Assembly: GCF_030811555.1 (NCBI RefSeq)
Contig: NZ_JAUSQZ010000001.1
Coordinates: 5,391,241 to 5,455,240 of the forward strand
Direction of reading: 5' to 3'
DNA from: Kineosporia succinea
Lineage (GTDB): Bacteria > Actinomycetota > Actinomycetes > Actinomycetales > Kineosporiaceae
DNA: 64,000 nt
Part shown: positions 1-64,000 of the stretch, one piece after another
Layout: every line of letters starts with the position of its first letter
Numbering within the stretch: position 1 is the stretch's first letter
The notes under the pieces: model-generated
What the model saw: only the letters and a program-made list of their open reading frames with translations
What the model was told of the DNA's origin: nothing
Database searches by the model: none
Translations under genes and position numbers: made by a program

Positions 1-506
1 GGCACCCGGGAGGCCGCCGCCGGCGGGATCTTGATCGAGGCCACGTTCGGCAGCGCCGCGATCGCCGCGTAGAGCTCGTCGGTGAACGTGACGTGCGTGG
101 TGGCCGGGTTGTCGTAGACCGCCAGGGGCACCGACAGCTCGCGCGTGACGTCCTCGAACAGACCGAACACGTCGTCGGGCGTGAGTGGCTGGTAGGACAC
201 CGGGGCGAGCAGAACACCGGCGGCACCGGCGTTCTGGGCGTCCTCGGCGTGTTCCAGCACGGCCCGGGTGCTGAGGGCGCCGATACCCACGGCGACCGGG
301 ATCGACCCCGCGTTCTCCACGGTGAGCCGGGCGACCCGGGCCCGCGAGGCCCGGTCGAGGTAGACGTACGACCCCGTCGACCCGAGGGCCGTGATCGAGT
401 CGACCGACGCGTCCACCAGCCGTGCCGTCAAACCCGCGTGGGCGACCTCGTCGACGCCCTCCCGAGTCAGAGGTGTCAGCGGGAAAGCGCTCAGCCCCGT
501 GAACAT
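1..506 (-). CDS. Dihydrodipicolinate synthase (DapA) family aldolase, partial
   Basis: The N-terminal 168 residues of a class I lyase of the DapA/N-acetylneuraminate lyase family; the rest lies off the left edge. The protein begins MFTGLSAFPLTPLT, the usual family opening, and carries ALGSTGSYVYLDR, corresponding to the pyruvate-binding GTTGE-type loop, the tyrosine-bearing VSYQP strand and VASIKIPPA, whose lysine sits where the Schiff-base lysine lies. Family members condense or cleave pyruvate with an aldehyde; true lysine-pathway DapA normally has the GTTGE loop, so a catabolic 2-keto-acid aldolase is equally likely. The ATG is preceded by GGGGAGG at good spacing. It starts one base after the stop of the zinc-ribbon gene, so the two are probably co-transcribed. 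Confidence 0.8.
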   Translation of the reverse strand, partial: MFTGLSAFPLTPLTREGVDEVAHAGLTARLVDASVDSITALGSTGSYVYLDRASRARVARLTVENAGSIPVAVGIGALSTRAVLEHAEDAQNAGAAGVLLAPVSYQPLTPDDVFGLFEDVTRELSVPLAVYDNPATTHVTFTDELYAAIAALPNVASIKIPPAAASRV

Positions 507-507
507 C

Positions 508-1605
508 TCACCTCCCCTGGAACATCGTGTAGGCGAGAACGGCCAGCCCCACGACCACGAGCGCCGCGATCACGGCCGAGACGATCTTCGCGACGCTGTA
601 CGGCCGGTCGCCGATGACCTCACCCGTGCGCGCGTTGATCATCACCTGCCAGGTCTTGTTGTCGAAGCGGTAGGCGGCGAGCCAGACCGGCAGCAGCAGG
701 AGCTTGAACGTGATGGCGTTCCACTGGGTGTCCATCGAGGTGACCCGCTGTTCGTCACCGCCGATGTCGTCACGGCAGTCCCGCTCGATCTGCCGCTCCG
801 CGATCTGCTTGAACTGCTCCAGGCCGGCCGGCGGCTCGACCTCGTAGCGCAGCGTCTGGTAGCCCGCCAGGAACTCCGGCTGGTAGGGCACGGCGGCCGG
901 GATGTCCCACGGCTCAAGGGCTTCCACCCGCTTCGAGGGCAGGCGGGTGACGGCGGGGACCAGGATGTCGTCGAAGATCCGCTCGACCTGCCCGTAGGCC
1001 GGCCACCAGCGGATCTTGCGCACCTGACGCTCCTGCTCCTCGCCGTCGGAGTCGCGGTAGGTCTCGGTCTCGTAGTAGTAGTCGCCGCGCTGACCGTGGT
1101 ACATGGTCATCGTGTCGCTGTCGTAGGTCCAGTACGGCAGGTACGTGCCCTGGATACCCTCGCGGGCGGCCAGCGACTTCAGCGAGTTGGGCGCGAACCA
1201 GCGGCTTCTCACCCAGGCCTGCAGCAGATCCATGGCCTTGTCCGAGGCGATCGCGAACGGCAGCACGCCCTCGGGCGTGATCATGATGTCCGTGTTCGCC
1301 TCGACCACGATCGCGGCGCCGCAGAACGGGCACGCGTCGGAGAGCTTGTCGGTCTCCGTGCGCGCCCCGCAGCCGGTGCAGGTCACCGTGTGCGCGGCGA
1401 TCTGCGACACCGGCATGCTCTGCGCCGTAGCCATCCACAGGTCGTAGTCGTGTTCGCGCACCACCCGGTTCTCGTCGCGCGCGACCTCCTGCTCGAACCC
1501 GCAGTACGGGCACTTGAGCGCGGTGGTGCCGGGCGCGAACGTGAGCCGCGCGCCGCACGAGGCGCACGGGTACTGCTGCTGGGTGTACTGCTGCTGGTCC
1601 GTCAT
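508..1605 (-). CDS. Zinc-ribbon membrane-anchored protein next to SPFH gene
   Basis: A 365-residue protein of unknown function. It opens MTDQQQYTQQQYPCASCGAR and has two zinc ribbons, CASCG/CPYCG around residues 14-40 and CTGCG/CPFCG around 70-100, each a pair of CxxC knuckles. A long central domain rich in Trp and Tyr follows, and the C-terminus ends in one hydrophobic helix (SAVIAALVVVGLAVLAYTMF) with a short basic tail. The start chosen is the ATG just before the zinc-ribbon segment; the open frame continues upstream but with shadow-like composition. It lies 37 bases downstream of the SPFH gene. Zinc-ribbon/SPFH pairs of this kind recur in bacteria; a role in membrane organisation or protein quality control is inference only. 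Confidence 0.8.
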   Translation of the reverse strand: MTDQQQYTQQQYPCASCGARLTFAPGTTALKCPYCGFEQEVARDENRVVREHDYDLWMATAQSMPVSQIAAHTVTCTGCGARTETDKLSDACPFCGAAIVVEANTDIMITPEGVLPFAIASDKAMDLLQAWVRSRWFAPNSLKSLAAREGIQGTYLPYWTYDSDTMTMYHGQRGDYYYETETYRDSDGEEQERQVRKIRWWPAYGQVERIFDDILVPAVTRLPSKRVEALEPWDIPAAVPYQPEFLAGYQTLRYEVEPPAGLEQFKQIAERQIERDCRDDIGGDEQRVTSMDTQWNAITFKLLLLPVWLAAYRFDNKTWQVMINARTGEVIGDRPYSVAKIVSAVIAALVVVGLAVLAYTMFQGR

Positions 1606-1642
1606 CCCTGACCTGGCTCTAGATCGTCGGTGGCTTGGAAAT

Positions 1643-2758
1643 CTACTGCGGGGGCAGCGGCGGCGGACCCTGGGTGAGGAACCGGGAGACCTCGGGAACC
1701 GAGGCGGCCGGCGTCCATTCGCCCATACCCGCCTTCCAGACCAGGGTGGTGCCCGACAGTGCGCCGGAGGAGGCCTGCGCCTGCAGCCCGGCCTCGTCGA
1801 GCGGCCCCTGCTGGGCACCGTTCACGGCGATGTACCACTGGGCGGCGACGGGCAGCGGGGGAGGACCGGCCGGTTGGTGCTGAGGCTGAGCCTGCGCCTG
1901 GGGCTGCTGATACATCGCGGCGGCGGCCTGCTGACCCAGCCCGACACCCAGCCCGATCCCGAGAGCGTCACCCGCACCACCCGGGTTGTTCGACGCGTTC
2001 TCGATCGCGTTCGCCGTCTGGAACTGCGTGTACTTGTTCAGGTCGCCGAGCACACCCATCTGGGTGCGCTTGTCCATCGCGGCCTCGACCTCGGGCGGGA
2101 GGGAGACGTTCTCGATGATGAACTTGGGGATCGCGATTCCCGAGGGCGCGAGCTCCTCGGTCAGCGTGCCGGCCAGGCGCGCGGCGATGGCCTCCTGGTT
2201 CGCGGCCAGGTCGAGCACGGCCACCTGGGCGTGCGCCAGGGCACCCGCCAGCCGGCCCACGATCATCTGCCGCAGGTATTCCTTGACCTCGTCGGTCTTG
2301 AAGAGCCCGTCGGTGCCCACCAGCTCCTTGAGGAACAGGCCGGGATCGACCACGCGCGCCGAGAACCCACCGAACGCCCGCACCCGCACCATGCCGAAGT
2401 CGGCGTCACGCAGCATGATCGGGTTCTGCGTGCCCCACTTCAGCTCGGTGAACTGGCGGGTGCTGACGAAGTAGACCTCGGCCTTGAACGGCGAGTTGAA
2501 GCCGTACTTCCAGCCCTTGAGGGTGCTCAGGACCGGCATGTTCTGGGTCTCGAGCGTGTGCGTGCCCGGGGTGAACACGTCGGCGATCTGGCCCTCGTTG
2601 ACGAAGACCGCGGTCTGGGACTCCCGCACGACGAGCTTCGCGCCCATCTTGATCTCGTTCTGGTAGCGCGGGAAGCGGTACACCATCGTGTCGCGGCTGT
2701 CGTCCAGCCACTCGATGATGTCGATCAGCTCGCCGCGGATCTTGTCGAACAGGCCCAC
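1643..2758 (-). CDS. SPFH/band-7 domain protein with C-terminal GYF domain
   Basis: A 371-residue protein whose first 250 residues form an SPFH (virion core protein/YdjI-like) domain: it opens GLFDKIRGELIDIIEWLDDS, and contains FVNEGQIADVFTPGTHTLET, typical of the family. A Gln/Pro/Ala-rich linker follows and residues ~300-355 form a GYF_2 domain (QWYIAVNGAQQGPLDEAGL), a fold that binds proline-rich peptides. The GTG start is supported by AAGGAGGAG at ideal spacing; upstream codons are not convincing. There is no signal peptide or membrane helix, so it is probably peripheral on the inner face of the membrane, perhaps held there by the zinc-ribbon membrane protein encoded next. Function in this group is not established. 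Confidence 0.87.
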   Translation of the reverse strand: MGLFDKIRGELIDIIEWLDDSRDTMVYRFPRYQNEIKMGAKLVVRESQTAVFVNEGQIADVFTPGTHTLETQNMPVLSTLKGWKYGFNSPFKAEVYFVSTRQFTELKWGTQNPIMLRDADFGMVRVRAFGGFSARVVDPGLFLKELVGTDGLFKTDEVKEYLRQMIVGRLAGALAHAQVAVLDLAANQEAIAARLAGTLTEELAPSGIAIPKFIIENVSLPPEVEAAMDKRTQMGVLGDLNKYTQFQTANAIENASNNPGGAGDALGIGLGVGLGQQAAAAMYQQPQAQAQPQHQPAGPPPLPVAAQWYIAVNGAQQGPLDEAGLQAQASSGALSGTTLVWKAGMGEWTPAASVPEVSRFLTQGPPPLPPQ

Positions 2759-2935
2759 CGTGCTCCTCCTTGGCTCGTCGGTGCCCCTGGCCGGGTCGGT
2801 CCGTGACCGGCCGGCCGGGTGCACACGTCCCCTCGCGGGGATCTTGCACCAGACAGACGACGACCCGTGCGCCGACGTTGCACCACTCGGCGAAGAGGCT
2901 ACGGGCTGCACCCGAGGGCAGCCGGGAGGGGCACG

Positions 2936-3709
2936 CTACTCGCCGGAATCCAGGGCCTCGGTGACCGCGGTCCGCAGGGTCCTGGCGCTCAGGTCGTCCA
3001 CCGTCGTCCCGTTCACCCGTGCGGCCGGGGTGGTGGTGACGGTGGACGCCGTGGTCGCCTCCGTGGCCCAGTCGCCGTAGGTGAGGCTCGAGATCGCGGT
3101 GCTCACCGCGTCCTGGCTCGCGCCGGCCTCGACGGCGTAACCGATCAGGGCGTCGTCGGTGAGGTCGTCGCCCTGGTGCTCGAGGAGCAGCTCGTGGAAG
3201 GCCGGGAAGGCGTCGGGGTCGGCGTTCACCACGGCGGCCGCGGCGTTGACGGCCTTCAGGCCGGCGGAGGTCTCGTCCTGGTCGGCGGTGGTCCCGGTGG
3301 TCTCGCTGTCGGCGTCGTCCGTGGAGAGCAGGTGGTAGTGAACCTGCACGTCGCCGTCCTCGGCCCAGGTGGCGAGCTGCTCGCGGGCGGACTTCTCGAA
3401 CGTGGCCGAGTCCTTCGACGCGTAGTCCTCGTAGAGGTCGATCGTGACGGCGGCGGTCTCGTCACCCACCACGACCGAGTTGTCCGGCCCGATGTTGGAC
3501 GGCGTGGTCGTCGCGGCCGTCTCCGTCGCCTCCTCGCCGGGCCGGCGGTCGGACCAGTAGAGGAACCCGCCCAGGACCACCACGAGCACCAGCACGACCG
3601 CGGTACCGACCCGGACCGCCTGCCGGGTGGCCTTCTCCCGCGCCACCCGCAGCCGTTCCTGCTCCATCTTCTGCCGCCGCGCCTCACGGGTCGCACGTCC
3701 GCTGGTCAT
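2936..3709 (-). CDS. DsbA-like thioredoxin-fold membrane protein lacking all cysteines
   Basis: A 257-residue protein with a basic cytoplasmic N-terminus (residues 1-33), one membrane helix at ~34-50 (VGTAVVLVLVVVLGGFLYW) and an extracytoplasmic DsbA/thioredoxin-like domain. The strand that normally reads YEDFxCPxC reads DLYEDYASKDSATFE here, so the CxxC pair is replaced by Ala-Ser-Lys-Asp; no cysteine occurs anywhere in the protein. The cis-proline loop survives as TTTPAARVNGTTV. Family members of this shape are membrane-anchored disulfide oxidoreductases; this one cannot do thiol chemistry and may act as a chaperone or binding protein. The ATG follows a GGAGAGG-type ribosome site. It is transcribed towards the SPFH gene but separated by ~177 bases. 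Confidence 0.82.
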   Translation of the reverse strand: MTSGRATREARRQKMEQERLRVAREKATRQAVRVGTAVVLVLVVVLGGFLYWSDRRPGEEATETAATTTPSNIGPDNSVVVGDETAAVTIDLYEDYASKDSATFEKSAREQLATWAEDGDVQVHYHLLSTDDADSETTGTTADQDETSAGLKAVNAAAAVVNADPDAFPAFHELLLEHQGDDLTDDALIGYAVEAGASQDAVSTAISSLTYGDWATEATTASTVTTTPAARVNGTTVDDLSARTLRTAVTEALDSGE

Positions 3710-3908
3710 GGTTCCTCTCCTCCGTCGGGGGAGGAACCGTAGGGCGGCGGGCTGTGCGGAACCCGTGAGGAACATATGAAAACGGTCGGGGAGCGATCCC
3801 GGGGGCCGGCCACCGCACCACCCGGGTCTCCGGGGTGCCGCCGATCGGGACCGCCGACGGACCGCCGACGCACCGGACGCGATCACCGTGCCCGGATCGT
3901 CCGGCCGG

Positions 3909-5030
3909 TCAGGGCACGGCGATGTCCAGCGCCGTCCAGGCGAGGGCCGTCGCCGCGTCGAGCAGAGCCTTCTCGGCGTCCGCCCCCACGCAGTGCGCGG
4001 CGAACTCGGGCTGGTGGTTCAGGGCCGTTCCCGAGTTGATGCCGATGTACGGGTGGATCGCGGGCACCACCTGTGACACGTTGCCCATGTCGGTCGACGC
4101 GCGGTTCATCCTGCGCGCGGGGGAGTGCTCGTCGAACACCCGGCCCAGCTGCCGGGCGTTGCGCCGGTACGCCTCCAGCGCCGGGGTGAAGGTGCGGAAC
4201 TCGGCGTAGGGCTTGCTCTCCGGCTCGATCTCCAGGGTGGCGCCGGTGGCCAGCGCTCCCGCCTCGAAGCAGCGCCGGACCTTCTCCTCGGTCTCGGTCA
4301 GCTGCTGGAGGGACGACGCGCGCACGTACCAGCGCCCCTCGGTGTGGGCGGGGATCGCGTTGGGTGCCTCGCCACCGTTGGTCATCACGCCGTGCACCCG
4401 CACCGTCGGCGGAAGCTGTTGCCGCAGAAGGCCGATCGCGACCTGGGCGACGGTGAACGCATCGGCCGCGTTGACGCCGTGCTCCGGGTAGGCCGCCGCG
4501 TGCGCGGCCTTGCCCCGGTACGACACGTGCGAGTGCGACACCGCGAACGGCTCGGCCTCGGCCACGTCGACCGGCGCCGGGTGGGCCATCATCGCCAGGT
4601 CGAGCCCGGCGAAGGCGCCCCGCTCGAGCAGCTCGATCTTGCCGCCACCACCCTCCTCGGCCGGCGTGCCGTACACCTCGATGGTCAGACCCGCCGCGTC
4701 GGCCAGCGGGGCCAGGGCCCGCGCCGCGCCGACGGTGATCGCCGAGATCAGGTTGTGCCCGCAGGCATGCCCCAGCCCGGGCAGCGCGTCGTACTCGGCG
4801 CACAGGCCGAGCCGGAACGGGCCGCTGCCGTACGTGGCCAGGAACGCCGTCTCCAGGCCGAGATAGGCCGGCGTCACGTCGAAACCGGCCTCGGACAGCG
4901 CCTCGGCCACCCAGCGCGACGCCCGGTGCTCCTGCCAGCCGGTCTCCGGGTTCGCGTGCAGCAGCTCGGACAGCTGGATCAGCCGCCCGGCGTCCCGCGA
5001 GACCCCGGCCGCGGCAGCATCCTTACTCAT
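3909..5030 (-). CDS. M20 family amidohydrolase/metallopeptidase
   Basis: A 373-residue zinc-type amidohydrolase of the M20 family (AbgB/IAA-amino-acid-hydrolase-like). Features in order: LLHANPETGWQEHRAS near residue 28, the metal-site strand LGLCAEYDALPGLGHACGHN around 110-130 (Asp and His ligands), an EEGGGG segment near 170 in the position of the catalytic Glu pair, a dimerisation domain (~185-290), and the final metal-site region containing DMGNVSQVVPAIHPYIG. Such enzymes cleave N-acyl or amide bonds of small molecules in the cytoplasm. It is the last gene of a four-gene operon and overlaps the DUF1028 gene by 8 bases, implying translational coupling and a shared pathway on an amide-containing substrate. 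Confidence 0.88.
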   Translation of the reverse strand: MSKDAAAAGVSRDAGRLIQLSELLHANPETGWQEHRASRWVAEALSEAGFDVTPAYLGLETAFLATYGSGPFRLGLCAEYDALPGLGHACGHNLISAITVGAARALAPLADAAGLTIEVYGTPAEEGGGGKIELLERGAFAGLDLAMMAHPAPVDVAEAEPFAVSHSHVSYRGKAAHAAAYPEHGVNAADAFTVAQVAIGLLRQQLPPTVRVHGVMTNGGEAPNAIPAHTEGRWYVRASSLQQLTETEEKVRRCFEAGALATGATLEIEPESKPYAEFRTFTPALEAYRRNARQLGRVFDEHSPARRMNRASTDMGNVSQVVPAIHPYIGINSGTALNHQPEFAAHCVGADAEKALLDAATALAWTALDIAVP

Positions 5031-5691
5031 CGCCCGGAACCCCGTACGACGGCGCCGACTCCGGGTTCAGCCCCCGCGTCACGTAGGCGTCGCGCTGCGG
5101 CATCCACACCTCGAGCAGCGCTCGCAGATCCTCCAGCGGGGTGTCGCTCCAGTCGACGCGCAGGTCGGTCTCGCGCCAGGCGACCTGCCGCACCACCGAC
5201 AGCCCGGCCGAGCGGATCGGCCCGGCCTCACCACCCGCGGCCAGCCCGGCCTCCAGCGCGAGCAGCAGACGGGACTCGAGCTCACCGGACGACTGCTCGA
5301 AAGCCTGCGCCACCGCGGAGATCACGGAGGTGGAGGCCAGCAGGTTGCCCGCGGCCACCACCCGGTCGCCGACGACGGTGTGATGCACCCCCAACGTTCC
5401 GGCGCCGGAGAACGCGGCGCCCGGCCCGTCGAGCCCCAGCACCGTGAGCTGGCGGTGCTCGATGTGCTCGCGGTCGGTGACCACCCGCGAAAGGGCTTCG
5501 GGAGCCGGGAGACCCGAGTCCAACGCGTCGAGGAGCGCGGTTCCCAGGCGCGGGTCGGTGACGTTCTGCGAGGAGGCCCCGCCCACTCCCGCCCGCAGGT
5601 GCACGCAGCGGGCCGCGACCGCGGGGGACGACGAGGTCACGGCGATCCCGACGGCGCCGGAGGGGTCGGTGGCCAGCACGGAGAAGGTCAT
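5023..5691 (-). CDS. DUF1028 family putative Ntn-type hydrolase
   Basis: A 222-residue protein that starts MTFSVLATDPSGAVGIAVTS and continues GVGGASSQNVTDPRLG, the usual pattern of DUF1028. The family has an Ntn-hydrolase-like fold with a processed N-terminal residue; its substrate is not known. A longer open frame exists upstream, but the family start is the ATG used here, which overlaps the RidA stop codon by four bases (ATGA). Position between RidA and an M20 amidohydrolase suggests it opens a lactam, amide or acyl intermediate in the same route. No signal peptide is visible. Confidence 0.87.
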   Translation of the reverse strand: MTFSVLATDPSGAVGIAVTSSSPAVAARCVHLRAGVGGASSQNVTDPRLGTALLDALDSGLPAPEALSRVVTDREHIEHRQLTVLGLDGPGAAFSGAGTLGVHHTVVGDRVVAAGNLLASTSVISAVAQAFEQSSGELESRLLLALEAGLAAGGEAGPIRSAGLSVVRQVAWRETDLRVDWSDTPLEDLRALLEVWMPQRDAYVTRGLNPESAPSYGVPGDE

Positions 5692-6110
5692 GAGGGGATC
5701 ACCGCGATCGCGTCGATCTCGACGAGCCACTCCGGGCGGGCCAGGGCCGAGACCACGATGCCGGTGGAGATCGGGTGCACGCCCTTGGTGTGCCGGCCGA
5801 TGGCGCGGTAAACCGTTTCGCGGTAACGCGGATCGACGATGTAGATGGTGAGCTTGACCAGGTGTTCCATCGTGGCGCCGGCCTCGTCGAGCAGCATCGC
5901 GATGTTGGCCATGGCCTGCTCGGTCTGCACGCCGACGTCACCGATGCCGACCGACTCGCTGGTGTCGAGGTCCTGCCCGATCTGCCCGCGCACGTACACG
6001 GTGTTGCCCGCGACGACGGCCTGGCAGAGGTCGTTGTCGAGGTTCTGCTCGGGGTAGGTGTCCTTGGTGTTGAAGGGCCGGATCCGTCGGTGGCCACCCG
6101 CGACAATCAT
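5688..6110 (-). CDS. RidA/YjgF/YER057c family enamine-imine deaminase-like protein
   Basis: A 140-residue RidA family protein. It contains NTVYVRGQIGQD near residue 40, the family's substrate-pocket strand, and a conserved C-terminal stretch (ALARPEWLVEIDAIAV) with the Glu expected near the active site. RidA proteins hydrolyse reactive enamines/imines released by flavin or PLP enzymes; subgroup members in catabolic operons act as specific deaminases. The ATG overlaps the stop of the upstream flavoprotein gene by four bases, so the likely job is to process an imine or unstable product of that monooxygenase. The start is fixed by the overlap; the long upstream extension of the open frame is not coding. 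Confidence 0.9.
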   Translation of the reverse strand: MIVAGGHRRIRPFNTKDTYPEQNLDNDLCQAVVAGNTVYVRGQIGQDLDTSESVGIGDVGVQTEQAMANIAMLLDEAGATMEHLVKLTIYIVDPRYRETVYRAIGRHTKGVHPISTGIVVSALARPEWLVEIDAIAVIPS

Positions 6111-7360
6111 GACTTCTCCTGGTAAGAGACGTAGTTCAGCTGCGTGCCGATGTGACCCGCGACGTGCTTGGCATCGTGCCACACACCCCAGATGAAGCTC
6201 GACCCGCGCCGCGAGAGCCACGGCAGGCCCACGAAGTAGACGCCGGGCTCGGCCGAGACGCCACGACGGTGAACGGGTTTGCCGGAGTCGTCCACGGCGT
6301 CGCCGACCTGCAGCCAGCTGTAGTCGGTCTTGAAGCCGGTGGCCCAGACGATGCTGGTGATCCCGGCCGCCACCAGATCCAGTGAGCGCAGCGGATTCTG
6401 GGCGTCCAGGGGCAGATCGCCGAGCACGTGCGCCTGGGGTTCCTCGGGCAGGTCGAGCCCGTTGCGGGCCACGTACGCGTCGGCCGCCCGCAGCAGGGCC
6501 AGCATGTTCGCGTCCCCGGCGGCCACATTGTCGGCGAGGTCCCCGCGGAAGGTCACCACACCGTCCTCGAGCGAATCGGTCAGCCCCACCAGGCGGATAC
6601 CGCCGAGAGCCAGTTCGCGGAAGTCGACGGTGTGCCCGCCGCGCGCGCCGCTGACGGCGATCGTGACGTGCTCGGCCCCGGCGGCCGGGGTCTCCAGGTC
6701 CCACAGGCCGAGAACGCCCAGCCACCAGACGAAGTCGCGGTTGCGGTAGCGCCGCGGCGGCCGGTCGTGCGGCCCGACCGAGAGGTACACCTGGCGCCCG
6801 GAACGCTGCAGCTCGTCGGCGATCTGGACGCCGGACGAGCCCGCGCCGACCACCAGCACGTTGCCCTCGGGCAGCTGCTGCGGGTTGCGGTACGAGCTGG
6901 AATGAATCTGGTGCACGGCCCCGGTCGGCACGATCGGTGGGAACACCGGGGTCTGGAACGGGCCGGTCGCGGCCACGACGTAGCGGGCACTGACGGTGCC
7001 GATGGAGGTCTCGGCCGTGAAACCGGGCTCGCCGTCGTTGCGCCGGACGGAGGTGACCTCGACACCGGTGCGCACGGGCAGGTCGAACTTGGCCGCGTAG
7101 GCCTCGAAGTACTCGGCCACCTGCTCCTTGGTGGCGAAGCCGTCGGGCTCGACGTCGGCGAACTCCAGGTTCGGGAAACGGTCGTGCCAGACCGGGCCGT
7201 TCGCGACCAGCGAGTCCCAGCGCTCGGAACGCCAGCGCTCGGCGATGCGGCCGCGCTCGAGAACGAGGTGCTTCACCCCGGCCTGGGTCAGGTGCTCGCT
7301 CGTGGCGACACCGGCCTGGCCGGCGCCGACGACGAGAACCTCCACCTCGTGGTGGGCCAT
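6107..7360 (-). CDS. FAD/NAD(P)-dependent flavin monooxygenase (CzcO/FMO-like)
   Basis: A 417-residue class B flavin monooxygenase-like protein. The FAD-binding Rossmann motif VVGAGQAGVATSEHL is near residue 10, the NADPH Rossmann motif VVGAGSSGVQIADEL near 170, and the late ATGFKTDYSWL motif near 340. The enzyme should use NADPH and O2 to oxygenate a nitrogen, sulfur or carbonyl centre. It is the first gene of the operon with RidA, DUF1028 and M20 and is divergent from a LysR regulator. The ATG has GGAGACGA just upstream. The substrate is unknown; an N-heterocycle or amide is consistent with the downstream hydrolases, which is inference. Confidence 0.88.
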   Translation of the reverse strand: MAHHEVEVLVVGAGQAGVATSEHLTQAGVKHLVLERGRIAERWRSERWDSLVANGPVWHDRFPNLEFADVEPDGFATKEQVAEYFEAYAAKFDLPVRTGVEVTSVRRNDGEPGFTAETSIGTVSARYVVAATGPFQTPVFPPIVPTGAVHQIHSSSYRNPQQLPEGNVLVVGAGSSGVQIADELQRSGRQVYLSVGPHDRPPRRYRNRDFVWWLGVLGLWDLETPAAGAEHVTIAVSGARGGHTVDFRELALGGIRLVGLTDSLEDGVVTFRGDLADNVAAGDANMLALLRAADAYVARNGLDLPEEPQAHVLGDLPLDAQNPLRSLDLVAAGITSIVWATGFKTDYSWLQVGDAVDDSGKPVHRRGVSAEPGVYFVGLPWLSRRGSSFIWGVWHDAKHVAGHIGTQLNYVSYQEKS

Positions 7361-7440
7361 TTCGTCTCCAAGCTCTGAGGGGAAGGACGTGCTGGAGCCG
7401 GGGGCGGCGCGATCGGCACCCGTCCCACCGGTTCCCGATC

Positions 7441-7469
7441 AGCGTAGGAGCGCTTTCTGGCGGAGTAAA
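7441..7469 (-). promoter_or_regulatory. Putative promoter of the flavin monooxygenase operon
   Basis: On the minus strand TTTACT (7464-7469) and TACGCT (7441-7446) are separated by 17 bases, a fair match to a housekeeping -35/-10 pair, 80 bases before the monooxygenase start. The rest of the 314-base divergent region also holds an inverted pair CGGCTGA (7596-7602) / TCAGCCG (7633-7639) upstream of the LysR gene, which could be part of an autoregulatory site. Sequence-based prediction only. Confidence 0.4.
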
Positions 7470-7674
7470 AAATGAATTCGGCAGGGAAGTAGATCGGTGG
7501 AAGTGATGAAGCGGCGCCGATAACGAGATGGAAACATGCCTGAAACCCGGCCGTTCGCAGGCAAGCACAGGCGTGCGGCCGCGGGAGCGCGGCATCGGCT
7601 GAGCTGATGCAGATGGCCTATGGTGTTCTGATTCAGCCGCCCTACTGCGCTGATCGACGCCCGCAAGGAGTGCC

Positions 7675-8613
7675 ATGGCCCGCAAGCCGGACATCACGCT
7701 CGCGCAGCTGCGCTACTTCGTCGAGGCCGCGAGCTGCCTGAGCATGACCCAGGCCGCCACCAGCCTGCTGGTGGCGCAGTCGGCGGTGTCGTCGGCCGTG
7801 GCGCAGCTCGAGAGTCAGGTCGGGGCGCAGCTGTTCATCCGGATGCGCTCGAAGGGGCTGGCGCTCACCCCGGCCGGGCAGCAGCTGCTCGGCGACGCCC
7901 GTGCGGTGCTGGGCACGCTCGACGAGGCGCTCGACGCCGCGCGCGGCATGGACGAGCAGGTCCGCGGCACGATCCGGATCGCCTTCTTCGTCACCCTGGC
8001 GCCGTTCCTGCTCGCCGACGTGATGGCGCTGCTGGCCGAGCGGCATCCCGGGCTCGACGTCGACGTGATCGAGGTGGACGCCGACGAGGCCCGCGAGGCA
8101 CTGCGCTCCGGCCGCGCGGAGATGGCCGTCAGCTGGGACTTCGCGTTCGGCGAGGAGATGCGGCGGGAGATCGTCACCACGGTGCCCCCGCACGTCGTGC
8201 TGCCGGCCGGGCACCCGCTGTCGGCGCGCCGCCGGGTGCCGCTGCGGGAACTGGCGCACGACAAGATGATCCTGCTCGACCTGCCGCACAGTCGTGAGTA
8301 CTTCCTCGACGTGATGCGTGGCGCGGGCGTGGAACCGGTGGTGCGGCACCGCTCGTACGGCTATGAGACGGTGCGCTCACTCGTGGCCAAGGGCTACGGC
8401 TACGCGATTCTCAACCAGCAGCCCCGGCACGACTCCACCTACGACGGGCGCGCGGTGGTGACCCGGCCGATCTCCGACGAAGTGCCCGGCCTGCCCCTGG
8501 TGGTGGCCACCCTGCGCTCGGTGCGGGCCACGGCGCGGGTGCGGGCGGTGGCCGACGCGGTGCGGGTGGTGGCCAACGCCGTGCCGGGTGCCCGGCCGCA
8601 CCCGGGCACCTGA
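7675..8613 (+). CDS. LysR family transcriptional regulator
   Basis: A 312-residue LysR-type regulator. The winged HTH lies at residues 8-66 (LAQLRYFVEAASCLSMTQAA, then QSAVSSAVAQLE) and the periplasmic-binding-like effector domain from ~90 to 300. It is divergent from the monooxygenase operon with 314 bases between the starts, the standard arrangement for a LysR protein that senses a pathway compound and controls both itself and its neighbour. The ATG follows AAGGAG. The effector is presumably the substrate or an intermediate of the flavin monooxygenase/RidA/DUF1028/M20 route. Confidence 0.92.
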   Translation: MARKPDITLAQLRYFVEAASCLSMTQAATSLLVAQSAVSSAVAQLESQVGAQLFIRMRSKGLALTPAGQQLLGDARAVLGTLDEALDAARGMDEQVRGTIRIAFFVTLAPFLLADVMALLAERHPGLDVDVIEVDADEAREALRSGRAEMAVSWDFAFGEEMRREIVTTVPPHVVLPAGHPLSARRRVPLRELAHDKMILLDLPHSREYFLDVMRGAGVEPVVRHRSYGYETVRSLVAKGYGYAILNQQPRHDSTYDGRAVVTRPISDEVPGLPLVVATLRSVRATARVRAVADAVRVVANAVPGARPHPGT

Positions 8614-8619
8614 AACCGG

Positions 8620-9213
8620 TCAGAAATGCTGTCCAGTCTCGCGTTCCAGCAGGCCGGCGACGAGGTCGCGGGCGTGCTCGGCCGGGAGCGCGGCGTTGTG
8701 CCCGGCGAGGTGCAGGCCGACCGCGTCCTCCAGCGCCACGACGGTCTCGGCGACGGTGCGGGCCGGGGCCCGGAGCGTGAAGACGCCCGACGCCTCGCCG
8801 CGGGAGAGCACCCGTTCGTAGAGTGAGACCTCCTGCTCCCACAGCGAGGTCATGAGCGCGGCGTGCGGCCGGTTGCGGGCGGCGTGCAGGTGCATCTCGT
8901 AGATCACCGGGGAGATCTCGTCGTGCCCGGGCACGCCCCGCCGGGCCAGCTCGCGCAGCTGGGCGACCGGGTCGTCGAGGGTCTCGATCGCGGCCCGGCG
9001 GGCGGTGTAGAAGCGCTGCACGACGTGGGCGTGCACGTCGAGCAGCAGGTCGTCGAGGCGAGGGTAGTAGTAGCTGACCAGGGCCGGTGACAGGCCGGCC
9101 TCGGCCGCGACGTCGCGGATCTTCAGGCCGGCGGCGCCGTGCGCGGTGATGGCGCGCATCGCCGCCCGCACCAGGTCGTGACGGCGCTCTCGCTGATCCT
9201 TGGGCCGGGCCAT
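8620..9213 (-). CDS. TetR family transcriptional regulator
   Basis: A 197-residue TetR repressor. The HTH spans residues ~12-50 (IRDVAAEAGLSPALVSYYYP), followed by an all-helical ligand-binding domain. It ends six bases from the stop of the LysR gene (convergent) and is divergent from the copper amine oxidase gene. I take the start at MARPKDQRER; codons upstream (ATG at 9237-9235 and a TTG) would place a perfect palindrome inside the gene, whereas with the chosen start that palindrome sits 10-27 bases upstream, as expected for an autoregulated repressor. GGAG lies only two bases from the start codon, which is tight. Confidence 0.88.
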   Translation of the reverse strand: MARPKDQRERRHDLVRAAMRAITAHGAAGLKIRDVAAEAGLSPALVSYYYPRLDDLLLDVHAHVVQRFYTARRAAIETLDDPVAQLRELARRGVPGHDEISPVIYEMHLHAARNRPHAALMTSLWEQEVSLYERVLSRGEASGVFTLRAPARTVAETVVALEDAVGLHLAGHNAALPAEHARDLVAGLLERETGQHF

Positions 9214-9223
9214 CTCTCCATTA

Positions 9224-9240
9224 TTGATGGTCTGCATCAA
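9224..9240. promoter_or_regulatory. Perfect palindromic operator, TetR/amine oxidase divergent region
   Basis: TTGATG-GTCTG-CATCAA: six-base perfect arms around a five-base spacer, directly upstream of the TetR start. The size and symmetry fit a TetR dimer site. It would block transcription of the repressor gene itself and, together with the second element nearby, the amine oxidase gene. Confidence 0.6.
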
Positions 9241-9317
9241 AGAATCATCAACCGACGGCCTTGTCCTCCCGCACGGGGGCGGGTTCTACTGTTCGGCATC
9301 GCCCCGATTCTTTGATG
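9235..9317. promoter_or_regulatory. Widely spaced 12-bp inverted repeat flanking the amine oxidase promoter
   Basis: CATCAAAGAATC at 9235-9246 is repeated as its exact reverse complement GATTCTTTGATG at 9306-9317, with 59 bases between. The left copy shares CATCAA with the palindrome at 9224-9240. The two copies bracket the stretch where the amine oxidase promoter should lie, suggesting cooperative binding or looping by the TetR protein. Confidence 0.55.
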
Positions 9318-9358
9318 CCAACAACAAAGAACTTCACGACGACGAACGAGGTCCGCCC

Positions 9359-11314
9359 GTGCCCAGCCCGACCGAGACGGCCACCCATCCGCTCGACCGC
9401 CTCACCGCGTCCGAAATCATCCTGAACCGGGCTGTTCTCGACGAGGCTGGGCTGATCGGCCCGCACACGCGCTTCCCGCTGGTGCTGCCCGACGAGCCGG
9501 CCAAGGCCGAGGTGCTGGCCTGGACCCCGGGAACCACCTGGGACCGGCGTGTGCGCAGCACCCTGCTCGACCGGGTCAGCGGCGCGGTCACCGAGGTCGT
9601 GGTCTCGCTGACCAGCCGCTCGGTGGTCACCAGCCGCCGGGTCGACGTGGTCACCGAGGGGCAGCCGCCGATCATGGGCGAGGAGTTCGACCTGGTCGAG
9701 AGCATCCTCTGGAAGCACGAGGGCTGGTGTGCGGCGATGGCCCGGCGCGGCCTGGACGAGCCCACCCGCATCCGGATCTCGGCCCTGAGCGCGGGGGACT
9801 TCGGCATCGAGGGGGAGCGGGGGCGGCGACTCGTGCGCTGCCTGTCGTTCCTGCAGCTCGACGACGCCGACAATGTCTGGGCCCACCCGGTCGACGGGAT
9901 CGTGGCCTACGTCGACCTGATCACCGCCGAGGTGGTCGACCTGATCGATGACGGTCTCTTCGAACTACCGCGTGAGCGAGCCGATTTCGAGATGCCCGGA
10001 CTGTCGGAGCGGGACACCCAGAAGGCCCTGCGGATCATCCAGCCCGACGGGCCGAGCTTCACCGTGGACGGCGATCTGGTGCGCTGGGAGAACTGGGAGT
10101 TCCGGGTCGGTTTCGACCAGGTCGAGGGGCTCACGTTGCACCAGATCGGGTTCCGTGACCGCGACCAGGGCGGGCGCGTGCGGCCGATCGTGTACCGGGC
10201 GTCGGTGGCCGAGATGGTCGTGCCCTACGGTGATCCGTCGCCGGTGCGGTTCTGGCAGAACTACTTCGACGCGGGTGAGTACTCGCTGGGCCGGGAGGCG
10301 AACTCGCTCACGCTGGGCTGCGACTGCCTGGGCGAGATCCACTATTTCGACGCGGTGCTGGCCGACGACCACGGCCGGCCGCGGCCGATGGGCAACGCGA
10401 TCTGCATGCACGAAGAGGACGACGGCCTGCTCTGGAAGCACACCGATCCGTACAACCGCACCTCCTCGACGCGTCGTCAGCGCCGCCTGGTGATCTCGTT
10501 CTTCATCACGGTGGGCAACTACGACTACGGTTTCTACTGGTACCTGTACCTCGACGGCACGATCGAGCTCGAGTGCAAGGCCACCGGCGTGGTTTTCGCG
10601 TCCTCCTACCCGGGGGAGGGGTATCCGTGGGCCAGTCAGATCGCGCCCGGGGTCGGCGCTCCGTATCACCAGCACCTGTTCTCGGCGCGTCTCGACCTGA
10701 TGGTGGACGGGGTGGGCAACGCCGTCGACGAGGTGGACGCGGTGCGCGTCCCCGTCTCGGGCGAGAACCCCCACGGCAACGCGTTCACGCGACGGGCCAC
10801 CCGCCTGCGGCGGGAGTCGGAGGCGGCCCGGCTGGCCGACGGGTCGGTGGGACGCGTCTGGCACCTGGTGAATCCGTCGGTGCTCAACCGGGTGGGCCAG
10901 CCGGTCGGGTACACGCTGCATCCCGAGGGCGGGCCGACGCTGCTGGCCGACCCGTCGTCGTCGATCGCGCGCCGGGCCGCCTTCACCACGAAACACCTGT
11001 GGGTGACGGCCCAGTCGGACGCCGAGCGCTACCCCTCGGGTCAGTACGTGAACCAGAACCCGGGCAACACCGGCATCGACACCTGGACCCGGGCCGACCG
11101 CGACGTCGACGGCACGGACATCGTGGTCTGGCACACCTTCGGGCTCACACACTTCCCGCGGCCGGAGGACTGGCCGATCATGCCCGTCGACCAGACCGGT
11201 TTCGTGCTCAAGCCGTCGGGATTCTTCGACCGCAACCCGGCCCTGGACGCGCCCCGTCCCCAGGCCACGGCCTGCCACACGGGGGCGCCGGGCGCCTGCT
11301 CCTGCGAGCACTGA
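9359..11314 (+). CDS. Copper-containing primary amine oxidase (topaquinone enzyme)
   Basis: A 651-residue copper amine oxidase, close to the usual ~640-650. Landmarks: the catalytic-base Asp at ~304 in YFDAGEYSLG; the topaquinone precursor Tyr388 in TVGNYDYGF; copper ligands His437 and His439 in APYHQHLF and a third His near 600 in FGLTHFPRPEDWP. The enzyme oxidises a primary amine such as tyramine, phenethylamine or histamine to the aldehyde with release of NH3 and H2O2. The GTG start follows GAGGT at good spacing; an in-frame extension upstream crosses the operator region and is rejected. The C-terminus is Cys-rich (CHTGAPGACSCEH). The divergent TetR gene and operators suggest amine induction; the aldehyde dehydrogenase nearby would take the product. 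Confidence 0.95.
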   Translation: MPSPTETATHPLDRLTASEIILNRAVLDEAGLIGPHTRFPLVLPDEPAKAEVLAWTPGTTWDRRVRSTLLDRVSGAVTEVVVSLTSRSVVTSRRVDVVTEGQPPIMGEEFDLVESILWKHEGWCAAMARRGLDEPTRIRISALSAGDFGIEGERGRRLVRCLSFLQLDDADNVWAHPVDGIVAYVDLITAEVVDLIDDGLFELPRERADFEMPGLSERDTQKALRIIQPDGPSFTVDGDLVRWENWEFRVGFDQVEGLTLHQIGFRDRDQGGRVRPIVYRASVAEMVVPYGDPSPVRFWQNYFDAGEYSLGREANSLTLGCDCLGEIHYFDAVLADDHGRPRPMGNAICMHEEDDGLLWKHTDPYNRTSSTRRQRRLVISFFITVGNYDYGFYWYLYLDGTIELECKATGVVFASSYPGEGYPWASQIAPGVGAPYHQHLFSARLDLMVDGVGNAVDEVDAVRVPVSGENPHGNAFTRRATRLRRESEAARLADGSVGRVWHLVNPSVLNRVGQPVGYTLHPEGGPTLLADPSSSIARRAAFTTKHLWVTAQSDAERYPSGQYVNQNPGNTGIDTWTRADRDVDGTDIVVWHTFGLTHFPRPEDWPIMPVDQTGFVLKPSGFFDRNPALDAPRPQATACHTGAPGACSCEH

Positions 11315-12165
11315 CCGGAACGCTGTGCGGTCTGGCCGGCTGTGTGGTCTGGCCGGCTGTGCGGCTTGGCCGGCCACCTCGGCACCACCGAACCGCCACC
11401 TTGGCGCCACCGACCGGCCTGGTCAGATGCGCCGCGACCTGACTTGGCCCTACCTGCCGCGGCCCTGACCTTGACCGCGAACCTGACCTTGACCGCGAAC
11501 CTGACCTTGACCGCGAACCTGACCCTGACCGCGAACCTGACCCTGATCCTGGTCGCGGCCCTGGCCCTGGTCGCAGCCCGTGGCCGTGACTCTGCCCCTG
11601 GCCCCTGGCCCCTGGCCCTGGCCGTGACCCTGCCCCTGGCCGTGACCCTGGCCCCTGGCCCCTGGCCCCTGGCCCCTGGCCCCTGGCCCCTGGCCCCTGG
11701 CCGTGGCCCTGGCCCGCACGGCCCGGCCCGGCCCGACGTGTGAACAATCCGGTTCCCGGCACCCCCGACTGCCCGTACCCGTCGGGCCATCCCAGCCGAA
11801 CGAGAACCGCGCTGCTTTCGATAATCGATAATCGAAAGCAGCGCGGTTCTACTCACCCCACCCTCGGTAGCCCCCACCGGCACCGTTCCGTCCATGAACG
11901 GAACCCCGTCCGCCACTGCCCTGTCCGTGCCAGGTCGTGGCCGAAGTGCGTCTGACCAGGTCGAGCCGGGCCGGATCGGAGCAGGTCAGATCGGAGCAGG
12001 TCAGGTCGAGCCAGGTCAGGTCGAGCCAGGTCAGGTCGAGCCAGGTCAGGTCGAGCCAGGTCAGGTCGAGCCAGGTCGGAGCAGCTCAGGTCGGGTTGGG
12101 CCAGGTCTGGTCGGGCCAGGTCGGGCCAGGTCTGGTCGGGTCTGGTCGGGTCAGGTCGGGCCGTC
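11315..12165. repeat. Minisatellite-rich intergenic region between convergent genes
   Basis: Eight hundred and fifty bases without a credible gene. In order: a short GTCTGGCCGGCTGTG-type repeat (~11328-11375); four 18-bp units CTGACC(T/C)TGACCGCGAAC at 11465-11536; degenerate CCCCTGG heptamers to ~11712; the 48-bp palindrome at 11803-11850; five perfect 15-bp units GTCAGGTCGAGCCAG at 12000-12074; and decaying GGTCGGG/GGTCTG units to 12165. The long open frames here are products of the repeats. It separates the 3' ends of the amine oxidase and aldehyde dehydrogenase genes. Confidence 0.8.
11803..11850. terminator. 48-bp near-perfect palindrome, likely bidirectional terminator
   Basis: AGAACCGCGCTGCTTTCGAT is followed by AATCGATA and then the exact reverse complement of the first arm. 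Even the centre is symmetric apart from one A/A pair. It lies between the converging amine oxidase and aldehyde dehydrogenase genes, so a very stable hairpin would form in either transcript. There is no T-run on either side, so a Rho-independent terminator of the non-canonical actinobacterial type, or a protein-binding palindrome, are both possible. Confidence 0.6.
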
Positions 12166-13647
12166 TCAGTACCGGATCCAGGTGGTCTTGAGGCCCGTGT
12201 ACTCGTCGAGGGCGTGAAGTGACAGGTCGCGGCCGAAGCCGGACTGGTTGAAACCGCCGAACGGGGTGGTGACGTCGAGGGCGTCGACGCAGTTGACCGA
12301 GACCGTGCCCACGCGCAGCCGGGAGGCGACGCGGTGGGCCCGCGAGAGGCTGTCGGTCCAGACCGAGGCGGCCAGGCCGTAGGGCGTGTCCCCGGCCAGC
12401 GCCAGGGCCTCCTCCTCGGTGCCGAACGGGAAGACGGCCAGGACCGGCCCGAAGACCTCCTCCACCGCGATGCGCGAGGTGGGGTCGACGCCCGTGAACA
12501 CGGTTGGCTCGACGAAGGTGTCGCGGGGGCCGGAAACCTTTCCTCCGTGGCGTAGCTCGGCGGTGCGGGTGCCGTCGGCGATCAGGTCGAGGACCTTGGC
12601 CGCGTGCCGGTCGCTGACCAGCGGGCCCATGCCGGTGGCGGGGTCGAGCGGGTCACCGGGCTGCTTCGCCGCGGCCCGTTCGATCACGAGTCGCACCAGT
12701 TCGTCGGCGATCTCGCGCTGCACGAGCAGGCGGGAGTTGGCTGAGCAGACCTCCCCGCTGTTGCTGAAGATGCCCGCGACCACGCCGTCGGCGGCGGCCT
12801 CGAGGTCGGCGGTGTCGGCGAAGACCAGGTTCGGGCTCTTGCCGCCGCACTCCAGTTGCAGCCTGCGCAGCCGGGTCCGGGCGCTGTAGCCGAGGAAGAG
12901 CTTGCCGACCTCGGTGGAGCCGGTGAAGGCGATCGCGTCCACGTCCGGGTGCAGACCGAGGGCCTGCCCGGCCTCGTGCCCGTTTCCGGGGACGACATTG
13001 AGGACGCCGGCGGGCAGGCCCGCCTGAAGGGCCAGTTCGCCGAGACGCAGGGCGGTGGAGGGGGATTCCTCGGCCGGTTTGAGCACGACGCTGTTGCCGG
13101 CGGCCAGGGCCGGGGCGATCTTCCAGATCGCGGTCTCCAGCGGGAAGTTCCACGGGATCACCGCACCGACGACGCCGACCGGCTCGCGGGAGACCACGGC
13201 CAGGTTGCCGCCGGCGGTCGGGGCGACCTCGCCGTAGACCTTGTCGACCGCCTCGGCGTACCAGGCCAGGATCGCGGCGCTGCCCGGGATGTCGATCGTG
13301 GTGGTGCCGGAGATCAGCTTGCCGGTGTCGAGCGACTCGAGCAGGGCCAGTTCCCGGGCGTTCTCGAGGATCAGCTCGCTCAGGCGCAGCAGCACCCGCT
13401 TGCGCGCGGCGGGCGACTGCAGGCGCCACACGCCGCGGTCGAACGACGCGCGGGCGGCGCGCACGGCCCGGTCGACGTCGTCCGGGGTGCAGGCGGCGAC
13501 CCGGGCGAGCACCCGGCCGGTGGCCGGGTCGGTGTTGTCGAGGGTGCGTCCGCCGGTGGCCTCGACGAGCTCGCCGCCGATGACGGCCCGGACCGGGTGG
13601 GTGAGGCTCTCGGCCTGGGCGTGCCAGCTCGCGGCGGACTCGGTCAT
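12166..13647 (-). CDS. Aldehyde dehydrogenase, PuuC/gamma-aminobutyraldehyde type
   Basis: A 493-residue NAD(P)-dependent aldehyde dehydrogenase. Seen: the cofactor loop WNFPLETAIWKIAPALAAGN (~residue 157-177), FTGSTEVGK, the general-base Glu in LQLECGGKSPN, and the catalytic Cys in NSGEVCSANSRLLV. The stretch SLDTGKLISGTTTIDIPGSA with WYAEAVDKVYGEV resembles PuuC-type enzymes. It would oxidise the aldehyde made by the nearby copper amine oxidase to the acid in the cytoplasm. The ATG is chosen by GGGAG at proper spacing. Convergent with the amine oxidase, so the two are not one operon despite the likely shared pathway. Confidence 0.93.
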   Translation of the reverse strand: MTESAASWHAQAESLTHPVRAVIGGELVEATGGRTLDNTDPATGRVLARVAACTPDDVDRAVRAARASFDRGVWRLQSPAARKRVLLRLSELILENARELALLESLDTGKLISGTTTIDIPGSAAILAWYAEAVDKVYGEVAPTAGGNLAVVSREPVGVVGAVIPWNFPLETAIWKIAPALAAGNSVVLKPAEESPSTALRLGELALQAGLPAGVLNVVPGNGHEAGQALGLHPDVDAIAFTGSTEVGKLFLGYSARTRLRRLQLECGGKSPNLVFADTADLEAAADGVVAGIFSNSGEVCSANSRLLVQREIADELVRLVIERAAAKQPGDPLDPATGMGPLVSDRHAAKVLDLIADGTRTAELRHGGKVSGPRDTFVEPTVFTGVDPTSRIAVEEVFGPVLAVFPFGTEEEALALAGDTPYGLAASVWTDSLSRAHRVASRLRVGTVSVNCVDALDVTTPFGGFNQSGFGRDLSLHALDEYTGLKTTWIRY

Positions 13648-13930
13648 GACGGGATCTCCCAACGAAACGGTGCGGGCGTCGAGCCTAGGCAGCGAGAACC
13701 GCTCTCTCAAGCAGGGATTGCCGGGGGAAGGGCATCGGCGGGGCAGATGCCGGGAAACGCCGTCGAAACATGCGGCGTGACCGAGGTCGCTTCATCGCGG
13801 AAAGTGATGCGCCGGAGCGGTAAAACAGTCTTGGGTGGTGGGGCCGGACGTGACCATCCTGGTGGTGGCGAACAGCACGGTGGAGAACAGCGTGGTGCCG
13901 AACGGCACGGACGACAGGAGTACCTCTCAG

Positions 13931-15463
13931 ATGAGCGTGGTGGAGAGCGGGCAGACCCCGCCGGTGACCGATTTCGACGTACTGGTCGTCGGGGGTGGCA
14001 CGGCCGGGTCGGTGATCGCGGCCCGGCTCTGCGCCGATCCCGGCCGCCGCGTGGGGGTGCTGGAGTGGGGCCCGAGCGACGTGGACGAGCCCCGCGCCCT
14101 GCAGATCGCCCGCTGGCCCGAGATGCTCGAGGGGGAGTACGACCTCGACTACCGCTCGGTGCCGCAGGAACGGGGCAACTCGAACATCCGGCAGGCCCGG
14201 GCCACCATCCTGGGCGGCTGCTCGAGCGTCAACACGATGATCGCGTGGAAACCCCTGGCCTCCGACCTGCGCGAGTGGGTCGCGGCCGGTGCGCGGGGCT
14301 GGGAGCCGTCGGTGATCCTGCCGTACTGGGACCGGCTGGCCGCGCCGATCACGCCGGTCGCGCCCGAGCACCGCAACCCTCTCGTCGAACTGGGTGTGCG
14401 GTCGGCGGTCTCGGCGCTCGGGGTGCCGCGCCGCGAGACCTGGAACGACCTGCCCGGTGACCTGGTGGAGGGGGCCGGGTTCTTCGAGATCGGCTACGAC
14501 CCGGCCACCGGGGTGCGTTCCTCGGCCTCGGTCTCGTACCTGCACCCGGTGCTGGGACGCGAGAACCTGCACGTGCTGCTGCGCCGGCGGGCGCTGCGGC
14601 TCGAGTTCGAGGGGACGCGTGCCAAGGCCGTGGTCTGTGAGGGCGGCGAGCGTTTCACGGCCCGCGAGATCGTGCTCAGCTGCGGCGCGATCGACACCCC
14701 GCGCCTGCTCCTGCTCTCCGGCGTCGGCCCGGCGGGGGTGCTGAAGGAGGCCGGCGTGGACCTGGTGCTCGACCGGCCCGGGGTGGGGGAGAACCTGCAG
14801 GACCACGCCGAGGGCCTGACCGTCTTCGAGATCGACTGTGACGTGCCCGACGTCCGGGCCACCGACTGGGACGCCGGGGTGCTCGCCCGCGTCGACGAGA
14901 ACGCCGACCGGCCGGACGTTCTCATGCACCTGCCGGTCACGACCGTGGGCGGGCAGGCCGAGGCCCAGGGCGCCGTGCTGCCGCCGCGCAACCTGTCGAT
15001 GGCCTCGAACGTGGCGAAACCCCGCAGCCGCGGCCGGGTCTGGATCGACTCGGGTGACCCGACGCGTCCCCCGTTGATCGACTACCGCTACTTCACCGAC
15101 CCGGACGGGCACGACGAGCGCATGCTGGTGGCCGGGATCCGCCTGGCCCGGCGCATCGCCGCGGCCGAGCCACTGGCCCGGCACATCGTGCGGGAGGTGT
15201 TCCCCGGGCCGGACGCGCAGACCGACGAGGAGATCTCGCGGATCGAGCGGGCCGCGCACCAGACCGTCTACCACGTCAGCGGCACCTGCCGGATGGGCCG
15301 TCCCGACGACCCGGACGCGGTGGTCGACCCGGAGCTGCGCGTGATCGGCCTCGAAGGGCTGAGAATCGCCGACGCGTCGGTGTTCCCGACCGTCACCGCC
15401 GTGAACCCGGTGGGCACCGTGCTGGTGCTCGCCGAGCGGGCCGCCGACCTGATCGTCGGGTAG
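13931..15463 (+). CDS. GMC family FAD-dependent oxidoreductase (choline dehydrogenase-like)
   Basis: A 510-residue glucose-methanol-choline oxidoreductase. FAD-binding VVGGGTAGSVIAARL is near residue 18; GMC signature 1 region ATILGGCSSVNTMIAWKP near 92; signature 2 SCGAIDTPRLLLLSGVGP near 250; the C-terminal catalytic pair is His in YHVSGTCRMG and Asn in AVNPVGT. It oxidises an alcohol to an aldehyde. The usual start with AGGAG upstream is ATG at 13931; an upstream in-frame ATG adds a low-complexity tail. It lies divergent from the aldehyde dehydrogenase and upstream of an ABC importer in the same direction. An alcohol or amino-alcohol substrate is likely but not determinable. Confidence 0.9.
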   Translation: MSVVESGQTPPVTDFDVLVVGGGTAGSVIAARLCADPGRRVGVLEWGPSDVDEPRALQIARWPEMLEGEYDLDYRSVPQERGNSNIRQARATILGGCSSVNTMIAWKPLASDLREWVAAGARGWEPSVILPYWDRLAAPITPVAPEHRNPLVELGVRSAVSALGVPRRETWNDLPGDLVEGAGFFEIGYDPATGVRSSASVSYLHPVLGRENLHVLLRRRALRLEFEGTRAKAVVCEGGERFTAREIVLSCGAIDTPRLLLLSGVGPAGVLKEAGVDLVLDRPGVGENLQDHAEGLTVFEIDCDVPDVRATDWDAGVLARVDENADRPDVLMHLPVTTVGGQAEAQGAVLPPRNLSMASNVAKPRSRGRVWIDSGDPTRPPLIDYRYFTDPDGHDERMLVAGIRLARRIAAAEPLARHIVREVFPGPDAQTDEEISRIERAAHQTVYHVSGTCRMGRPDDPDAVVDPELRVIGLEGLRIADASVFPTVTAVNPVGTVLVLAERAADLIVG

Positions 15464-15481
15464 TTCGTCCCCCGCGCGCGG

Positions 15482-15506
15482 TCCCCGTCCTCGAGCCGGA
15501 CGGGGA
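15482..15506 (+). terminator. Stem-loop terminator after GMC oxidoreductase
   Basis: TCCCCGTCC and GGACGGGGA form a nine-pair stem with a seven-base loop, 18 bases after the stop codon and followed by GATCGACGCGTTTT. A typical intrinsic terminator separating this gene from the ABC transporter operon. Confidence 0.65.
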
Positions 15507-15894
15507 TCGACGCGTTTTGGCGGCCCGGACGCGCCACGACATCTAAAATTCAGATACGGCCACGCGGCAAACTCGCCGAAACGTATGTGCAACATTCGAA
15601 CCGGCGGCCGGGCACCCCGGGCGACCCGCGCGTCCATCATCGGTGGCCCTTTTCGCCCGGGCCGGACGGCTCTCGTGGAGCCGGACGTTTGCGCGGGTCG
15701 GGCCGGGGTGACCGGGCTCACCGGAGCTCAACCCGGCCGCCAGGTTTCGAGCGTGTTTCGCAAGCGTTGCTGATGCTTTTCATCAACGGAACTGATGAAG
15801 CGGCTCGTCCGAAGCTATTTGATCGGTGAGCCCCAGGTCTTCGATGCTTGAGGCCGAGGTGCTCCCCGCACCCCCGCCCCGGAAGGACCCCCCG
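15507..15894 (+). promoter_or_regulatory. Upstream region of the NMT1-type ABC operon with an inverted repeat
   Basis: No gene is visible in these 388 bases. At 15779-15799 TTCATCA and TGATGAA flank a seven-base spacer, an operator-like palindrome about 100 bases before the first gene. The hexamer CATCAA/TTGATG core also occurs in the TetR operators at 9.2 kb, although there the half-sites are in the opposite order. I looked for a TPP-type aptamer because the binding protein is NMT1/THI5-like and did not see its conserved boxes. Confidence 0.4.
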
Positions 15895-16893
15895 ATGACT
15901 CTGAAGACCCGCTCCCGCCGTGCAGTCGGAGCCGTGGCCCTCGCTGTGGCCCTGTCCGTGACCACCGCCTGCTCCTCCGGCAGCTCGTCGTCCGGCGACG
16001 GCTCCGAGGCCGTCGGCATGGGCATCCAGCCCTGGCTCGGGTACGGCCCCTGGTACATCGCCCAGGACAAGGGCTATTTCGAGGACGAGGGGGTGGACGT
16101 CACCATCACCAACTTCGCGAGCGACGCGGACATGACGGCCGCTTTCGCCGCCGGCCGGATCCAGGTCGCCAACGCCGCGAGCCACTCCGCGCTGCAGTTC
16201 ATCGAGCAGGGCCTGGACGTCAGCGTGGTGCTGCTGCTGGACGCCTCCAAGACGGCGGACGCGGTGCTCACCGACGACAGCATCTCCAGCGTCGCGGACC
16301 TCAAGGGCAAGAAGATCGCGTTCGAGGAGGGCTCGGTCAGCAACCTCCTGCTCGGCTACGCGCTGCAGGAGAACGGCCTGAGCCTCGACGACATCGAGCC
16401 GGTGCCGATGGACCCGTCCGAGGCCGCCACCGCCCTGATCGGCAAGAAGGTCCCGGTCGCGGTGACCTACGAGCCCTACATCTCCGAGGCGTCCAAGGCC
16501 GGCTCGTTCAAGACGCTCTTCACCGCGGCCGAGAACGAGGGCCTGATCAGCGACGTGCTGGTGGTCGACAACGACTACCTGAAGTCGAACGCCGCCGACG
16601 TGCAGAAGATCGTGAACGCGTGGGGCCCGTCGGTGGGCTTCTACGAGTCCGACACCCAGGCCGCCCGCGAGATCATCGCCAAGGGCATCGGCAGCGACGC
16701 GGCCTCGCTCGACACCGCCTTCGACGGCGTCGAGTTCTTCTCGCTGGAGACCAACAAGACCATGCTCGGCGGTGACTACCTGAACACGGTGCTGCCCGAC
16801 GTGCAGGACATCGCCTCCCAGATCGGCCTGCTCAAGGGCGGGACCGACCTGAAGACCGCCGTCGACACCAGCCTCGTCGAAGCCGCGAAGTAA
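15895..16893 (+). CDS. ABC transporter substrate-binding lipoprotein, NMT1/SsuA/TauA family
   Basis: A 332-residue secreted lipoprotein. The signal peptide ends in LSVTTAC, with the lipobox Cys around residue 23. The mature part starts GMGIQPWLGYGPWYIAQDKG, the usual opening of nitrate/sulfonate/taurine and NMT1 binding proteins, and has an SVADLKGKKIAFEEGSVSN segment. It captures a small solute outside the membrane for the permease and ATPase encoded next. GGAAGGA lies seven bases upstream of the ATG. The solute may be a sulfonate, a pyrimidine or an amine-related compound; sequence alone does not decide. Confidence 0.9.
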   Translation: MTLKTRSRRAVGAVALAVALSVTTACSSGSSSSGDGSEAVGMGIQPWLGYGPWYIAQDKGYFEDEGVDVTITNFASDADMTAAFAAGRIQVANAASHSALQFIEQGLDVSVVLLLDASKTADAVLTDDSISSVADLKGKKIAFEEGSVSNLLLGYALQENGLSLDDIEPVPMDPSEAATALIGKKVPVAVTYEPYISEASKAGSFKTLFTAAENEGLISDVLVVDNDYLKSNAADVQKIVNAWGPSVGFYESDTQAAREIIAKGIGSDAASLDTAFDGVEFFSLETNKTMLGGDYLNTVLPDVQDIASQIGLLKGGTDLKTAVDTSLVEAAK

Positions 16894-16906
16894 GGGGCTC
16901 ACCCTC

Positions 16907-17728
16907 ATGACCACCACGACCAGCTCTCCTGTGCGGACCCGGCGGTCCCGGCCGGTGTCGTCCGGTCTGAGCCGCGGCCAGTACCTCGTCACCGCCGTGG
17001 CCGGGTTCGTCGTCCTCCTCGCCGTGTGGGCCCTCGTCACCGCTCTCGAGCTGGTCGAGCCCCTGTTCCTGCCCTCGCCCCAGGCCGTGCTGACCAAGCT
17101 CGGCGAGCAGGCCGGCAACGGTGAGCTGTGGAGCGACATGGGGGTGAGCACCTACCGCGTGATGGTGGGCTACCTGGCCTCCAGCCTGATCGCGATCCCG
17201 ATCGGGGTCCTGTGCGGCGCGATCCCGCGGGTCGAGGCGGCTCTCGAGCCGATCATGGACTTCATCCGGTACATGCCGGTGGTGGCGTTCGTGCCCCTCA
17301 CGATCCTGTGGGTGGGCACGAACGACAGCCAGAAGTTCCTGATCATCTTCCTGGGCACGTTCTTCCAGCAGGTGCTCATGTTCGCCGACGCGGTGCGCCG
17401 TGTGCCGGTGGAGTACCGCAACCTGGGCGCCACGCTGGGCCACGGGCCGGTCAAGATCCTCACCCGGATCGTGTTCCCGGCCGCCCTGCCCCGGATCTGG
17501 GACGCCCTGCGCATCAGCCTGGGCTGGGCCTGGACCTGGCTCGTGGTGGCCGAGCTGGTCGCCGCCACCGAGGGCATGGGCTACCGCATCACCCAGGCCC
17601 AGCGATTCCTCGAGACCGACCTGATCATCGGTTACGTGATCGTGCTGGGTCTGCTCGGCCTGGTCTTCGACCAGCTGATGCGGGCGCTGGGCCGGCAGTT
17701 CTTCCGTTACCTGAAGGGACGCTCCTGA
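16907..17728 (+). CDS. ABC transporter permease, TauC/SsuC family
   Basis: A 273-residue inner-membrane permease with six predicted helices and the EAA coupling loop around residues 165-185 (RNLGATLGHGPVKILTRIVF). It begins 13 bases after the binding-protein gene and its stop codon overlaps the ATPase start (TGATG), so the three form one operon. An N-terminal basic tail (RTRRSRP) precedes the first helix. It forms the channel for the solute bound by the upstream lipoprotein. Confidence 0.92.
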   Translation: MTTTTSSPVRTRRSRPVSSGLSRGQYLVTAVAGFVVLLAVWALVTALELVEPLFLPSPQAVLTKLGEQAGNGELWSDMGVSTYRVMVGYLASSLIAIPIGVLCGAIPRVEAALEPIMDFIRYMPVVAFVPLTILWVGTNDSQKFLIIFLGTFFQQVLMFADAVRRVPVEYRNLGATLGHGPVKILTRIVFPAALPRIWDALRISLGWAWTWLVVAELVAATEGMGYRITQAQRFLETDLIIGYVIVLGLLGLVFDQLMRALGRQFFRYLKGRS

Positions 17729-18507
17729 TGACCTCCGAGACCCTCGAGACGCTCGCCCGCGAGCCCAAGGTCGTCGTCTCCGGCGTCACCAAGCGGTTCG
17801 GCGAGGTCGTGGCCCTGTCCGACGTCGAGCTGACGCTCGGCGACCGGGAGTTCGTGTCGGTCGTCGGGGCCTCCGGCTGCGGCAAGAGCACGCTGCTGTC
17901 GCTGATCGCCGGGCTGGACGCGCCCACCACCGGGACGACGTCGCTGTCCGGGCACGAGATCCTCGGCCCGGGGCGGGACCGCGGCGTGGTGTTCCAGCAG
18001 GCGACGCTGCTGCCGTGGCTGTCGGCCCTGGACAACGTGGTGTTCGCCCTGGAGGGCGAGGAGGGGCTGTCCCGTAAGGCCCGCGTGGAGCGGGCCCGGG
18101 AGGTGCTGGACCAGGTCGGGCTGACCGGGTTCGAGTCGTCCTACCCGGCGCAGCTCTCCGGCGGTATGCAGCAGCGCGTGGCCCTGGCCCGGTCGCTGTC
18201 GTACGGGCCCGAGGTGCTGCTGATGGACGAGCCGTTCGGGGCGTTGGACGCCCTCACCCGGCGCACCATGCAGGAGCTGCTCACCCAGGTCTGGGAGCAG
18301 AACCGGATGACGGTCATGCTGATCACGCACGACATCGAGGAGGCCGTGTTCCTCTCCGACCGGGTGGTGGCGATGACGCCGCGGCCGGGCAAGGTGGCCG
18401 CCGAGTTCGCGATCGACCTGCCCCGTCCCCGTGACCCGGAGGTGCTGGGCAGCCCGGAGTTCCACGGGTACTACTCGCAGATCCTGGAGCTGATCCACCG
18501 GGGCTGA
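17728..18507 (+). CDS. ABC transporter ATP-binding protein, TauB/SsuB family
   Basis: A 259-residue ATPase. Walker A GASGCGKSTLL is near residue 50, the Q-loop in VVFQQATLLPW near 93, the signature LSGGMQQRVALARSL near 147, Walker B VLLMDEPFGALD near 165 and the switch His in MLITHDIEEAV near 203. The ATG overlaps the permease stop by one base. It powers import of the solute bound by the upstream lipoprotein. Confidence 0.94.
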   Translation: MTSETLETLAREPKVVVSGVTKRFGEVVALSDVELTLGDREFVSVVGASGCGKSTLLSLIAGLDAPTTGTTSLSGHEILGPGRDRGVVFQQATLLPWLSALDNVVFALEGEEGLSRKARVERAREVLDQVGLTGFESSYPAQLSGGMQQRVALARSLSYGPEVLLMDEPFGALDALTRRTMQELLTQVWEQNRMTVMLITHDIEEAVFLSDRVVAMTPRPGKVAAEFAIDLPRPRDPEVLGSPEFHGYYSQILELIHRG

Positions 18508-18614
18508 GCCGTCTCGCCGGCCTGCTTCGAAGCGCCGGGTGTCTCTCCGGGCACGTTCGTCTCGACCTCGGCGTTGGAGGAGGCGGATACTGGGGCTCGG
18601 AGAGGGAGGGTGCG

Positions 18615-19625
18615 ATGGTGGTGCGGGGTGCTGGGCGGGTGCTGGGTGGTGTGGTGGACGTCGTGCACGACCGGGCGCCGGCCGTCTCCGAGCGGGCCTA
18701 CCGGGCCGTGGCCGCCCCGCTGCTCCTGGCCGACCCGCAGGGCTCGGCCCAGGCCGTGCAGACCCGGCTCGACGGCACCCGTGACCGCGTCAGTGCCCTG
18801 GCCACCCGGGGCACCGTTCCCTCGTCCGCGGCACGGCGGGTACGGCGTGACCTGGCCCGCACCCGGGCCGACGTCGACCTGCTCGCCCCCCGGCTCCCGG
18901 TCGTGCAGGCGCGCTGCCTGGTGCAGCGCTCGGCGGCCTACGACGACGCGTTGCGCAGCCTGTCCCACCAGGCCGCGCAACGCACCGGCGCCCAGCTGGC
19001 CCGGGACACCGCGGTCGTGGCCGGTTCGCTGGGCGGCTGGATCGGTGTGCTCGTGCTTCTCGGCGCCGGGGTGATCGCCGCGAGCCTGATCGGCCTGGTC
19101 GCCGGAGCGGTCACCGCCTCGCTGGTGCTGGGCGCGGCCACCCGCCGCACCGGCCGCGAACGGCTGGGGGCCATCGCCTCGGCCCTGGCCCACGCCGACG
19201 TGGTCGCCGTCGGGGCCACGTCGGCGGTGCCCGGTCTCGACCAGCGTCGCCGGGCCCTGGTCGAGCGGGCCGCGGGCCGTCTCGACCAGCGCGGCCTCAC
19301 CGCGTTGCGGGCCATCGACACCCACCTCGACGACCTGCTGGTGCGTCTCATGGAGGGCGAGCTCGAGGCCGACGGCATGCACCTGGTGCAGGCCAGCGTC
19401 GAGCGCTACCTGCCCGACACCCTCGAGCCGTTCCTGAGCCTGAAAGACGTGAACAGCCCGGTGCAGGGCCGTTCCGCCCAGGCCGAGGTGGCCGACCAGC
19501 TGGTCTCGATCGAGACCGCGCTGGCCGACCTGGCCCGGCGCCCCTCCCGCAGCAACCTCGAACAGCAGCTGCTGCGGCAGGGCGAGTTCCTGCGCTCGAA
19601 GTTCGGCGCAACCCCCGGCAACTGA
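18615..19625 (+). CDS. Conserved hypothetical membrane protein
   Basis: A 336-residue protein I do not recognise. The N-terminal half is Arg/Ala-rich and helical; two adjacent hydrophobic helices lie at ~137-180 (GSLGGWIGVLVLLGAGVIAA and VAGAVTASLVLGAA); the C-terminal 150 residues are helical and contain VERYLPDTLEPFLSL near 260, which recalls the YLP-T-L motif of XpaC-like toxic-anion/phosphate-hydrolysis proteins, a weak resemblance. AGGGAGGG lies four bases upstream of the ATG. It stands alone between the ABC operon and the converging glycosyltransferase gene. Confidence 0.75.
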   Translation: MVVRGAGRVLGGVVDVVHDRAPAVSERAYRAVAAPLLLADPQGSAQAVQTRLDGTRDRVSALATRGTVPSSAARRVRRDLARTRADVDLLAPRLPVVQARCLVQRSAAYDDALRSLSHQAAQRTGAQLARDTAVVAGSLGGWIGVLVLLGAGVIAASLIGLVAGAVTASLVLGAATRRTGRERLGAIASALAHADVVAVGATSAVPGLDQRRRALVERAAGRLDQRGLTALRAIDTHLDDLLVRLMEGELEADGMHLVQASVERYLPDTLEPFLSLKDVNSPVQGRSAQAEVADQLVSIETALADLARRPSRSNLEQQLLRQGEFLRSKFGATPGN

Positions 19626-19701
19626 CCCGGGAGCGGGTGACGTCCGTGCGGTCGCGGCGCACCGGAGCCACCCGATCACGGCAACCGGCCCGGCCCGAGG
19701 C

Positions 19702-20955
19702 CTAGGCCGCGCCGAAGTGCGCGTCGAAAATCGGCGCCCGGTCGAACCTCACGGCGTACTCCCGGGCCCGCCGGGCCATCTCCGCGCGCTCGCCGTCGGT
19801 GAGGTCGAGCACCGCCCGGTCCATCGCCGCGGTCAGCTCGTTGACGTTGCCGGCCTCGATCACGATCGCCGTGTCACCCACGGCCTCGCCGGTGCCCCCG
19901 GTCAGCGTGGTGATCACCGGGCCCCCGCCGGAGAGCATCTTCTCGACCAGCGCGATACCGAACGTCTCCACGAAGTCGGGCTCGGGTTTGGTCGGCAGCG
20001 TGTAGGCGGCGCACCCGTTCATCAGCAGTGACTTCTCGTCGTCGTCCACGTCGGTGAGGAAGACGATCTGCTCGTCCTCCAGCGCCATCGCCTGAATGTG
20101 TTCCAGCGCAGGCCCGTTCCCGGCGATCACCAGCTTGACCCGCTCGCGGCACCGGGTCTGGGCGAACGCGGTGACCAGGTCGTAGACGCCCTTGGCCCGG
20201 GCCACCCGGGACAGGAAGAGCACGTAACCGCCCCGTTCCAGACCGCGCCGGGCCAGCGCCGCGTCGACCTCGGCGGGATCGGGCTCGAGGTAGGCCGAGG
20301 TGTCGATCGGCGGGTAGCCGATGACGACCCGCCGCCGGCACTGCTCGGCGAACGTGGTCCCCGCGATCTCGTCGACCTCCTGTGCGCAGGCGATGATCTC
20401 GTCGCGGGTGTACTCCGAGACCGCGATCAGCTCGTCGTTGGCCAGGAACGTGGTGAACAGCGTGATCGCCGAGCCGAAGTGCTGCTCGCGCAGGGCGTTC
20501 CGGATCACGTTGGTGACGTCGGAGCCGACCGCCTTGGCCATGGTGCGCACCTGCGGGTCGAGCCCGGCCGCGCGGGCGGCGGCGACGGCGTTGACCGCGA
20601 CGTCGGCGTGCGGCACCAGGTACATCGACAGCACCACGGTGGGCACCGGCTCGGCCAGCAGCTCGACCAGCCGGCCGGTCAGCCCGGCCAGGTACCGGCC
20701 GTCGGGCACCCGGTAGTCGCCGACCGGTTCGGGCCGCTCGACGGTGATGCCGGGGCTGTAGGGCAACAGCCCGTCGACCGGTTTCAGCGGCAGGCCGGCC
20801 GCCTCGAGGGCCTCCATCGGCCAGGTCAGCAGGCGCACGTCGTCGAAGCCGCGGGTCAGGGCCACCTCGGCCAGGTTGCGGGCCTCGCCGGAGTGACCGC
20901 AGATCACCGGGTCGGCGCGCACGATGATGACGAGGCGGCGGTGCGGAAGGTTCAT
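19702..20955 (-). CDS. Glycosyltransferase family 4-type (GT-B fold)
   Basis: A 417-residue glycosyltransferase. The N-terminal acceptor domain starts HRRLVIIVRADPVICGHSGE; the C-terminal donor domain begins at ~225 with LFLSRVARAKGVYDLV, continues LVIAGNGPAL and has the EX7E motif in EPDFVETFGIALVEKM near 330. It transfers a sugar from a nucleotide donor to an unknown acceptor. It lies 21 bases downstream of a GH92 glycosidase gene on the same strand, so both probably handle the same glycan. No membrane helix or signal peptide is visible. Confidence 0.87.
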   Translation of the reverse strand: MNLPHRRLVIIVRADPVICGHSGEARNLAEVALTRGFDDVRLLTWPMEALEAAGLPLKPVDGLLPYSPGITVERPEPVGDYRVPDGRYLAGLTGRLVELLAEPVPTVVLSMYLVPHADVAVNAVAAARAAGLDPQVRTMAKAVGSDVTNVIRNALREQHFGSAITLFTTFLANDELIAVSEYTRDEIIACAQEVDEIAGTTFAEQCRRRVVIGYPPIDTSAYLEPDPAEVDAALARRGLERGGYVLFLSRVARAKGVYDLVTAFAQTRCRERVKLVIAGNGPALEHIQAMALEDEQIVFLTDVDDDEKSLLMNGCAAYTLPTKPEPDFVETFGIALVEKMLSGGGPVITTLTGGTGEAVGDTAIVIEAGNVNELTAAMDRAVLDLTDGERAEMARRAREYAVRFDRAPIFDAHFGAA

Positions 20956-20976
20956 CGAATCCTTGTTTTCCGGGGG

Positions 20977-23241
20977 TCAGTCGGACAGTGACGGGGGTCG
21001 CGCGGATCCGCCCCAGGAGCTGGGCTCGGCCCCGAGGTGGAGGTGCAGACGACCGCCGCGATGGAGGACGTGGGCCGGGATGTGGGGCCCGTCCAGAGGT
21101 TTCCCGTCCAGCGTGGCGGACTGAAGGTACTGCACCGGCGGCTCGGCGTCGAGACCGTCGCTGCTGATGGGTGTCTCGGTATGGCCACTGGTCTCCACGG
21201 TGAGCTCCCCGGCGCTGAACTGCGTGACGCTGTGAGGAAAAGCAGGTGGATGAAGGAGGAACAGATCCTGTCCGGCGACCGGGAAGAGCCCGAGCGACGC
21301 CCACACGTACCACGAGCTCAGGCCGCCGGAGTCGTCGTTGCCCGGCAGGCCGCCCGGGCCGGTGCCGAACTGCCAGGTCAGCGCCGAGTGCACGACCTCG
21401 GCGGTGCGGTCGGGACGCCCCGCCCAGTGGTAGGCCCAGGGCACCTCCATGTCCGGCTCGTTGTTCAGGCCCTCGAACCGGTTCAGCGCGTACCCCGCGG
21501 CCATCTCCTCCGGTGAGGGCGAGAGGCCGGGCTGGCGCACCGGCGCGGCGCCGTGCCCGAAGAAGGCGTCGAGCATCCCGGTGAACGCCGCGTCCCCTCC
21601 GGCCAGCCGGATCCGGGCGGCCATGTCGTGCATCAGCCGGAACGAGTAGTTCCACTTGCCGCCCTCGTAGAACGTCGAGTCCTGCAGCAGACCGGTGCCC
21701 GGCTCGAACGCGTTCACCCAGTTCCCGCTGCGCACAGCCAGATTCCGGGCCAGCTGGTCGTCGGCCAGGGCCTTGGCGATGCGTGACGTGCAGTGGTGCG
21801 CGATCGCCAGGTCGAGGGTGTGGCTGATCGGGTGCACCACGCCCTTGTCGAAGTAGTCCTCGCCGTACTGGCGGCGCAGGTCGTCGTCCATGTGCACGAG
21901 GGCCCACGACCAGTCCAGGTCACCCAGGCCCAGGGCGTGGATGTCGGCGAGCGCGGTGTGCACCAGGGCCGAGCCCTGCCGGAAGAAGCGGTCGGCCCCG
22001 CGCGCCATCCGGTAGCCGATGGGGAAGTTGCCCTCCTCCTCCGCCACCCGGATCAGCGACTCCATCAGGTCGACCGCGCGGTTCGGGGCGATCGCCTCCA
22101 GCAGCGGCAGCTGGGTCTTGTAGATGTCCCACATCGTGCACACGTCGAACGCGAACGGCCCGCCGTAGGGCCAGAAGGGGCTCTCGTCGTCGGCGATACA
22201 GGGCTTGATCAGCGAGTGGTACAGCGCCGTGCCGAACACCGTGCGCCGGGCCGGCGTACCGCCCTCGACCCGGACCCGGCCGAGGTGGTCGGCCCAGCGT
22301 TCGGCGGTGGCCTCGCGCACCCGGTCGAACGCCGGCAGGCCGGTGCCGCACTCGCGGTTCAGGTTCTCGCGGGCCTGTTCCGGGCCCCGCAGCGAGAAGC
22401 CGATGCGCAGCTCCACGGTCTGTCCCGCGCGGGCCGGCCCGATCAGTACCAGGCCGAACGGGCGCAGGGTGGTGTGCCGGATGCTGTCGAAGTCCAGGCG
22501 GGTGCCGCCGTCGATGAGACGCCGGTCGTGCCAGAGCATCTGGCGCCAGCCGGGGGTGTCGACCTCGAGGTGGAACGACAGCGGCACCCCCTCGACGACC
22601 ACGGTGCCCTGGGCCTGGCCGCGGCCGATGAGCTCGACCTGGGCGCGCAGCGGCACGGTGCGGCTGCGGTCGATCGAGAGCCCGCCGCACGAGAGGTCGA
22701 CGACGGTGCGCGCGCTGCGGCTCTCCGGATAGGTGTAACGGTGCACGGCGACCTTCTCGCCGACGGTGATCTCGCAGCGGATGCCGGTGTCGAGGGTGGC
22801 CGCGTAGTAGCCCGGGTGGGCCTCCTCGTCGGTCAGGGCCCAGGACTCACCCAGGTCGTCGAGCGGCTGGATCATCGGGGTGACTCGTACGTAGTTGTAG
22901 TACTTGCGGATCATCCCGGTGCCGCTCTGCTGGAAGTGGGTGAACCCACTGGCCTGCAGCCGGTCGTAGATCTCCTCGGGCACACCCTGGGTGTTCTTGC
23001 CGTACTTCCCGTACCCCGTCGGGTAGGCGCCGGAGTAGGCGCAGGCCGAGACCATGCCCAGCGGGGACGTGGCGCCCGGATGGGTGTTGCCGACCTGCGG
23101 TTTGGGCCACCACCAGCTCGCGGCCAGGCCCCGGGGGGCGGGCAGGTCGGTGGCCGCGGTGCCGATGAACGGGTCGACCTCGTCGAGGGCGGGGTGCGAG
23201 GACCAGCGGGTGGAGGTGTGCGACTGCGTGAGGATCGCCAT
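20977..23241 (-). CDS. Glycoside hydrolase family 92 (alpha-mannosidase-like)
   Basis: A 754-residue GH92 protein. The N-terminal domain has DEVDPFIGTAATD near residue 20; the (alpha/alpha)6 barrel holds EGLNNEPDMEVPWAYHWAGR near 585 and the family hallmark GNDDSGGLSSWYVWASLGLF near 635, whose acidic residues are catalytic in Ca2+-dependent exo-alpha-mannosidases. There is no signal peptide, so the enzyme seems cytoplasmic and would act on imported or recycled oligosaccharides. The start is the family-consistent ATG; the purine-rich AGGTGG lies rather far (12 bases) upstream. Co-transcribed with the glycosyltransferase gene. Confidence 0.88.
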   Translation of the reverse strand: MAILTQSHTSTRWSSHPALDEVDPFIGTAATDLPAPRGLAASWWWPKPQVGNTHPGATSPLGMVSACAYSGAYPTGYGKYGKNTQGVPEEIYDRLQASGFTHFQQSGTGMIRKYYNYVRVTPMIQPLDDLGESWALTDEEAHPGYYAATLDTGIRCEITVGEKVAVHRYTYPESRSARTVVDLSCGGLSIDRSRTVPLRAQVELIGRGQAQGTVVVEGVPLSFHLEVDTPGWRQMLWHDRRLIDGGTRLDFDSIRHTTLRPFGLVLIGPARAGQTVELRIGFSLRGPEQARENLNRECGTGLPAFDRVREATAERWADHLGRVRVEGGTPARRTVFGTALYHSLIKPCIADDESPFWPYGGPFAFDVCTMWDIYKTQLPLLEAIAPNRAVDLMESLIRVAEEEGNFPIGYRMARGADRFFRQGSALVHTALADIHALGLGDLDWSWALVHMDDDLRRQYGEDYFDKGVVHPISHTLDLAIAHHCTSRIAKALADDQLARNLAVRSGNWVNAFEPGTGLLQDSTFYEGGKWNYSFRLMHDMAARIRLAGGDAAFTGMLDAFFGHGAAPVRQPGLSPSPEEMAAGYALNRFEGLNNEPDMEVPWAYHWAGRPDRTAEVVHSALTWQFGTGPGGLPGNDDSGGLSSWYVWASLGLFPVAGQDLFLLHPPAFPHSVTQFSAGELTVETSGHTETPISSDGLDAEPPVQYLQSATLDGKPLDGPHIPAHVLHRGGRLHLHLGAEPSSWGGSARPPSLSD

Positions 23242-23431
23242 GGCGTGAATATGCCACCTACCGTTGGCCGACACAGGCGGGGCACCCCGTTCCGGAGTTC
23301 GACATGCTGTCGAAATCTGTTGGTGTCCGGGGCGAAACCGGTCCGGTCGGGCGCGGCAATGATGGACGTGGTGGTCACCGGCCGGGGCAATTCGCCCCTT
23401 TGGGTCACGTGGGTGCGGGGATGGTGGTTGC

Positions 23432-24448
23432 ATGTTCGGCATGTCGCAGAACTGGGCTCGGCAGACCACCGTCCGCGCGATCCGGCCCGCGCTGAACGTG
23501 CTCGACCGGCGCATCGAGCGGCTCGCGCGCCGCCGGGCCCGGGAGGTCGTCGACTCCAGCCGGGCCGTGCGTGGCCTGAGGAGCGACGGCAGGCAGTTGC
23601 GGGAGGACCTGGCGCAGGTGCGGGCCGAGCTGGAGGGCATGCGGGAACGGGTGCGGCAGTCGGAGTACGCCGTCGACCTGCTCCTGGGGCCGCACGGCCG
23701 CCGCAACTCCCGGCTGGTGAGCGAGGAGAAGCTGCGTGAGCTGGCCGCCCAGGTGCATGCGGTGACGCGGGTCCCGGACGCCTACGAACGCGTCGTGCAG
23801 GCCTACCGCACCCTGTTCGAGCTGGAGCTGCGCGGTGTCGGGCGCCTGGCGGGCACGCCCCGCAACATCCTCGGAAAGCTGGTCACGACCCCGCTGCTCA
23901 ACCCGCCCAATGGTGAGATCCTGGAGATCGGAACTCTTTTCGGTCTGTTCTCGGGCGGGATGGTGCGTCAGATCAGCCGGGTCGGGCTGCCCTACCGGCT
24001 CACCGTGATCGACCCGCTGGCCTCGGTGCAGCTGCAGGCCGGCGCGTTGCGGGCCGACACCTCGGGTTCACCGGTCACCGAGACCGTGGTGCGCGAGAAC
24101 CTGGCCCTGGCCGGGGTCGACCCGGAGCGGCTGCGCATCGTGCGCGGGTTCTCCGAAGACCCGCAGGTGCAGGCCCAGGCCGCCGACCGGCAGTACGGCG
24201 TGGTCGTGATCGACGGTGACCACTCGGCCGAGGGGGTCGCCAGCGATCTGGCCTACGCCGAGAAGATCGTCGCGCCGGGCGGAATCGTGGTGCTCGACGA
24301 CTACGGCTCGAGCAGCTGGCCCGGGGTGCAGGAGGCCTCGGAACGGCATCTGGCCGGACCGACCCGGTTCGAGCTGGTCGGGGTGGTTCTCACCAGCGCG
24401 TTCCTGCGGGCGCGGGTTGAGCACGAAGTGGCCGGTGGGGCGTTGTGA
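23432..24448 (+). CDS. Class I SAM-dependent methyltransferase with coiled-coil N-terminus
   Basis: A 338-residue protein. Residues ~20-95 are heptad-like and charged (RIERLARRRAREVVDSSR...), a likely coiled coil. The methyltransferase domain (~130-330) has the SAM-binding strand GEILEIGTLFGLFSGGMV near 165, the acidic end of beta-2 in LTVIDPL near 192 and VVVIDGDHSAEGV near 255, which matches Methyltransf_24 members that often modify sugars or small polyketides. It is divergent from the GH92/glycosyltransferase pair, so a glycan substrate is plausible but unproven. Confidence 0.82.
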   Translation: MFGMSQNWARQTTVRAIRPALNVLDRRIERLARRRAREVVDSSRAVRGLRSDGRQLREDLAQVRAELEGMRERVRQSEYAVDLLLGPHGRRNSRLVSEEKLRELAAQVHAVTRVPDAYERVVQAYRTLFELELRGVGRLAGTPRNILGKLVTTPLLNPPNGEILEIGTLFGLFSGGMVRQISRVGLPYRLTVIDPLASVQLQAGALRADTSGSPVTETVVRENLALAGVDPERLRIVRGFSEDPQVQAQAADRQYGVVVIDGDHSAEGVASDLAYAEKIVAPGGIVVLDDYGSSSWPGVQEASERHLAGPTRFELVGVVLTSAFLRARVEHEVAGGAL

Positions 24449-24567
24449 CGTAGCTGATGGCGCGCACCGGGGTGGCTCGGGCGCATTTTGTCGGACCTCG
24501 TGACTAGGGTGCGGGCCGCGACGCCTCAACGGCGCCGGGCCGACCACAGACGAGGATCTCCGGATAC

Positions 24568-27500
24568 ATGCGTGACTTCGAGCTCACCGCTGCCTGGCAG
24601 CACCGGCTGCACCCCCGCCGCGGCACTCTCGGCGCCGGGCCCCTGCAGCCGGAGCCGGGTGCCCGGGAGGCGGTCGACGCGTACCTGGAGCCGGCTCGTG
24701 AGGATCTGAGCGCGCTGCTGCGGGCGAGTGACGCGCCGCTGCGCGACGCGGCGCGGGCCTGGCTCGACGGCGCGGCCGACGCGCCGCCGCTGGGCGCGGC
24801 CGTCGTGGCCCTCGCCCTGATGCACCGCGACCGTGACAGCTACCGGGCCCCGTTCGCCGACGTCTGGATCGCGGAACGGGGGCTGGAGTTCGCGGCCGGG
24901 GCGGCGGTCGAGCTGCTCGGCCTCCGGATCGGGGAGAACCGGGCCGGTCCGGTGGCTGGTGCCGGGCCCGGCGATGTGCCCGGCGATGTGCCTGGTGCTG
25001 TGCTCGCCGCCGGGTCCGGTGGCGAGCCTGGTGCAGATGAGGTGATGGCCCCGGGTGAACTGCCTGCCCCGGGTGAGGTGACCGGCCCGGGTGAGGCGGC
25101 TGCCGCGGGTGAGCTGGCTGCCCTGGGTGAACTGCCTGCCCCGGGTGAGGTGACCGGCCCGGGTGAGGCGGCTGCCGCGGGTGAGCTGGCTGCCCTGGGT
25201 GAGCTGGCTGCCCCGGGTGAGGTGACCGGCCCGGAGGAGGCGGCCGGGGGCACCGATGAGCCGGCTCCGGCCGCCCACGACGTGCGCTTCCTCGAGCCCG
25301 GCGAAGAGGCGGGCCGCCCCTGGTGGTCCACGCCCGAGCTGAACCCGCTGTGGCGCGTGCGGGCGGCGCTCGCCGGAGCCTCCGAGGCCGAGTACACCCG
25401 GGTGGTCGAGGTTCTCGCGCCCCACCGGTCCCGTCACGTCTACCACCGCCTGGCCGTCGCCCTGCTGGTGCCCGACCAGCTCGACTGGGTCGAGGCCGAC
25501 GTCTCGGCCGCGAGCACCACGGCCGACGACTACCGTCCCAACGCCCTGAGCACCGCGGTCACCGATGTCGAGCAGCTCGAGCGCCTGGCCGCCGCGCCCA
25601 CCGCGCACGGCAGCTTCCGGGTGGCGCTGACCTCCTCGTCCGGCCACGTGGCGACCCTGCTCGACGCCCTCGGCGCCGAGGCCCTGCCGGTCTTCCTGGC
25701 CTGGCTCGACGAAGACGACCACCTCGACGTCCAGGCCCGGCGCCGCCTGCTCGAGGGCATCGCGCAGATCCCCGGCCCGGCCGCGCTGCGGGCCCTGGCC
25801 GACCGGGTCTCCCGCCCCCAGGGCGAGGCCGCCCTGCTCGAGGCCGCGTCCCGGTTCCCCGGCGCCGCGCTCACCGTGCTGTCCGCCACCGGGTCCGACG
25901 GGCCGCTCGCCGACCTGCTGCGCGCCCACGTCCGCGGCCACCAGGGGCTCTCCGCCGCCCTGGTCACGGAGCTGCCGCACGAGTCCGCGGCCCGGGTGCG
26001 GGCCCTGCTCGACCAGGCCGCGGCCCGGCCGGTGGCGCCGGAACAGGCGCTGCCCCCGCTACTGGTGACGCCGCCGTGGCAAGACCGGGCCCCGACCCCC
26101 CGGCCCGTGGTCATCGCCGGCCTGGAGTGCACCGACGCGCCGGCCGTCGAGTGGCGCGAGGGTGAGCGGGAGGCGTTCGCCGAGCTGCCTCCCACCCACC
26201 GCTCGCCCTTCTCTCCCGACGACCCCCTCGACGTCTGGCAGCAGCGGGCCGCCGACGTGAGCCGCCGCCACGAGCGCCGGGCCGAGCCTTTCTTCTTCCT
26301 CGACGGTCCTGACGACCTCGCCCGTCCGGCCCTGGCCACCTGGAAACCGGCCCGCGACGTGCCCACCCACCTGCTGCGTGCCGTCACCGCCCGCTTCGGC
26401 GCCGACTCCGTGCCCGCCCTGCTGCACCGGGCCCGGCAGACCCCCGCCGACGCGTCCCCCGTTCTGGAACCCTGCTTCTCACCCGACCTCGCCACCCAGA
26501 CCGCCGAGTGGCTGGCCCGGGGCAAGGCCCTGCGCGTCCCGGCCTCGGCCTGGTTGCTGCGGCACGCCGCCCCGGCCGCCCGTGCCCTGGTGCCACCCGC
26601 GCTCGGCCCGGCCGGAGCGGCCCGGCGTCAGGCCGAGGCCGCCCTCCGGCACCTGGCGGCACACGGCCGCACCGCCGAAGTCCTCGTCGCCGCGGGCAGT
26701 TACGGCGGTGAGGCGCCCGCCGCGGTCGAAGAGCTCCTGGCCCGCGACCCGCTGATGCAGCTGCCGACCGACATCCCGGCCGTCCCCGACTGGGCGGTGC
26801 CCGTCCTGCTGCCCACGGTCCGCCTGCGCGACCGCTCGGGCGTGCTGCCCGACGTCGCGGCGCTCCACCTGCTCACGCTCTTCGCCGTCAGCCGCACCGA
26901 TCAGCCCTACGCCGGGCTCACTCTCGTGCGCGAGAAGCTCAAGTCCGCCGATCTGTCGGCGTTCGTCTGGGCCCTGTTCCAGCGCTGGTTCGCGGCCGGG
27001 GCGGCGCCCCGCGAGAACTGGGTGCTCGACGCCCTCGCGCTCGCCGGTGACGCCGAGGTGGCGCACCGCCTCACCCCGCTGCTGCTGACCTGGCCCGGGG
27101 AGACCACCCAGGCGGTGGCCGCCGTGCGGGCCCTGGCCGCGATCGGCTCGGAGACCGGCAACGACGAGGTGCTGCAGCACCTGAACACCGTCGCGCAGTC
27201 GGGCCCGGGCAAGAGCCTGCGGCAGGCGGCCCAGAGCGCGCTCGCCGCCGTCGCCGACGACCGGGGGCTGAACCCCGACCAGCTCGCCGACCGTCTGGTG
27301 CCCCACCTCGGTCTCGACGCCGACGGCCGGATGCGCCTCGACTACGGCCCCCGCCAGTTCGTGGTGGGCCTCGACGAGAAGCTGTTGCCCACCGTGGTCA
27401 CGGCCTCCGGCAAGCAGCTGAAGACGCTGCCCAAGCCCGGAGCGAAAGACGACCCGACCCGGGCCGCGGCCGCCCACCAGCGGTTCACGGTGTTCAGGAA

Positions 27501-28257
27501 AGACGCGAGGCGCATCGCCCCCGACGTCGTCACCCGCCTGGAGCAGGCCATGCTCTCGGGCCGGCTCTGGAGCGCCGCCGAGTTCCGCGAGCAGTTCGCC
27601 GGCCACCCGGTGCTCGGTCACCTCGCGCACCGGCTCGTGTGCGCGCGCTACGAAGACGGACGTCCGGCAGTCACCTTCCGGGTGACCGGCAACGGCCGGT
27701 CCGCCGACCCGACCGGCATCGACCTGGCCGGGGCCGAGGTGACCTGGCCACGCGACGCCCGCCTCGGCATCGTGCACCCCGACCACCTGGGCGACACGGC
27801 CGGCCCCTGGCGCCGGCATCTCGACGAAGCCGGGCTCCAGCAACCCTTCCCCCAGCTCGGTCTCCCGGCCGGGCCGGCCGACCCCGGCAACGCCGCCGAC
27901 CCGGCTGATTCCGCCAATCAGGTCGACCCCGCCAATCCGGCCGACTCCGTCGACCCCGCCGAGGCGGCGATCCCGGCTGATTCCGGTGACCCGACCGAGC
28001 TCGGGAACGCGGCTGACCCGGCCGAGCCTGTCAACGCGGCTGTCTCCGTCGAACTCGCCGATCCGGTTGACCTGTCCGACCTGTCCGAGCCCGCCGCCGC
28101 AGCCAACCCGTCCAGGCCCGCCGATCAGGTCGACCCCGCCGGCCCGGCCGACCCCGCCATTCCGGTCGACCCCGCGGACCCGGTCTCCGAGGAGGAGGCG
28201 CCCCCACGCGTCCCTCATCAGTTCGACCAGCGCGACCGCGCCGACGCCCAGACCTGA
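24568..28257 (+). CDS. DUF4132 domain protein with two repeat-rich insertions
   Basis: A 1229-residue protein. Residues ~140-225 are a Gly/Pro/Glu/Ala-rich insertion containing a perfect 24-residue duplication (GELPAPGEVTGPGEAAAAGE...). The middle is a long helical-repeat-like region. The DUF4132 domain lies at ~915-1095 and includes MRLDYGPRQFVVGLDEKLLP, LPKPGAKDDPTRAAAAHQRF and RLEQAMLSGRLWSAAEFREQ, ending at LQQPFPQLG. Typical DUF4132 proteins continue past that motif; here it is followed by ~135 residues of Ala/Asp/Pro low complexity (ADPADSANQVDPANPAD...). Function of DUF4132 is unknown. The ATG was chosen as the family-like start MRDFELTAAWQHR. Confidence 0.8.
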   Translation: MRDFELTAAWQHRLHPRRGTLGAGPLQPEPGAREAVDAYLEPAREDLSALLRASDAPLRDAARAWLDGAADAPPLGAAVVALALMHRDRDSYRAPFADVWIAERGLEFAAGAAVELLGLRIGENRAGPVAGAGPGDVPGDVPGAVLAAGSGGEPGADEVMAPGELPAPGEVTGPGEAAAAGELAALGELPAPGEVTGPGEAAAAGELAALGELAAPGEVTGPEEAAGGTDEPAPAAHDVRFLEPGEEAGRPWWSTPELNPLWRVRAALAGASEAEYTRVVEVLAPHRSRHVYHRLAVALLVPDQLDWVEADVSAASTTADDYRPNALSTAVTDVEQLERLAAAPTAHGSFRVALTSSSGHVATLLDALGAEALPVFLAWLDEDDHLDVQARRRLLEGIAQIPGPAALRALADRVSRPQGEAALLEAASRFPGAALTVLSATGSDGPLADLLRAHVRGHQGLSAALVTELPHESAARVRALLDQAAARPVAPEQALPPLLVTPPWQDRAPTPRPVVIAGLECTDAPAVEWREGEREAFAELPPTHRSPFSPDDPLDVWQQRAADVSRRHERRAEPFFFLDGPDDLARPALATWKPARDVPTHLLRAVTARFGADSVPALLHRARQTPADASPVLEPCFSPDLATQTAEWLARGKALRVPASAWLLRHAAPAARALVPPALGPAGAARRQAEAALRHLAAHGRTAEVLVAAGSYGGEAPAAVEELLARDPLMQLPTDIPAVPDWAVPVLLPTVRLRDRSGVLPDVAALHLLTLFAVSRTDQPYAGLTLVREKLKSADLSAFVWALFQRWFAAGAAPRENWVLDALALAGDAEVAHRLTPLLLTWPGETTQAVAAVRALAAIGSETGNDEVLQHLNTVAQSGPGKSLRQAAQSALAAVADDRGLNPDQLADRLVPHLGLDADGRMRLDYGPRQFVVGLDEKLLPTVVTASGKQLKTLPKPGAKDDPTRAAAAHQRFTVFRKDARRIAPDVVTRLEQAMLSGRLWSAAEFREQFAGHPVLGHLAHRLVCARYEDGRPAVTFRVTGNGRSADPTGIDLAGAEVTWPRDARLGIVHPDHLGDTAGPWRRHLDEAGLQQPFPQLGLPAGPADPGNAADPADSANQVDPANPADSVDPAEAAIPADSGDPTELGNAADPAEPVNAAVSVELADPVDLSDLSEPAAAANPSRPADQVDPAGPADPAIPVDPADPVSEEEAPPRVPHQFDQRDRADAQT
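25057..25240 (+). repeat. In-frame 72-bp tandem duplication within DUF4132 gene
   Basis: The 72-base unit beginning GAACTGCCTGCCCCGGGTGA at 25057 is repeated at 25129, and a partial third copy follows. The unit itself is built of smaller GGTGAG-containing 12-18 bp pieces. The reading frame is kept, adding 24 residues per copy. Confidence 0.85.
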
Positions 28258-28291
28258 GAGGTGGGGGCGGCGAGATCCAGCGCCCCACCTC
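28258..28291 (+). terminator. Stem-loop terminator after DUF4132 gene
   Basis: GAGGTGGGG at 28258-28266 pairs with CCCCACCTC at 28283-28291, immediately after the stop codon. Nine strong pairs and a 16-base loop that can pair further. Confidence 0.6.
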
Positions 28292-28890
28292 ACGGAAAGG
28301 TGTCACAGCACCCGTCACTGGTCCTGGCCCGGCAGAGGCACCGGTGGGGCGGCAGATCTCGTCGGTGAACGGCACGGTGAAGACCTTGCTCGTACCTCCG
28401 GCACCGGCGAGGACGACGGTGTGGGCAGCACCCAGAAGCCGCCCGGGTGAAGGGGCCGTGGGCGAGCCGTTGACGGCGGAGGTGTCGGGTGAAGACCTTG
28501 CCACCTCTGCCCGGCGGTGCCGCAGTCGTCCTTCGCCGGGTAGACGCCGTGGCAGCCGATGGCAGTCCGTCGGGGTGGGGGTGAAGCTCCGCTCCGGCAC
28601 CCGGTGGCGCGTCCCATCGGGTCGTCCTCGCCACTGGCCGGGGGCGTTCGCGTTGCGGCCGGCCAGGTACACCTGGTGGGTGCCGGACGATGTCGAGGCG
28701 TGGCGCCCGGGCAGCGCATCACCTCGTCACCGGGCCCGGCCGGGCCGACGGAGCGGGCGAGAGTCTCCACGGCCCGTTCGGCGTAATGATCAGTGCGACC
28801 CACGGCACGTGAGCCTCACTGACCATGGGCAGTCACGAAGTCGTAGGCTCACAGATGCCCGAGACCGGATCTAAGGACGGAGAGCCAGCG
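28292..28890. other. Six hundred bases without a clear gene; possible decayed coding DNA
   Basis: Open frames occur in several phases on both strands but none is convincing. On the minus strand a frame starting MGRTDHYAERAVETLARSVG (from 28803) looks gene-like for ~30 residues, then the more natural reading appears to jump to another frame (VYLAGRNANAPGQW) and later again (LAGAGGTSKVFTVPFTDE). This pattern suggests a frameshifted remnant, but I recognise no family. The 3' end carries the promoter and ribosome site of the isocitrate dehydrogenase gene. Confidence 0.35.
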
Positions 28891-31113
<2,223 letters not shown>

Positions 31114-31120
31114 TCTCCCA

Positions 31121-31158
31121 CACCGCGGCGTCCTCCAGAAATGGGGGACGCCGCGGTG
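31121..31158. terminator. Bidirectional stem-loop terminator after icd
   Basis: CACCGCGGCGTCC (31121-31133) pairs perfectly with GGACGCCGCGGTG (31146-31158), 13 pairs extended by three more at the loop. It lies between the icd stop and the stop of the converging nucleosidase gene, so it serves both. Confidence 0.8.
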
Positions 31159-31168
31159 CGTTCGGGGG

Positions 31169-31747
31169 TCAGGCCAGTTCGCGGGACACCCAGCCGGCGA
31201 GAACCCGCGCGCACTCGGCCACCGCCACCGGCCAGCTCTTCGCCGCGCTCTCGTCCGCGTCGTCGCTGACCTGCTTGACCAGCCGCACCGGCACCCCGAA
31301 GTGCTCGCCGACCGCCGCGACCGCGTAGCCCTCCATGTCGACGAGCTGCGCCCGCCGCGCCAGCGCGTCGCGCACCGGCCCACCCGCGACGAAGGTGTCG
31401 CCGCTCGCCAGCGTGAGCCCGTCGGGCCGCACCGCGATCGGCGCCCCGTAGGTCTCGCCGGTCAGCCGCCGCAGCAGGTCGGTGTCCAGGTCGTGCTGGA
31501 GCACCGTGCCGATCTCGTGCAGCCCGGCCAGTCCCGGGCGCAGGGCGCCCGCGGTGCCGAGATTGATCAGGGCCGACGGACGCGTCGAGGCCAGAACCGT
31601 GGACAGCGCCAGAGTCGTGTTGATCTTGCCGATCCCGGTGATCAGCACGGGAAGTCCCTCGGGGAGGAACTGGGCCTCCTCCTTCACCGCCAGCACCAGG
31701 AGCGGGCGGTCGGCGCGGATGGTTCCGACGATCTGTTCGGTGGTCAC
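31169..31747 (-). CDS. Purine nucleosidase/phosphorylase superfamily protein (MTA/SAH nucleosidase-like)
   Basis: A 192-residue nucleoside phosphorylase-superfamily protein, shorter than MtnN (~230). It has VLITGIGKINTTLALS near 35, where the ribose/nucleophile site lies, the glycine-rich LINLGTAGAL near 62, and the hallmark VDMEGYAVAA near 137, followed by VKQVSDDADESAAKSW with the base-binding Asp. These match enzymes that cleave the glycosidic bond of 5'-methylthioadenosine, S-adenosylhomocysteine or related nucleosides. Start is a GTG. Alone on the minus strand, convergent with icd. Confidence 0.82.
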   Translation of the reverse strand: MTTEQIVGTIRADRPLLVLAVKEEAQFLPEGLPVLITGIGKINTTLALSTVLASTRPSALINLGTAGALRPGLAGLHEIGTVLQHDLDTDLLRRLTGETYGAPIAVRPDGLTLASGDTFVAGGPVRDALARRAQLVDMEGYAVAAVGEHFGVPVRLVKQVSDDADESAAKSWPVAVAECARVLAGWVSRELA

Positions 31748-32149
31748 GGCAGTCCTGTCCCCGGATGGTGGTCGTGGTGGGGACCAATCTATGCGGTGCC
31801 GTCGGAAGTGGCCTTGGTCACAGCGGATGCCGAGTGCCGGAGACGTGGTCCGATGCTTGCGTCCAGGTGAAACCTGCTGCGGTTCAGAGGGTTTGATCAG
31901 AGTGACCCAGGCGCGGGCAGAGACGCAGGTGGCAGGCCGTAATCAGGACATGACGACACTGAACAAGTTCAATCGTGCTAAAGGTGGCCGACTCCTCCGA
32001 CCGCATGTAACTTCCTCAGTGGCAGCTGGCGGGGGAATCAGCGCCAAAACCGCGCCACGACACCGTTCGTCGCACCCCCACCGCGCCACCACTCGTCATC
32101 GTCGCCTCCGGCGTCCCCCAAAAACCCTCACCTGAAACAGGAGTCACCC
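31748..32149. other. Divergent intergenic region, nucleosidase/DUF2180
   Basis: About 400 bases with no supported gene. Composition is less GC-rich than the flanks around 31940-32000, where TGACGACACTGAACAAGTTC and AATCGTGCTAAAGG occur, so promoters for both flanking genes are likely here, but I cannot assign -35/-10 boxes with confidence. Confidence 0.4.
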
Positions 32150-32404
32150 ATGCACTGCCTCGACTGCGCCCTCGACACCAACAGCGCCACGCCCGCCGTC
32201 GCCTGCTGCAGCTACTGCGGCGGCGCCGTCTGCCTCGACCACGCCGCCGTCATGCGCGCCGCCGCCGGCCCGATCGGCATGCGCCCGGCCGAGCCCGGCC
32301 GCCGCGTCGTCAGCTGCCTCAACTGCACCCCGACGGCCAAGCGCGGTCCTCGCACGAACATCCTTGTGCTGCAGCAGAAGTCGGCCGAGATGCAAGACGC
32401 CTGA
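32150..32404 (+). CDS. Small Cys-rich DUF2180 family protein
   Basis: An 84-residue protein with MHCLDCALD at the start, CCSYCGGAVCLDHA near residue 24 and CLNC near 57: paired Cys/His motifs of a small zinc-binding module. This composition matches DUF2180, a family of unknown function found in actinobacteria and archaea. CAGGAG lies eight bases before the ATG. It ends seven bases from the stop of the converging pdxA2-like gene. Confidence 0.82.
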   Translation: MHCLDCALDTNSATPAVACCSYCGGAVCLDHAAVMRAAAGPIGMRPAEPGRRVVSCLNCTPTAKRGPRTNILVLQQKSAEMQDA

Positions 32405-32410
32405 GCGCCT

Positions 32411-33466
32411 TCAGGCCGGCGAGGCCACACCCGCCGACGCCGCCTTCCACACGTCCTCCCAGCCGGGAGCCAGCGCGGCGGCGCGCTCGCAGGCCAGCAC
32501 CAGGCTCGCCTCCCGGGCGATGCCCTGCCCGGCGATGTCGAAAGCCGTTCCGTGGTCGACGGAAACCCGCACGACCGGCAGCCCGATGGTGATGTTCACG
32601 CCGTCGTCACCGTAGACGGCCTTGAACGGGGCGTGCCCCTGGTCGTGGTAGCAGGCCACGATGATGTTCCACTTGCCGCGCACGGCAGCCGGAATCAGGG
32701 CGTCGGCCGGCACCGGGCCGTGGGCGTTGATGCCCCGCTCCTGGGCCCGGGCGATCGCCGGGGCGAGCACGTCCGCGTCCTCGTGCCCGAAGATCCGGTT
32801 CTCACCGGCGTGCGGGTTCAGGCCCGCCACGCCGATCCGCTCCTCGGGCTTGCCCAGCGCCCGCACGAAAGCGCCCGCCAGGGAGAGCACGTCGTCGGTG
32901 CGCCCGGGCGTGCAGTTCTGCACGGCCTGGGCCAGGGAGACGTGCGCGGTCAGGTGGAACACGTACAGGTCGCCGGCCGACAGCACCAGACTGAAGTTCT
33001 TCACGCCGAACTCGTGGGCCAGCAGTTCGGTGTGGCCGGGCCAGATGTGCCCGCCCGCGTGCATCGCGGCCTTGTTCAGCGGGGCCGTGACGATGCCGTC
33101 GACCCGTCCCTCGCGGGCCAGCCGGCAGGCCTCGACCACGAACCGGTACGAGCCGTCACCGGCGACCGCGCTGAGCTCGCCGACGGCGACATCGCCCAGT
33201 GAGGGCCCGGTCTGGAGCACCTCGATGGTGGACGGGTCGTTGGCCGCGGCCCGTGGGTCGGTGATCACGCGCACCGTCTCGGGGTCGAGACCGGCGGAGC
33301 GGGCGCCCCGGCGGAGCGAGTCGGCGTCGCCCACGACCACGGGCACGCACCTCTCGCGCAGCTCCGGGTGGCTCAGCAAGGTGCGGGCGGTGATCTCGGG
33401 ACCGATACCGGCGACGTCGCCGAGGGTCACGGCGAGCACGGGCAGGGCGGCGCGGGGGGAGGACAT
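32411..33466 (-). CDS. PdxA2-type 4-phosphoerythronate/threonate dehydrogenase family
   Basis: A 351-residue member of the PdxA family of NAD+/metal-dependent oxidative decarboxylases. Seen: LAVTLGDVAGIGPEI at the N-terminus, APLNKAAMHAGGHIWPGHTE near 130 with metal-site His residues, GLNPHAGE near 220 and ACYHDQGHAPFKA near 265. PdxA itself acts in vitamin B6 synthesis, but when paired with a DUF1537 kinase the PdxA2 type oxidises a 4-phosphorylated C4 sugar acid to dihydroxyacetone phosphate and CO2. That kinase is the next gene upstream, so a catabolic role is favoured. Last gene of an eleven-gene operon; AAAGGA precedes the ATG. Confidence 0.88.
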   Translation of the reverse strand: MSSPRAALPVLAVTLGDVAGIGPEITARTLLSHPELRERCVPVVVGDADSLRRGARSAGLDPETVRVITDPRAAANDPSTIEVLQTGPSLGDVAVGELSAVAGDGSYRFVVEACRLAREGRVDGIVTAPLNKAAMHAGGHIWPGHTELLAHEFGVKNFSLVLSAGDLYVFHLTAHVSLAQAVQNCTPGRTDDVLSLAGAFVRALGKPEERIGVAGLNPHAGENRIFGHEDADVLAPAIARAQERGINAHGPVPADALIPAAVRGKWNIIVACYHDQGHAPFKAVYGDDGVNITIGLPVVRVSVDHGTAFDIAGQGIAREASLVLACERAAALAPGWEDVWKAASAGVASPA

Positions 33467-33507
33467 CGCGATGGATCCTTTCGAGAAATGTGACTGATGT
33501 ACGGGTG

Positions 33508-34647
33508 TCAGTGGACGGACCGCAGCCGGCGGACGATCTCGAGCAGCCCGGAGGCGTCGCCGAACCCGCCGGAACGGGTGACGACCCTCAGGCCGTCGGC
33601 CCGTCCGCCGGCCACGGTTCCGAGCGGGACCCCGGGGAGCAGGGCCGAGTGCAGGGCGATACCGGTGGCCCCGACCCGGTCGAGAACCGCGGCCGCGCCG
33701 TCGCCCCCGACCAGCACGAGCGCGTCGTAGTCGTTCTGCCGCAGCCGTTCCGCGACCTCGATGCCGAAGTCGTGAGCGGTGCGGGCGGCGTCGCCCCGGG
33801 GTCCGGCCGGGGTTCTCAGCACGTCGACCCCGCTCTCGCGCACCCGCTCCACCGCCTCGGCGGTGGTCGGGTGCAGTGAGCTGACGGCCACCAGAATGCG
33901 GGACGCGGTGGTCACCGCCGGCTCGGACCCCGGGGCGGTGGTGGCCCACCTCCGGGCGAGGGCGGACGCCAGCCCGGCCGATCCGGCGGCCACGGCGGCC
34001 GGGCCGAATCCGTCGATCGTGGCGGCCAGCGCGTCCAGTTCGAGATCGCTCGAGGCATCGGCATGGCGAACCTCTCCGGAGTGGACCGGTTCCCCGAGTG
34101 CCAGCGATCCCGGCACCAGCTCGGACAGGAAGCTCCGCACCACCGGAGTGACCGGATCCCGCGAGGCCGCGGACCGATGCAGCGGTGTTCCGTGCACGAG
34201 CACCTCTCCGTCGAGAACCGTTCGCCCCTGTCCGGGAAAGGCCGGGCAGAGCACGGCGAAGGCACCGGCGTGCTCGGTCGACCAGGCCGCCAGAGCACCG
34301 CGCAGCTGCCCCGCGACGGATCCCCGCATCGTCGAGTCGACCTTGAGGTAGATCCGGTCGCACCCCAGACGCAGCAGGTCCCGCACCGCCTCGACGGTGC
34401 GCTCGGCCGCGGCGGCCGGGCCGAGCGCCCGCGTCCCGGTGGCGACGGCCAGCACGGTCAGTGGCCCCTGGCCGTCGGGATCCGGCGAGACCGACGCGTC
34501 CCTCAGCAGGAACACGGTCGCGCCGCCCGCGGCGAACGGCACCGCCGAGTCGGCGGCCCCGGTGAGGTCGTCCGCGACGATCCCGAGGCGACGTGGGGTG
34601 ACCCCGGCGCCGTCGGGCGGTGGGGGGACCGGCGTCCGCCCGCTCAC
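33508..34647 (-). CDS. DUF1537 four-carbon acid sugar kinase family
   Basis: A 379-residue kinase of the DUF1537 family. The N-terminal substrate domain has GIVADDLTGAADSAVPFAAG near residue 22 and the phosphate-site YLKVDSTMRGSVAGQL near 100. The C-terminal ATP domain has VLVGGDGAAAVLDRVGATG near 310 and TRSGGFGDASGLLEI near the end. Known members phosphorylate erythronate, D- or L-threonate and related acids at O4 with ATP. The GTG start overlaps the SDR stop codon by four bases. With PdxA2 next, it should yield a triose phosphate from a sugar acid. Confidence 0.88.
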   Translation of the reverse strand: MSGRTPVPPPPDGAGVTPRRLGIVADDLTGAADSAVPFAAGGATVFLLRDASVSPDPDGQGPLTVLAVATGTRALGPAAAAERTVEAVRDLLRLGCDRIYLKVDSTMRGSVAGQLRGALAAWSTEHAGAFAVLCPAFPGQGRTVLDGEVLVHGTPLHRSAASRDPVTPVVRSFLSELVPGSLALGEPVHSGEVRHADASSDLELDALAATIDGFGPAAVAAGSAGLASALARRWATTAPGSEPAVTTASRILVAVSSLHPTTAEAVERVRESGVDVLRTPAGPRGDAARTAHDFGIEVAERLRQNDYDALVLVGGDGAAAVLDRVGATGIALHSALLPGVPLGTVAGGRADGLRVVTRSGGFGDASGLLEIVRRLRSVH

Positions 34648-35315
34648 AGCGACGCCCCGCCGCAGATCACCAGGTGCTGCCCGGTGACCGACCCACCGTC
34701 GGGGCCGAGCAGGAACGCGGTCATCCCGGCCACCTCCGACGGCTGCACGAAACGCCCGAGCGCGGGAACCTTCGGGGGAGTGGCGGCCCGGTTCGGGTCG
34801 GCCAGCATCGCGGTGTCCGTCGGCCCGGGCGCCACCACGTTCACCGTGATCCGCCGCGGGGCCAGCTCCATCGCCCACGACCGGGTCAGGCCGACGAGTG
34901 CCGCCTTGGTGGCCGAGTACTGGCTCTTGCCGGCCACTCCCGTCGCGGTGCGGCTGCCGATGACCACGATCCGAGCCCCCTCGGGCAGTGTCGGCGCCAG
35001 GGCGTCGACCAGCCGGCTGGGCACGTCGACGTGCAGACGCCACATCCACGCCCCGTCCTCGTGGTCGAGTTCGCCCACCGGCGCGCTGAACTGGACCCCG
35101 GCCGCGTGCACCAGGGAGTCCAGGCGGCGGGTCACGAGCGAGGTCAGCAACGAGGCCAGGTCGTCGGCGTCGGTCAGGTCGGCCGGGATCCATTCGAGGC
35201 CGGGCAGTTCCGGGTCGCGCCGGCTCACCCCGACCACCTCCCGGCCCTCGGCCACGAGCCGTCCGGCGATCGCCCGGCCGATGCCCGAGCTGACACCGGT
35301 GACGAGTGTGGCCAC
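34644..35315 (-). CDS. Short-chain dehydrogenase/reductase
   Basis: A 223-residue SDR. The NAD(P) motif TGVSSGIG is at residues 6-13, NAG-like HAAG near 90, the catalytic Ser in IGSRTATG near 118 and Tyr-x3-Lys in QYSATKAALVG near 130, then NVVAPGPTDT. It would interconvert an alcohol and a ketone in the operon's pathway, for example epimerising or oxidising the acid before phosphorylation. Starts at GTG one base after the end of the sialidase-like gene and overlaps the kinase start. Confidence 0.9.
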   Translation of the reverse strand: MATLVTGVSSGIGRAIAGRLVAEGREVVGVSRRDPELPGLEWIPADLTDADDLASLLTSLVTRRLDSLVHAAGVQFSAPVGELDHEDGAWMWRLHVDVPSRLVDALAPTLPEGARIVVIGSRTATGVAGKSQYSATKAALVGLTRSWAMELAPRRITVNVVAPGPTDTAMLADPNRAATPPKVPALGRFVQPSEVAGMTAFLLGPDGGSVTGQHLVICGGASL

Positions 35316-35316
35316 G

Positions 35317-36483
35317 TCAGAGCACCGTGCCCGGGCTCAGCCGCACGTGCTTGATCGTCTGGCGGTGGTAGGTGTACGCCACGTGCAGCGTGCCGTCGGC
35401 GCTCTGGTGGATCGAGGGGTACGACAGCTCACGGTTCAGGCCGTCCCGCGAGTTGTTCGTCAGGCAGTACCCGTCACCCTCGTCGAGATTGCCCTCGCGC
35501 CGCCAGGTCTGCCCGCCGTCGTCCGAGAAGGCGAGCGTCATGGGAGCCCTCGGGGCTCCCCAGAAGGCACCGGCGCGTCCATCATCGGTGCTGCCCTCGG
35601 AGGACACCCCCTCGACGATCCCGTTCTCGTCGATCTCGTCGTAGAGCGACTCCCGGCGGGCGGTGGCGTCGAGCCGGCTCGCGTCGTTGAACACCAGGGC
35701 CAGGCGCCCGTCGGCCAGACGGCACTGCATGATCGAGGAGTTGTTGTTCGGCAGGCCGGTCGCGACCGGGGCGGTCCAGGTGGATCCGTCGTCGTGCGAA
35801 CGGGACTCGTACACGTGATCGGCCCAGCGGCTCCGGTACAGCGCGAGCAGCGAACCGTCGCCCAGATCGACGATGTTCATGTGCACGCAGCCGACGCTGC
35901 CGGGCACCGGCACCTCGCGCCACGACGCCCCCTGGTCGTCGGAGACCATCACCGAGCTGGTGTCCGCGTCGCCGCTCCAGCGCTCGCCGGGCACCTTGAC
36001 GCACCGGAAGACGGGGAGCAGCCAGCGTCCCGATCCGGTGACCACGACGGCCTGACGGATGAAGACGCCGCTGTGCCCGTCGGCCGGGAACAGGGTCTCG
36101 GCCTCCTTCCAGGTCCGCCCGGAGTCGGGCGAGATCCGGCGGCGCACCTCGGCGGTGTCCTGGTCGCCGGCGCGCTGGGCGGTCCAGAGCAGCCAGAGCT
36201 CACCGGTGGGGGTGCTGAAGAGCACCGGGTTCTGCTCCGAGCGCCGCGAGTCGTCCGACAGCTGCTCAGGTTTCGTCCAGGTGTCGACGTCCAGCCGGGA
36301 GAACCAGACGCTGATGTCGCCGACGCCCTCCTGGGTGCCGCCGAACCAGACCAGGCCCAGGTCGCCGTCGGGCAGGGTGGCGAGGAAGGACGCGTGGCTC
36401 TGCACGGTGGGCGCGGCCAGGTAGGCGTCCCAGCGGCCCGGGGTCGTGGTGGGACGCAGCACGCCGTCGTTCACGGTGGTCAC
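35317..36483 (-). CDS. Sialidase-like BNR/Asp-box beta-propeller protein
   Basis: A 388-residue six-bladed propeller of the sialidase superfamily (BNR_2). Four Asp boxes are visible: SPDSGRTWKE (~127), SDDQGASWRE (~187), SHDDGSTWTA (~235) and SDDGGQTWRR (~330). There is no signal peptide, so it is probably cytoplasmic, unlike most secreted sialidases; no other sialic acid gene (lyase, kinase, epimerase of the Nan type) is near. It overlaps the aldolase start by four bases within a tightly coupled operon. It may act as a glycosidase, lyase or isomerase on an imported glycoside of a sugar acid. Which residues are catalytic cannot be settled from sequence alone. Confidence 0.8.
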   Translation of the reverse strand: MTTVNDGVLRPTTTPGRWDAYLAAPTVQSHASFLATLPDGDLGLVWFGGTQEGVGDISVWFSRLDVDTWTKPEQLSDDSRRSEQNPVLFSTPTGELWLLWTAQRAGDQDTAEVRRRISPDSGRTWKEAETLFPADGHSGVFIRQAVVVTGSGRWLLPVFRCVKVPGERWSGDADTSSVMVSDDQGASWREVPVPGSVGCVHMNIVDLGDGSLLALYRSRWADHVYESRSHDDGSTWTAPVATGLPNNNSSIMQCRLADGRLALVFNDASRLDATARRESLYDEIDENGIVEGVSSEGSTDDGRAGAFWGAPRAPMTLAFSDDGGQTWRREGNLDEGDGYCLTNNSRDGLNRELSYPSIHQSADGTLHVAYTYHRQTIKHVRLSPGTVL

Positions 36484-37247
36484 GAGTCACCCCGGGCGGC
36501 GTCCAGGTGCGCCCGGGCCGCGGCCTCGAGGTGCACCAGGTCGCAGGCGACGGTGAGGAAGGTCCAGCCCTCGGACGCCCGCCGGGCCGCGATCTCACCG
36601 GCGCCGGTGTGCAGGCCGGCGGCGATGCCGTTGGCCTCGCAGGCGGTCCTGATCCGGGTCAGGGAGGCTTCGAAGACGTCGGCCACGGCCGGGTCGGTGG
36701 AGGTCGCCCCGCCGATCGACAGGGTCAGGTCGGAGGGCCCGACGTAGAGCCCGTCGATGCCCGGCGTGGCCGCGATCTCCTCGACGTTGGCCAGCCCCTG
36801 CGGGGTCTCGATCATGGCCAGGACCGCGACCGACTCGTTGGCCTCGGCCGGCACCGGCCCGATCCGCAGCATCGAGCGCATCGGCCCGTACGAACGGATG
36901 CCGAGCGGCGGGTAGCGCGTGGCCGCGACCGCGTCGGCGGCGTCCTGCGCGGTGTTGACGAGCGGCACGATGACGGCGCGGGCCCCGGCGTCCAGGGCCC
37001 GGCCGATGTCGGCGGGACCGTTCTGGCCGACCCGGATCACGCCGGCGGACTGCCCGCCGGCGTCGATCGCGGTGAGCCCGGCGAGCATGCCGTCGTAGCC
37101 GAAGAGGCCGTGCTGGGCGTCCATCGCGACGTAGTCGTAGCCGAGCCGGGCGATGCGCTCGGTCGCGGGCGGCGCGTCGAGCAGGACCCAGTACCCGGTC
37201 ACCGTCTCCCGGCGGCGGACGCGGGCGGCGAAGTCAGCGACGGTCAT
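36480..37247 (-). CDS. HpcH/HpaI family 2-keto acid aldolase
   Basis: A 255-residue class II aldolase of the HpcH/HpaI family. It has YVAMDAQHGLFGYDG near 40, where the catalytic Arg/His region lies, and AMIETPQGLANVEEIAAT and GLYVGPSDLTLSIG (residues ~145-180) with the metal-binding Glu and Asp. Such enzymes split 2-keto-3-deoxy acids into pyruvate and an aldehyde. Overlaps the sialidase-like gene by four bases and starts 30 bases after the aldo/keto reductase gene. The combination suggests a second branch of the pathway producing pyruvate. Confidence 0.9.
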   Translation of the reverse strand: MTVADFAARVRRRETVTGYWVLLDAPPATERIARLGYDYVAMDAQHGLFGYDGMLAGLTAIDAGGQSAGVIRVGQNGPADIGRALDAGARAVIVPLVNTAQDAADAVAATRYPPLGIRSYGPMRSMLRIGPVPAEANESVAVLAMIETPQGLANVEEIAATPGIDGLYVGPSDLTLSIGGATSTDPAVADVFEASLTRIRTACEANGIAAGLHTGAGEIAARRASEGWTFLTVACDLVHLEAAARAHLDAARGDS

Positions 37248-37276
37248 GGTGGATCTCCGTTTCCGAGGGTGCGGGT

Positions 37277-38233
37277 TCAGCGGGCGTAGGCGGGCATCGG
37301 GCCGTGCAGGCGGGTGCCGATCGCCTCGCAGGCGACCACCACGTCCTCCGGCAGCGGGCCCTTCGCGGCGGCGGCCAGATTGGCCTCCAGCTGAGCGACC
37401 TTCGACCCGCCGAGCAGGACCGAGTCCACCACGTCCCGGCTCAGCAGCCAGCGCAGCGCGAGCTCGGGCAGGGCCAGCCCGGCCTGCTCGGCCACCGCGC
37501 CCAGGTCGGCGATGGCCTCGAACAGCTCGGCGTTCCAGTACCTCTCGGTGTACATCGCCGCGAGCCGGGAGTCGCCGAAGCGCCCTTCGGCGGGCCGCTG
37601 GCCGAAGGTGTGCCGGCCGCTGAGCAGGCCGCCGCCGAGCGGGTTGTAGACCATGGTGGCGATGCCCGAGGCGGAGGCGAAATCGGTGTACTCGTCCTCG
37701 ATCCGGCGCGCGAGGAGGTTGTAGAGCTGCTGCGCGACCACCGGCCGCGGCGTTCCCACCTCGTCCGCCGCGGCGTTCACCGCCCCGACGTGCCAGGCCG
37801 CGTAGTTCGAGACGCCGAGCGCCCCGATCTTGCCCTCCGTGACCAATTCACCCACCGCGGTGAGCGTTTCCCGAAGGGGCGTCGAACGGTCGGGCTGGTG
37901 CAGGTAGAACAGGTCCACCCGCTCGACCCCGAGCCGCTTCAGGCTGCCCTCGACGCTCAGCCTCACCGCCTCGGGCGACAGCGGCGGCAGCCTCTCGGCG
38001 TCCGGGTGCGGGATACCCGCCTTGGTCGCGAGCACGAACCCCCGGCGCGAGGGCAGCAACGAGCCCAGCATGGACTCGGTCGCCCCTCCGGCGTACCCGT
38101 TGGCGGTGTCGATCATCGTGACGCCCGCCTCGAGGGCGAGATCGAGCATGCGACCGGCGGTCTCGGCCTCGACGGTGTCGCCGAAGGTCATGGTGCCGAG
38201 CGCGAGGCGGCTCAGCTCGAACGGGGTGTGCAT
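37277..38233 (-). CDS. Aldo/keto reductase
   Basis: A 318-residue (alpha/beta)8 aldo/keto reductase. The catalytic tetrad is visible: Asp and Tyr in MIDTANGYAGGATE (~40-52), Lys in LATKAGIPH (~70) and His in DLFYLHQPDRS (~110). It uses NADPH to reduce aldehydes or sugars. One base of its ATG overlaps the stop of the upstream ABC ATPase gene. It probably handles an aldose or the aldehyde released by the aldolase encoded next. Confidence 0.9.
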   Translation of the reverse strand: MHTPFELSRLALGTMTFGDTVEAETAGRMLDLALEAGVTMIDTANGYAGGATESMLGSLLPSRRGFVLATKAGIPHPDAERLPPLSPEAVRLSVEGSLKRLGVERVDLFYLHQPDRSTPLRETLTAVGELVTEGKIGALGVSNYAAWHVGAVNAAADEVGTPRPVVAQQLYNLLARRIEDEYTDFASASGIATMVYNPLGGGLLSGRHTFGQRPAEGRFGDSRLAAMYTERYWNAELFEAIADLGAVAEQAGLALPELALRWLLSRDVVDSVLLGGSKVAQLEANLAAAAKGPLPEDVVVACEAIGTRLHGPMPAYAR

Positions 38234-39063
38234 CAGGCCACCTTCTGGGCTTGGAGGACGCTGCGGGGCTTGCGTCCCCGGATCGCGGCCGGGTCGAGCG
38301 CGGCGGCCCGCAGGGCCTGGGTGTAGGGCTCGGCCGGGTGGGACAGCACCTGCCGGGTGGGGCCGGCCTCGACCACGCGCCCGGCCTTCATCACGATCAC
38401 GTCCTGACTGATCTCCCGTACCACGCCGAGGTTGTGCGAGATGAACAGGTAGCTGACGCCGGTCTGCTCCTGCAGATCGACGAGGAGCCTGAGCACCTGG
38501 GCCTGCACCGACACGTCGAGCGCGCTGGTGGCCTCGTCGCAGACCAGCAGCTCGGGCCGGCTGGCCAGGGCCCGGGCGATGCCGATGCGCTGGCGCTGGC
38601 CGCCGGAGAACTCGGCCGGGCCGCGCCGGAGCGCGGTGGAGGGCAGGCCCACCAGGTCGATGAGCCGGGCCGCCTCGGCGTTCCGCTCGGCGGCGCTCGA
38701 GAGGCCGCGCAGCCGCAGCGGTTCGGCCACGATCTGCTGGGCGCTCAGGTGCGGGTCGAGCGATCCGTAGGGGTCCTGGAACACCATCTGGATGCGGGAA
38801 CGCAGCGGCCGCAGGCGTTTCTCGGGCAGCTGGGCGATGTCGGTGCCGCCGTCGTCGCCGCCCAGCACGATCGAGCCGGAGGTGGGCCGCACCAGCCGGA
38901 CCAGGGCGCGGGCCACGGTGGACTTGCCGCAGCCGGACTCGCCGACCAGGGCCAGGGTGCGGCCCTGGCCGACGCTGAAGCTGACGTCGTCGACGGCCCG
39001 GAACGTCCCGGCGGCGACCGGGTAGTCGACGACCAGGTTCGAGACGGTGAGAACACTGCTCAC
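38233..39063 (-). CDS. Oligopeptide/glycoside ABC transporter ATPase, DppF/OppF type
   Basis: A 276-residue ATPase: Walker A LVGESGCGKSTVAR near 40, Q-loop QMVFQDPYGSLDPH near 92, signature FSGGQRQRIGIARAL near 150, Walker B LLVCDEATSALDV near 172, switch His in LFISHNLGVV near 203, and the OppF-type C-terminal HPAEPYTQALRAAA. GTG start overlapping the preceding ATPase gene by four bases. It is the second ATPase of the importer at the head of the catabolic operon. Confidence 0.93.
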   Translation of the reverse strand: MSSVLTVSNLVVDYPVAAGTFRAVDDVSFSVGQGRTLALVGESGCGKSTVARALVRLVRPTSGSIVLGGDDGGTDIAQLPEKRLRPLRSRIQMVFQDPYGSLDPHLSAQQIVAEPLRLRGLSSAAERNAEAARLIDLVGLPSTALRRGPAEFSGGQRQRIGIARALASRPELLVCDEATSALDVSVQAQVLRLLVDLQEQTGVSYLFISHNLGVVREISQDVIVMKAGRVVEAGPTRQVLSHPAEPYTQALRAAALDPAAIRGRKPRSVLQAQKVA

Positions 39064-39986
39064 GGGTGGGCTCCTTCCGGGCGGCCGGCCCCGGTGACCG
39101 GACTGGTGACCGGACTGGTGACCGGACTGGTGACGGGACTGGTGACGGGACTGGTGACCTCCGCGCGCCGGGGGACCGACGCGTCCTGCGTCGGGATCTC
39201 CAGGCGGGGGATGGCCGCGAGCAACTGCTGGGTGTACGGCGTCTGCGGCCGGTCGACGATGTCCTCGACCTCGCCGCTCTCGGTGAACTGCCCGGCCCTC
39301 ATCACGTGGATGCGGTCGGAGACCACGCGGGCCACGCCGAGGTCGTGCGTGATCATGAGAATGCCGATGCCGGTGCGCTCCTGGAGCTCGAGCAGCAGGT
39401 CGAGCACACCGGCCTGCACGGTCACGTCGAGGGCGCTGGTGGGCTCGTCGGCGACCAGCAGGCGGGGTTCGCCGGCCAGCGCGATCGCGATGAGGATGCG
39501 CTGCAGCATGCCGCCGGAGAGCTGGTGCGGGTACTTCTTCAGCTGGCCGCCGGGATCGGGGATGTGGACCTGGGTGAGCAGGTCGGCCGCCTTCGAGGAG
39601 GCGTCGGCGCGGCTCAGGGAGGGATGCCCGCGCCGTACCGCCTGCACCAGCTGCCGGCCGATCGTGAGCACGGGGTTGAGGGCCGTCATCGGGTCCTGCG
39701 GGACGAGTGAGACCGAGCGGCCGCGGAGCCCGGCGATCGCGGCCGGGTCCGAGAGGACGTCCCGGCCGATGAGCTCCACCGAGCCCGACAGCACCGCCAG
39801 GCCGGGCGGGAGGAGCCGGAGGACGCCCATCGCTGTGGTGGACTTGCCCGAGCCGGACTCGCCGATGAGAGTGACCGTCTCACCCTCGCAGACCCGGAAG
39901 GTGACGCCGTCCACCGCGCGCACCACCCCCGCGTCCGTGATCAGTTCGATCTGGAGCTCTTTCACGTCGAGCAGGGGAGTGTTCAC
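39060..39986 (-). CDS. Oligopeptide/glycoside ABC transporter ATPase, DppD/OppD type, with repeat tail
   Basis: A 308-residue ATPase: Walker A IGESGSGKSTTAMG near 40, Q-loop LVPQDPMTALNP near 95, signature LSGGMLQRILIAIAL near 155, Walker B LLVADEPTSALDV and MLITHDLGVA. The C-terminal region normally ends soon after the TPYTQQLLAAIP motif; here it is prolonged by a Thr-Ser-Pro-Val repeat (five copies) encoded by a 12-bp minisatellite. GTG start, four-base overlaps with both neighbours. Pairs with the DppF-type ATPase. Confidence 0.93.
   Translation of the reverse strand: MNTPLLDVKELQIELITDAGVVRAVDGVTFRVCEGETVTLIGESGSGKSTTAMGVLRLLPPGLAVLSGSVELIGRDVLSDPAAIAGLRGRSVSLVPQDPMTALNPVLTIGRQLVQAVRRGHPSLSRADASSKAADLLTQVHIPDPGGQLKKYPHQLSGGMLQRILIAIALAGEPRLLVADEPTSALDVTVQAGVLDLLLELQERTGIGILMITHDLGVARVVSDRIHVMRAGQFTESGEVEDIVDRPQTPYTQQLLAAIPRLEIPTQDASVPRRAEVTSPVTSPVTSPVTSPVTSPVTGAGRPEGAHP
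39094..39153 (-). repeat. Five 12-bp tandem repeats in the coding end of the DppD-type gene
   Basis: GTGACCGGACTG occurs three times, then GTGACGGGACTG twice, then a partial copy. On the coding strand each unit adds Ser-Pro-Val-Thr. The frame is preserved because the unit length is a multiple of three. Confidence 0.9.
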
Positions 39987-40879
39987 GGCCGGACCGCCTT
40001 CCGCCGCCGGGCGCGATCCCGGATGCCGTCGCCGAGCAGGTTCACGCCGACCACGAGGAGCACGATGACGAGGCCGGGCAGGGTGACCAGCCACCACGAG
40101 GTGGTGATGTAGTTCTGGCCGTCGGAGATGATGCGGCCCCAGGTGGCGAAGGGCCGTTGCGGGCCGGCCCCGAGGTAGCTGAGGGCGCTCTCCAGCAGCA
40201 CGGCCTGGGCCAGCAGCAGGAGCACCACCAGCGAGGCCGGGCGGATCACGTTGGGCAGCACGTGCCGGGCCAGGATCTGCAGCCGGGGCAGACCGAGCAC
40301 CCGGGCCGCGGCCACGTAGGGCTTCTCGCGTTCGACGAGCACGAGAGACCGCGTCAGCCGGGCCACCTCGGGCCACTGAGCGAACGCGATCACCCCGGTG
40401 ATGACCGGCAGCGAGGGCCCGAACAGGGCGACGACGAGCAGGAGCATCATCAGCAGGGGCAGCGACATCTGGGCCTCGAGGAAGCGTGAGACCAGCGCGT
40501 CGACCCAGCCACCGAAGAAGCCCGCGGCCGATCCGGCGGCGATGCCGATGATCCCGGAGACGGTGATGGCCAGCAGGCCGATCGCGACCGAGACCTGGCC
40601 GCCGTGCAGCACCAGCGAGAGCAGGTCGCGGCCGAGGGCGTCGGTGCCGAAGACGTGCCCGTCGGTGAAGGGAGCCAGACGGCGGGCCGAGAGGTCCTGC
40701 CGGTCCGGGTCGGGCAGCGGCAGCACCTGGGCCAGGGCGACGGGCACGAGCACGATCAGCGTGCACACGGCTCCGGTGATCGTCTTGAACCGGTTGGCCC
40801 GGTGCCGCCCGGCCACCGTCGATGTCCGGAGGTCCGAAGCGTTCACGGCGGAGGGTCTTTCAACGGCCGGTGCGCTCAT
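39983..40879 (-). CDS. ABC transporter permease, DppC/OppC type
   Basis: A 298-residue permease with an N-terminal helix (~35-55), the FGTDALGRDLLS motif near 85 that is typical of DppC proteins, and four to five further helices. The EAA loop is around 190-215 (AARVLGLPRLQILARHVLP). ATG overlaps the DppB-type gene by four bases. Forms the membrane channel with DppB. Confidence 0.92.
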   Translation of the reverse strand: MSAPAVERPSAVNASDLRTSTVAGRHRANRFKTITGAVCTLIVLVPVALAQVLPLPDPDRQDLSARRLAPFTDGHVFGTDALGRDLLSLVLHGGQVSVAIGLLAITVSGIIGIAAGSAAGFFGGWVDALVSRFLEAQMSLPLLMMLLLVVALFGPSLPVITGVIAFAQWPEVARLTRSLVLVEREKPYVAAARVLGLPRLQILARHVLPNVIRPASLVVLLLLAQAVLLESALSYLGAGPQRPFATWGRIISDGQNYITTSWWLVTLPGLVIVLLVVGVNLLGDGIRDRARRRKAVRP

Positions 40880-41856
40880 GACGCCGCCTTCCCGAGGCGG
40901 ACCCGCGGGTCCAGCAGCGGATAGAGAAGATCGATGAGGAGCTGGACGAGCACGGCCAGCACCGAGGTGACGAGCACGGTCGCCACGATCAGCGGGTAGT
41001 CGCGGGTCTCGAGCGCCCGCACCACCAGCGAGCCGACGCCGGGCCAGGCGAACACCACCTCGACCACGACCACGCCGTTGAGCAGGGCCGCGAACCGGGT
41101 GCCGAGGGCGGTGACGACCGGGACGGCCGCGTTGGCCATGGCGTACTGCCAGGTGAGGGCCCGTTCGCCGAGGCCCCGGGAGCGGGCCACGGTGAGGTGG
41201 GGCGAGGCGAAGTTGGCGATCATCTCGCGGCGCACCATGCGGCTGATCAGCGCGATCTGCAGCACCGCGATGGTCACGGTCGGAAGCACCAGGCCGCCCC
41301 AGGTGGTGAATCCGGACGCGGGCAGGATCGGCACGAGCACGGCGAAGACCGTGAGAAGCATGACCCCGGTCCAGAACTCGGGCATCGACTGGCCGGCCAC
41401 GGTGAGCACGTTGGCGCCCAGTTCGCGGCGGGAGTCGGCGTGCCGGGCCATCCACACGCCGAGCGGTACCGAGACCACGGTGGTGAGAATGATGGACGCG
41501 GTGGCGAGAGTGATCGTGTAGGGCATGCGGTCGAGCACGACGCTCAGGGCCGAGTCCTGGTAACTGAACGACGTTCCCAGGTCCCCGTGCAGGAGACCCG
41601 TGATGAACGTCCCGTACTGGGACAGCAGCGACTGGTCGAGGCCGAACCGCTCGCGCACGGCGGCGAGCTGCTCGTTGGTGGCGAACGGCCCGGCGTAGGC
41701 CCGGGCCGGGTCGCCCGGGGCCAGCCGGATCAGCACGAAAACCGTGGAGATCGTGAGGAACACGGTGAGCAGGCTCTGGGCGAGCCGCTTGAGGGCGTAG
41801 GTCGCGGTGGCGGGCAGCTTGAGCGCCCGCGGCGCGCCCGAGGTGATGACTGTCAT
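40876..41856 (-). CDS. ABC transporter permease, DppB/OppB type
   Basis: A 326-residue permease with six helices. N-terminal helix LLTVFLTISTVFVLIRLAPG followed by DPARAYAGPFAT, the typical DppB opening, and the EAA-like loop RSRGLGERALTWQYAMANAA near 225. It starts one base after the binding-protein gene ends, so all five importer genes are coupled. Confidence 0.92.
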   Translation of the reverse strand: MTVITSGAPRALKLPATATYALKRLAQSLLTVFLTISTVFVLIRLAPGDPARAYAGPFATNEQLAAVRERFGLDQSLLSQYGTFITGLLHGDLGTSFSYQDSALSVVLDRMPYTITLATASIILTTVVSVPLGVWMARHADSRRELGANVLTVAGQSMPEFWTGVMLLTVFAVLVPILPASGFTTWGGLVLPTVTIAVLQIALISRMVRREMIANFASPHLTVARSRGLGERALTWQYAMANAAVPVVTALGTRFAALLNGVVVVEVVFAWPGVGSLVVRALETRDYPLIVATVLVTSVLAVLVQLLIDLLYPLLDPRVRLGKAAS

Positions 41857-41857
41857 G

Positions 41858-43417
41858 TCAGGCCGCCAGCTTGACCGTGGTCAGGTCGTAGGAGTTGTTG
41901 GCGCCCAGCGTCATTCCGCCGACGCGGTCGCGGCGGGCCACCACGGCCTTCGGCGCGAACGCCCACATCGCCGGCCAGGTGTCCCAGACCGCCTGCTGCG
42001 CCTGCCGGAGCAGATCGGCGCGCTCGGTCTCGTCCACCTCGGACGACGCCTCGCGGATCAGCGAGGTGACCTCGGGAACGATGTACCCGTGGTAGGTGTC
42101 CCGGGTCTTCTCCTTCTCCGGGGTGCCGGTGAACATGCCCTGCAGCATGGTCACGGCCAGGCCGGTCGGGCTCGCGTAACCGTTGGCCAGCAGGTCCCAG
42201 TCGCCGCCCTTGCCCTGGCGCCAGGCCGAGATGTCGCCGCCCGGCTCGAACTGCTGGAGCTTCACGCCGACCCCGACCGAGCGCAGCATCTCGTAGACGG
42301 CCTCCATCACCTGCGAGTCGCCGGCGAACTCACCCGACTCCCAGATGATGGTCATCTGCAGGTCGTTCACCCCCAGATCCCTCAGCAGCTGACGGGCCCG
42401 GTCCGGGTCGTGGCGGAACTCGCCGACCTCGGCCGCGCCCATCAGGTCGGGCGGGACCACACCGTTCACCGGCACGACCGCGTTCTGCAGCACGTCGTTG
42501 ATCAGTGAGGGCCCGTCGATCGCGTAACTGAGGGCCTCGCGGACCCGGACGTCCGACAGCGGGTGGGTCCTCGGCTTGCGGAAGTTGTAGAACAGGTGCG
42601 TCAGCCGGGTGCCGGGCCGGGTCTCGATCGTCACTCCGGACAGGCCCTTGAGCTGCTCGACCGAGTCGGGGGTGATCGAGTCGATGACGTCGATCTCGCC
42701 GCTGCGCAGCGACACCACGCGGCTCGACTCACCGGGCAGGAACCGGACGTCGACCTGGTCGAGCAGCGGCGCGCCGCCCCAGTAGTTCTGGTTGCGCGAG
42801 AGCCGGTAGGTGCCCGCGCCCCGGTCGGAACGGGTGACGATGTACGGGCCGGTGCCCACCCCCGTCTGCAGCTCCTCGGGTCTGTTGGCCGCGGCCGGGG
42901 TGATCAGGATGTTGGTCATCAGGTAGTCGAGGATCGGCAGCGGCTCGTCGGTGACGAGCTTGAACGACCGGTCGTCGAGGCGCTGCACCTTCGGCCACTC
43001 CGGGAAGAACGTGGCCAGGAAGCCACCGTCGGTGTCCCGGTAGGACTCCAGAGCCACCGCCACGTCGTCGACGGCGACCGGGCTGCCGTCGGAGTAGCGG
43101 ACGCCCTCGCGCAGCTTCACGGTCCACTCGGTGGGGGCGGTGAGGGTGATGCTCTCGGCCAGGACGGGTTCGACCTTCAGGTCGGGGGTCAGCCGGGTCA
43201 GGCCCTGGCGGACGGCCCGCTGCACGGTGACAGCCGCGTCGAACTGGTTCAGCTTGTTGTCGAGGCTGACCAGTGAGCGGTTGAGCGCGAGGTTCAGGGT
43301 GCCCGGGCCGGGCAGGCCGGTGGGGGTCGCACAGCTGGCCAGGGCTGTGCCGGCACCGGCCAGCAGGCCGAGCCGGAACAGACCACGTCTGCTCAGGGGC
43401 GCTGGGGGTTGGGTCAT
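41858..43417 (-). CDS. ABC transporter substrate-binding lipoprotein, family 5 (DppA/OppA-like)
   Basis: A 519-residue secreted lipoprotein. The N-terminus has a twin-Arg-like SRRGLFRLGLLAGAGTALASC, a combined signal and lipobox with Cys around 28. The mature protein has the family 5 features VQRAVRQGLTRL, WTVKLREGVRYSDGSPV near 105 and VREALSYAIDG near 300. First gene of the eleven-gene operon. The family binds peptides, but also nickel, glycosides and opines; with sugar-acid enzymes downstream a saccharide-like ligand is more likely than a peptide. Confidence 0.9.
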   Translation of the reverse strand: MTQPPAPLSRRGLFRLGLLAGAGTALASCATPTGLPGPGTLNLALNRSLVSLDNKLNQFDAAVTVQRAVRQGLTRLTPDLKVEPVLAESITLTAPTEWTVKLREGVRYSDGSPVAVDDVAVALESYRDTDGGFLATFFPEWPKVQRLDDRSFKLVTDEPLPILDYLMTNILITPAAANRPEELQTGVGTGPYIVTRSDRGAGTYRLSRNQNYWGGAPLLDQVDVRFLPGESSRVVSLRSGEIDVIDSITPDSVEQLKGLSGVTIETRPGTRLTHLFYNFRKPRTHPLSDVRVREALSYAIDGPSLINDVLQNAVVPVNGVVPPDLMGAAEVGEFRHDPDRARQLLRDLGVNDLQMTIIWESGEFAGDSQVMEAVYEMLRSVGVGVKLQQFEPGGDISAWRQGKGGDWDLLANGYASPTGLAVTMLQGMFTGTPEKEKTRDTYHGYIVPEVTSLIREASSEVDETERADLLRQAQQAVWDTWPAMWAFAPKAVVARRDRVGGMTLGANNSYDLTTVKLAA

Positions 43418-43541
43418 CGTTGACCGACTCCTCTGACGGGATGGGACGTGTCGAGACCTTCACATCCGATGCGCGTTGCGCGCCAGACCCTCGCGCGGAA
43501 TGCGCGGGAATTGAGTGACCTGGCTTACGCGAGAGGTGGTT

Positions 43542-43563
43542 TTCTGCGTACAGTCGCGCAGAA
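43542..43563. promoter_or_regulatory. Inverted repeat in divergent region before DeoR gene
   Basis: TTCTGCG and CGCAGAA flank an eight-base spacer containing TACAGT, 24 bases upstream of the DeoR start. The 169-base divergent region also contains several GCGCG-rich direct repeats (TGCGCGTTGCGCGC near 43470 and GCGGAATGCGCGG near 43495). A likely operator for the DeoR protein controlling both directions. Confidence 0.45.
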
Positions 43564-43586
43564 CACGCAACAGGTGGAGGTCAGCG

Positions 43587-44354
43587 ATGGTGCTCAGTTC
43601 CCGCCGGCGGCGGGAGGAGATCGTCCGCCTCGCCGAGACCCGGGGCCTGACCGAAGTGTCCGGGATGGCCGACCGGTTCCAGGTCTCGGCCAGCACGATC
43701 CGCCGCGACCTGGCCCAGCTCGAGGCCTCCGGCCGGCTCGCGCGGACCTACGGCGGGGCGATGGCCGCCCAGAGCCACGCCGAGCCCTCGCTGCAGCAGC
43801 GCATCGGTGAGGCCTTCGCCGACAAGCTCGCGATCGCCACCTGGGCCGCCGAGCAGATCCAGCCCGGCGAGTCCGTGGCCCTCGATGCCGGCTCCACCGT
43901 CGCGGCCCTGGCGCACCGGCTGCGCGAGCGCACCGGCGTGACCGTCACCACGGCCAGCCTGACCGTGATCGGCGAGCTCACCGGCGCCCAGGGCGTCACC
44001 CTGCACTGTCTCGGGGGCACGCTGCGCCCGCTCAGCCAGGCCATGGTCGGCCCGATCACCGAGATCGCCCTCACCCGGATGAGCTTCGACCGGGTCTTCC
44101 TCGGAGCCGACAGTGTCGACGCCGAACGCGGCATCTGTGAGGCCGATCTGCACCAGACCCAGCTGAAAGAGCTGATGGCGCAACGCAGTGAGCACGTCTA
44201 CGTGCTCGCGCACGCGGCGAAACTGGGCCGGCGGCCGTTTCACGCATGGACGCGTCTGTCACCCGGATGGACGCTGGTCACCACCGGGCGGGGAGACCTG
44301 GTCGAGCCGTTCCTCGAACGCGGCGTGCGGGTGATCAGCGTCCCGGTGCCCTAG
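43587..44354 (+). CDS. DeoR/GlpR family transcriptional regulator
   Basis: A 255-residue DeoR-type repressor. The winged HTH is at residues ~6-60 (EVSGMADRFQVSASTIRRDL, QLEASGRLARTYGGAM); the sensor domain follows with SVALDAGSTVAALAHRL near 92 and FLGADSVDAERGICEADL near 172, which bind phosphorylated sugars in this family. AGGTGGAGG lies six bases before the ATG. Divergent from the eleven-gene operon and upstream of the glycerol-dehydrogenase-like gene, so it most likely responds to a phosphorylated intermediate of the pathway. Confidence 0.9.
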   Translation: MVLSSRRRREEIVRLAETRGLTEVSGMADRFQVSASTIRRDLAQLEASGRLARTYGGAMAAQSHAEPSLQQRIGEAFADKLAIATWAAEQIQPGESVALDAGSTVAALAHRLRERTGVTVTTASLTVIGELTGAQGVTLHCLGGTLRPLSQAMVGPITEIALTRMSFDRVFLGADSVDAERGICEADLHQTQLKELMAQRSEHVYVLAHAAKLGRRPFHAWTRLSPGWTLVTTGRGDLVEPFLERGVRVISVPVP

Positions 44355-44458
44355 GGGCCGAGTGACCCTGGCGAAATGTCCTCTGCTTGGATGGACTTGA
44401 TCCACACCTGGGCCGGGAGCAGCGCCCACGACGAGGAGGGACGGCGCCCGGCCCGCAA

Positions 44459-44489
44459 CCGGACGCTGCCCGAAACCGCTTGCGTCCGG
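44459..44489 (+). promoter_or_regulatory. Inverted repeat in leader of the glycerol-dehydrogenase-like gene
   Basis: CCGGACGC and GCGTCCGG form eight perfect pairs around a 15-base loop, ending 19 bases before the ATG. It may be an operator for the upstream DeoR regulator or an mRNA stem near the ribosome site AGAGAGGA. Confidence 0.4.
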
Positions 44490-44508
44490 GCAACAGAGAG
44501 GAACACCC

Positions 44509-45648
44509 ATGTCGGTCTCCGTGCTGGCCAGCCCTTCCCGCTACGTGCAGGGCAAGAACGCGATCGCCGAACTCGGCACCCACCTCGAAGGTCTGGGTTC
44601 CACGCCCCTCCTGGTCGCCGACGACATCGTCTGGGGCCTCGTCGAGTCCGCCCTGACGCAGGGCTTCACCGCGGCGAAACTCCCCGTGATCCGGGTCGGT
44701 TTCGGCCGTTTCGCCACCCCTGCCGCCGTCGACGCGCTGGTCGAGAAGATCCGCACCGGCAAGCACGACGTCATCGTCGGGCTCGGTGGCGGCTCGGCCA
44801 TCGACGCCGCCAAGGCCGCCGGTCACCTCGCCGGCGTGCGCTGGGCCAGCGTCCCCACCGCCGCCTCGTCCGACGCCCCGACCTCCGCGCTCTCGGTGAT
44901 CTACACCGAGGAGGGCGAATTCATCGAGTACCGCTTCTTCCCGCGCAACCCCGACCTCGTGCTCATCGACACCCAGCTGGTCGCCGGCGCCCCCGCCCGC
45001 TTCCTCGTCGGTGGCATCGGCGACGCGCTCGCCACCTGGATCGAGGCCCGCGCCACCCGCCGCGGCACCGGTTCCGCGATGGCCGGCGGCCGCCCCACCC
45101 GGGCCGGCACCGCCCTGGCCGAGCTGTCGTGGAACATCCTCTGGGAGAACGCCCTTCCCGCGCTCGACGCGGTGCGCGCCAAGGTCGTCACCCCGGCGCT
45201 CGAGGCCGTGGTCGAGGCCAACACGCTGCTGTCCGGCCTGGGCTTCGAGTCCGGTGGCCTGGCCGCCGCGCACGCCATCCACAACGGCCTCACCGCCGCC
45301 CCGCAGACGCACGGGCTCACGCACGGCGAGAAGGTCAACATCGGCTCGGTCACCCAGCTGGTGCTGGAGGGTGCCCCGACCGCCGAGATCGAGGACTTCA
45401 TCGTCTTCACCACCAAGGTCGGCCTGCCGAACTCGCTGACGGAGATCGGTCTTTCGGCCGACGACCGCAAGGAGCTGCGGGCCGTAGCCGAGGCCGCCAC
45501 GGTCGAGGGTGAGACCATCCACAACCTGCCGTTCCCGGTCTCCGCCGACCAGGTCGTCGACGCGCTGATCGCGATCGAGGGCATCTCCCGCCGGGTGCGG
45601 GCCGAGCACGGCCTGCCCGAGCCGGTGAAGTACGTCGCCGGTCACTGA
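44509..45648 (+). CDS. Glycerol dehydrogenase-like iron/zinc alcohol dehydrogenase
   Basis: A 379-residue group III (iron-containing family) dehydrogenase. NAD-binding VGLGGGSAIDAAKAAGH is near 90, VPTAASSDAPTSALSVIY near 118 matches GldA's signature, and metal ligands appear as Asp in GGIGDALATWIEA (~165) and His in AAAHAIHNGL (~255) and GLTHGEKVNIG (~272). GldA enzymes oxidise glycerol or related vicinal diols to the ketone. AGAGAGGA precedes the ATG. It is on the same strand as, and 154 bases downstream of, the DeoR regulator, which suggests a role in the same diol/sugar-acid route. Confidence 0.88.
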   Translation: MSVSVLASPSRYVQGKNAIAELGTHLEGLGSTPLLVADDIVWGLVESALTQGFTAAKLPVIRVGFGRFATPAAVDALVEKIRTGKHDVIVGLGGGSAIDAAKAAGHLAGVRWASVPTAASSDAPTSALSVIYTEEGEFIEYRFFPRNPDLVLIDTQLVAGAPARFLVGGIGDALATWIEARATRRGTGSAMAGGRPTRAGTALAELSWNILWENALPALDAVRAKVVTPALEAVVEANTLLSGLGFESGGLAAAHAIHNGLTAAPQTHGLTHGEKVNIGSVTQLVLEGAPTAEIEDFIVFTTKVGLPNSLTEIGLSADDRKELRAVAEAATVEGETIHNLPFPVSADQVVDALIAIEGISRRVRAEHGLPEPVKYVAGH

Positions 45649-45656
45649 GGGCTGAG

Positions 45657-45696
45657 GGGCGCAGGTGCTCGAGGACGTCCTCGAGCACCTGCGCCC
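45657..45696 (+). terminator. 40-bp perfect palindrome, terminator of the glycerol-dehydrogenase-like gene
   Basis: GGGCGCAGGTGCTCGAGGAC is followed directly by its exact reverse complement, eight bases after the stop codon. A 20-pair stem with essentially no loop; an intrinsic terminator without a T-run that also isolates the next transcript, whose promoter starts about 14 bases later. Confidence 0.7.
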
Positions 45697-45709
45697 GCAG
45701 AAGGTGGGT

Positions 45710-45715
45710 TAGTAT
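45710..45715 (+). promoter_or_regulatory. Putative -10 element for a leaderless transcript
   Basis: TAGTAT matches the TANNNT -10 consensus of actinobacterial housekeeping promoters. A GTG codon begins seven bases after its last T, the exact place where transcription would start, so the small ORF that follows could be translated from a leaderless mRNA. Confidence 0.5.
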
Positions 45716-45721
45716 CCCGGC

Positions 45722-45805
45722 GTGATCTCGACGTCGGCCCTGCGCGCGGTGCGCCCCGCTGTCGTCTTCGGTGACCACTCCTTCCGGCAGGACTTCTACC
45801 AGTAG
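45722..45805 (+). CDS. 27-residue leaderless small ORF upstream of SAHH-like gene
   Basis: A GTG-initiated frame of 27 codons ending FGDHSFRQDFYQ and TAG. It lies 56 bases before the SAHH-like gene and starts where a leaderless transcript from TAGTAT would begin. The peptide is basic in its first half and aromatic/polar in its second, with no Cys or signal peptide. It lacks runs of a regulatory amino acid, so a classical amino-acid attenuation leader is not obvious. One arm of a stem that could cover the SAHH-like ribosome site lies inside it. It may be a regulatory leader or a functional peptide; I know no family for it. Confidence 0.4.
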   Translation: MISTSALRAVRPAVVFGDHSFRQDFYQ

Positions 45806-45848
45806 CCGAGCGCTCGCTCGCTGTCTGTGTCGTGGTTTCTTCCTGCCG
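45785..45848 (+). promoter_or_regulatory. Possible RNA switch coupling the small ORF to the SAHH-like gene
   Basis: CGGCAGGA (45785-45792, inside the small ORF) is complementary to TCCTGCCG (45841-45848), which runs into the GAGAGG ribosome site of the downstream gene. If the stem forms, the ribosome site is partly hidden; a ribosome at the end of the small ORF would keep it open. Eight pairs only, so this is a hypothesis. Confidence 0.35.
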
Positions 45849-45860
45849 AGAGGTCCTTTC

Positions 45861-47057
45861 GTGTTACCTGATTCCGTGCTGTCCCGGTACGCCCATCCCG
45901 ATCTGCGCTGGGCGGCCGCGCACATGCCGCTGCTGCACGCCACCGTCGCCCGCGTCGCTCCTGCCCTGAGCGGGCTGCGCCTGGGCATGTGCCTGCACAT
46001 CGAGCCCAAGACCGCCGTACTCGCGGTGCTCCTGCAGGAGGCCGGTGTGCGGATCCGCCTGACCGGTTCGCCCGGCACCACCCGGCCCGACGTGGTCGAG
46101 GCGCTGCTCGCGCTGGGGGTCGAGGTCACGTCGGGCCCCGACGACGACGCCCCGCACGTCGGCGAGGTGCTCGACCTCGAGCCCGACCTGCTGCTCGACA
46201 ACGGCGCCGACCTGACGCTGGGGTTGCTGGAACGGGGGGTGCCGTCGCACTTCCGGGGTGGCACCGAGGAGACCACCACCGGAGGCCGGCTGCTCCGGGA
46301 GGCGACCACAGCTGGGGGCACCTCCCCGGGCCGAAGGTCCAGGACGACCGTCACCTTCCCGGTCGTGGTGATCAACGACAGCCGCCTCAAGCAGCTGGTC
46401 GAGAACCGTTTCGGCGTCGGCCAGTCGGTGGTGCAGGGCTTCCAGCAGGCGACGAACCGCATGATCCCCGGCGCCCGCGCGGTGGTGGTGGGCTACGGGC
46501 CGTGCGGACGCGGCGTGGCCGGGACCCTGCGATCGCTGGGAGCGCGGGTGTCGGTCGCCGAGACCGATCCCTACCGGCGTCTGGAAGCGGTTCTCGAGGG
46601 GCATGCGGTCGGCCCGCTCGGCGATCTGCTGCCGGGCGCCGATCTGGTGTTCCTGGCCACCGGGCATCCGGGGGTGCTGGGTGCGGACGAGGTGGACCGG
46701 CTCGCGGACGGAGCGGTGCTGGCCGGGGTGGGACACCGCGCCGACGAGGTGTCACTGCCGCTGCTGGGCGCGGTCTCGGCCCGGGGAGGCGGTCGTCAGA
46801 CGCTCCACCACCGGGAGTACGTGCGGCCGGACGGCCGTCGCACGGTCGTGCTGGCGGAGACCCGGATGATCAATCTCGTGGCCGGGGGCGGCAATCCGAT
46901 CGAGGCCATGGATCTCGGGCTGAGCCTGCAGGCCGCCTCGCTGGCCGCGGTCGCGACGGGTGGCCTGGACGCCGGCGTGCAACCGGTGCCCACCGCGCTC
47001 GACCGGCAGATCGCCGAGGACTTCACCGCACGCCTCACCCTGGGAGCTTCTTCGTGA
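45861..47057 (+). CDS. Divergent S-adenosylhomocysteine hydrolase-like protein
   Basis: A 398-residue protein of the SAHH family, shorter than true SAHH (~430-490). Retained: His46 in CLHIEPKTAVL, Asp113 in LLLDNGADLTLG, the TEETTTGG loop near 136, Lys177 and Asn182 in INDSRLKQLVENRFG, the NAD motif VVGYGPCGRGV near 210 and a His in GVGHRADEV. Changed: the purine-contact segment (HMTxET in SAHH) reads HIEPKT, the STQDHAAAA strand is missing, and the C-terminal Lys/Tyr tail that reaches the partner's NAD is absent. It should bind NAD and use similar redox/elimination chemistry, probably on a different nucleoside thioether. GTG start with GAGAGG upstream. Overlaps the deaminase gene by four bases. 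Confidence 0.8.
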   Translation: MLPDSVLSRYAHPDLRWAAAHMPLLHATVARVAPALSGLRLGMCLHIEPKTAVLAVLLQEAGVRIRLTGSPGTTRPDVVEALLALGVEVTSGPDDDAPHVGEVLDLEPDLLLDNGADLTLGLLERGVPSHFRGGTEETTTGGRLLREATTAGGTSPGRRSRTTVTFPVVVINDSRLKQLVENRFGVGQSVVQGFQQATNRMIPGARAVVVGYGPCGRGVAGTLRSLGARVSVAETDPYRRLEAVLEGHAVGPLGDLLPGADLVFLATGHPGVLGADEVDRLADGAVLAGVGHRADEVSLPLLGAVSARGGGRQTLHHREYVRPDGRRTVVLAETRMINLVAGGGNPIEAMDLGLSLQAASLAAVATGGLDAGVQPVPTALDRQIAEDFTARLTLGASS

Positions 47058-47986
47058 TCGACCTGCACCGTCACCTCGAGGGTTCGCTGCGCGTCTCGAC
47101 GATCCTCGAACTGGCCGAACGGGACGGCCATCCGCTGGCCTCGGCGGCCTCTCCGCACGACGAGCTCGTGGCCTCCGGTCCGCTCGGCGGGCTGGTGCCG
47201 TTCCTCGGCAAGGTCGACGCCGCCCCGTCGGCCTTCCCCCGGCTCGACGACTGGAACCGGGCCGCGGCAGAGGTGGTGTCGGACGCCGCCGCCGACGGAT
47301 TGACGTATCTCGAACTACGGTTCAGCCCGTGGTTCATCCAGCAGGAGACCGGCCTGGTCCCCGAGGCGGTGATCGACGCGATCGCCGACGGCGTCGCGTC
47401 GGAGTCGGCTCGCACCGGTCTGCCGGTCGGGCTGATCGGCATTCTGCTGCGGGATCTCGGCCCGTCGCAGGGCCTGGCCCAGGTGCAGACGCTGCTGTCG
47501 CGGCGCGAGGTGTTCTGCGCGGTCGACCTGGCCGGCAACGAGGCCGGCGTGCCCGCACCCGATTTCGCGCCGGCGTTCGCCCGGGCCCGCGATGCCGGGC
47601 TCCATGTGACGGTGCACGCGGGTGAGGGGGCCGGGCCGCAGAGCGTGTGGGACGCGGTACGGCACCTGGGCGCCGAGCGCATCGGGCACGGGGTGCGGTC
47701 TTTCGAAGACCCTTCGCTGATGGAACATCTGGCGGAGCGTGGCATCACGCTGGAGGTGGCGCTGACGAGCAATCTGCACACGTCGGTGGTGGCGGACTAC
47801 GCCTCCCACCCGATCCGGGAACTGCTGGCGGCCGGGGTGCCGGTGGCGCTGGCCACGGATGATCCCCGGGCCTCGGCGATCACGCTCTCCGGGGAGTACA
47901 CGGTCGCGCGTGACGAGGTGGGCCTGAGCGATGCGCAGCTGGCCTCGGTGCGCGCGGCGGCGGAGAAGGCGCGCTTTCTGCCCTGA
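47054..47986 (+). CDS. Adenosine deaminase family protein
   Basis: A 310-residue metal-dependent deaminase. Zinc ligands and catalytic residues are visible: His-x-His in IDLHRHLEGS at the start, His and Glu in VTVHAGEGAG (~180), ERIGHGVRS (~207) and Asp-Asp in ALATDDPRAS (~265). The family removes the 6-amino group of adenosine, 5'-deoxyadenosine, S-adenosylhomocysteine, aminofutalosine and related purines. The GTG start overlaps the SAHH-like stop, so the two proteins should act in sequence: either adenosine released by the hydrolase is deaminated, or a deaminated nucleoside is the hydrolase substrate. Confidence 0.88.
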   Translation: MIDLHRHLEGSLRVSTILELAERDGHPLASAASPHDELVASGPLGGLVPFLGKVDAAPSAFPRLDDWNRAAAEVVSDAAADGLTYLELRFSPWFIQQETGLVPEAVIDAIADGVASESARTGLPVGLIGILLRDLGPSQGLAQVQTLLSRREVFCAVDLAGNEAGVPAPDFAPAFARARDAGLHVTVHAGEGAGPQSVWDAVRHLGAERIGHGVRSFEDPSLMEHLAERGITLEVALTSNLHTSVVADYASHPIRELLAAGVPVALATDDPRASAITLSGEYTVARDEVGLSDAQLASVRAAAEKARFLP

Positions 47987-48008
47987 CCCCGGGCGTCCTG
48001 ATGCCTGG

Positions 48009-48152
48009 GAGTCCTGATTCCCGGGAGTCCTGATTCCCGGGAGTCCTGATTCCCGGGAGTCCTGATTCCCGGGAGTCCTGATTCCCGGGAGTCCTGATTC
48101 CCGGGAGTCCTGATTCCCGGGAGTCCTGAGCCCCCGGAGTCCTGAGCCCCGG
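48009..48152. repeat. Nine 16-bp tandem repeats between convergent genes
   Basis: Seven perfect GAGTCCTGATTCCCGG units (48009-48120) and two variants (GAGTCCTGAGCCCC..) are followed by GGGAATCAGG, the reverse complement of CCTGATTCCC. The array therefore ends in an inverted half-unit and can fold as a hairpin with any upstream copy. It lies between the 3' ends of the deaminase (+) and protease (-) genes and probably works as, or replaces, a terminator. Confidence 0.9.
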
Positions 48153-48155
48153 GAA

Positions 48156-49742
48156 TCAGGCCTCGGCGACCCGCCGGTGCAGGACCTCGAGCAGGTCCTC
48201 GCCGTGCGGGGAGCCGAGGCCGGTGTTGGGGTCCCAGCCCGGACGGGCGGTGTAGGTGCCGTTGTCGCCGGCCACCACGTCACGGAAGCCGGTGGTGACG
48301 ACCTCGGCCTGCAGGTCCCGGTAGATCAGGGGCTGGAGCAGGCCGAGGGGACGCTCCAGCGACTGCGTGACCCGGCAGATCAGGGCCGCCCACAGCGGGG
48401 TGGCGGCGCTGGTGCCGCCGACGCAGATCTCGGTTCCGCCCAGCCGGACCCGGTAGCCGGTGCGGTTGTCGGCGTTGGCCGCCACGTCGGGGACGCCCCG
48501 ACCCGGTTCGCCGGAGTCGGACCGCACCGGCACGTCCACCGTCGCCTGCCACTCGGGCAGCCCGAAGACCCCGCTGACGCCGCCCCCGGTGGCGCTGAAA
48601 GCGCCGGTGTTCCAGGCTGTCTCGGCGTGGATCACATTGGTGGCCGGATCGGCGAGCAGGGTGGTGCCACCGCAGGCGAGTACGTACGGGTCGGAGGCGG
48701 GGTAGTTCACGTGCGGTGCGCCGTCGGGCATGCCGCTGGTGCTGCCGGAGTCGCCGCTCGCCGCGCAGACGGTGATGCCCAGGGCCGCAGCGTCTTCCAG
48801 CAGGTCGTGCACGGCCAGGGCGAGCTGACCCGACCAGGTGATCTCGGGTGAGCCCCAGCTCAGGCTGATGACGGTCGGGCTGGGTGTCGCGTGCACGGCG
48901 GCCTTGAGCGCGAGCAGGATGCCCTGGCCGTTGTTGCGGGTGACGTAGTTGAGGATCGTGGCGCCGGGGGCGAGGGCGCCGGCGATCTGCAGGTCGAGGG
49001 TGACCTCGAGGTCGAAACGGGTGGCCGGACCGCTCTGCGGGGTGACGGGGGCGCCGTCGACGCTGACGTGGGTGATGTCGGGCGTGGCCAGGCCGAGGCT
49101 CCGGAAGTAGCCGTCGAGGTCGTCCGGCCGGCACATGCCGCCGAGCGAGACGACGGCCAGGCGCTGCCCGGTGCCGTCGTGGGAGGCCGGGAACCGGTAC
49201 AGGCGGCCGAGTTCCACGGCGGAGTAGGTGATGCGGGGCTCGTCGTCGGGCACGTGGAACTCGGGCCGGGCCACGGGCTGCGTGCCCAGGCCCACCACCG
49301 ACATCACGATGCCGTCGAGCTCGGCCGGCAGCAGGACCTCGCCGAGGTGGCGGCGGTAGCGCACCGGCCCGGGCCGGAACGGATCCTCCCCCTCGTAAAG
49401 CCGGATGCGGGAACCGAAGACCTCGGCCAGGGCGCTGAGCGGCCCCTCGACGGTGAGCAGCCGTGACTCGTGGTCGACCTGCACCGTGCGCAGCCCGTGG
49501 CGCCCGAGTGTGCCCTCGACCAGGGCGATGTCGGCCGGGTCGGCGCCGAAGCGCTCGGCGAGCTCCCGGTTCGAGATCACGGCCGGGGTCTGCACGAGCT
49601 GGTGCGGCAGAGGTGCCCGGCGGCGCAGCAGCAGGCTCACCCGGGCGGTGGAGCCGGGAACGGGGGACGCGTCGAGCGGACGTTCGGGCAGCCAGGGCCG
49701 GCTGGTGTGCGCGGACAGCACGACATGGTCGTCATCGGTCAT
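48156..49742 (-). CDS. S53 family serine-carboxyl peptidase (sedolisin/kumamolisin)
   Basis: A 528-residue S53 protease with its propeptide. The pro-domain (~1-160) contains FGADPADIALVEGTL and RTVQVDHESRLLTVEG. The catalytic domain has Glu246 and Asp250 in RFDLEVTLDLQ, the oxyanion Asp331 in AASGDSGST and Ser445 in GGTSAATPLWAA; the C-terminal Ca2+ site is in FRDVVAGDNGTY and WDPNTGLGSP. These enzymes are acid-active endopeptidases, usually exported, but no signal peptide is seen. Start: ATG at 49742 with GGGGG upstream; an ATG four codons earlier is possible but has GAGG touching it. Probably monocistronic. Confidence 0.9.
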   Translation of the reverse strand: MTDDDHVVLSAHTSRPWLPERPLDASPVPGSTARVSLLLRRRAPLPHQLVQTPAVISNRELAERFGADPADIALVEGTLGRHGLRTVQVDHESRLLTVEGPLSALAEVFGSRIRLYEGEDPFRPGPVRYRRHLGEVLLPAELDGIVMSVVGLGTQPVARPEFHVPDDEPRITYSAVELGRLYRFPASHDGTGQRLAVVSLGGMCRPDDLDGYFRSLGLATPDITHVSVDGAPVTPQSGPATRFDLEVTLDLQIAGALAPGATILNYVTRNNGQGILLALKAAVHATPSPTVISLSWGSPEITWSGQLALAVHDLLEDAAALGITVCAASGDSGSTSGMPDGAPHVNYPASDPYVLACGGTTLLADPATNVIHAETAWNTGAFSATGGGVSGVFGLPEWQATVDVPVRSDSGEPGRGVPDVAANADNRTGYRVRLGGTEICVGGTSAATPLWAALICRVTQSLERPLGLLQPLIYRDLQAEVVTTGFRDVVAGDNGTYTARPGWDPNTGLGSPHGEDLLEVLHRRVAEA

Positions 49743-49796
49743 CGTGGCCCCCATCCTCGGTGGCCACCACGCTAGCCGGATCGCCCGGACTTATCA

Positions 49797-50038
49797 GCCG
49801 ATATCGGCCCAGACCACCTTCCCGTCGACGATGTCAACGTCGATGCGGTCGCGCGGAACCCGCCACCGGCGCTGGCGGTGTAGGTGCCGCCGAAACGGTG
49901 GCAACCGTCGGCGCCGTCCCACGTGCCGCCGTCCCGGAACGTGACGCTCGCCTTCGCGAAGTAGCCCTGGCCGTGCGGTGGCAGCAGAAGCAACACCCGC
50001 CCTGGTCTCCACCCGGCAGTGACTCGCTGCTGTGACAC
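49797..50038 (-). pseudogene. Degenerate fragment with META-like and GKVVWA segments
   Basis: On the minus strand one frame reads VTFRDGGTWDGADGCHRFGG (META-domain-like) and another, after a shift, reads RDRIDVDIVDGKVVWADIG and then stops. Neither frame spans both parts. The 20 bases GCCCAGACCACCTTCCCGTC recur exactly at the 3' end of the hypothetical gene at 61.4 kb, whose product ends DGKVVWASTF. I read it as a decayed copy; the family is not identified. Confidence 0.4.
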
Positions 50039-50100
50039 GCCTGGCTGACGGTGATCGGTGTGCGGTTGCGGGGGTGATCATCAGACGCTGAGGTGGGGTC

Positions 50101-50573
<473 letters not shown>

Positions 50574-50577
<4 letters not shown>

Positions 50578-50849
50578 GCGTCGCGGATCCGGGCCGCTGG
50601 TTCGGGTTGGCCCTCATCGTGATCGGTGTGGGCCTGGAGATACGAGCCGCCTGGTCCCTCTACGTTCAGCCGGGCCTCGCGCTGACGAACATCGGGCTCG
50701 TCGTGCCGGTGTGGGGCACCCACCTGATCCCGGGCGTCCGCTGGACGGGTCTGCCGGCAGCCGCTCTTACGGTGAGCTGCGGGTATGTCGTGGTGGTGGC
50801 GGATCGCGCGGCCCGGGTCGGGGCGGCCTTCCTGCGTGAGCACACCTGA
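50574..50849 (+). CDS. Small membrane protein, second of a trio
   Basis: A 91-residue protein with two to three hydrophobic helices (RWFGLALIVIGVGLEI near the start, AALTVSCGYVVVVA near 65) and the C-terminal motif RAARVGAAFLREH. GTG start overlapping the previous stop (GTGA). No recognised family; most similar in layout to its two neighbours. Confidence 0.6.
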
Positions 50850-51307
50850 TGCCCGGGTGGGAGTGGCTGGCACTGGCGGCTTACGGCGCGGCCGTCGCGC
50901 TGGTGGTGGTGCTGTTCCGGACGCGTCGGCAGCACGCCGCTCACCGTCGGCGGCTGATCCGGATCGGGAAGCCGCTTCGCCACCGGGAACGCCGGGTCGC
51001 CCTGCGGGCCGGGCTCGACGCCGAGGTCGATCGCGAGCGGCTCACCGAACTGCAGATCTACGCCGAGGGTTTCCGTCTCCAGCGATCTGAGGCCTACCTG
51101 GTCATGAGTGTCTACCTCGGTGCTTCGGGGGGCCTGGTCCTGGACCCCGGCGTGTGGCGGGGGATCCTCGTCGGGCTCGGAGCCGTCACATGTGCTTGGC
51201 TTCTGCTGCGCGCCGAGCGTGACGTCCGTCTGGGACGAGCCTTTCTCCAGCGTCACCCGGGCAGTGACGTCAGTCGTCGCCCACCGGAGCCTCCCCGAGC
51301 ACCGTGA
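50849..51307 (+). CDS. Small membrane protein, third of a trio
   Basis: A 152-residue protein with an N-terminal helix (WLALAAYGAAVALVVVLF), a basic middle and two C-terminal helices, closing with RDVRLGRAFLQRHPG, the same terminal motif as the two genes before it. ATG overlaps the previous stop by one base. Its last 38 bases overlap the end of the converging exchanger gene. Confidence 0.62.
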   Translation: MPGWEWLALAAYGAAVALVVVLFRTRRQHAAHRRRLIRIGKPLRHRERRVALRAGLDAEVDRERLTELQIYAEGFRLQRSEAYLVMSVYLGASGGLVLDPGVWRGILVGLGAVTCAWLLLRAERDVRLGRAFLQRHPGSDVSRRPPEPPRAP

Positions 51308-52289
51308 GGCACACCACCCAATAGGCCACGTACAGCGCGAGCAGCAGCACGCCGTGCCAGCGCCGCAGGCGTCCGGTGCTGATGAAATACGCGCCCAAGC
51401 CGGTCATCACGACCAGCGCAGGCAGGTGCCAGGCGAGGACGTCGTCGTCGACCGTGACCTCGTGCCCGGTCAGCAGGATGATCCCGAGCTTGGCCGTCAC
51501 TCCGAAGACCACGCTGCCGATGACGTTGCCGATGCCGATCTCGGACGCGCCACGGCGGTGGGGCTCCACCGTCAGCATGATGTCCTCCAGGGCCAGCACC
51601 AGGGTGGCGATCGTCGCGCCGAAGACCGTTCCCGGGATGGAGTAGTCGTCCAGGATGCCCTCGATGCCGGAGCTGGTCAGGGCGGCCGCCGCGATCAGGC
51701 CGACCAGCGCCAGCAGGGCCATGCCGAGCCCGGCCCAGGGCAGGGGCTTCGAGAAGGGCACGTCCACCTCGAACGGTGGCACATCGGTGGCTGACGAGGC
51801 GCCGGAGCCGGAACCCACCTTCTCCAGCACCTCCGCGTTCCGGAAGACCGGCGTCTGGCTGCGCAGTTCGTTGCGGGCCACGTAGGCGATGAACGCGACG
51901 AACAGCAGCATGAGAACCGCGCCGTCCGTGGCGGTCAGGGGCGGCGTGAGCACGAAGGGCAGCATCGCCAGCGGCGACAGGGCGAAGAGCACGATGTAGC
52001 GACGCGGGATGTCCACCCGGGTCGGGGCGATCAGCGCGGCCAGGGCGAGCACGATCCCGGTCATCGAGATGGCCGTGCCGAAGACCGTTCCCAGGGCCAC
52101 GCCGCCGAGATCCTCGACGTTCAGCACCACCCCGAGCGCCACGTCGTCGAACTCGATCCCGGTGAAGACGATCGCCAGCAGGAACACCGAGATCCGCAGT
52201 GCCCCGGCCGCTCCCACCAGGTAGGCGATGAGCTTCTCGGCCGTGTAGACGAGCAGCGCCGCCCCCAGGACGAAGATCAGGATCGACAC
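51270..52289 (-). CDS. Na+/Ca2+ exchanger (CaCA superfamily)-like membrane protein
   Basis: A 339-residue protein with about ten helices and the two inverted alpha-repeats of CaCA cation antiporters: FTGIEFDDVALGVVLNVEDL (~45-65) and FGATIATLVLALEDIMLTVE (~225-245), each with acidic residues in the ion-binding positions. A cytoplasmic loop of ~40 residues separates the halves. It starts nine bases after pqqE and is the last gene of the pqq operon. Calcium or another polyvalent cation is needed by PQQ dehydrogenases, so transport of the cofactor metal is a plausible role; this is inference. Confidence 0.82.
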   Translation of the reverse strand: MSILIFVLGAALLVYTAEKLIAYLVGAAGALRISVFLLAIVFTGIEFDDVALGVVLNVEDLGGVALGTVFGTAISMTGIVLALAALIAPTRVDIPRRYIVLFALSPLAMLPFVLTPPLTATDGAVLMLLFVAFIAYVARNELRSQTPVFRNAEVLEKVGSGSGASSATDVPPFEVDVPFSKPLPWAGLGMALLALVGLIAAAALTSSGIEGILDDYSIPGTVFGATIATLVLALEDIMLTVEPHRRGASEIGIGNVIGSVVFGVTAKLGIILLTGHEVTVDDDVLAWHLPALVVMTGLGAYFISTGRLRRWHGVLLLALYVAYWVVCLTVLGEAPVGDD

Positions 52290-52298
52290 GGGAACCCC

Positions 52299-53390
52299 TC
52301 AGGCTCGGTGCGGACGGGGGATGAGCTGCAGATCGGTGACCGTCCGGGCCGCGTCGACCGCGTCGGTCACGAGCGAGTGGTCGGGCGACAGGTGACAGAC
52401 CGGGTCGGTGCGCGACGCGTCGCCGGTCAGCTGGAACGCCTGGCAGCGGCAGCCGCCGAAGTCGATCTCACGCCGGTCGCAGTCGCGGCACGGCGAGGGC
52501 ATCCAGTCGGTGCCCCGGTACGCGTTCATCACCGGGGAGTCGTGCCAGATCGCCGCCAGGGACTGCTCCCGCACACTGGCGCGCGGCAACGGCAACGACT
52601 GTGCGGCCGGGCAGGGCAGCACATCACCGTTCGGGGCCACCGTCAGCTGCCGCGAGGCCCAGCCCCCCATGCAGGGTTTGGGGTAGCGGCTGTAGTAGTC
52701 GGGGATCACGTAGAGGACGTCCATCCGCCCCGCCAGCCTCGTGCGGGCCTCGCGGACGGTCACCTCGGCGGCCTCGAGCTGCTCCCGGCCGGGCAGCAGT
52801 GCGTCGCGGTTCCGCCAGGCCCAGCCGTAGTACTGGGTGTTCGCCAGTTCGACCCGGTCGGCGCCGGCCTCCTCGGCCATCCGGATCACCGAGGCGATGC
52901 GGTCGATGTTCTGACGGTGCAGCACCACGTTCACCGTCAGCGGCCACCCGAGCGACTTCACCAGGGCCATGGCCCGCAGCTTCCGCTCGAACGACGGTGT
53001 GCCCGCGATCCGGTCGGACAGTGCGGGATCGTCGGCCTGGATGCTGACCTGCACGTGGTCGAGCCCGGCCTCGCGCAGCTCCGCGGCCCGGGAGGGGGAC
53101 AACCCGACCGCGCTCGTCACCAGGTTCGTGTAAAGACCCACCCCGGAACAGAAGGCGACCAGCTCGGCGAGATCCCGCCGGAGCAGGGGCTCCCCACCGG
53201 ACAGGTGCGCCTGCAGCACCCCCATCTCGGCGGCCTGCCCCATCACGGCCTTCCACTCCTGGAGCCCCAGCTCGTCGGTGTACCCGGACATGTTGAGCGG
53301 GTTCGAACAGTACGAGCAGGCGAGCGGGCACCGGTAGGTGAGCTCCGCGAGAAGCCCGTACGGCGCGTCCACCATCGGCTGTTCACTCAT
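52299..53390 (-). CDS. pqqE: PQQ biosynthesis radical SAM protein PqqE
   Basis: A 363-residue radical SAM/SPASM protein. The [4Fe-4S]-SAM cluster motif is CPLACSYCSN (~21-28); LSGGEPLLRRDL follows near 57. The SPASM domain near 235-320 holds CMGGW, CPAAQS, CRDCDRREIDFGGCRCQAF and a later Cys. PqqE makes the carbon-carbon bond between the Glu and Tyr side chains of PqqA. The start MSEQPMVDAPYG overlaps the pqqD stop by eight bases; a more upstream ATG is possible. Confidence 0.96.
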   Translation of the reverse strand: MSEQPMVDAPYGLLAELTYRCPLACSYCSNPLNMSGYTDELGLQEWKAVMGQAAEMGVLQAHLSGGEPLLRRDLAELVAFCSGVGLYTNLVTSAVGLSPSRAAELREAGLDHVQVSIQADDPALSDRIAGTPSFERKLRAMALVKSLGWPLTVNVVLHRQNIDRIASVIRMAEEAGADRVELANTQYYGWAWRNRDALLPGREQLEAAEVTVREARTRLAGRMDVLYVIPDYYSRYPKPCMGGWASRQLTVAPNGDVLPCPAAQSLPLPRASVREQSLAAIWHDSPVMNAYRGTDWMPSPCRDCDRREIDFGGCRCQAFQLTGDASRTDPVCHLSPDHSLVTDAVDAARTVTDLQLIPRPHRA

Positions 53391-53667
53391 CGGCCAGCTC
53401 CACACATCGACGCTTCACGAGACCACCCAGGAACCCGAGAACCTCGTCGGCGGGCACACTCCGGTACACCGCCCCGAGCTCGGAGACGATGTCGCGCACC
53501 GTGTGCTCGCCGTCGCACCGCGAAAGAATCTCCGCGCCGGTGGTGTTCAGCACCACCACGGTCTCCGGCAGCAGCAGCACCGGGCGCTGCCGGGCCTGCG
53601 AGTAGCTCAGCCGCACGTGCCGGGCCAGTCGCGGTCGTCCGGGTGGCCCTACCGGGAAGGGGCTCAT
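53383..53667 (-). CDS. pqqD: PQQ biosynthesis peptide chaperone PqqD
   Basis: A 94-residue RRE-domain protein that binds PqqA and presents it to PqqE. The conserved LARHVRLSYSQARQRPVLLL, VLNTTGAEILSRCDGEHTV and LVKRRCVEL segments are present. ATG overlaps the pqqC stop by four bases (ATGA) and the 3' end overlaps pqqE, so C, D and E are translationally coupled. Confidence 0.94.
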   Translation of the reverse strand: MSPFPVGPPGRPRLARHVRLSYSQARQRPVLLLPETVVVLNTTGAEILSRCDGEHTVRDIVSELGAVYRSVPADEVLGFLGGLVKRRCVELADE

Positions 53668-54350
53668 GAAGGGTAGGCCTGCCCGATCGCGTCCATCAGG
53701 CTCCACAGCACGTCGCACTTGAACGACAGCGCCCCGATCGCCGCGCCCTGCGACTCCTCGGTCAGGCAGTGCGTGGTCACGATCTCCAGCGCGTGTTCAC
53801 TGTCGCGCGGGGCCTGCTCGAGCCGGGCGCGGAAGTAGGCCAGACCCTCGGGATCGATCCACTGGTAGTACTTCTCGAACGCCGCCAGGCGTTCGGCCAT
53901 CAGGTCGGGCGCGAACAGCTCGGTCAGCGACGAGGCCACTGCCTCCGTCCACGGCCGGTTGCGTGCGAAGTTCACGTACGCGTCCACCGAGAAACGCGCC
54001 CCGGGCACCAGGTGCCGGTGGTCGAGGATCTCCTCGCGTTCCAGGCCCGCCGCCTCGCCGAGGCGCAGCCAGGCCTCGATGCCCCCGTCGCCGGGAGCCG
54101 CACCGTCGTGATCGGTGATCCGCCGGATCCAGCGCCGCCGCACCTCCACGTCCGGGCAGTTGGCCAGGATCGCCGCGTCCTTGCGGGGAATGTTCTCCTG
54201 GTAGTAGAAGCGGTTCGCGATCCAGCCCCGCAGCTGCCCGGGCGTGCACAGGCCGGCGTTCATCCGCACGTGGAAGGGATGTGCGTCGTGGTACTGCCGC
54301 GAGTGGGCCCGGAGGGACTCGACGAAAGCGGTTGTCTCCAGCGCTGTCAC
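53664..54350 (-). CDS. pqqC: Pyrroloquinoline-quinone synthase PqqC
   Basis: A 228-residue all-helical oxidase of the PqqC/TenA-like fold that catalyses the final ring closure and eight-electron oxidation to PQQ without metal or cofactor. Characteristic stretches: YHDAHPFHVRMNAG near 20, WIANRFYYQENIPRKDAAIL near 43, HRHLVPGARFSVDAYVNF near 108 and the His/Glu segment THCLTEESQ near 205. GTG start overlapping pqqB by four bases. Confidence 0.95.
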   Translation of the reverse strand: MTALETTAFVESLRAHSRQYHDAHPFHVRMNAGLCTPGQLRGWIANRFYYQENIPRKDAAILANCPDVEVRRRWIRRITDHDGAAPGDGGIEAWLRLGEAAGLEREEILDHRHLVPGARFSVDAYVNFARNRPWTEAVASSLTELFAPDLMAERLAAFEKYYQWIDPEGLAYFRARLEQAPRDSEHALEIVTTHCLTEESQGAAIGALSFKCDVLWSLMDAIGQAYPS

Positions 54351-55234
54351 TGCTCCACCACCTGGATCTCGAGACCGTCCATGGCCACCTCCATACCGTT
54401 CTCCTCCACGATGAGCCATTCGGGGGAGTCGTCGAGCAGGATCGGGTTCGTGTTGTTCATGTGCACGAAGACCGTGCGTCGCACGCCCAGACCGTCGAGC
54501 GCGGCGAGACTTTCGAGCACCGGAAGGTGCCCCATCTCCCGGGAGGTCTTGCCGGCCAGGCCCAGGTCGATGAGTTCGTCGTCGTGCCAGCAGGTTCCGT
54601 CGAGCAGGAGCAGGTCACTGCCGGAGATCTCCGACCGCACGGCCGGGCCGAGGCGCTGCGCCCCGGGCAGGTAGACCACGGTGGCGCCGTCGTTCTCGTC
54701 GGTGAAGCGGTATCCGACCACCCGCCCGGGGATCGTGCCGGTGCCGAACCGGTCGGCCTTGGTCGTGGGCACGTCGAAGGCCTCGCACCACAGCCCGTCG
54801 GCGAGCCGGAACCCGGCCCCCGGCTCCACGGGCGTCCACTCGACCGGGCAGAACCGCTCCAGCAGGGGCAGCAGACCGGACCCGTCGGTGAGCGTCTTGT
54901 GCACCGCCGGCGTCGCGAACAGCCGCACCCCCGAGGCCTCGCGCAGCAGCAGCAGTCCCAGGGTGTGGTCGATCTCGGCATCGGTGAGCAGGCAGGCGCG
55001 CAACGGTGAGTCCCGGCTCCCGCGGGGGTGGAGGCCGGGGAAGGCTTCGATCTGATGGCGGACGTCGGGGCTGGCGTTGACGAGGAACCACCGGTCGCGG
55101 TCGGGGCTGACCACGATGGACGACTGGGAGCGTGGGGTGCCGGAGCCTCGCCGCACGCGGTGGCAGACGGGGCAGCCGCAGTTCCACTGCGGTGAACCGC
55201 CACCCGCCGCCGAGCCGAGCACCCGCACCCACAT
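54347..55234 (-). CDS. pqqB: PQQ biosynthesis protein PqqB (metallo-beta-lactamase fold)
   Basis: A 295-residue PqqB. Opens VRVLGSAAGGGSPQWNCGCP, the family signature, and contains LLTDAEIDHTLGLLLLREAS near 90, LLLDGTCWHDDELIDLGL near 210 and MGHLPVLESLA near 232 with metal-site residues. PqqB hydroxylates the cross-linked Tyr in the PQQ pathway. It follows pqqA after a gap with two stem-loops and overlaps pqqC. Confidence 0.95.
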   Translation of the reverse strand: MWVRVLGSAAGGGSPQWNCGCPVCHRVRRGSGTPRSQSSIVVSPDRDRWFLVNASPDVRHQIEAFPGLHPRGSRDSPLRACLLTDAEIDHTLGLLLLREASGVRLFATPAVHKTLTDGSGLLPLLERFCPVEWTPVEPGAGFRLADGLWCEAFDVPTTKADRFGTGTIPGRVVGYRFTDENDGATVVYLPGAQRLGPAVRSEISGSDLLLLDGTCWHDDELIDLGLAGKTSREMGHLPVLESLAALDGLGVRRTVFVHMNNTNPILLDDSPEWLIVEENGMEVAMDGLEIQVVEQ

Positions 55235-55260
55235 GCCGCACCTCCTCTGCCGGGGCGGGG

Positions 55261-55293
55261 CCCGGGAGAACCCGGGTCCCGCCGGCGACGGGA
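55261..55293 (-). terminator. Tandem stem-loops between pqqA and pqqB
   Basis: TCCCG/CGGGA (55277-55293) begins at the base after the pqqA stop and is followed by CCCGGG-loop-CCCGGG (55261-55276). In other bacteria pqqA mRNA is far more abundant than the downstream genes; these stems may act as a partial terminator or as a block to 3' decay giving the same effect. Confidence 0.5.
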
Positions 55294-55386
55294 CTAGTCG
55301 TCGAGCCGGGCGATGTACATGGTCACCTCGGGAGCGACGGCGATCTCGTCGAACACGGGTGTTTCCCAATCGGTCTGGGCCTCCAT
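55294..55386 (-). CDS. pqqA: PQQ precursor peptide PqqA
   Basis: A 30-residue peptide with the invariant EVTMYIARLDD core: Glu20 and Tyr24, three residues apart, are the atoms donors of PQQ. The N-terminal part (MEAQTDWETPVFDEI) is the acidic leader recognised by PqqD. GGAGAGGAGG lies upstream of the ATG at ideal spacing. It lies 23 bases after the PQQ dehydrogenase gene and 59 bases before pqqB. Confidence 0.95.
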   Translation of the reverse strand: MEAQTDWETPVFDEIAVAPEVTMYIARLDD

Positions 55387-55409
55387 GGACTTACCTCCTC
55401 TCCAGCGTC

Positions 55410-57131
55410 TCAATGGTCACCACGCGACGGCGTCTGCTCGGGCAGCGCGAACACGATCAGCGCGCTCCCGTGACCGGCGCCGAGCATGCCGGGCAGGAAC
55501 CCCTCGGCCCAGCCACCCCAGCCGACCGGCACCGCGATGTACTGGCGGCCGTCGATCGCGTAGGTCACCGGGCTGCTGTGATGCCCGCTGCCGCACTGGA
55601 ACTGCCAGAGCAGGTCACCGGTGCGGGCGTCGTAGGCGTTGAACTCGCCCGAGGGCTCACCGGCGAACACCAGGTCCCCGGCGGTCGCGAGCACGGACGC
55701 GCACATCGGCAGTTCGTTGCGCCAGCGCCACTTCTCGTTCCCGTCGGCGTCGAAGGCGCTGAGGTAGCCCACGGCCTCCTCGATGTCGACGGCCACGCCC
55801 GCGCTCCAGTACGGGATGCCCTCCCTGAACTCCCGGCGGCGCCGGGCGGCGGTGGCTCCCACGTCCTGGATCGGCACGTAGAACCAGCCGGTCTTCGGGC
55901 TGTAGGCGGCGTGCGTCCACTCCTTCGCCCCGGCCGGGCCGGGGTAGAAGTGCACCTCCACGCCTTCTTCCTCGGGGTAGATCTTCGGCACGACCTGACC
56001 GTCGCGGCTGATCGCCCCCCAGGTGATCCGGTCGACGAACGGCGTGATCGAGACGCGTTCACCGTTCGTGCGGTCGAGCACGAACATGTAGCCGTTCTTG
56101 TCGAAGTGGGCCAGCAGCTTGCGGCCGTCCCGCTCGAACAGGATGCACTCGCTCATGCTGTCGTAGTCCCACACGTCGTGCGGGGTGCACTGGTAGTGCC
56201 AGCGGATCTGCCCGGAGTCGACGTCGATCGCGACGATGCTGTCGGTGTAGAGGTTGTCGCCCTCGCGCACCCCGCCGTCGAAGTCGGGGGCCGGGTTGCC
56301 GGTGCCCCAGTAGAGCAGGTTGGTCTCCGGGTCGAAAGTGCCCGTCAGCCAGCAGTTGCCGCCGCCCCGGGCCCAGGCCTCACCGTCGGCCGGCCAGCTC
56401 TCCGAGCCGGGCTCACCGGGCTTGGGCACCATGTACGAGCGCCACTGGTGCTCGCCGGTCTCCACATCGAACGCGTCGAGGTGGCCGCGCACCCCGAACT
56501 CGCCGCCGGAGCTGCCCACGATCACCAGGTTCTTCACCACGATCGGGGCCAGGGTCCCGCTTTCCCCGGCGCGCACGTCTCCGTAGGTCTTGTCCCACAC
56601 CCGCTTGCCGGTGCCCGCGTCCAGCGCGATCACATGGGCGTTGGCCGTGACGAAGAAGACCTTGCCCGAGGCCACGGCCACGCCCCGGTTGACGTTGCCG
56701 CAGCAGAGCGACACGTCGAACGGCACGGCGTGCTTGTACCGCCAGATCTCCTTGCCGGTCCTCCCGTCGAGGGCCCACACCCAGCCGTCCCACCCGGACA
56801 GGAACATGACGCCGTCGACCACGATCGGGGTGGCCTCGAACGAGTACGTGGACGTGCCCGCGATGATGCCGCTGACCCCGGCCTGGAAGATCCACGCCGG
56901 GCCGATCCGGCTGACGTTCTCGGTGTTGATCTGGTCGAGCGTGCTGTAGCGCTGCCCGTCGTAGGTGCCGTAGTAGGTGAGCCAGTTCTCCGGCTCGCTG
57001 CGCGCGTCGAGAATGCGCTCGTAGGTGAGGTTCTCCGTGACCGGAGGGGCGATCTCCCCGCCGGCGACCTTGCCGGACAGCCGGCCCTGGTCGACGGCCT
57101 CGCCGGCGTCGACGTAGTCGGACGTGGTCAT
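55410..57131 (-). CDS. PQQ-dependent alcohol/methanol dehydrogenase, lanthanide-type active site
   Basis: A 573-residue eight-bladed quinoprotein dehydrogenase. Landmarks: the vicinal disulfide Cys143-Cys144 (SLCCGNVNRG), metal ligands Glu211 (SSGGEFGVRG) and Asn279 (GTGNPAPD), catalytic Asp322 and a second Asp324 in PHDVWDYDSMSE. The additional Asp, which is Ala in Ca2+ MxaF enzymes, marks lanthanide-dependent XoxF/ExaF types. It oxidises primary alcohols. Unusually, there is no signal peptide and no cytochrome c domain, whereas known relatives are periplasmic. The ATG is 13 bases after the cupredoxin-like gene; pqqA follows, so enzyme and cofactor genes form one operon. Confidence 0.93.
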   Translation of the reverse strand: MTTSDYVDAGEAVDQGRLSGKVAGGEIAPPVTENLTYERILDARSEPENWLTYYGTYDGQRYSTLDQINTENVSRIGPAWIFQAGVSGIIAGTSTYSFEATPIVVDGVMFLSGWDGWVWALDGRTGKEIWRYKHAVPFDVSLCCGNVNRGVAVASGKVFFVTANAHVIALDAGTGKRVWDKTYGDVRAGESGTLAPIVVKNLVIVGSSGGEFGVRGHLDAFDVETGEHQWRSYMVPKPGEPGSESWPADGEAWARGGGNCWLTGTFDPETNLLYWGTGNPAPDFDGGVREGDNLYTDSIVAIDVDSGQIRWHYQCTPHDVWDYDSMSECILFERDGRKLLAHFDKNGYMFVLDRTNGERVSITPFVDRITWGAISRDGQVVPKIYPEEEGVEVHFYPGPAGAKEWTHAAYSPKTGWFYVPIQDVGATAARRRREFREGIPYWSAGVAVDIEEAVGYLSAFDADGNEKWRWRNELPMCASVLATAGDLVFAGEPSGEFNAYDARTGDLLWQFQCGSGHHSSPVTYAIDGRQYIAVPVGWGGWAEGFLPGMLGAGHGSALIVFALPEQTPSRGDH

Positions 57132-57144
57132 GTCGTCTCCTGCC

Positions 57145-57609
57145 TCAGAACGGACGCGGCTGGTCGGGACGGTCGAGCCGGGCCTCCGGGGGCACGTCAC
57201 CGAGCACGACGATGACGGCCGTCAGGCCGCGCCCCTCGTCGTTTCCCGAGGGCGAGCTGTACCAGTAGTACCCCGGGCCGTCGAGGTTCAGGCTCGCCCG
57301 GCCCTTGGAGTGGTTGACCAGCCAGATGAACTTCTTGTCACCGTTACTGGGCAGCAGCGCGCAGTGCGTGTTCTGGTCGTCGTTGATCAGCTCGAGATCC
57401 AGGTCGCCGCCGTGCGGGAGCACCAGAATGGACGGGTCCCAGCAGATCTCGTCGGGGTTGATGCGGACGGTGGCCTTCATCCGCCCGTCCGCGCCCTCGC
57501 TGGCCTGGGCGATGTTGCCGGTGTTGAGCAGCTTTCCGAGCGCGGCCTTGTTCTGGGCGTCCAGTCCGAGATTCTCCAGCAGCGCGTCTCGATCGTTCAG
57601 GGTCGTCAT
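57145..57609 (-). CDS. Cupredoxin-like PQQ-associated protein (MSMEG_3727-like)
   Basis: A 154-residue protein. Residues ~45-137 form a cupredoxin-like beta-sandwich: SILVLPHGGDLDLELINDDQ followed by NTHCALL with His82, then GPGYYWYSSPSG where plastocyanin-type proteins have the Cu loop. The Cys and His ligands of that loop are Ser118 and Ser121 here, so a type 1 copper site is unlikely. It resembles actinobacterial proteins named as the MSMEG_3727 family that accompany PQQ dehydrogenases; I am moderately sure of that name. It is the first gene of the PQQ operon. No signal peptide is seen. It may be a structural partner or a metal or electron-transfer accessory. Confidence 0.78.
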   Translation of the reverse strand: MTTLNDRDALLENLGLDAQNKAALGKLLNTGNIAQASEGADGRMKATVRINPDEICWDPSILVLPHGGDLDLELINDDQNTHCALLPSNGDKKFIWLVNHSKGRASLNLDGPGYYWYSSPSGNDEGRGLTAVIVVLGDVPPEARLDRPDQPRPF

Positions 57610-57756
57610 CGACCTCAGCTCCTGATCCGGTTCATGCCGTGGAACCGCTGTGAAATGCTGTTTCGGCGGGAACGTTACGTGCCCGCAACACGGCCGACAA
57701 GGACGTGCCTCACAGCCCGCCGTCACCACCGCTCGCCCGGGATCGGCTACCGTTCG

Positions 57757-59904
57757 TCAGCGCCCGAGCTCCATCACCTTGTGCCAGGCGGCCACGAAGT
57801 CCCGCACGAAGAGCTCGAGCGCGTCGTCGGCGGCGTACTGCTCGGCGACGGCCCGCAGTTCGGCGTGGGCCCCGAACACCAGGTCGGCGCGGCTGGCACC
57901 CCAGCGGGCCTCGCCCCGTACACGGCCCTCAAAAGTGCCGTCGGGCCGAGGAAACCATTCGGTCTCGTGGTCGAGCAGATTCACGAAGAAGTCGTTGCTC
58001 AGCACACCCGGCCGGTCGGTGAGCACACCGAGCGACGAATGCCCCGCCACCGCGCCCAGTGATCTCAGACCGCCGAGCAGCACGGTCGTCTCGGCGACAT
58101 CGAGCGTCAGCAGTGCCGCGCGGTCGATCAGCAGATGTTCCGAGGGCCGGCGCGCCTGTCGCCCGCGATAGTTGCGGAATCCGTCGGCGACCGGTTCCAG
58201 CCAGCCGAAGGATTCCTCGTCGGTCCACTCCGGCAGCGCGTCCGTACGGCCCGCCCGGAACGGCACCGCGACCTCCACCCCGGCCGCCGCCGCGGCCCGC
58301 TCGAGGGCCGCGCAGCCCGCGAGCACGATCAGGTCGGCCGTGGAAATCACGTCCCCACCGACCGACTCGCGGATCCCCGCCAGGGTGACCAGCACGTCCG
58401 CAAGCCGTTCGGGATCGTTGACCTCCCACCCCCGCTGCGGGGCGAGCCCCACCCGCCCACCGTTCGCCCCGCCCCGCCGGTCGCTGCTGCGGAACGTGGA
58501 CGCCGAGGCCCAGGCCGCGAGCACGAGATCGGCCCCGGACCGGTCGGAGGCGAGAACCCGTTGCTTGATCCCCGCCACCAGGTCGGGGGCGGGATCACCG
58601 GCGGCGGGCGCCGGAACCGGATCCTGCCAGAGCAGTGTCTCGGCCGGGACCAGCGACCCCAGATACCGTGACCGCGGCCCCAGATCGAGGTGCGTCAGCT
58701 TGAACCAGGCCCGTGCGAACGCGTCCGCCAGCTCCGGCGGGTGCTCGAGGAACCGGCGCGCGATCGGCTCGTAGACCGGGTCGAAACGCAGGGCCAGATC
58801 GGTGGTCAGGAAGGTCGGTGCGTGAAAGAGGTTCGGGTCGTGGGCGTCCGGCACCGTGCCCGCGCCACCACCGGCCCGGGGCGTCCACTGCCACAGCCCG
58901 GCCGGGCTGAGCGCCACGTCCCACTCGAAGCCGAACAGGTTCTCCAGAAAGCTGTTGTCCCAGGTTGTCGGGGTTTTCGTCCACGTCCCCTCGAGTCCGC
59001 TGGTGATGGTGTCCCCACCCTTACCCGCGCCGTGGGTGCTGCGCCAGCCCAGTCCCTGGTGTTCGAGACGAGCGGCCGCCGGTTCCGGGCCGAGGTGCTT
59101 CTCCGGGTCGGCGGCGCCGTGCGTCTTGCCGAACGAGTGCCCACCGGCGATCAGCGCGACGGTCTCGGTGTCGTTCATCCCCATGCGCGCGAACGACTGG
59201 CGGATGTCGCGCGCCGACATCACCGGGTCGGGCACCGTGTTCGGCCCCTCCGGATTCACGTAGATGAGCCCCATCTGATCTGCGGCCAGCGGTTTCTCGA
59301 GATCCCGCACCCCCTCGTGCCGCTCGTCGCCGAGCCATGACCGCTCCGGTCCCCAGTACACGTCGTCCGGTTCGAGCACCTCCTCACGCCCGCCGGCGTA
59401 GCCGAACGTCTCGAAGCCCATCGACTCGAGCGCGCGGTTGCCCGCGAAGACCATCAGGTCCGGCCACGAGATCCGGCGCCCGTACTTCTTCTTGACCGGC
59501 CACAGCAGGCGGCGCGGCTTGTCCAGGTTGCGGTTGTCGGGCCAGCTGTCCACCGGCGCGAACCGTTGCAGACCCGCGCTGGCGCCCCCGCGTCCGTCCG
59601 CCCTTCTGTAGGTGCCCGCGCAGTGCCAGACCATGCGCAGCACCAGCGGCCCGTAGTGGCCGAAATCGGCGGGCCACCATTCCTGCGAGCTGGTGAGCAC
59701 GGCGTCGACGTCGGCGGCCAGTTCGTCGAGATCCACGGTCGCGAAGGCCGCCGGGTAGTCGAACGGGGGACGCGCCGGTCGCCTCAGCGCCCGCAGGTCC
59801 AGGTGGTCGGGCCACCAGTCGGTCGCGCTGGTGGACGCTTTCGGCCGCCGGTCGGGCGTGCTGGGTGGCAGGCCCAGTCCGCCACCGTTGGGATGCTGGG
59901 GCAC
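57757..59904 (-). CDS. katG: Catalase-peroxidase KatG
   Basis: A 715-residue bifunctional haem catalase-peroxidase. Distal triad Arg90, Trp93, His94 in [14 protein letters not shown] (the usual Ser after His is Cys); the Tyr of the Met-Tyr-Trp adduct in [10 protein letters not shown] and the Met in ARMGMNDTE; proximal haem His in [10 protein letters not shown]. The second, haem-free half-domain is present to the end, so the gene is complete. It removes H2O2, which the amine oxidase and flavin enzymes in this region generate. GTG start with AGGAG upstream; 22 bases after the regulator gene. Confidence 0.96.
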
Positions 59905-59925
59905 GGGACTCCTCTCCGGCCGGGC

Positions 59926-61290
59926 TCAGAAGTCCAGGGCCCGCCGCACCGCCGGGGCGTTGCGGCGTGAGACCGGCACCATGGCCTCGTCCTGCTGGTC
60001 CATCACGAGAGTCAGCTCACCGCCCCGGCCCCGCTCGACCTCGCGGATCCGGCTGAGGTTGACCACGTAGCGGCGGTGCACGCGCAGGAACCCGGCGCCG
60101 GCCAGCTCCCCGCCGAGCTTGTCCAGACTCGCGGAGGCGGCCCGGAGGCGTCCCTGATCGGTCGAGAGCCAGACCTCGTTGCCGTCCGACTCGGCGAACC
60201 GGACCTCGGGCAGCCGCAGCAGCACCATGCGGTTCTCGCGCTGGGCGACCACCCGGCGGGGCCCGGGCAGGGACGGGGTCTCGTCGGGCGCGCTGATCTG
60301 CGTCTCGTGGGTGGCGTTGAACGTGACGAGCGTGCCGATGAGGTGACGCGACTGGAACACCGGGCGCAGCACGATCGGCACCGGGTCGCCGGTCAGATGG
60401 GTGAAGACCTGGGTGGAGCCGATCCAGTCCGGGTTCCGGGCCGCCTGGGTGCAGGCGTAGCGCGCGGCGTTGCCGAGCTCCGGCAGACCCGGCGTCCAGC
60501 GGACCGTCGGGTCGAGTGCGGGGGTGGCGGCCGGTACGCCGAGCAGCACGCTCGCCGTCTCGTCGGCGATCACCACCTTGCCCGCGGTGTCCATGGCGGC
60601 CAGCGGCTGAGCCGATCCGGCGCGGGCCTGGGTGTACGCCGCCAGCAGCTCGGCCCCGCTGTCGCGGGCGCGGCGCCGCAGCTGTCCCTGCGTGGTGGCG
60701 GCCGCGTTGGTCAGCCAGCCCCCGGCGAACGACGGCAGGCGGCTGCGCCAGCAGGAGATGTTGAGAACAGCGATGGGCTCCCGGGTGACCACGTCCCGCA
60801 CCGCGACGCCCGCGCAGGTCCAGTCGTGAAAGGCCCGGCACCAGTGCTCCGGCCCCTTGACCAGCACCGGCCCGTGCGTCTCGAGGGCCATCCCCATGCC
60901 GTTGGTGCCCGCCGCCGGCTCCGACCAGCAGAACCACGGCGCCAGGTTGGCCTCGGCGGCCCGGGCCAGCGTGGCCGGATCACCCCACTCGGCCAGGATG
61001 CGCCCGGTGGAGTCCGTGACGGTGACGACGCCCCCGGCGAAGCTGACGTCCTGGGCGACCGTCGCGGCGCGGAACCCCAGCTCGGCGAAGACCCCGTCGT
61101 GCTCGGGCCGGTGCTCGATCTCGGCGACCGCGATCGGGGCCTCGGTGAGGTGGGGGTCGACCCGGTACTGCTCACGGCAGCGGTGCCAGGAGATGGCCAC
61201 CTCGGGACGGACGCCGAGCACCCGGTCGTCGCCCTGCACGAACCGTTCCCACGCCGAGTAGACGGACTCCTGGTGGTGCGCAACATCCAT
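59926..61290 (-). CDS. GAF-domain activator with C-terminal LytTR DNA-binding domain
   Basis: A 454-residue regulator. Residues ~1-55 and the GAF domain (~60-215) resemble AcoR-type activators, including EPAAGTNGMGMALETHGPV near 135 and FHDWTCAGVAVRDVVTREP near 168. Instead of a sigma-54 AAA+ domain and Fis HTH, the C-terminus (~355-454) is a LytTR domain: VRFAESDGNEVWLSTDQGRL and FLRVHRRYVVNLSRIREVER. AcoR relatives sense acetoin or alcohols, so control of the PQQ dehydrogenase operon or katG is a reasonable guess. Start ATG at MDVAHHQESV; an upstream in-frame extension is less likely. katG follows by 22 bases. Confidence 0.85.
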   Translation of the reverse strand: MDVAHHQESVYSAWERFVQGDDRVLGVRPEVAISWHRCREQYRVDPHLTEAPIAVAEIEHRPEHDGVFAELGFRAATVAQDVSFAGGVVTVTDSTGRILAEWGDPATLARAAEANLAPWFCWSEPAAGTNGMGMALETHGPVLVKGPEHWCRAFHDWTCAGVAVRDVVTREPIAVLNISCWRSRLPSFAGGWLTNAAATTQGQLRRRARDSGAELLAAYTQARAGSAQPLAAMDTAGKVVIADETASVLLGVPAATPALDPTVRWTPGLPELGNAARYACTQAARNPDWIGSTQVFTHLTGDPVPIVLRPVFQSRHLIGTLVTFNATHETQISAPDETPSLPGPRRVVAQRENRMVLLRLPEVRFAESDGNEVWLSTDQGRLRAASASLDKLGGELAGAGFLRVHRRYVVNLSRIREVERGRGGELTLVMDQQDEAMVPVSRRNAPAVRRALDF

Positions 61291-61395
61291 GGTGCTGAAC
61301 CGCCTTTGGTCCGTCACCTTGCCCGTATGCCGTATATGTAACGAATCGGCGTCAACCACTGTAGGTACGGTTCGCGGGCTGCGCCACCACCCGGC

Positions 61396-61932
61396 TCAGA
61401 ACGTGGACGCCCAGACCACCTTCCCGTCCTGGGCGTAGACGTTGAGACGGAAGCCGTCGAGGTCGTCCGTGAACCCGTTCGCGCAGTCGTCGTCCTCGCC
61501 GAAGACCCGCAACCGGTAGCCCCGCTCCCGGGCCAGCGCCCGCACGTCGCCGAGCGACTCGCCCGCCAGGTCGGAGCGAGTGCCGTGCACGTTGAGGGTG
61601 TCGAGCGGTGGGACGCAGGGCCACGAGGGCGGCGGCGTCGGGCCGGTCTCGCCGGTGTCCATCCGCAGGGAGTAGCGCACCTGGGGGAGCGACGGGTGGT
61701 CGTGGGGACGCGGCACCGCCTGCTCCCCGACCCCGCCTTCCCGGGAGTAGTGCCCAAGGCTGGTCAGCTGCCCGGCAGGCGTGACCTTCTCGACCGCCAG
61801 ATACCCGTTGTCCTCGACACGCACCCGCGTCGCCGTCTCGAACACCCGAAGAAGGGGAACGGGGGAGACATGACGACACGAGTGGCACCCCGACCGCGTC
61901 GACCGCACACGCGACGCGCGGCTGTGAAGCAC
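61396..61932 (-). CDS. Hypothetical protein
   Basis: A 178-residue open frame of unknown function. The C-terminal ~110 residues look like a genuine protein (LDTLNVHGTRSDLAGESLGD, FRLNVYAQDGKVVWASTF) with an acidic EDDDCANGFTDDLDG segment; the N-terminal ~35 residues are Arg/Ser-rich and less convincing. GTG at 61932 has AAGGGG upstream; a GTG at 61845 would give 149 residues. The end is shared with the degenerate fragment near 49.8 kb. It sits alone between the regulator and the AEC transporter. Confidence 0.5.
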   Translation of the reverse strand: MLHSRASRVRSTRSGCHSCRHVSPVPLLRVFETATRVRVEDNGYLAVEKVTPAGQLTSLGHYSREGGVGEQAVPRPHDHPSLPQVRYSLRMDTGETGPTPPPSWPCVPPLDTLNVHGTRSDLAGESLGDVRALARERGYRLRVFGEDDDCANGFTDDLDGFRLNVYAQDGKVVWASTF

Positions 61933-62100
61933 TCAACCCCTTGAACGGCAGCGCTTTTCGGTCGTTCCGGACGGTTCGGCGGCCGCCCGTCGCCGGGAAT
62001 CGGCGCTGTGCCACGATGGGGATGTCATCGGGGCCTTCTCTCGTCGGACGCCCGCGCCCCTCGCGGGCTGGTCCGCAGTACCGCGGAAGGCATCGAACTC

Positions 62101-63018
62101 TTGGCTGGCGTCGTCACCGGTTTCGCCATCATCCTCATCGTGATCCTGGCCGGCGTCGTGCTGGCGGCCACGAAGATCATCCCCAGCGAGGGCGCCCGCT
62201 ACCTCAGCAAGACGGCGTACGCCGTGGCCAACCCCGCCCTGCTCTTCATGACGATGTCGCACGGAGACCCCTCCGTGCTCGCTTCGTCCGCCGCCCTCGT
62301 CGCCCTGACCTCGGCCGTTGTCAGCGGGGCGCTCTATGTGGCCGTGTCCCGGCTCTTCTTCCGCCGGCCCCTGGCCGAGACCACGATCGGCGTGACCGCC
62401 TCGTCGTACGCCAACGCCGCCAACATCGGCCTGCCCGTCGCCACGTACGTCGTCGGCAACGTGTCCGCGGCCGCGCCGCTGATCATGCTCCAGCTCGTGG
62501 TGCTGGCTCCCGCGGTCACCGGCGCCCTCGAACTGGGGACGCGTGGGCACCTCGACGTTCTCGGCATCCTTACGGTGCCCATCAAGAATCCGCTCGTGGT
62601 CTCCACATTGCTCGGAGTCCTGGTCGCGCTCGCGGGCATCACGCTGCCCGACGTCGTCACCGCGCCCCTGGAGATCCTCGGAGGTGCGGCGGTGCCGCTG
62701 ATGCTCATGGCGTTCGGCATCTCGTTGTGGGGGAGACGCCCACTGGCCGGGGCCGACCTGCCGCCGGTGCTCAGTGCCACGGTGATCAAGACGATGGTCA
62801 TGCCGGTCGTCGCGTTCCTGGTGGCCGGACCTCTGCTCGGCCTGACCGGTGACGCGCTGTTCGCGGTCGTGGCCATGGCGGCGCTGCCCACCGCGCAGAA
62901 CGTCCAGACATATGCGATCTGGTACGGCAAGGGCGAGACCGTCGCTCGTGACGTGGCCCTCCTGACGACCGTGGCCTGCGTGCCCGTGCTGATGCTGATC
63001 GCGGCGCTGTTCCTCTGA
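62101..63018 (+). CDS. AEC family transporter (auxin efflux carrier-like)
   Basis: A 305-residue membrane protein with ten helices in two five-helix halves; helices begin GVVTGFAIILIVILAGVVLA and include SYANAANIGLPVATYVVGN near 108 and PTAQNVQTYAIWYG near 262, the Asn/Gly-rich crossing segments of the AEC/BART fold. The family exports small organic anions, such as malate or auxin. The TTG at 62101, with GGAAGG upstream, starts just before the first helix; earlier in-frame codons add a basic extension unlike the family. Plus strand, monocistronic. Confidence 0.82.
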   Translation: MAGVVTGFAIILIVILAGVVLAATKIIPSEGARYLSKTAYAVANPALLFMTMSHGDPSVLASSAALVALTSAVVSGALYVAVSRLFFRRPLAETTIGVTASSYANAANIGLPVATYVVGNVSAAAPLIMLQLVVLAPAVTGALELGTRGHLDVLGILTVPIKNPLVVSTLLGVLVALAGITLPDVVTAPLEILGGAAVPLMLMAFGISLWGRRPLAGADLPPVLSATVIKTMVMPVVAFLVAGPLLGLTGDALFAVVAMAALPTAQNVQTYAIWYGKGETVARDVALLTTVACVPVLMLIAALFL

Positions 63019-63336
63019 CGGGGGCTCGTGGTCCGGTGCCTGTCTGTCGGCGGGAACGGCGCGGACTTGAGGGGCGTGCGGGTCGCCCGAACGGCCGGTC
63101 TTGCGGGCCGTCGCGGTTGTGCTAGGTTCCTACGAGGATTTTCCGGGATCGCTGGGGCGAGCTCGCGACCTGCGAGGGCAACGGACACATCAGTGGCCGT
63201 CTTCGCAGAGTGAAGTCCTTCCCTTCTGCTCAAGCTTCAGAAGAGACGTTTGCCGTCGCGGCACACGTCTATTCTTCGTGCTTTCGCAAGACAAAGGGAG
63301 AGCTCTATCTCCGGTTCATTCGCTGGAAACGCGGAT
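63019..63336 (+). other. Intergenic region upstream of rRNA operon
   Basis: No gene is supported here. The GC content falls markedly after ~63200, as is typical before an rRNA operon. TTGTGCTAGGTTCC near 63117-63130 might be an additional weak promoter element. Confidence 0.5.
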
Positions 63337-63366
63337 TTGACCGGGGTGCTGGAAACGCTCTAATGT
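63337..63366 (+). promoter_or_regulatory. rRNA operon promoter
   Basis: TTGACC (63337-63342) and TAATGT (63361-63366) are 18 bases apart, a near-consensus sigma-70-type promoter about 240 bases before the 16S gene. TCTAAT two bases earlier would give 16-base spacing. Confidence 0.7.
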
Positions 63367-63603
63367 TTAACACGTCGCCAGGACGGAACGCCGAAAGGCA
63401 GGAAGTTCTGAGCGTCCGCTCCTTGAGAACTCAACAGTGCATCTGAACAACCGATGCCAAATGATTGTCCCGATTGGGACGGTCGTCTTGGCTGATGGAT
63501 CAGGCTTCGGATATCTCGACCCCCGTCGAGGTATTCGGTTCGGGTCTGGTTCTTTCGGTCAGGATTCTTGCAACACTTCGCTAAAAGTCTTCCTAGAAGA
63601 TTA
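63367..63603 (+). promoter_or_regulatory. rRNA leader with antitermination/processing signals
   Basis: The leader contains CCTTGAGAACTCAACAGTG at ~63422-63440, a sequence block commonly found in actinobacterial rRNA leaders, and AT-rich flanking stretches that would form the RNase III processing stem with the distal side of 16S. No coding sequence is supported; a 61-codon frame here is spurious. Confidence 0.55.

Positions 63604-64000
<397 letters not shown>

Follow-up and report, generated by a model that had tools for sequence, protein, structure and literature searches.

In our study, the window, a stretch of 64,000 nucleotides of the Kineosporia succinea genome, was found to encode a PQQ-dependent alcohol dehydrogenase that has a lanthanide-type active site, has no detectable export signal and lies beside the genes for the synthesis of its cofactor. 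The enzyme and its neighbouring partner protein belong to families that are already catalogued; here the enzyme represents an unexported branch of the lanthanide-type PQQ dehydrogenases, found in soil actinomycetes, which brings a PQQ operon of its own and in most cases a dedicated katG gene. Judging from the sequences, we put the probability that the enzyme is an intracellular, lanthanide-using PQQ dehydrogenase of a self-contained alcohol-oxidation operon at roughly 0.5. Under this reading, the pqqABCDE genes of the operon would make PQQ, the dehydrogenase would fold in the cytosol around PQQ and a metal, with Glu211, Asn279, Asp322 and Asp324 as the ligands, and the alcohol would be oxidised within the cell. 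The metal would most likely be a lanthanide, because of the additional Asp324, and the electrons would pass to a cytosolic or inner-face acceptor, since no cytochrome c is at hand. The partner, predicted as a copper-less cupredoxin, would probably serve in structure, docking or the loading of metal or PQQ, and in most such operons a dedicated KatG would clear away the peroxide that PQQ chemistry produces. Lanthanide PQQ dehydrogenases are usually regarded as periplasmic enzymes of Gram-negative bacteria. If the present enzyme is both intracellular and lanthanide-using, lanthanides must enter the cytosol and be handled there, and a PQQ enzyme must function without cytochrome c.

The row of genes, all on the minus strand, was found to run from a LytTR regulator through katG, the partner, the dehydrogenase and pqqABCDE to a Na/Ca exchanger-family protein, as follows.

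59926..61359, minus strand, regulator with a LytTR DNA-binding domain (PF04397, 58.7 bits)
57757..59904, minus strand, katG, catalase-peroxidase (TIGR00198, 952.3 bits)
57145..57609, minus strand, MSMEG_3727-family PQQ-associated partner of 154 amino acids (TIGR04339, 279.1 bits against a cut-off of 75; PF23509)
55410..57131, minus strand, PQQ-dependent alcohol dehydrogenase of 573 amino acids (TIGR03075, 616.6 bits against a cut-off of 480.05; PF01011)
57027..57131, minus strand, N-terminal segment of the dehydrogenase, about 35 residues at the usual place of a signal peptide (from conservation and the model)
56148..56171, minus strand, active-site motif WDYDSMSE, residues 321-328, with Asp322 and Asp324
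55294..55386, minus strand, pqqA, PQQ precursor peptide of 30 residues with an EVTMY core, stop included (TIGR02107, 27.8 bits, cut-off 20)
54347..55234, minus strand, pqqB (TIGR02108, 351.6 bits)
53664..54419, minus strand, pqqC, reading frame from the first ATG (TIGR02111, 321.7 bits, match from residue 29)
53383..53718, minus strand, pqqD reading frame (TIGR03859, 67.5 bits, match from residue 29)
52299..53405, minus strand, pqqE, radical SAM enzyme (TIGR02109, 510.4 bits)
51270..52289, minus strand, Na/Ca exchanger-family membrane protein (PF01699, 91 bits)

The genes from pqqA to pqqE each scored above their own TIGRFAM cut-off, and the dehydrogenase matched positions 3-530 of the 530 of its profile. 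The partner is a member of TIGR04339 and PF23509, and pqq genes adjoin it. The true start of pqqC may be later than the first ATG, overlapping the pqqB stop. Only 13 nucleotides separate the stop of the partner from the start of the dehydrogenase, and AGGAG is present directly 5' of the start codons of both; the spacing of the genes suggests that they are co-transcribed as an operon. The initial annotation had noticed the partner, whereas pqqABCDE, katG, the regulator, the exchanger gene and the TIGR03075 and TIGR04339 memberships had escaped it. Of 209 confirmed loci, the 80 whose enzymes were most similar to that of the window served for comparison and, together with the window, gave 81 members. 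Two of the 80 loci carry non-actinomycete titles, namely L071 (a 'Bacillota' metagenome-assembled genome) and L077 (Bacterium HR26).

The enzymes of the 80 loci were 71-91% identical to the window protein. The Glu211, Asn279, Asp322, Asp324, Cys143 and Cys144 residues were each identical in 81 of 81 enzymes, a conservation that exceeds chance. The motif and the residue numbers given by the initial annotation were correct, and the active site is lanthanide-type across the family. The best solved relatives found by phmmer were the quinoprotein ethanol dehydrogenase structures 6zcv and 6zcw (E 1.9e-114), which we take to be PedH. The AlphaFold2 model of the enzyme was of moderate quality (mean pLDDT 76.2), with low confidence for residues 1-20. 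Lanthanide use, predicted from the single residue Asp324, has a moderately good chance of being right. In a rather unlikely alternative, the same intracellular enzyme would use Ca2+ or be indifferent to the metal, and Asp324 would be an ancestral residue instead of a lanthanide marker. The low level of free Ca2+ in the cytosol disfavours a weak Ca2+ site there. In favour of such an enzyme, Asp occupies the same column in 10 of the 14 outgroup enzymes, a haloarchaeal and a Rhodococcus protein among them, and a Na/Ca exchanger gene adjoins the operon in 16 of the 80 loci (in 13 of them downstream on the same strand). In the accessible part of PMC11996626, the additional Asp serves as a lanthanide indicator and is described as indispensable for XoxF and type 2b enzymes to coordinate lanthanides, which argues against the Ca2+ alternative; the same text notes D-x-D also in the Ca/Mg-type membrane glucose dehydrogenase, which argues for it. 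The accessible part of PMC5487730 discusses the aspartate of PedH at this place and describes PedH as inactive without rare earths, whereas PedE, bearing a Ser there, is a Ca enzyme, and this again disfavours Ca2+. The second Asp, taken by the initial annotation as the marker of lanthanide-dependent enzymes, is thus a marker as reported for XoxF and type 2b enzymes, yet is not exclusive to lanthanide enzymes, as the glucose dehydrogenases carry it too (PMC11996626, accessible part).

The placement among XoxF, ExaF and MxaF that the initial annotation had suggested was carried out with a 51-row tree, in which all 26 rows of the family fell on a branch of their own (support 100/100, recovered in 100% of the 200 bootstrap trees). 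PedH, ExaA and L083 formed a separate branch (100/100), XoxF, MxaF and their kin another, and the type II quinohaemoproteins a third; the tree program warned of long branches for the Natrinema, Rhodococcus plasmid, Paraburkholderia and MxaF rows. The family branches apart from the XoxF/MxaF rows (100/100) and outside the PedH/ExaA branch, and membership in XoxF as well as in ExaF/PedH (type 2b) was rejected. The family shares the TIGR03075-type fold, D-x-D, Glu, Asn and Cys-Cys with XoxF; it differs in its separate branch, in the missing signal peptide and in a genome where neither XoxJ nor the cytochrome XoxG was found, QcrC being the only c-type cytochrome detected. With PedH/ExaF it shares the fold, the ligands and Cys-Cys, whereas the motif is WDFD in those enzymes and WDYD here. 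PedH is described within a periplasmic system in the accessible part of PMC5487730, in contrast to the window family, which has no signal peptide. In one survey, XoxF was absent from Gram-positive metagenome-assembled genomes, which the accessible part of PMC10875860 calls unsurprising for a periplasmic enzyme.

The export signal was sought as the best 12-residue mean Kyte-Doolittle hydrophobicity in the first 45 residues, with a level of 1.8, and every in-frame start as far as 60 codons upstream was included; a twin-arginine motif was sought in the first 30 residues of the enzyme and the partner. This measure is crude and not of SignalP grade, and by the same measure 12 of the 14 outgroup enzymes reached 1.8, while in a thirteenth (L090) a signal-like stretch precedes the annotated start. 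Among the 81 enzymes, the largest value from any of these starts was 1.47, so that none reached 1.8, and none of the 81 partners reached it at the nearest start. In one of the 81 partners, that of locus L073, an alternative start gave a hydrophobic stretch. Neither the 81 enzymes nor the 81 partners showed a twin-arginine motif within residues 1-30. An independent sample of the phylum gave the same picture, with hydrophobicity maxima of 1.04 for 10 enzymes and 0.96 for 11 partners, below the level of 1.8; WDYD was present in 9 of these 10 enzymes, the tenth being cut by a contig end. The open frame 5' of the window starts adds 30 residues to the enzyme and 49 to the partner, neither of them signal-like. 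The gap between the partner and the enzyme was at most 46 nucleotides in 80 of 81 loci (161 in L073), which therefore leaves little room for an upstream signal. Where the relatives have a signal peptide, the N-terminus of the enzyme is hydrophilic and conserved, with Y6, A9 and A28 invariant in 53 of 53 members. The missing export signal reported by the initial annotation for the enzyme and its operon partner was hence confirmed, within the crude test, at the window starts and family-wide, and its proposed check of alternative starts and twin-arginine signals brought up the L073 partner only. A start further upstream that would supply a signal was rejected, given the short, non-signal-like extensions in the window and the lack of a hydrophobic stretch in all 81 enzymes; so was a strain-specific loss of the signal, which is also missing in the 80 further loci and in the independent sample.

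The absence of a signal by itself does not prove a cytosolic location, as the outgroup locus L095 of Natrinema illustrates: the enzyme there has no signal, and the overlapping upstream gene begins in a twin-arginine-like manner. It is conceivable, although unlikely, that the enzyme and its partner are exported non-classically or by hitch-hiking on an unrecognised signalled protein, for which Natrinema is a parallel. To our knowledge, all characterised relatives of the dehydrogenase are exported. The vicinal Cys pair forms a disulfide in the exported relatives, and its retention as Cys143-Cys144 in 81 of 81 enzymes would count against the cytosol, as a disulfide forms more readily outside this reducing compartment. 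Such an export is opposed by the partner, which is encoded beside the enzyme in 80 of 80 loci and lacks a signal at its usual start, by the other operon genes, none of which encodes an exported carrier, and by the extra cysteines of the family enzyme. The family enzymes contained a mean of 8.0 cysteines, whereas 24 relatives contained 3.8 (range 2-7); for seven PDB rows, the HMMER-aligned stretches only were counted, and the count left out the Natrinema enzyme L095 (1 Cys) and, in 12 relatives with a signal, residues 1-30. The Mann-Whitney p of 1.8e-13 for this difference is not a fair probability, because the sequences are related. Six extra positions explain the surplus; all six were Cys in 46 of 81 enzymes, and five of the six in the window enzyme. 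The total was odd in 27 of 81 enzymes. Unpaired cysteines fit a cytosolic protein, and the extra cysteines might also pair with each other.

The initial annotation had noted that no cytochrome gene was near, which held for the window and beyond it. When the complete genome was searched with PF13442 and PF00034, c-type haem domains were located at one place only, in QcrC (NF050122, 372.4 bits), outside the window, and the genome gave no match for XoxJ (TIGR03871) or for a PF00127 copper protein. The usual acceptor is therefore lacking, and an exported enzyme would find neither a diffusible cytochrome c nor a PF00127 copper protein as electron receiver. Between the two possibilities raised by the initial annotation, an unusual export route and work inside the cell, the missing signals, the lack of a signalled partner, the extra cysteines, the operon's own pqq genes and the sole QcrC favour the inside, and a cytosolic location of the enzyme appears quite probable on these sequence features. 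It also speaks for the inside that another PQQ-family protein of this genome does begin with a twin-arginine-like sequence.

The MSMEG_3727-type partner was present beside the enzyme in 80 of 80 fetched loci; these were chosen by similarity of the enzyme and therefore cannot reveal enzymes without a partner. Among 396 sampled genomes of the phylum, TIGR04339 was over its cut-off in 11 and TIGR03075 in 9, and all 9 were within the 11. Exceptions to the pairing were found in G259 (a fragment 71% identical) and G167 (a fragment with a TGA), both of which contained family-like enzyme fragments without a partner match. In G290, the partner was incomplete at a contig edge and had no enzyme match over the cut-off, and in G327 the enzyme was split across two contigs.

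The AlphaFold2 model of the partner (pLDDT 86.6, pTM 0.82) was matched by Foldseek to cupredoxins first, with auracyanin 6kol at E 6.5e-6 and TM 0.51, and 229 matches had E of at most 0.001. Cupredoxin_1 (PF13473) was weakly matched in 23 of 53 partner members, and when its profile was compared with four plastocyanin-like copper domains, the fold was not supported (probability 0.2). By its predicted model, the partner would share the fold of the cupredoxins (auracyanin, plastocyanin and CuA domains), yet it lacks their His-Cys-His-Met set. In a by-eye alignment, the copper Cys was replaced by Ser119, the Met by Leu129 and the second His by Gly122, Asn123 or Asp124, depending on the loop. The His82, Ser119, Gly122, Asn123, Asp124 and Leu129 residues were invariant in 81 of 81 partners; no Cys or Met is conserved in their last loop, and of the copper ligands only His82 was kept. 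If the predicted fold is right, a blue copper site is excluded on sequence. As the copper site is lost, the partner would probably be a structural, docking or loading subunit and not an electron carrier; as speculation, the invariant Asp77, Asp78, His82 and Asp124 may bind another metal.

The katG gene, counted at an identity of at least 55%, was present in 54 of 80 loci, in 50 of them upstream on the same strand and in 4 elsewhere. In 44 of the 50 it lay within 700 bp upstream, and in 42 of these 44 the LytTR regulator was found upstream of katG. Among the 26 loci without katG, 18 reach 3 kb or more upstream and contain none there, and 8 reach less far; clustering of the open reading frames of the katG-less loci gave mostly core genes and shadow frames, with no clear replacement of katG. 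Across 38 relatives, two katG genes, one of them beside the operon, were found in each of the 5 genomes that have the partner; in the 33 without the partner there were two in one genome, one in 14 and none in 18. Within the genus, the 5 genomes with the operon each had two katG genes, one adjoining the operon, and the sixth genome had neither. In a katG tree of 45 rows, 24 operon katGs formed one branch (99/94). In a wider and quicker tree of 96 rows, from which duplicates and operon copies already included were dropped and for which 30 of the 46 genome katG matches had loci, 51 of 54 operon rows formed one branch (SH-aLRT 100), apart from most other katGs. This branch includes one katG that does not adjoin an operon, from the operon-bearing genome of L073. 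The three remaining rows, all from Pseudonocardia (L036, L039 and L040), were placed outside it, so katG was recruited at least twice. A strict requirement for katG was ruled out, because G445 (Geodermatophilus, L055) and G446 (Rubrobacter, L058) possess the operon and have no katG match in the genome.

Two sources of the peroxide that this KatG would remove may be considered. PqqC uses O2 and gives off H2O2, and the link to katG may come from H2O2 released in the cytosol by PQQ synthesis or by the cycling of free PQQ, instead of O2 reduction by the dehydrogenase; we rate this source as having a little less than an even chance. It agrees with the adjacency of katG in 44 of 80 loci and with a katG clade that tracks the operon, and is weakened by the many proteobacterial pqq operons that are not known to include katG and by G445 and G446, in which pqqC lies near and katG is missing. 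Alternatively, the enzyme could be an alcohol oxidase in effect, with O2 re-oxidising PQQH2 in the cytosol and the operon KatG destroying the H2O2. The dedicated katG subfamily, with its separate recruitment in Pseudonocardia, and the lack of a cytochrome acceptor are in its favour; quinoprotein dehydrogenases react poorly with O2, however, and two operon genomes are entirely without katG, which makes an oxidase improbable. Quite improbable, too, is the fuller scheme of a first intracellular lanthanide enzyme, in which Gram-positive bacteria would take lanthanides up into the cytosol, the copper-less cupredoxin would help to load them into the dehydrogenase together with locally made PQQ, the electrons would go to O2 and a dedicated KatG would destroy the H2O2, a bacterial parallel to alcohol oxidase and catalase in peroxisomes.

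The reading that we prefer, an intracellular and lanthanide-using dehydrogenase, also bears on Mycobacterium smegmatis, in which MSMEG_3721-3727 is named as a cluster for PQQ synthesis and alcohol dehydrogenase (PMC3023750, PMC6529628, accessible parts) and MSMEG_3726 is noted in print as the sole PQQ alcohol dehydrogenase. By its published description, this cluster, with MSMEG_3726 as dehydrogenase and MSMEG_3727 as partner, is alike to the window operon, and TIGR04339 is named after MSMEG_3727. Localisation, lanthanides, the fold of the partner and katG are not discussed in the accessible parts of these two papers, and in a literature search that covered few subscription journals, and texts in part, no report was recognised on a lanthanide-type PQQ enzyme inside the cell, on a cupredoxin partner without copper or on the link to katG. 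To grow on ethanol, M. smegmatis requires mycofactocin (PMC6529628, accessible part). If our reading is true, a medium that may lack lanthanide is a possible reason why the PQQ genes did not replace mycofactocin under the conditions published there.

A second PQQ-family protein of the K. succinea genome (L002), which also has WDYD, was found to start in a twin-arginine-like manner, and its C-terminal stretch, taken by itself, matched cupredoxins weakly (E 0.0005).

The gene immediately 3' of pqqE encodes a protein of the Na/Ca exchanger family, and two further features were found in the window.

51270-52289, minus strand: Na/Ca exchanger-family gene
48156-49754, minus strand: kumamolisin-type peptidase (Pfam Peptidase_S8 and Pro-kuma_activ)
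45771-47986, plus strand: S-adenosylhomocysteine hydrolase NAD domain protein, with an ORF for an adenosine deaminase domain after it

The Na/Ca exchanger-family gene was present in 16 of the 80 related loci (the best 80 of 209 confirmed), and its product could serve the PQQ dehydrogenase by handling Ca2+ or some other metal.

The K. succinea genome was found to contain a second PQQ-family protein.

L002 1057-3282 (G000:C1 about 6175100-6177400), minus strand: second PQQ-family protein

This protein contained a twin-arginine-like N-terminal start, the WDYD motif and a cupredoxin-like stretch at the C-terminal end; its TIGR03075 score was below the cut-off.

Among the outgroup enzymes, the Bradyrhizobium plasmid PQQ dehydrogenase (L090) contained a signal-like stretch in frame 5' of the annotated start, upstream of 1498; this start seems to be annotated too late. 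Another outgroup enzyme was haloarchaeal.

L095 518-3351, Natrinema thermotolerans plasmid CP031304: PQQ-type dehydrogenase

It was devoid of a signal, and the overlapping upstream gene encodes a product with a twin-arginine-like start; the two proteins possibly constitute a hitch-hiker pair.
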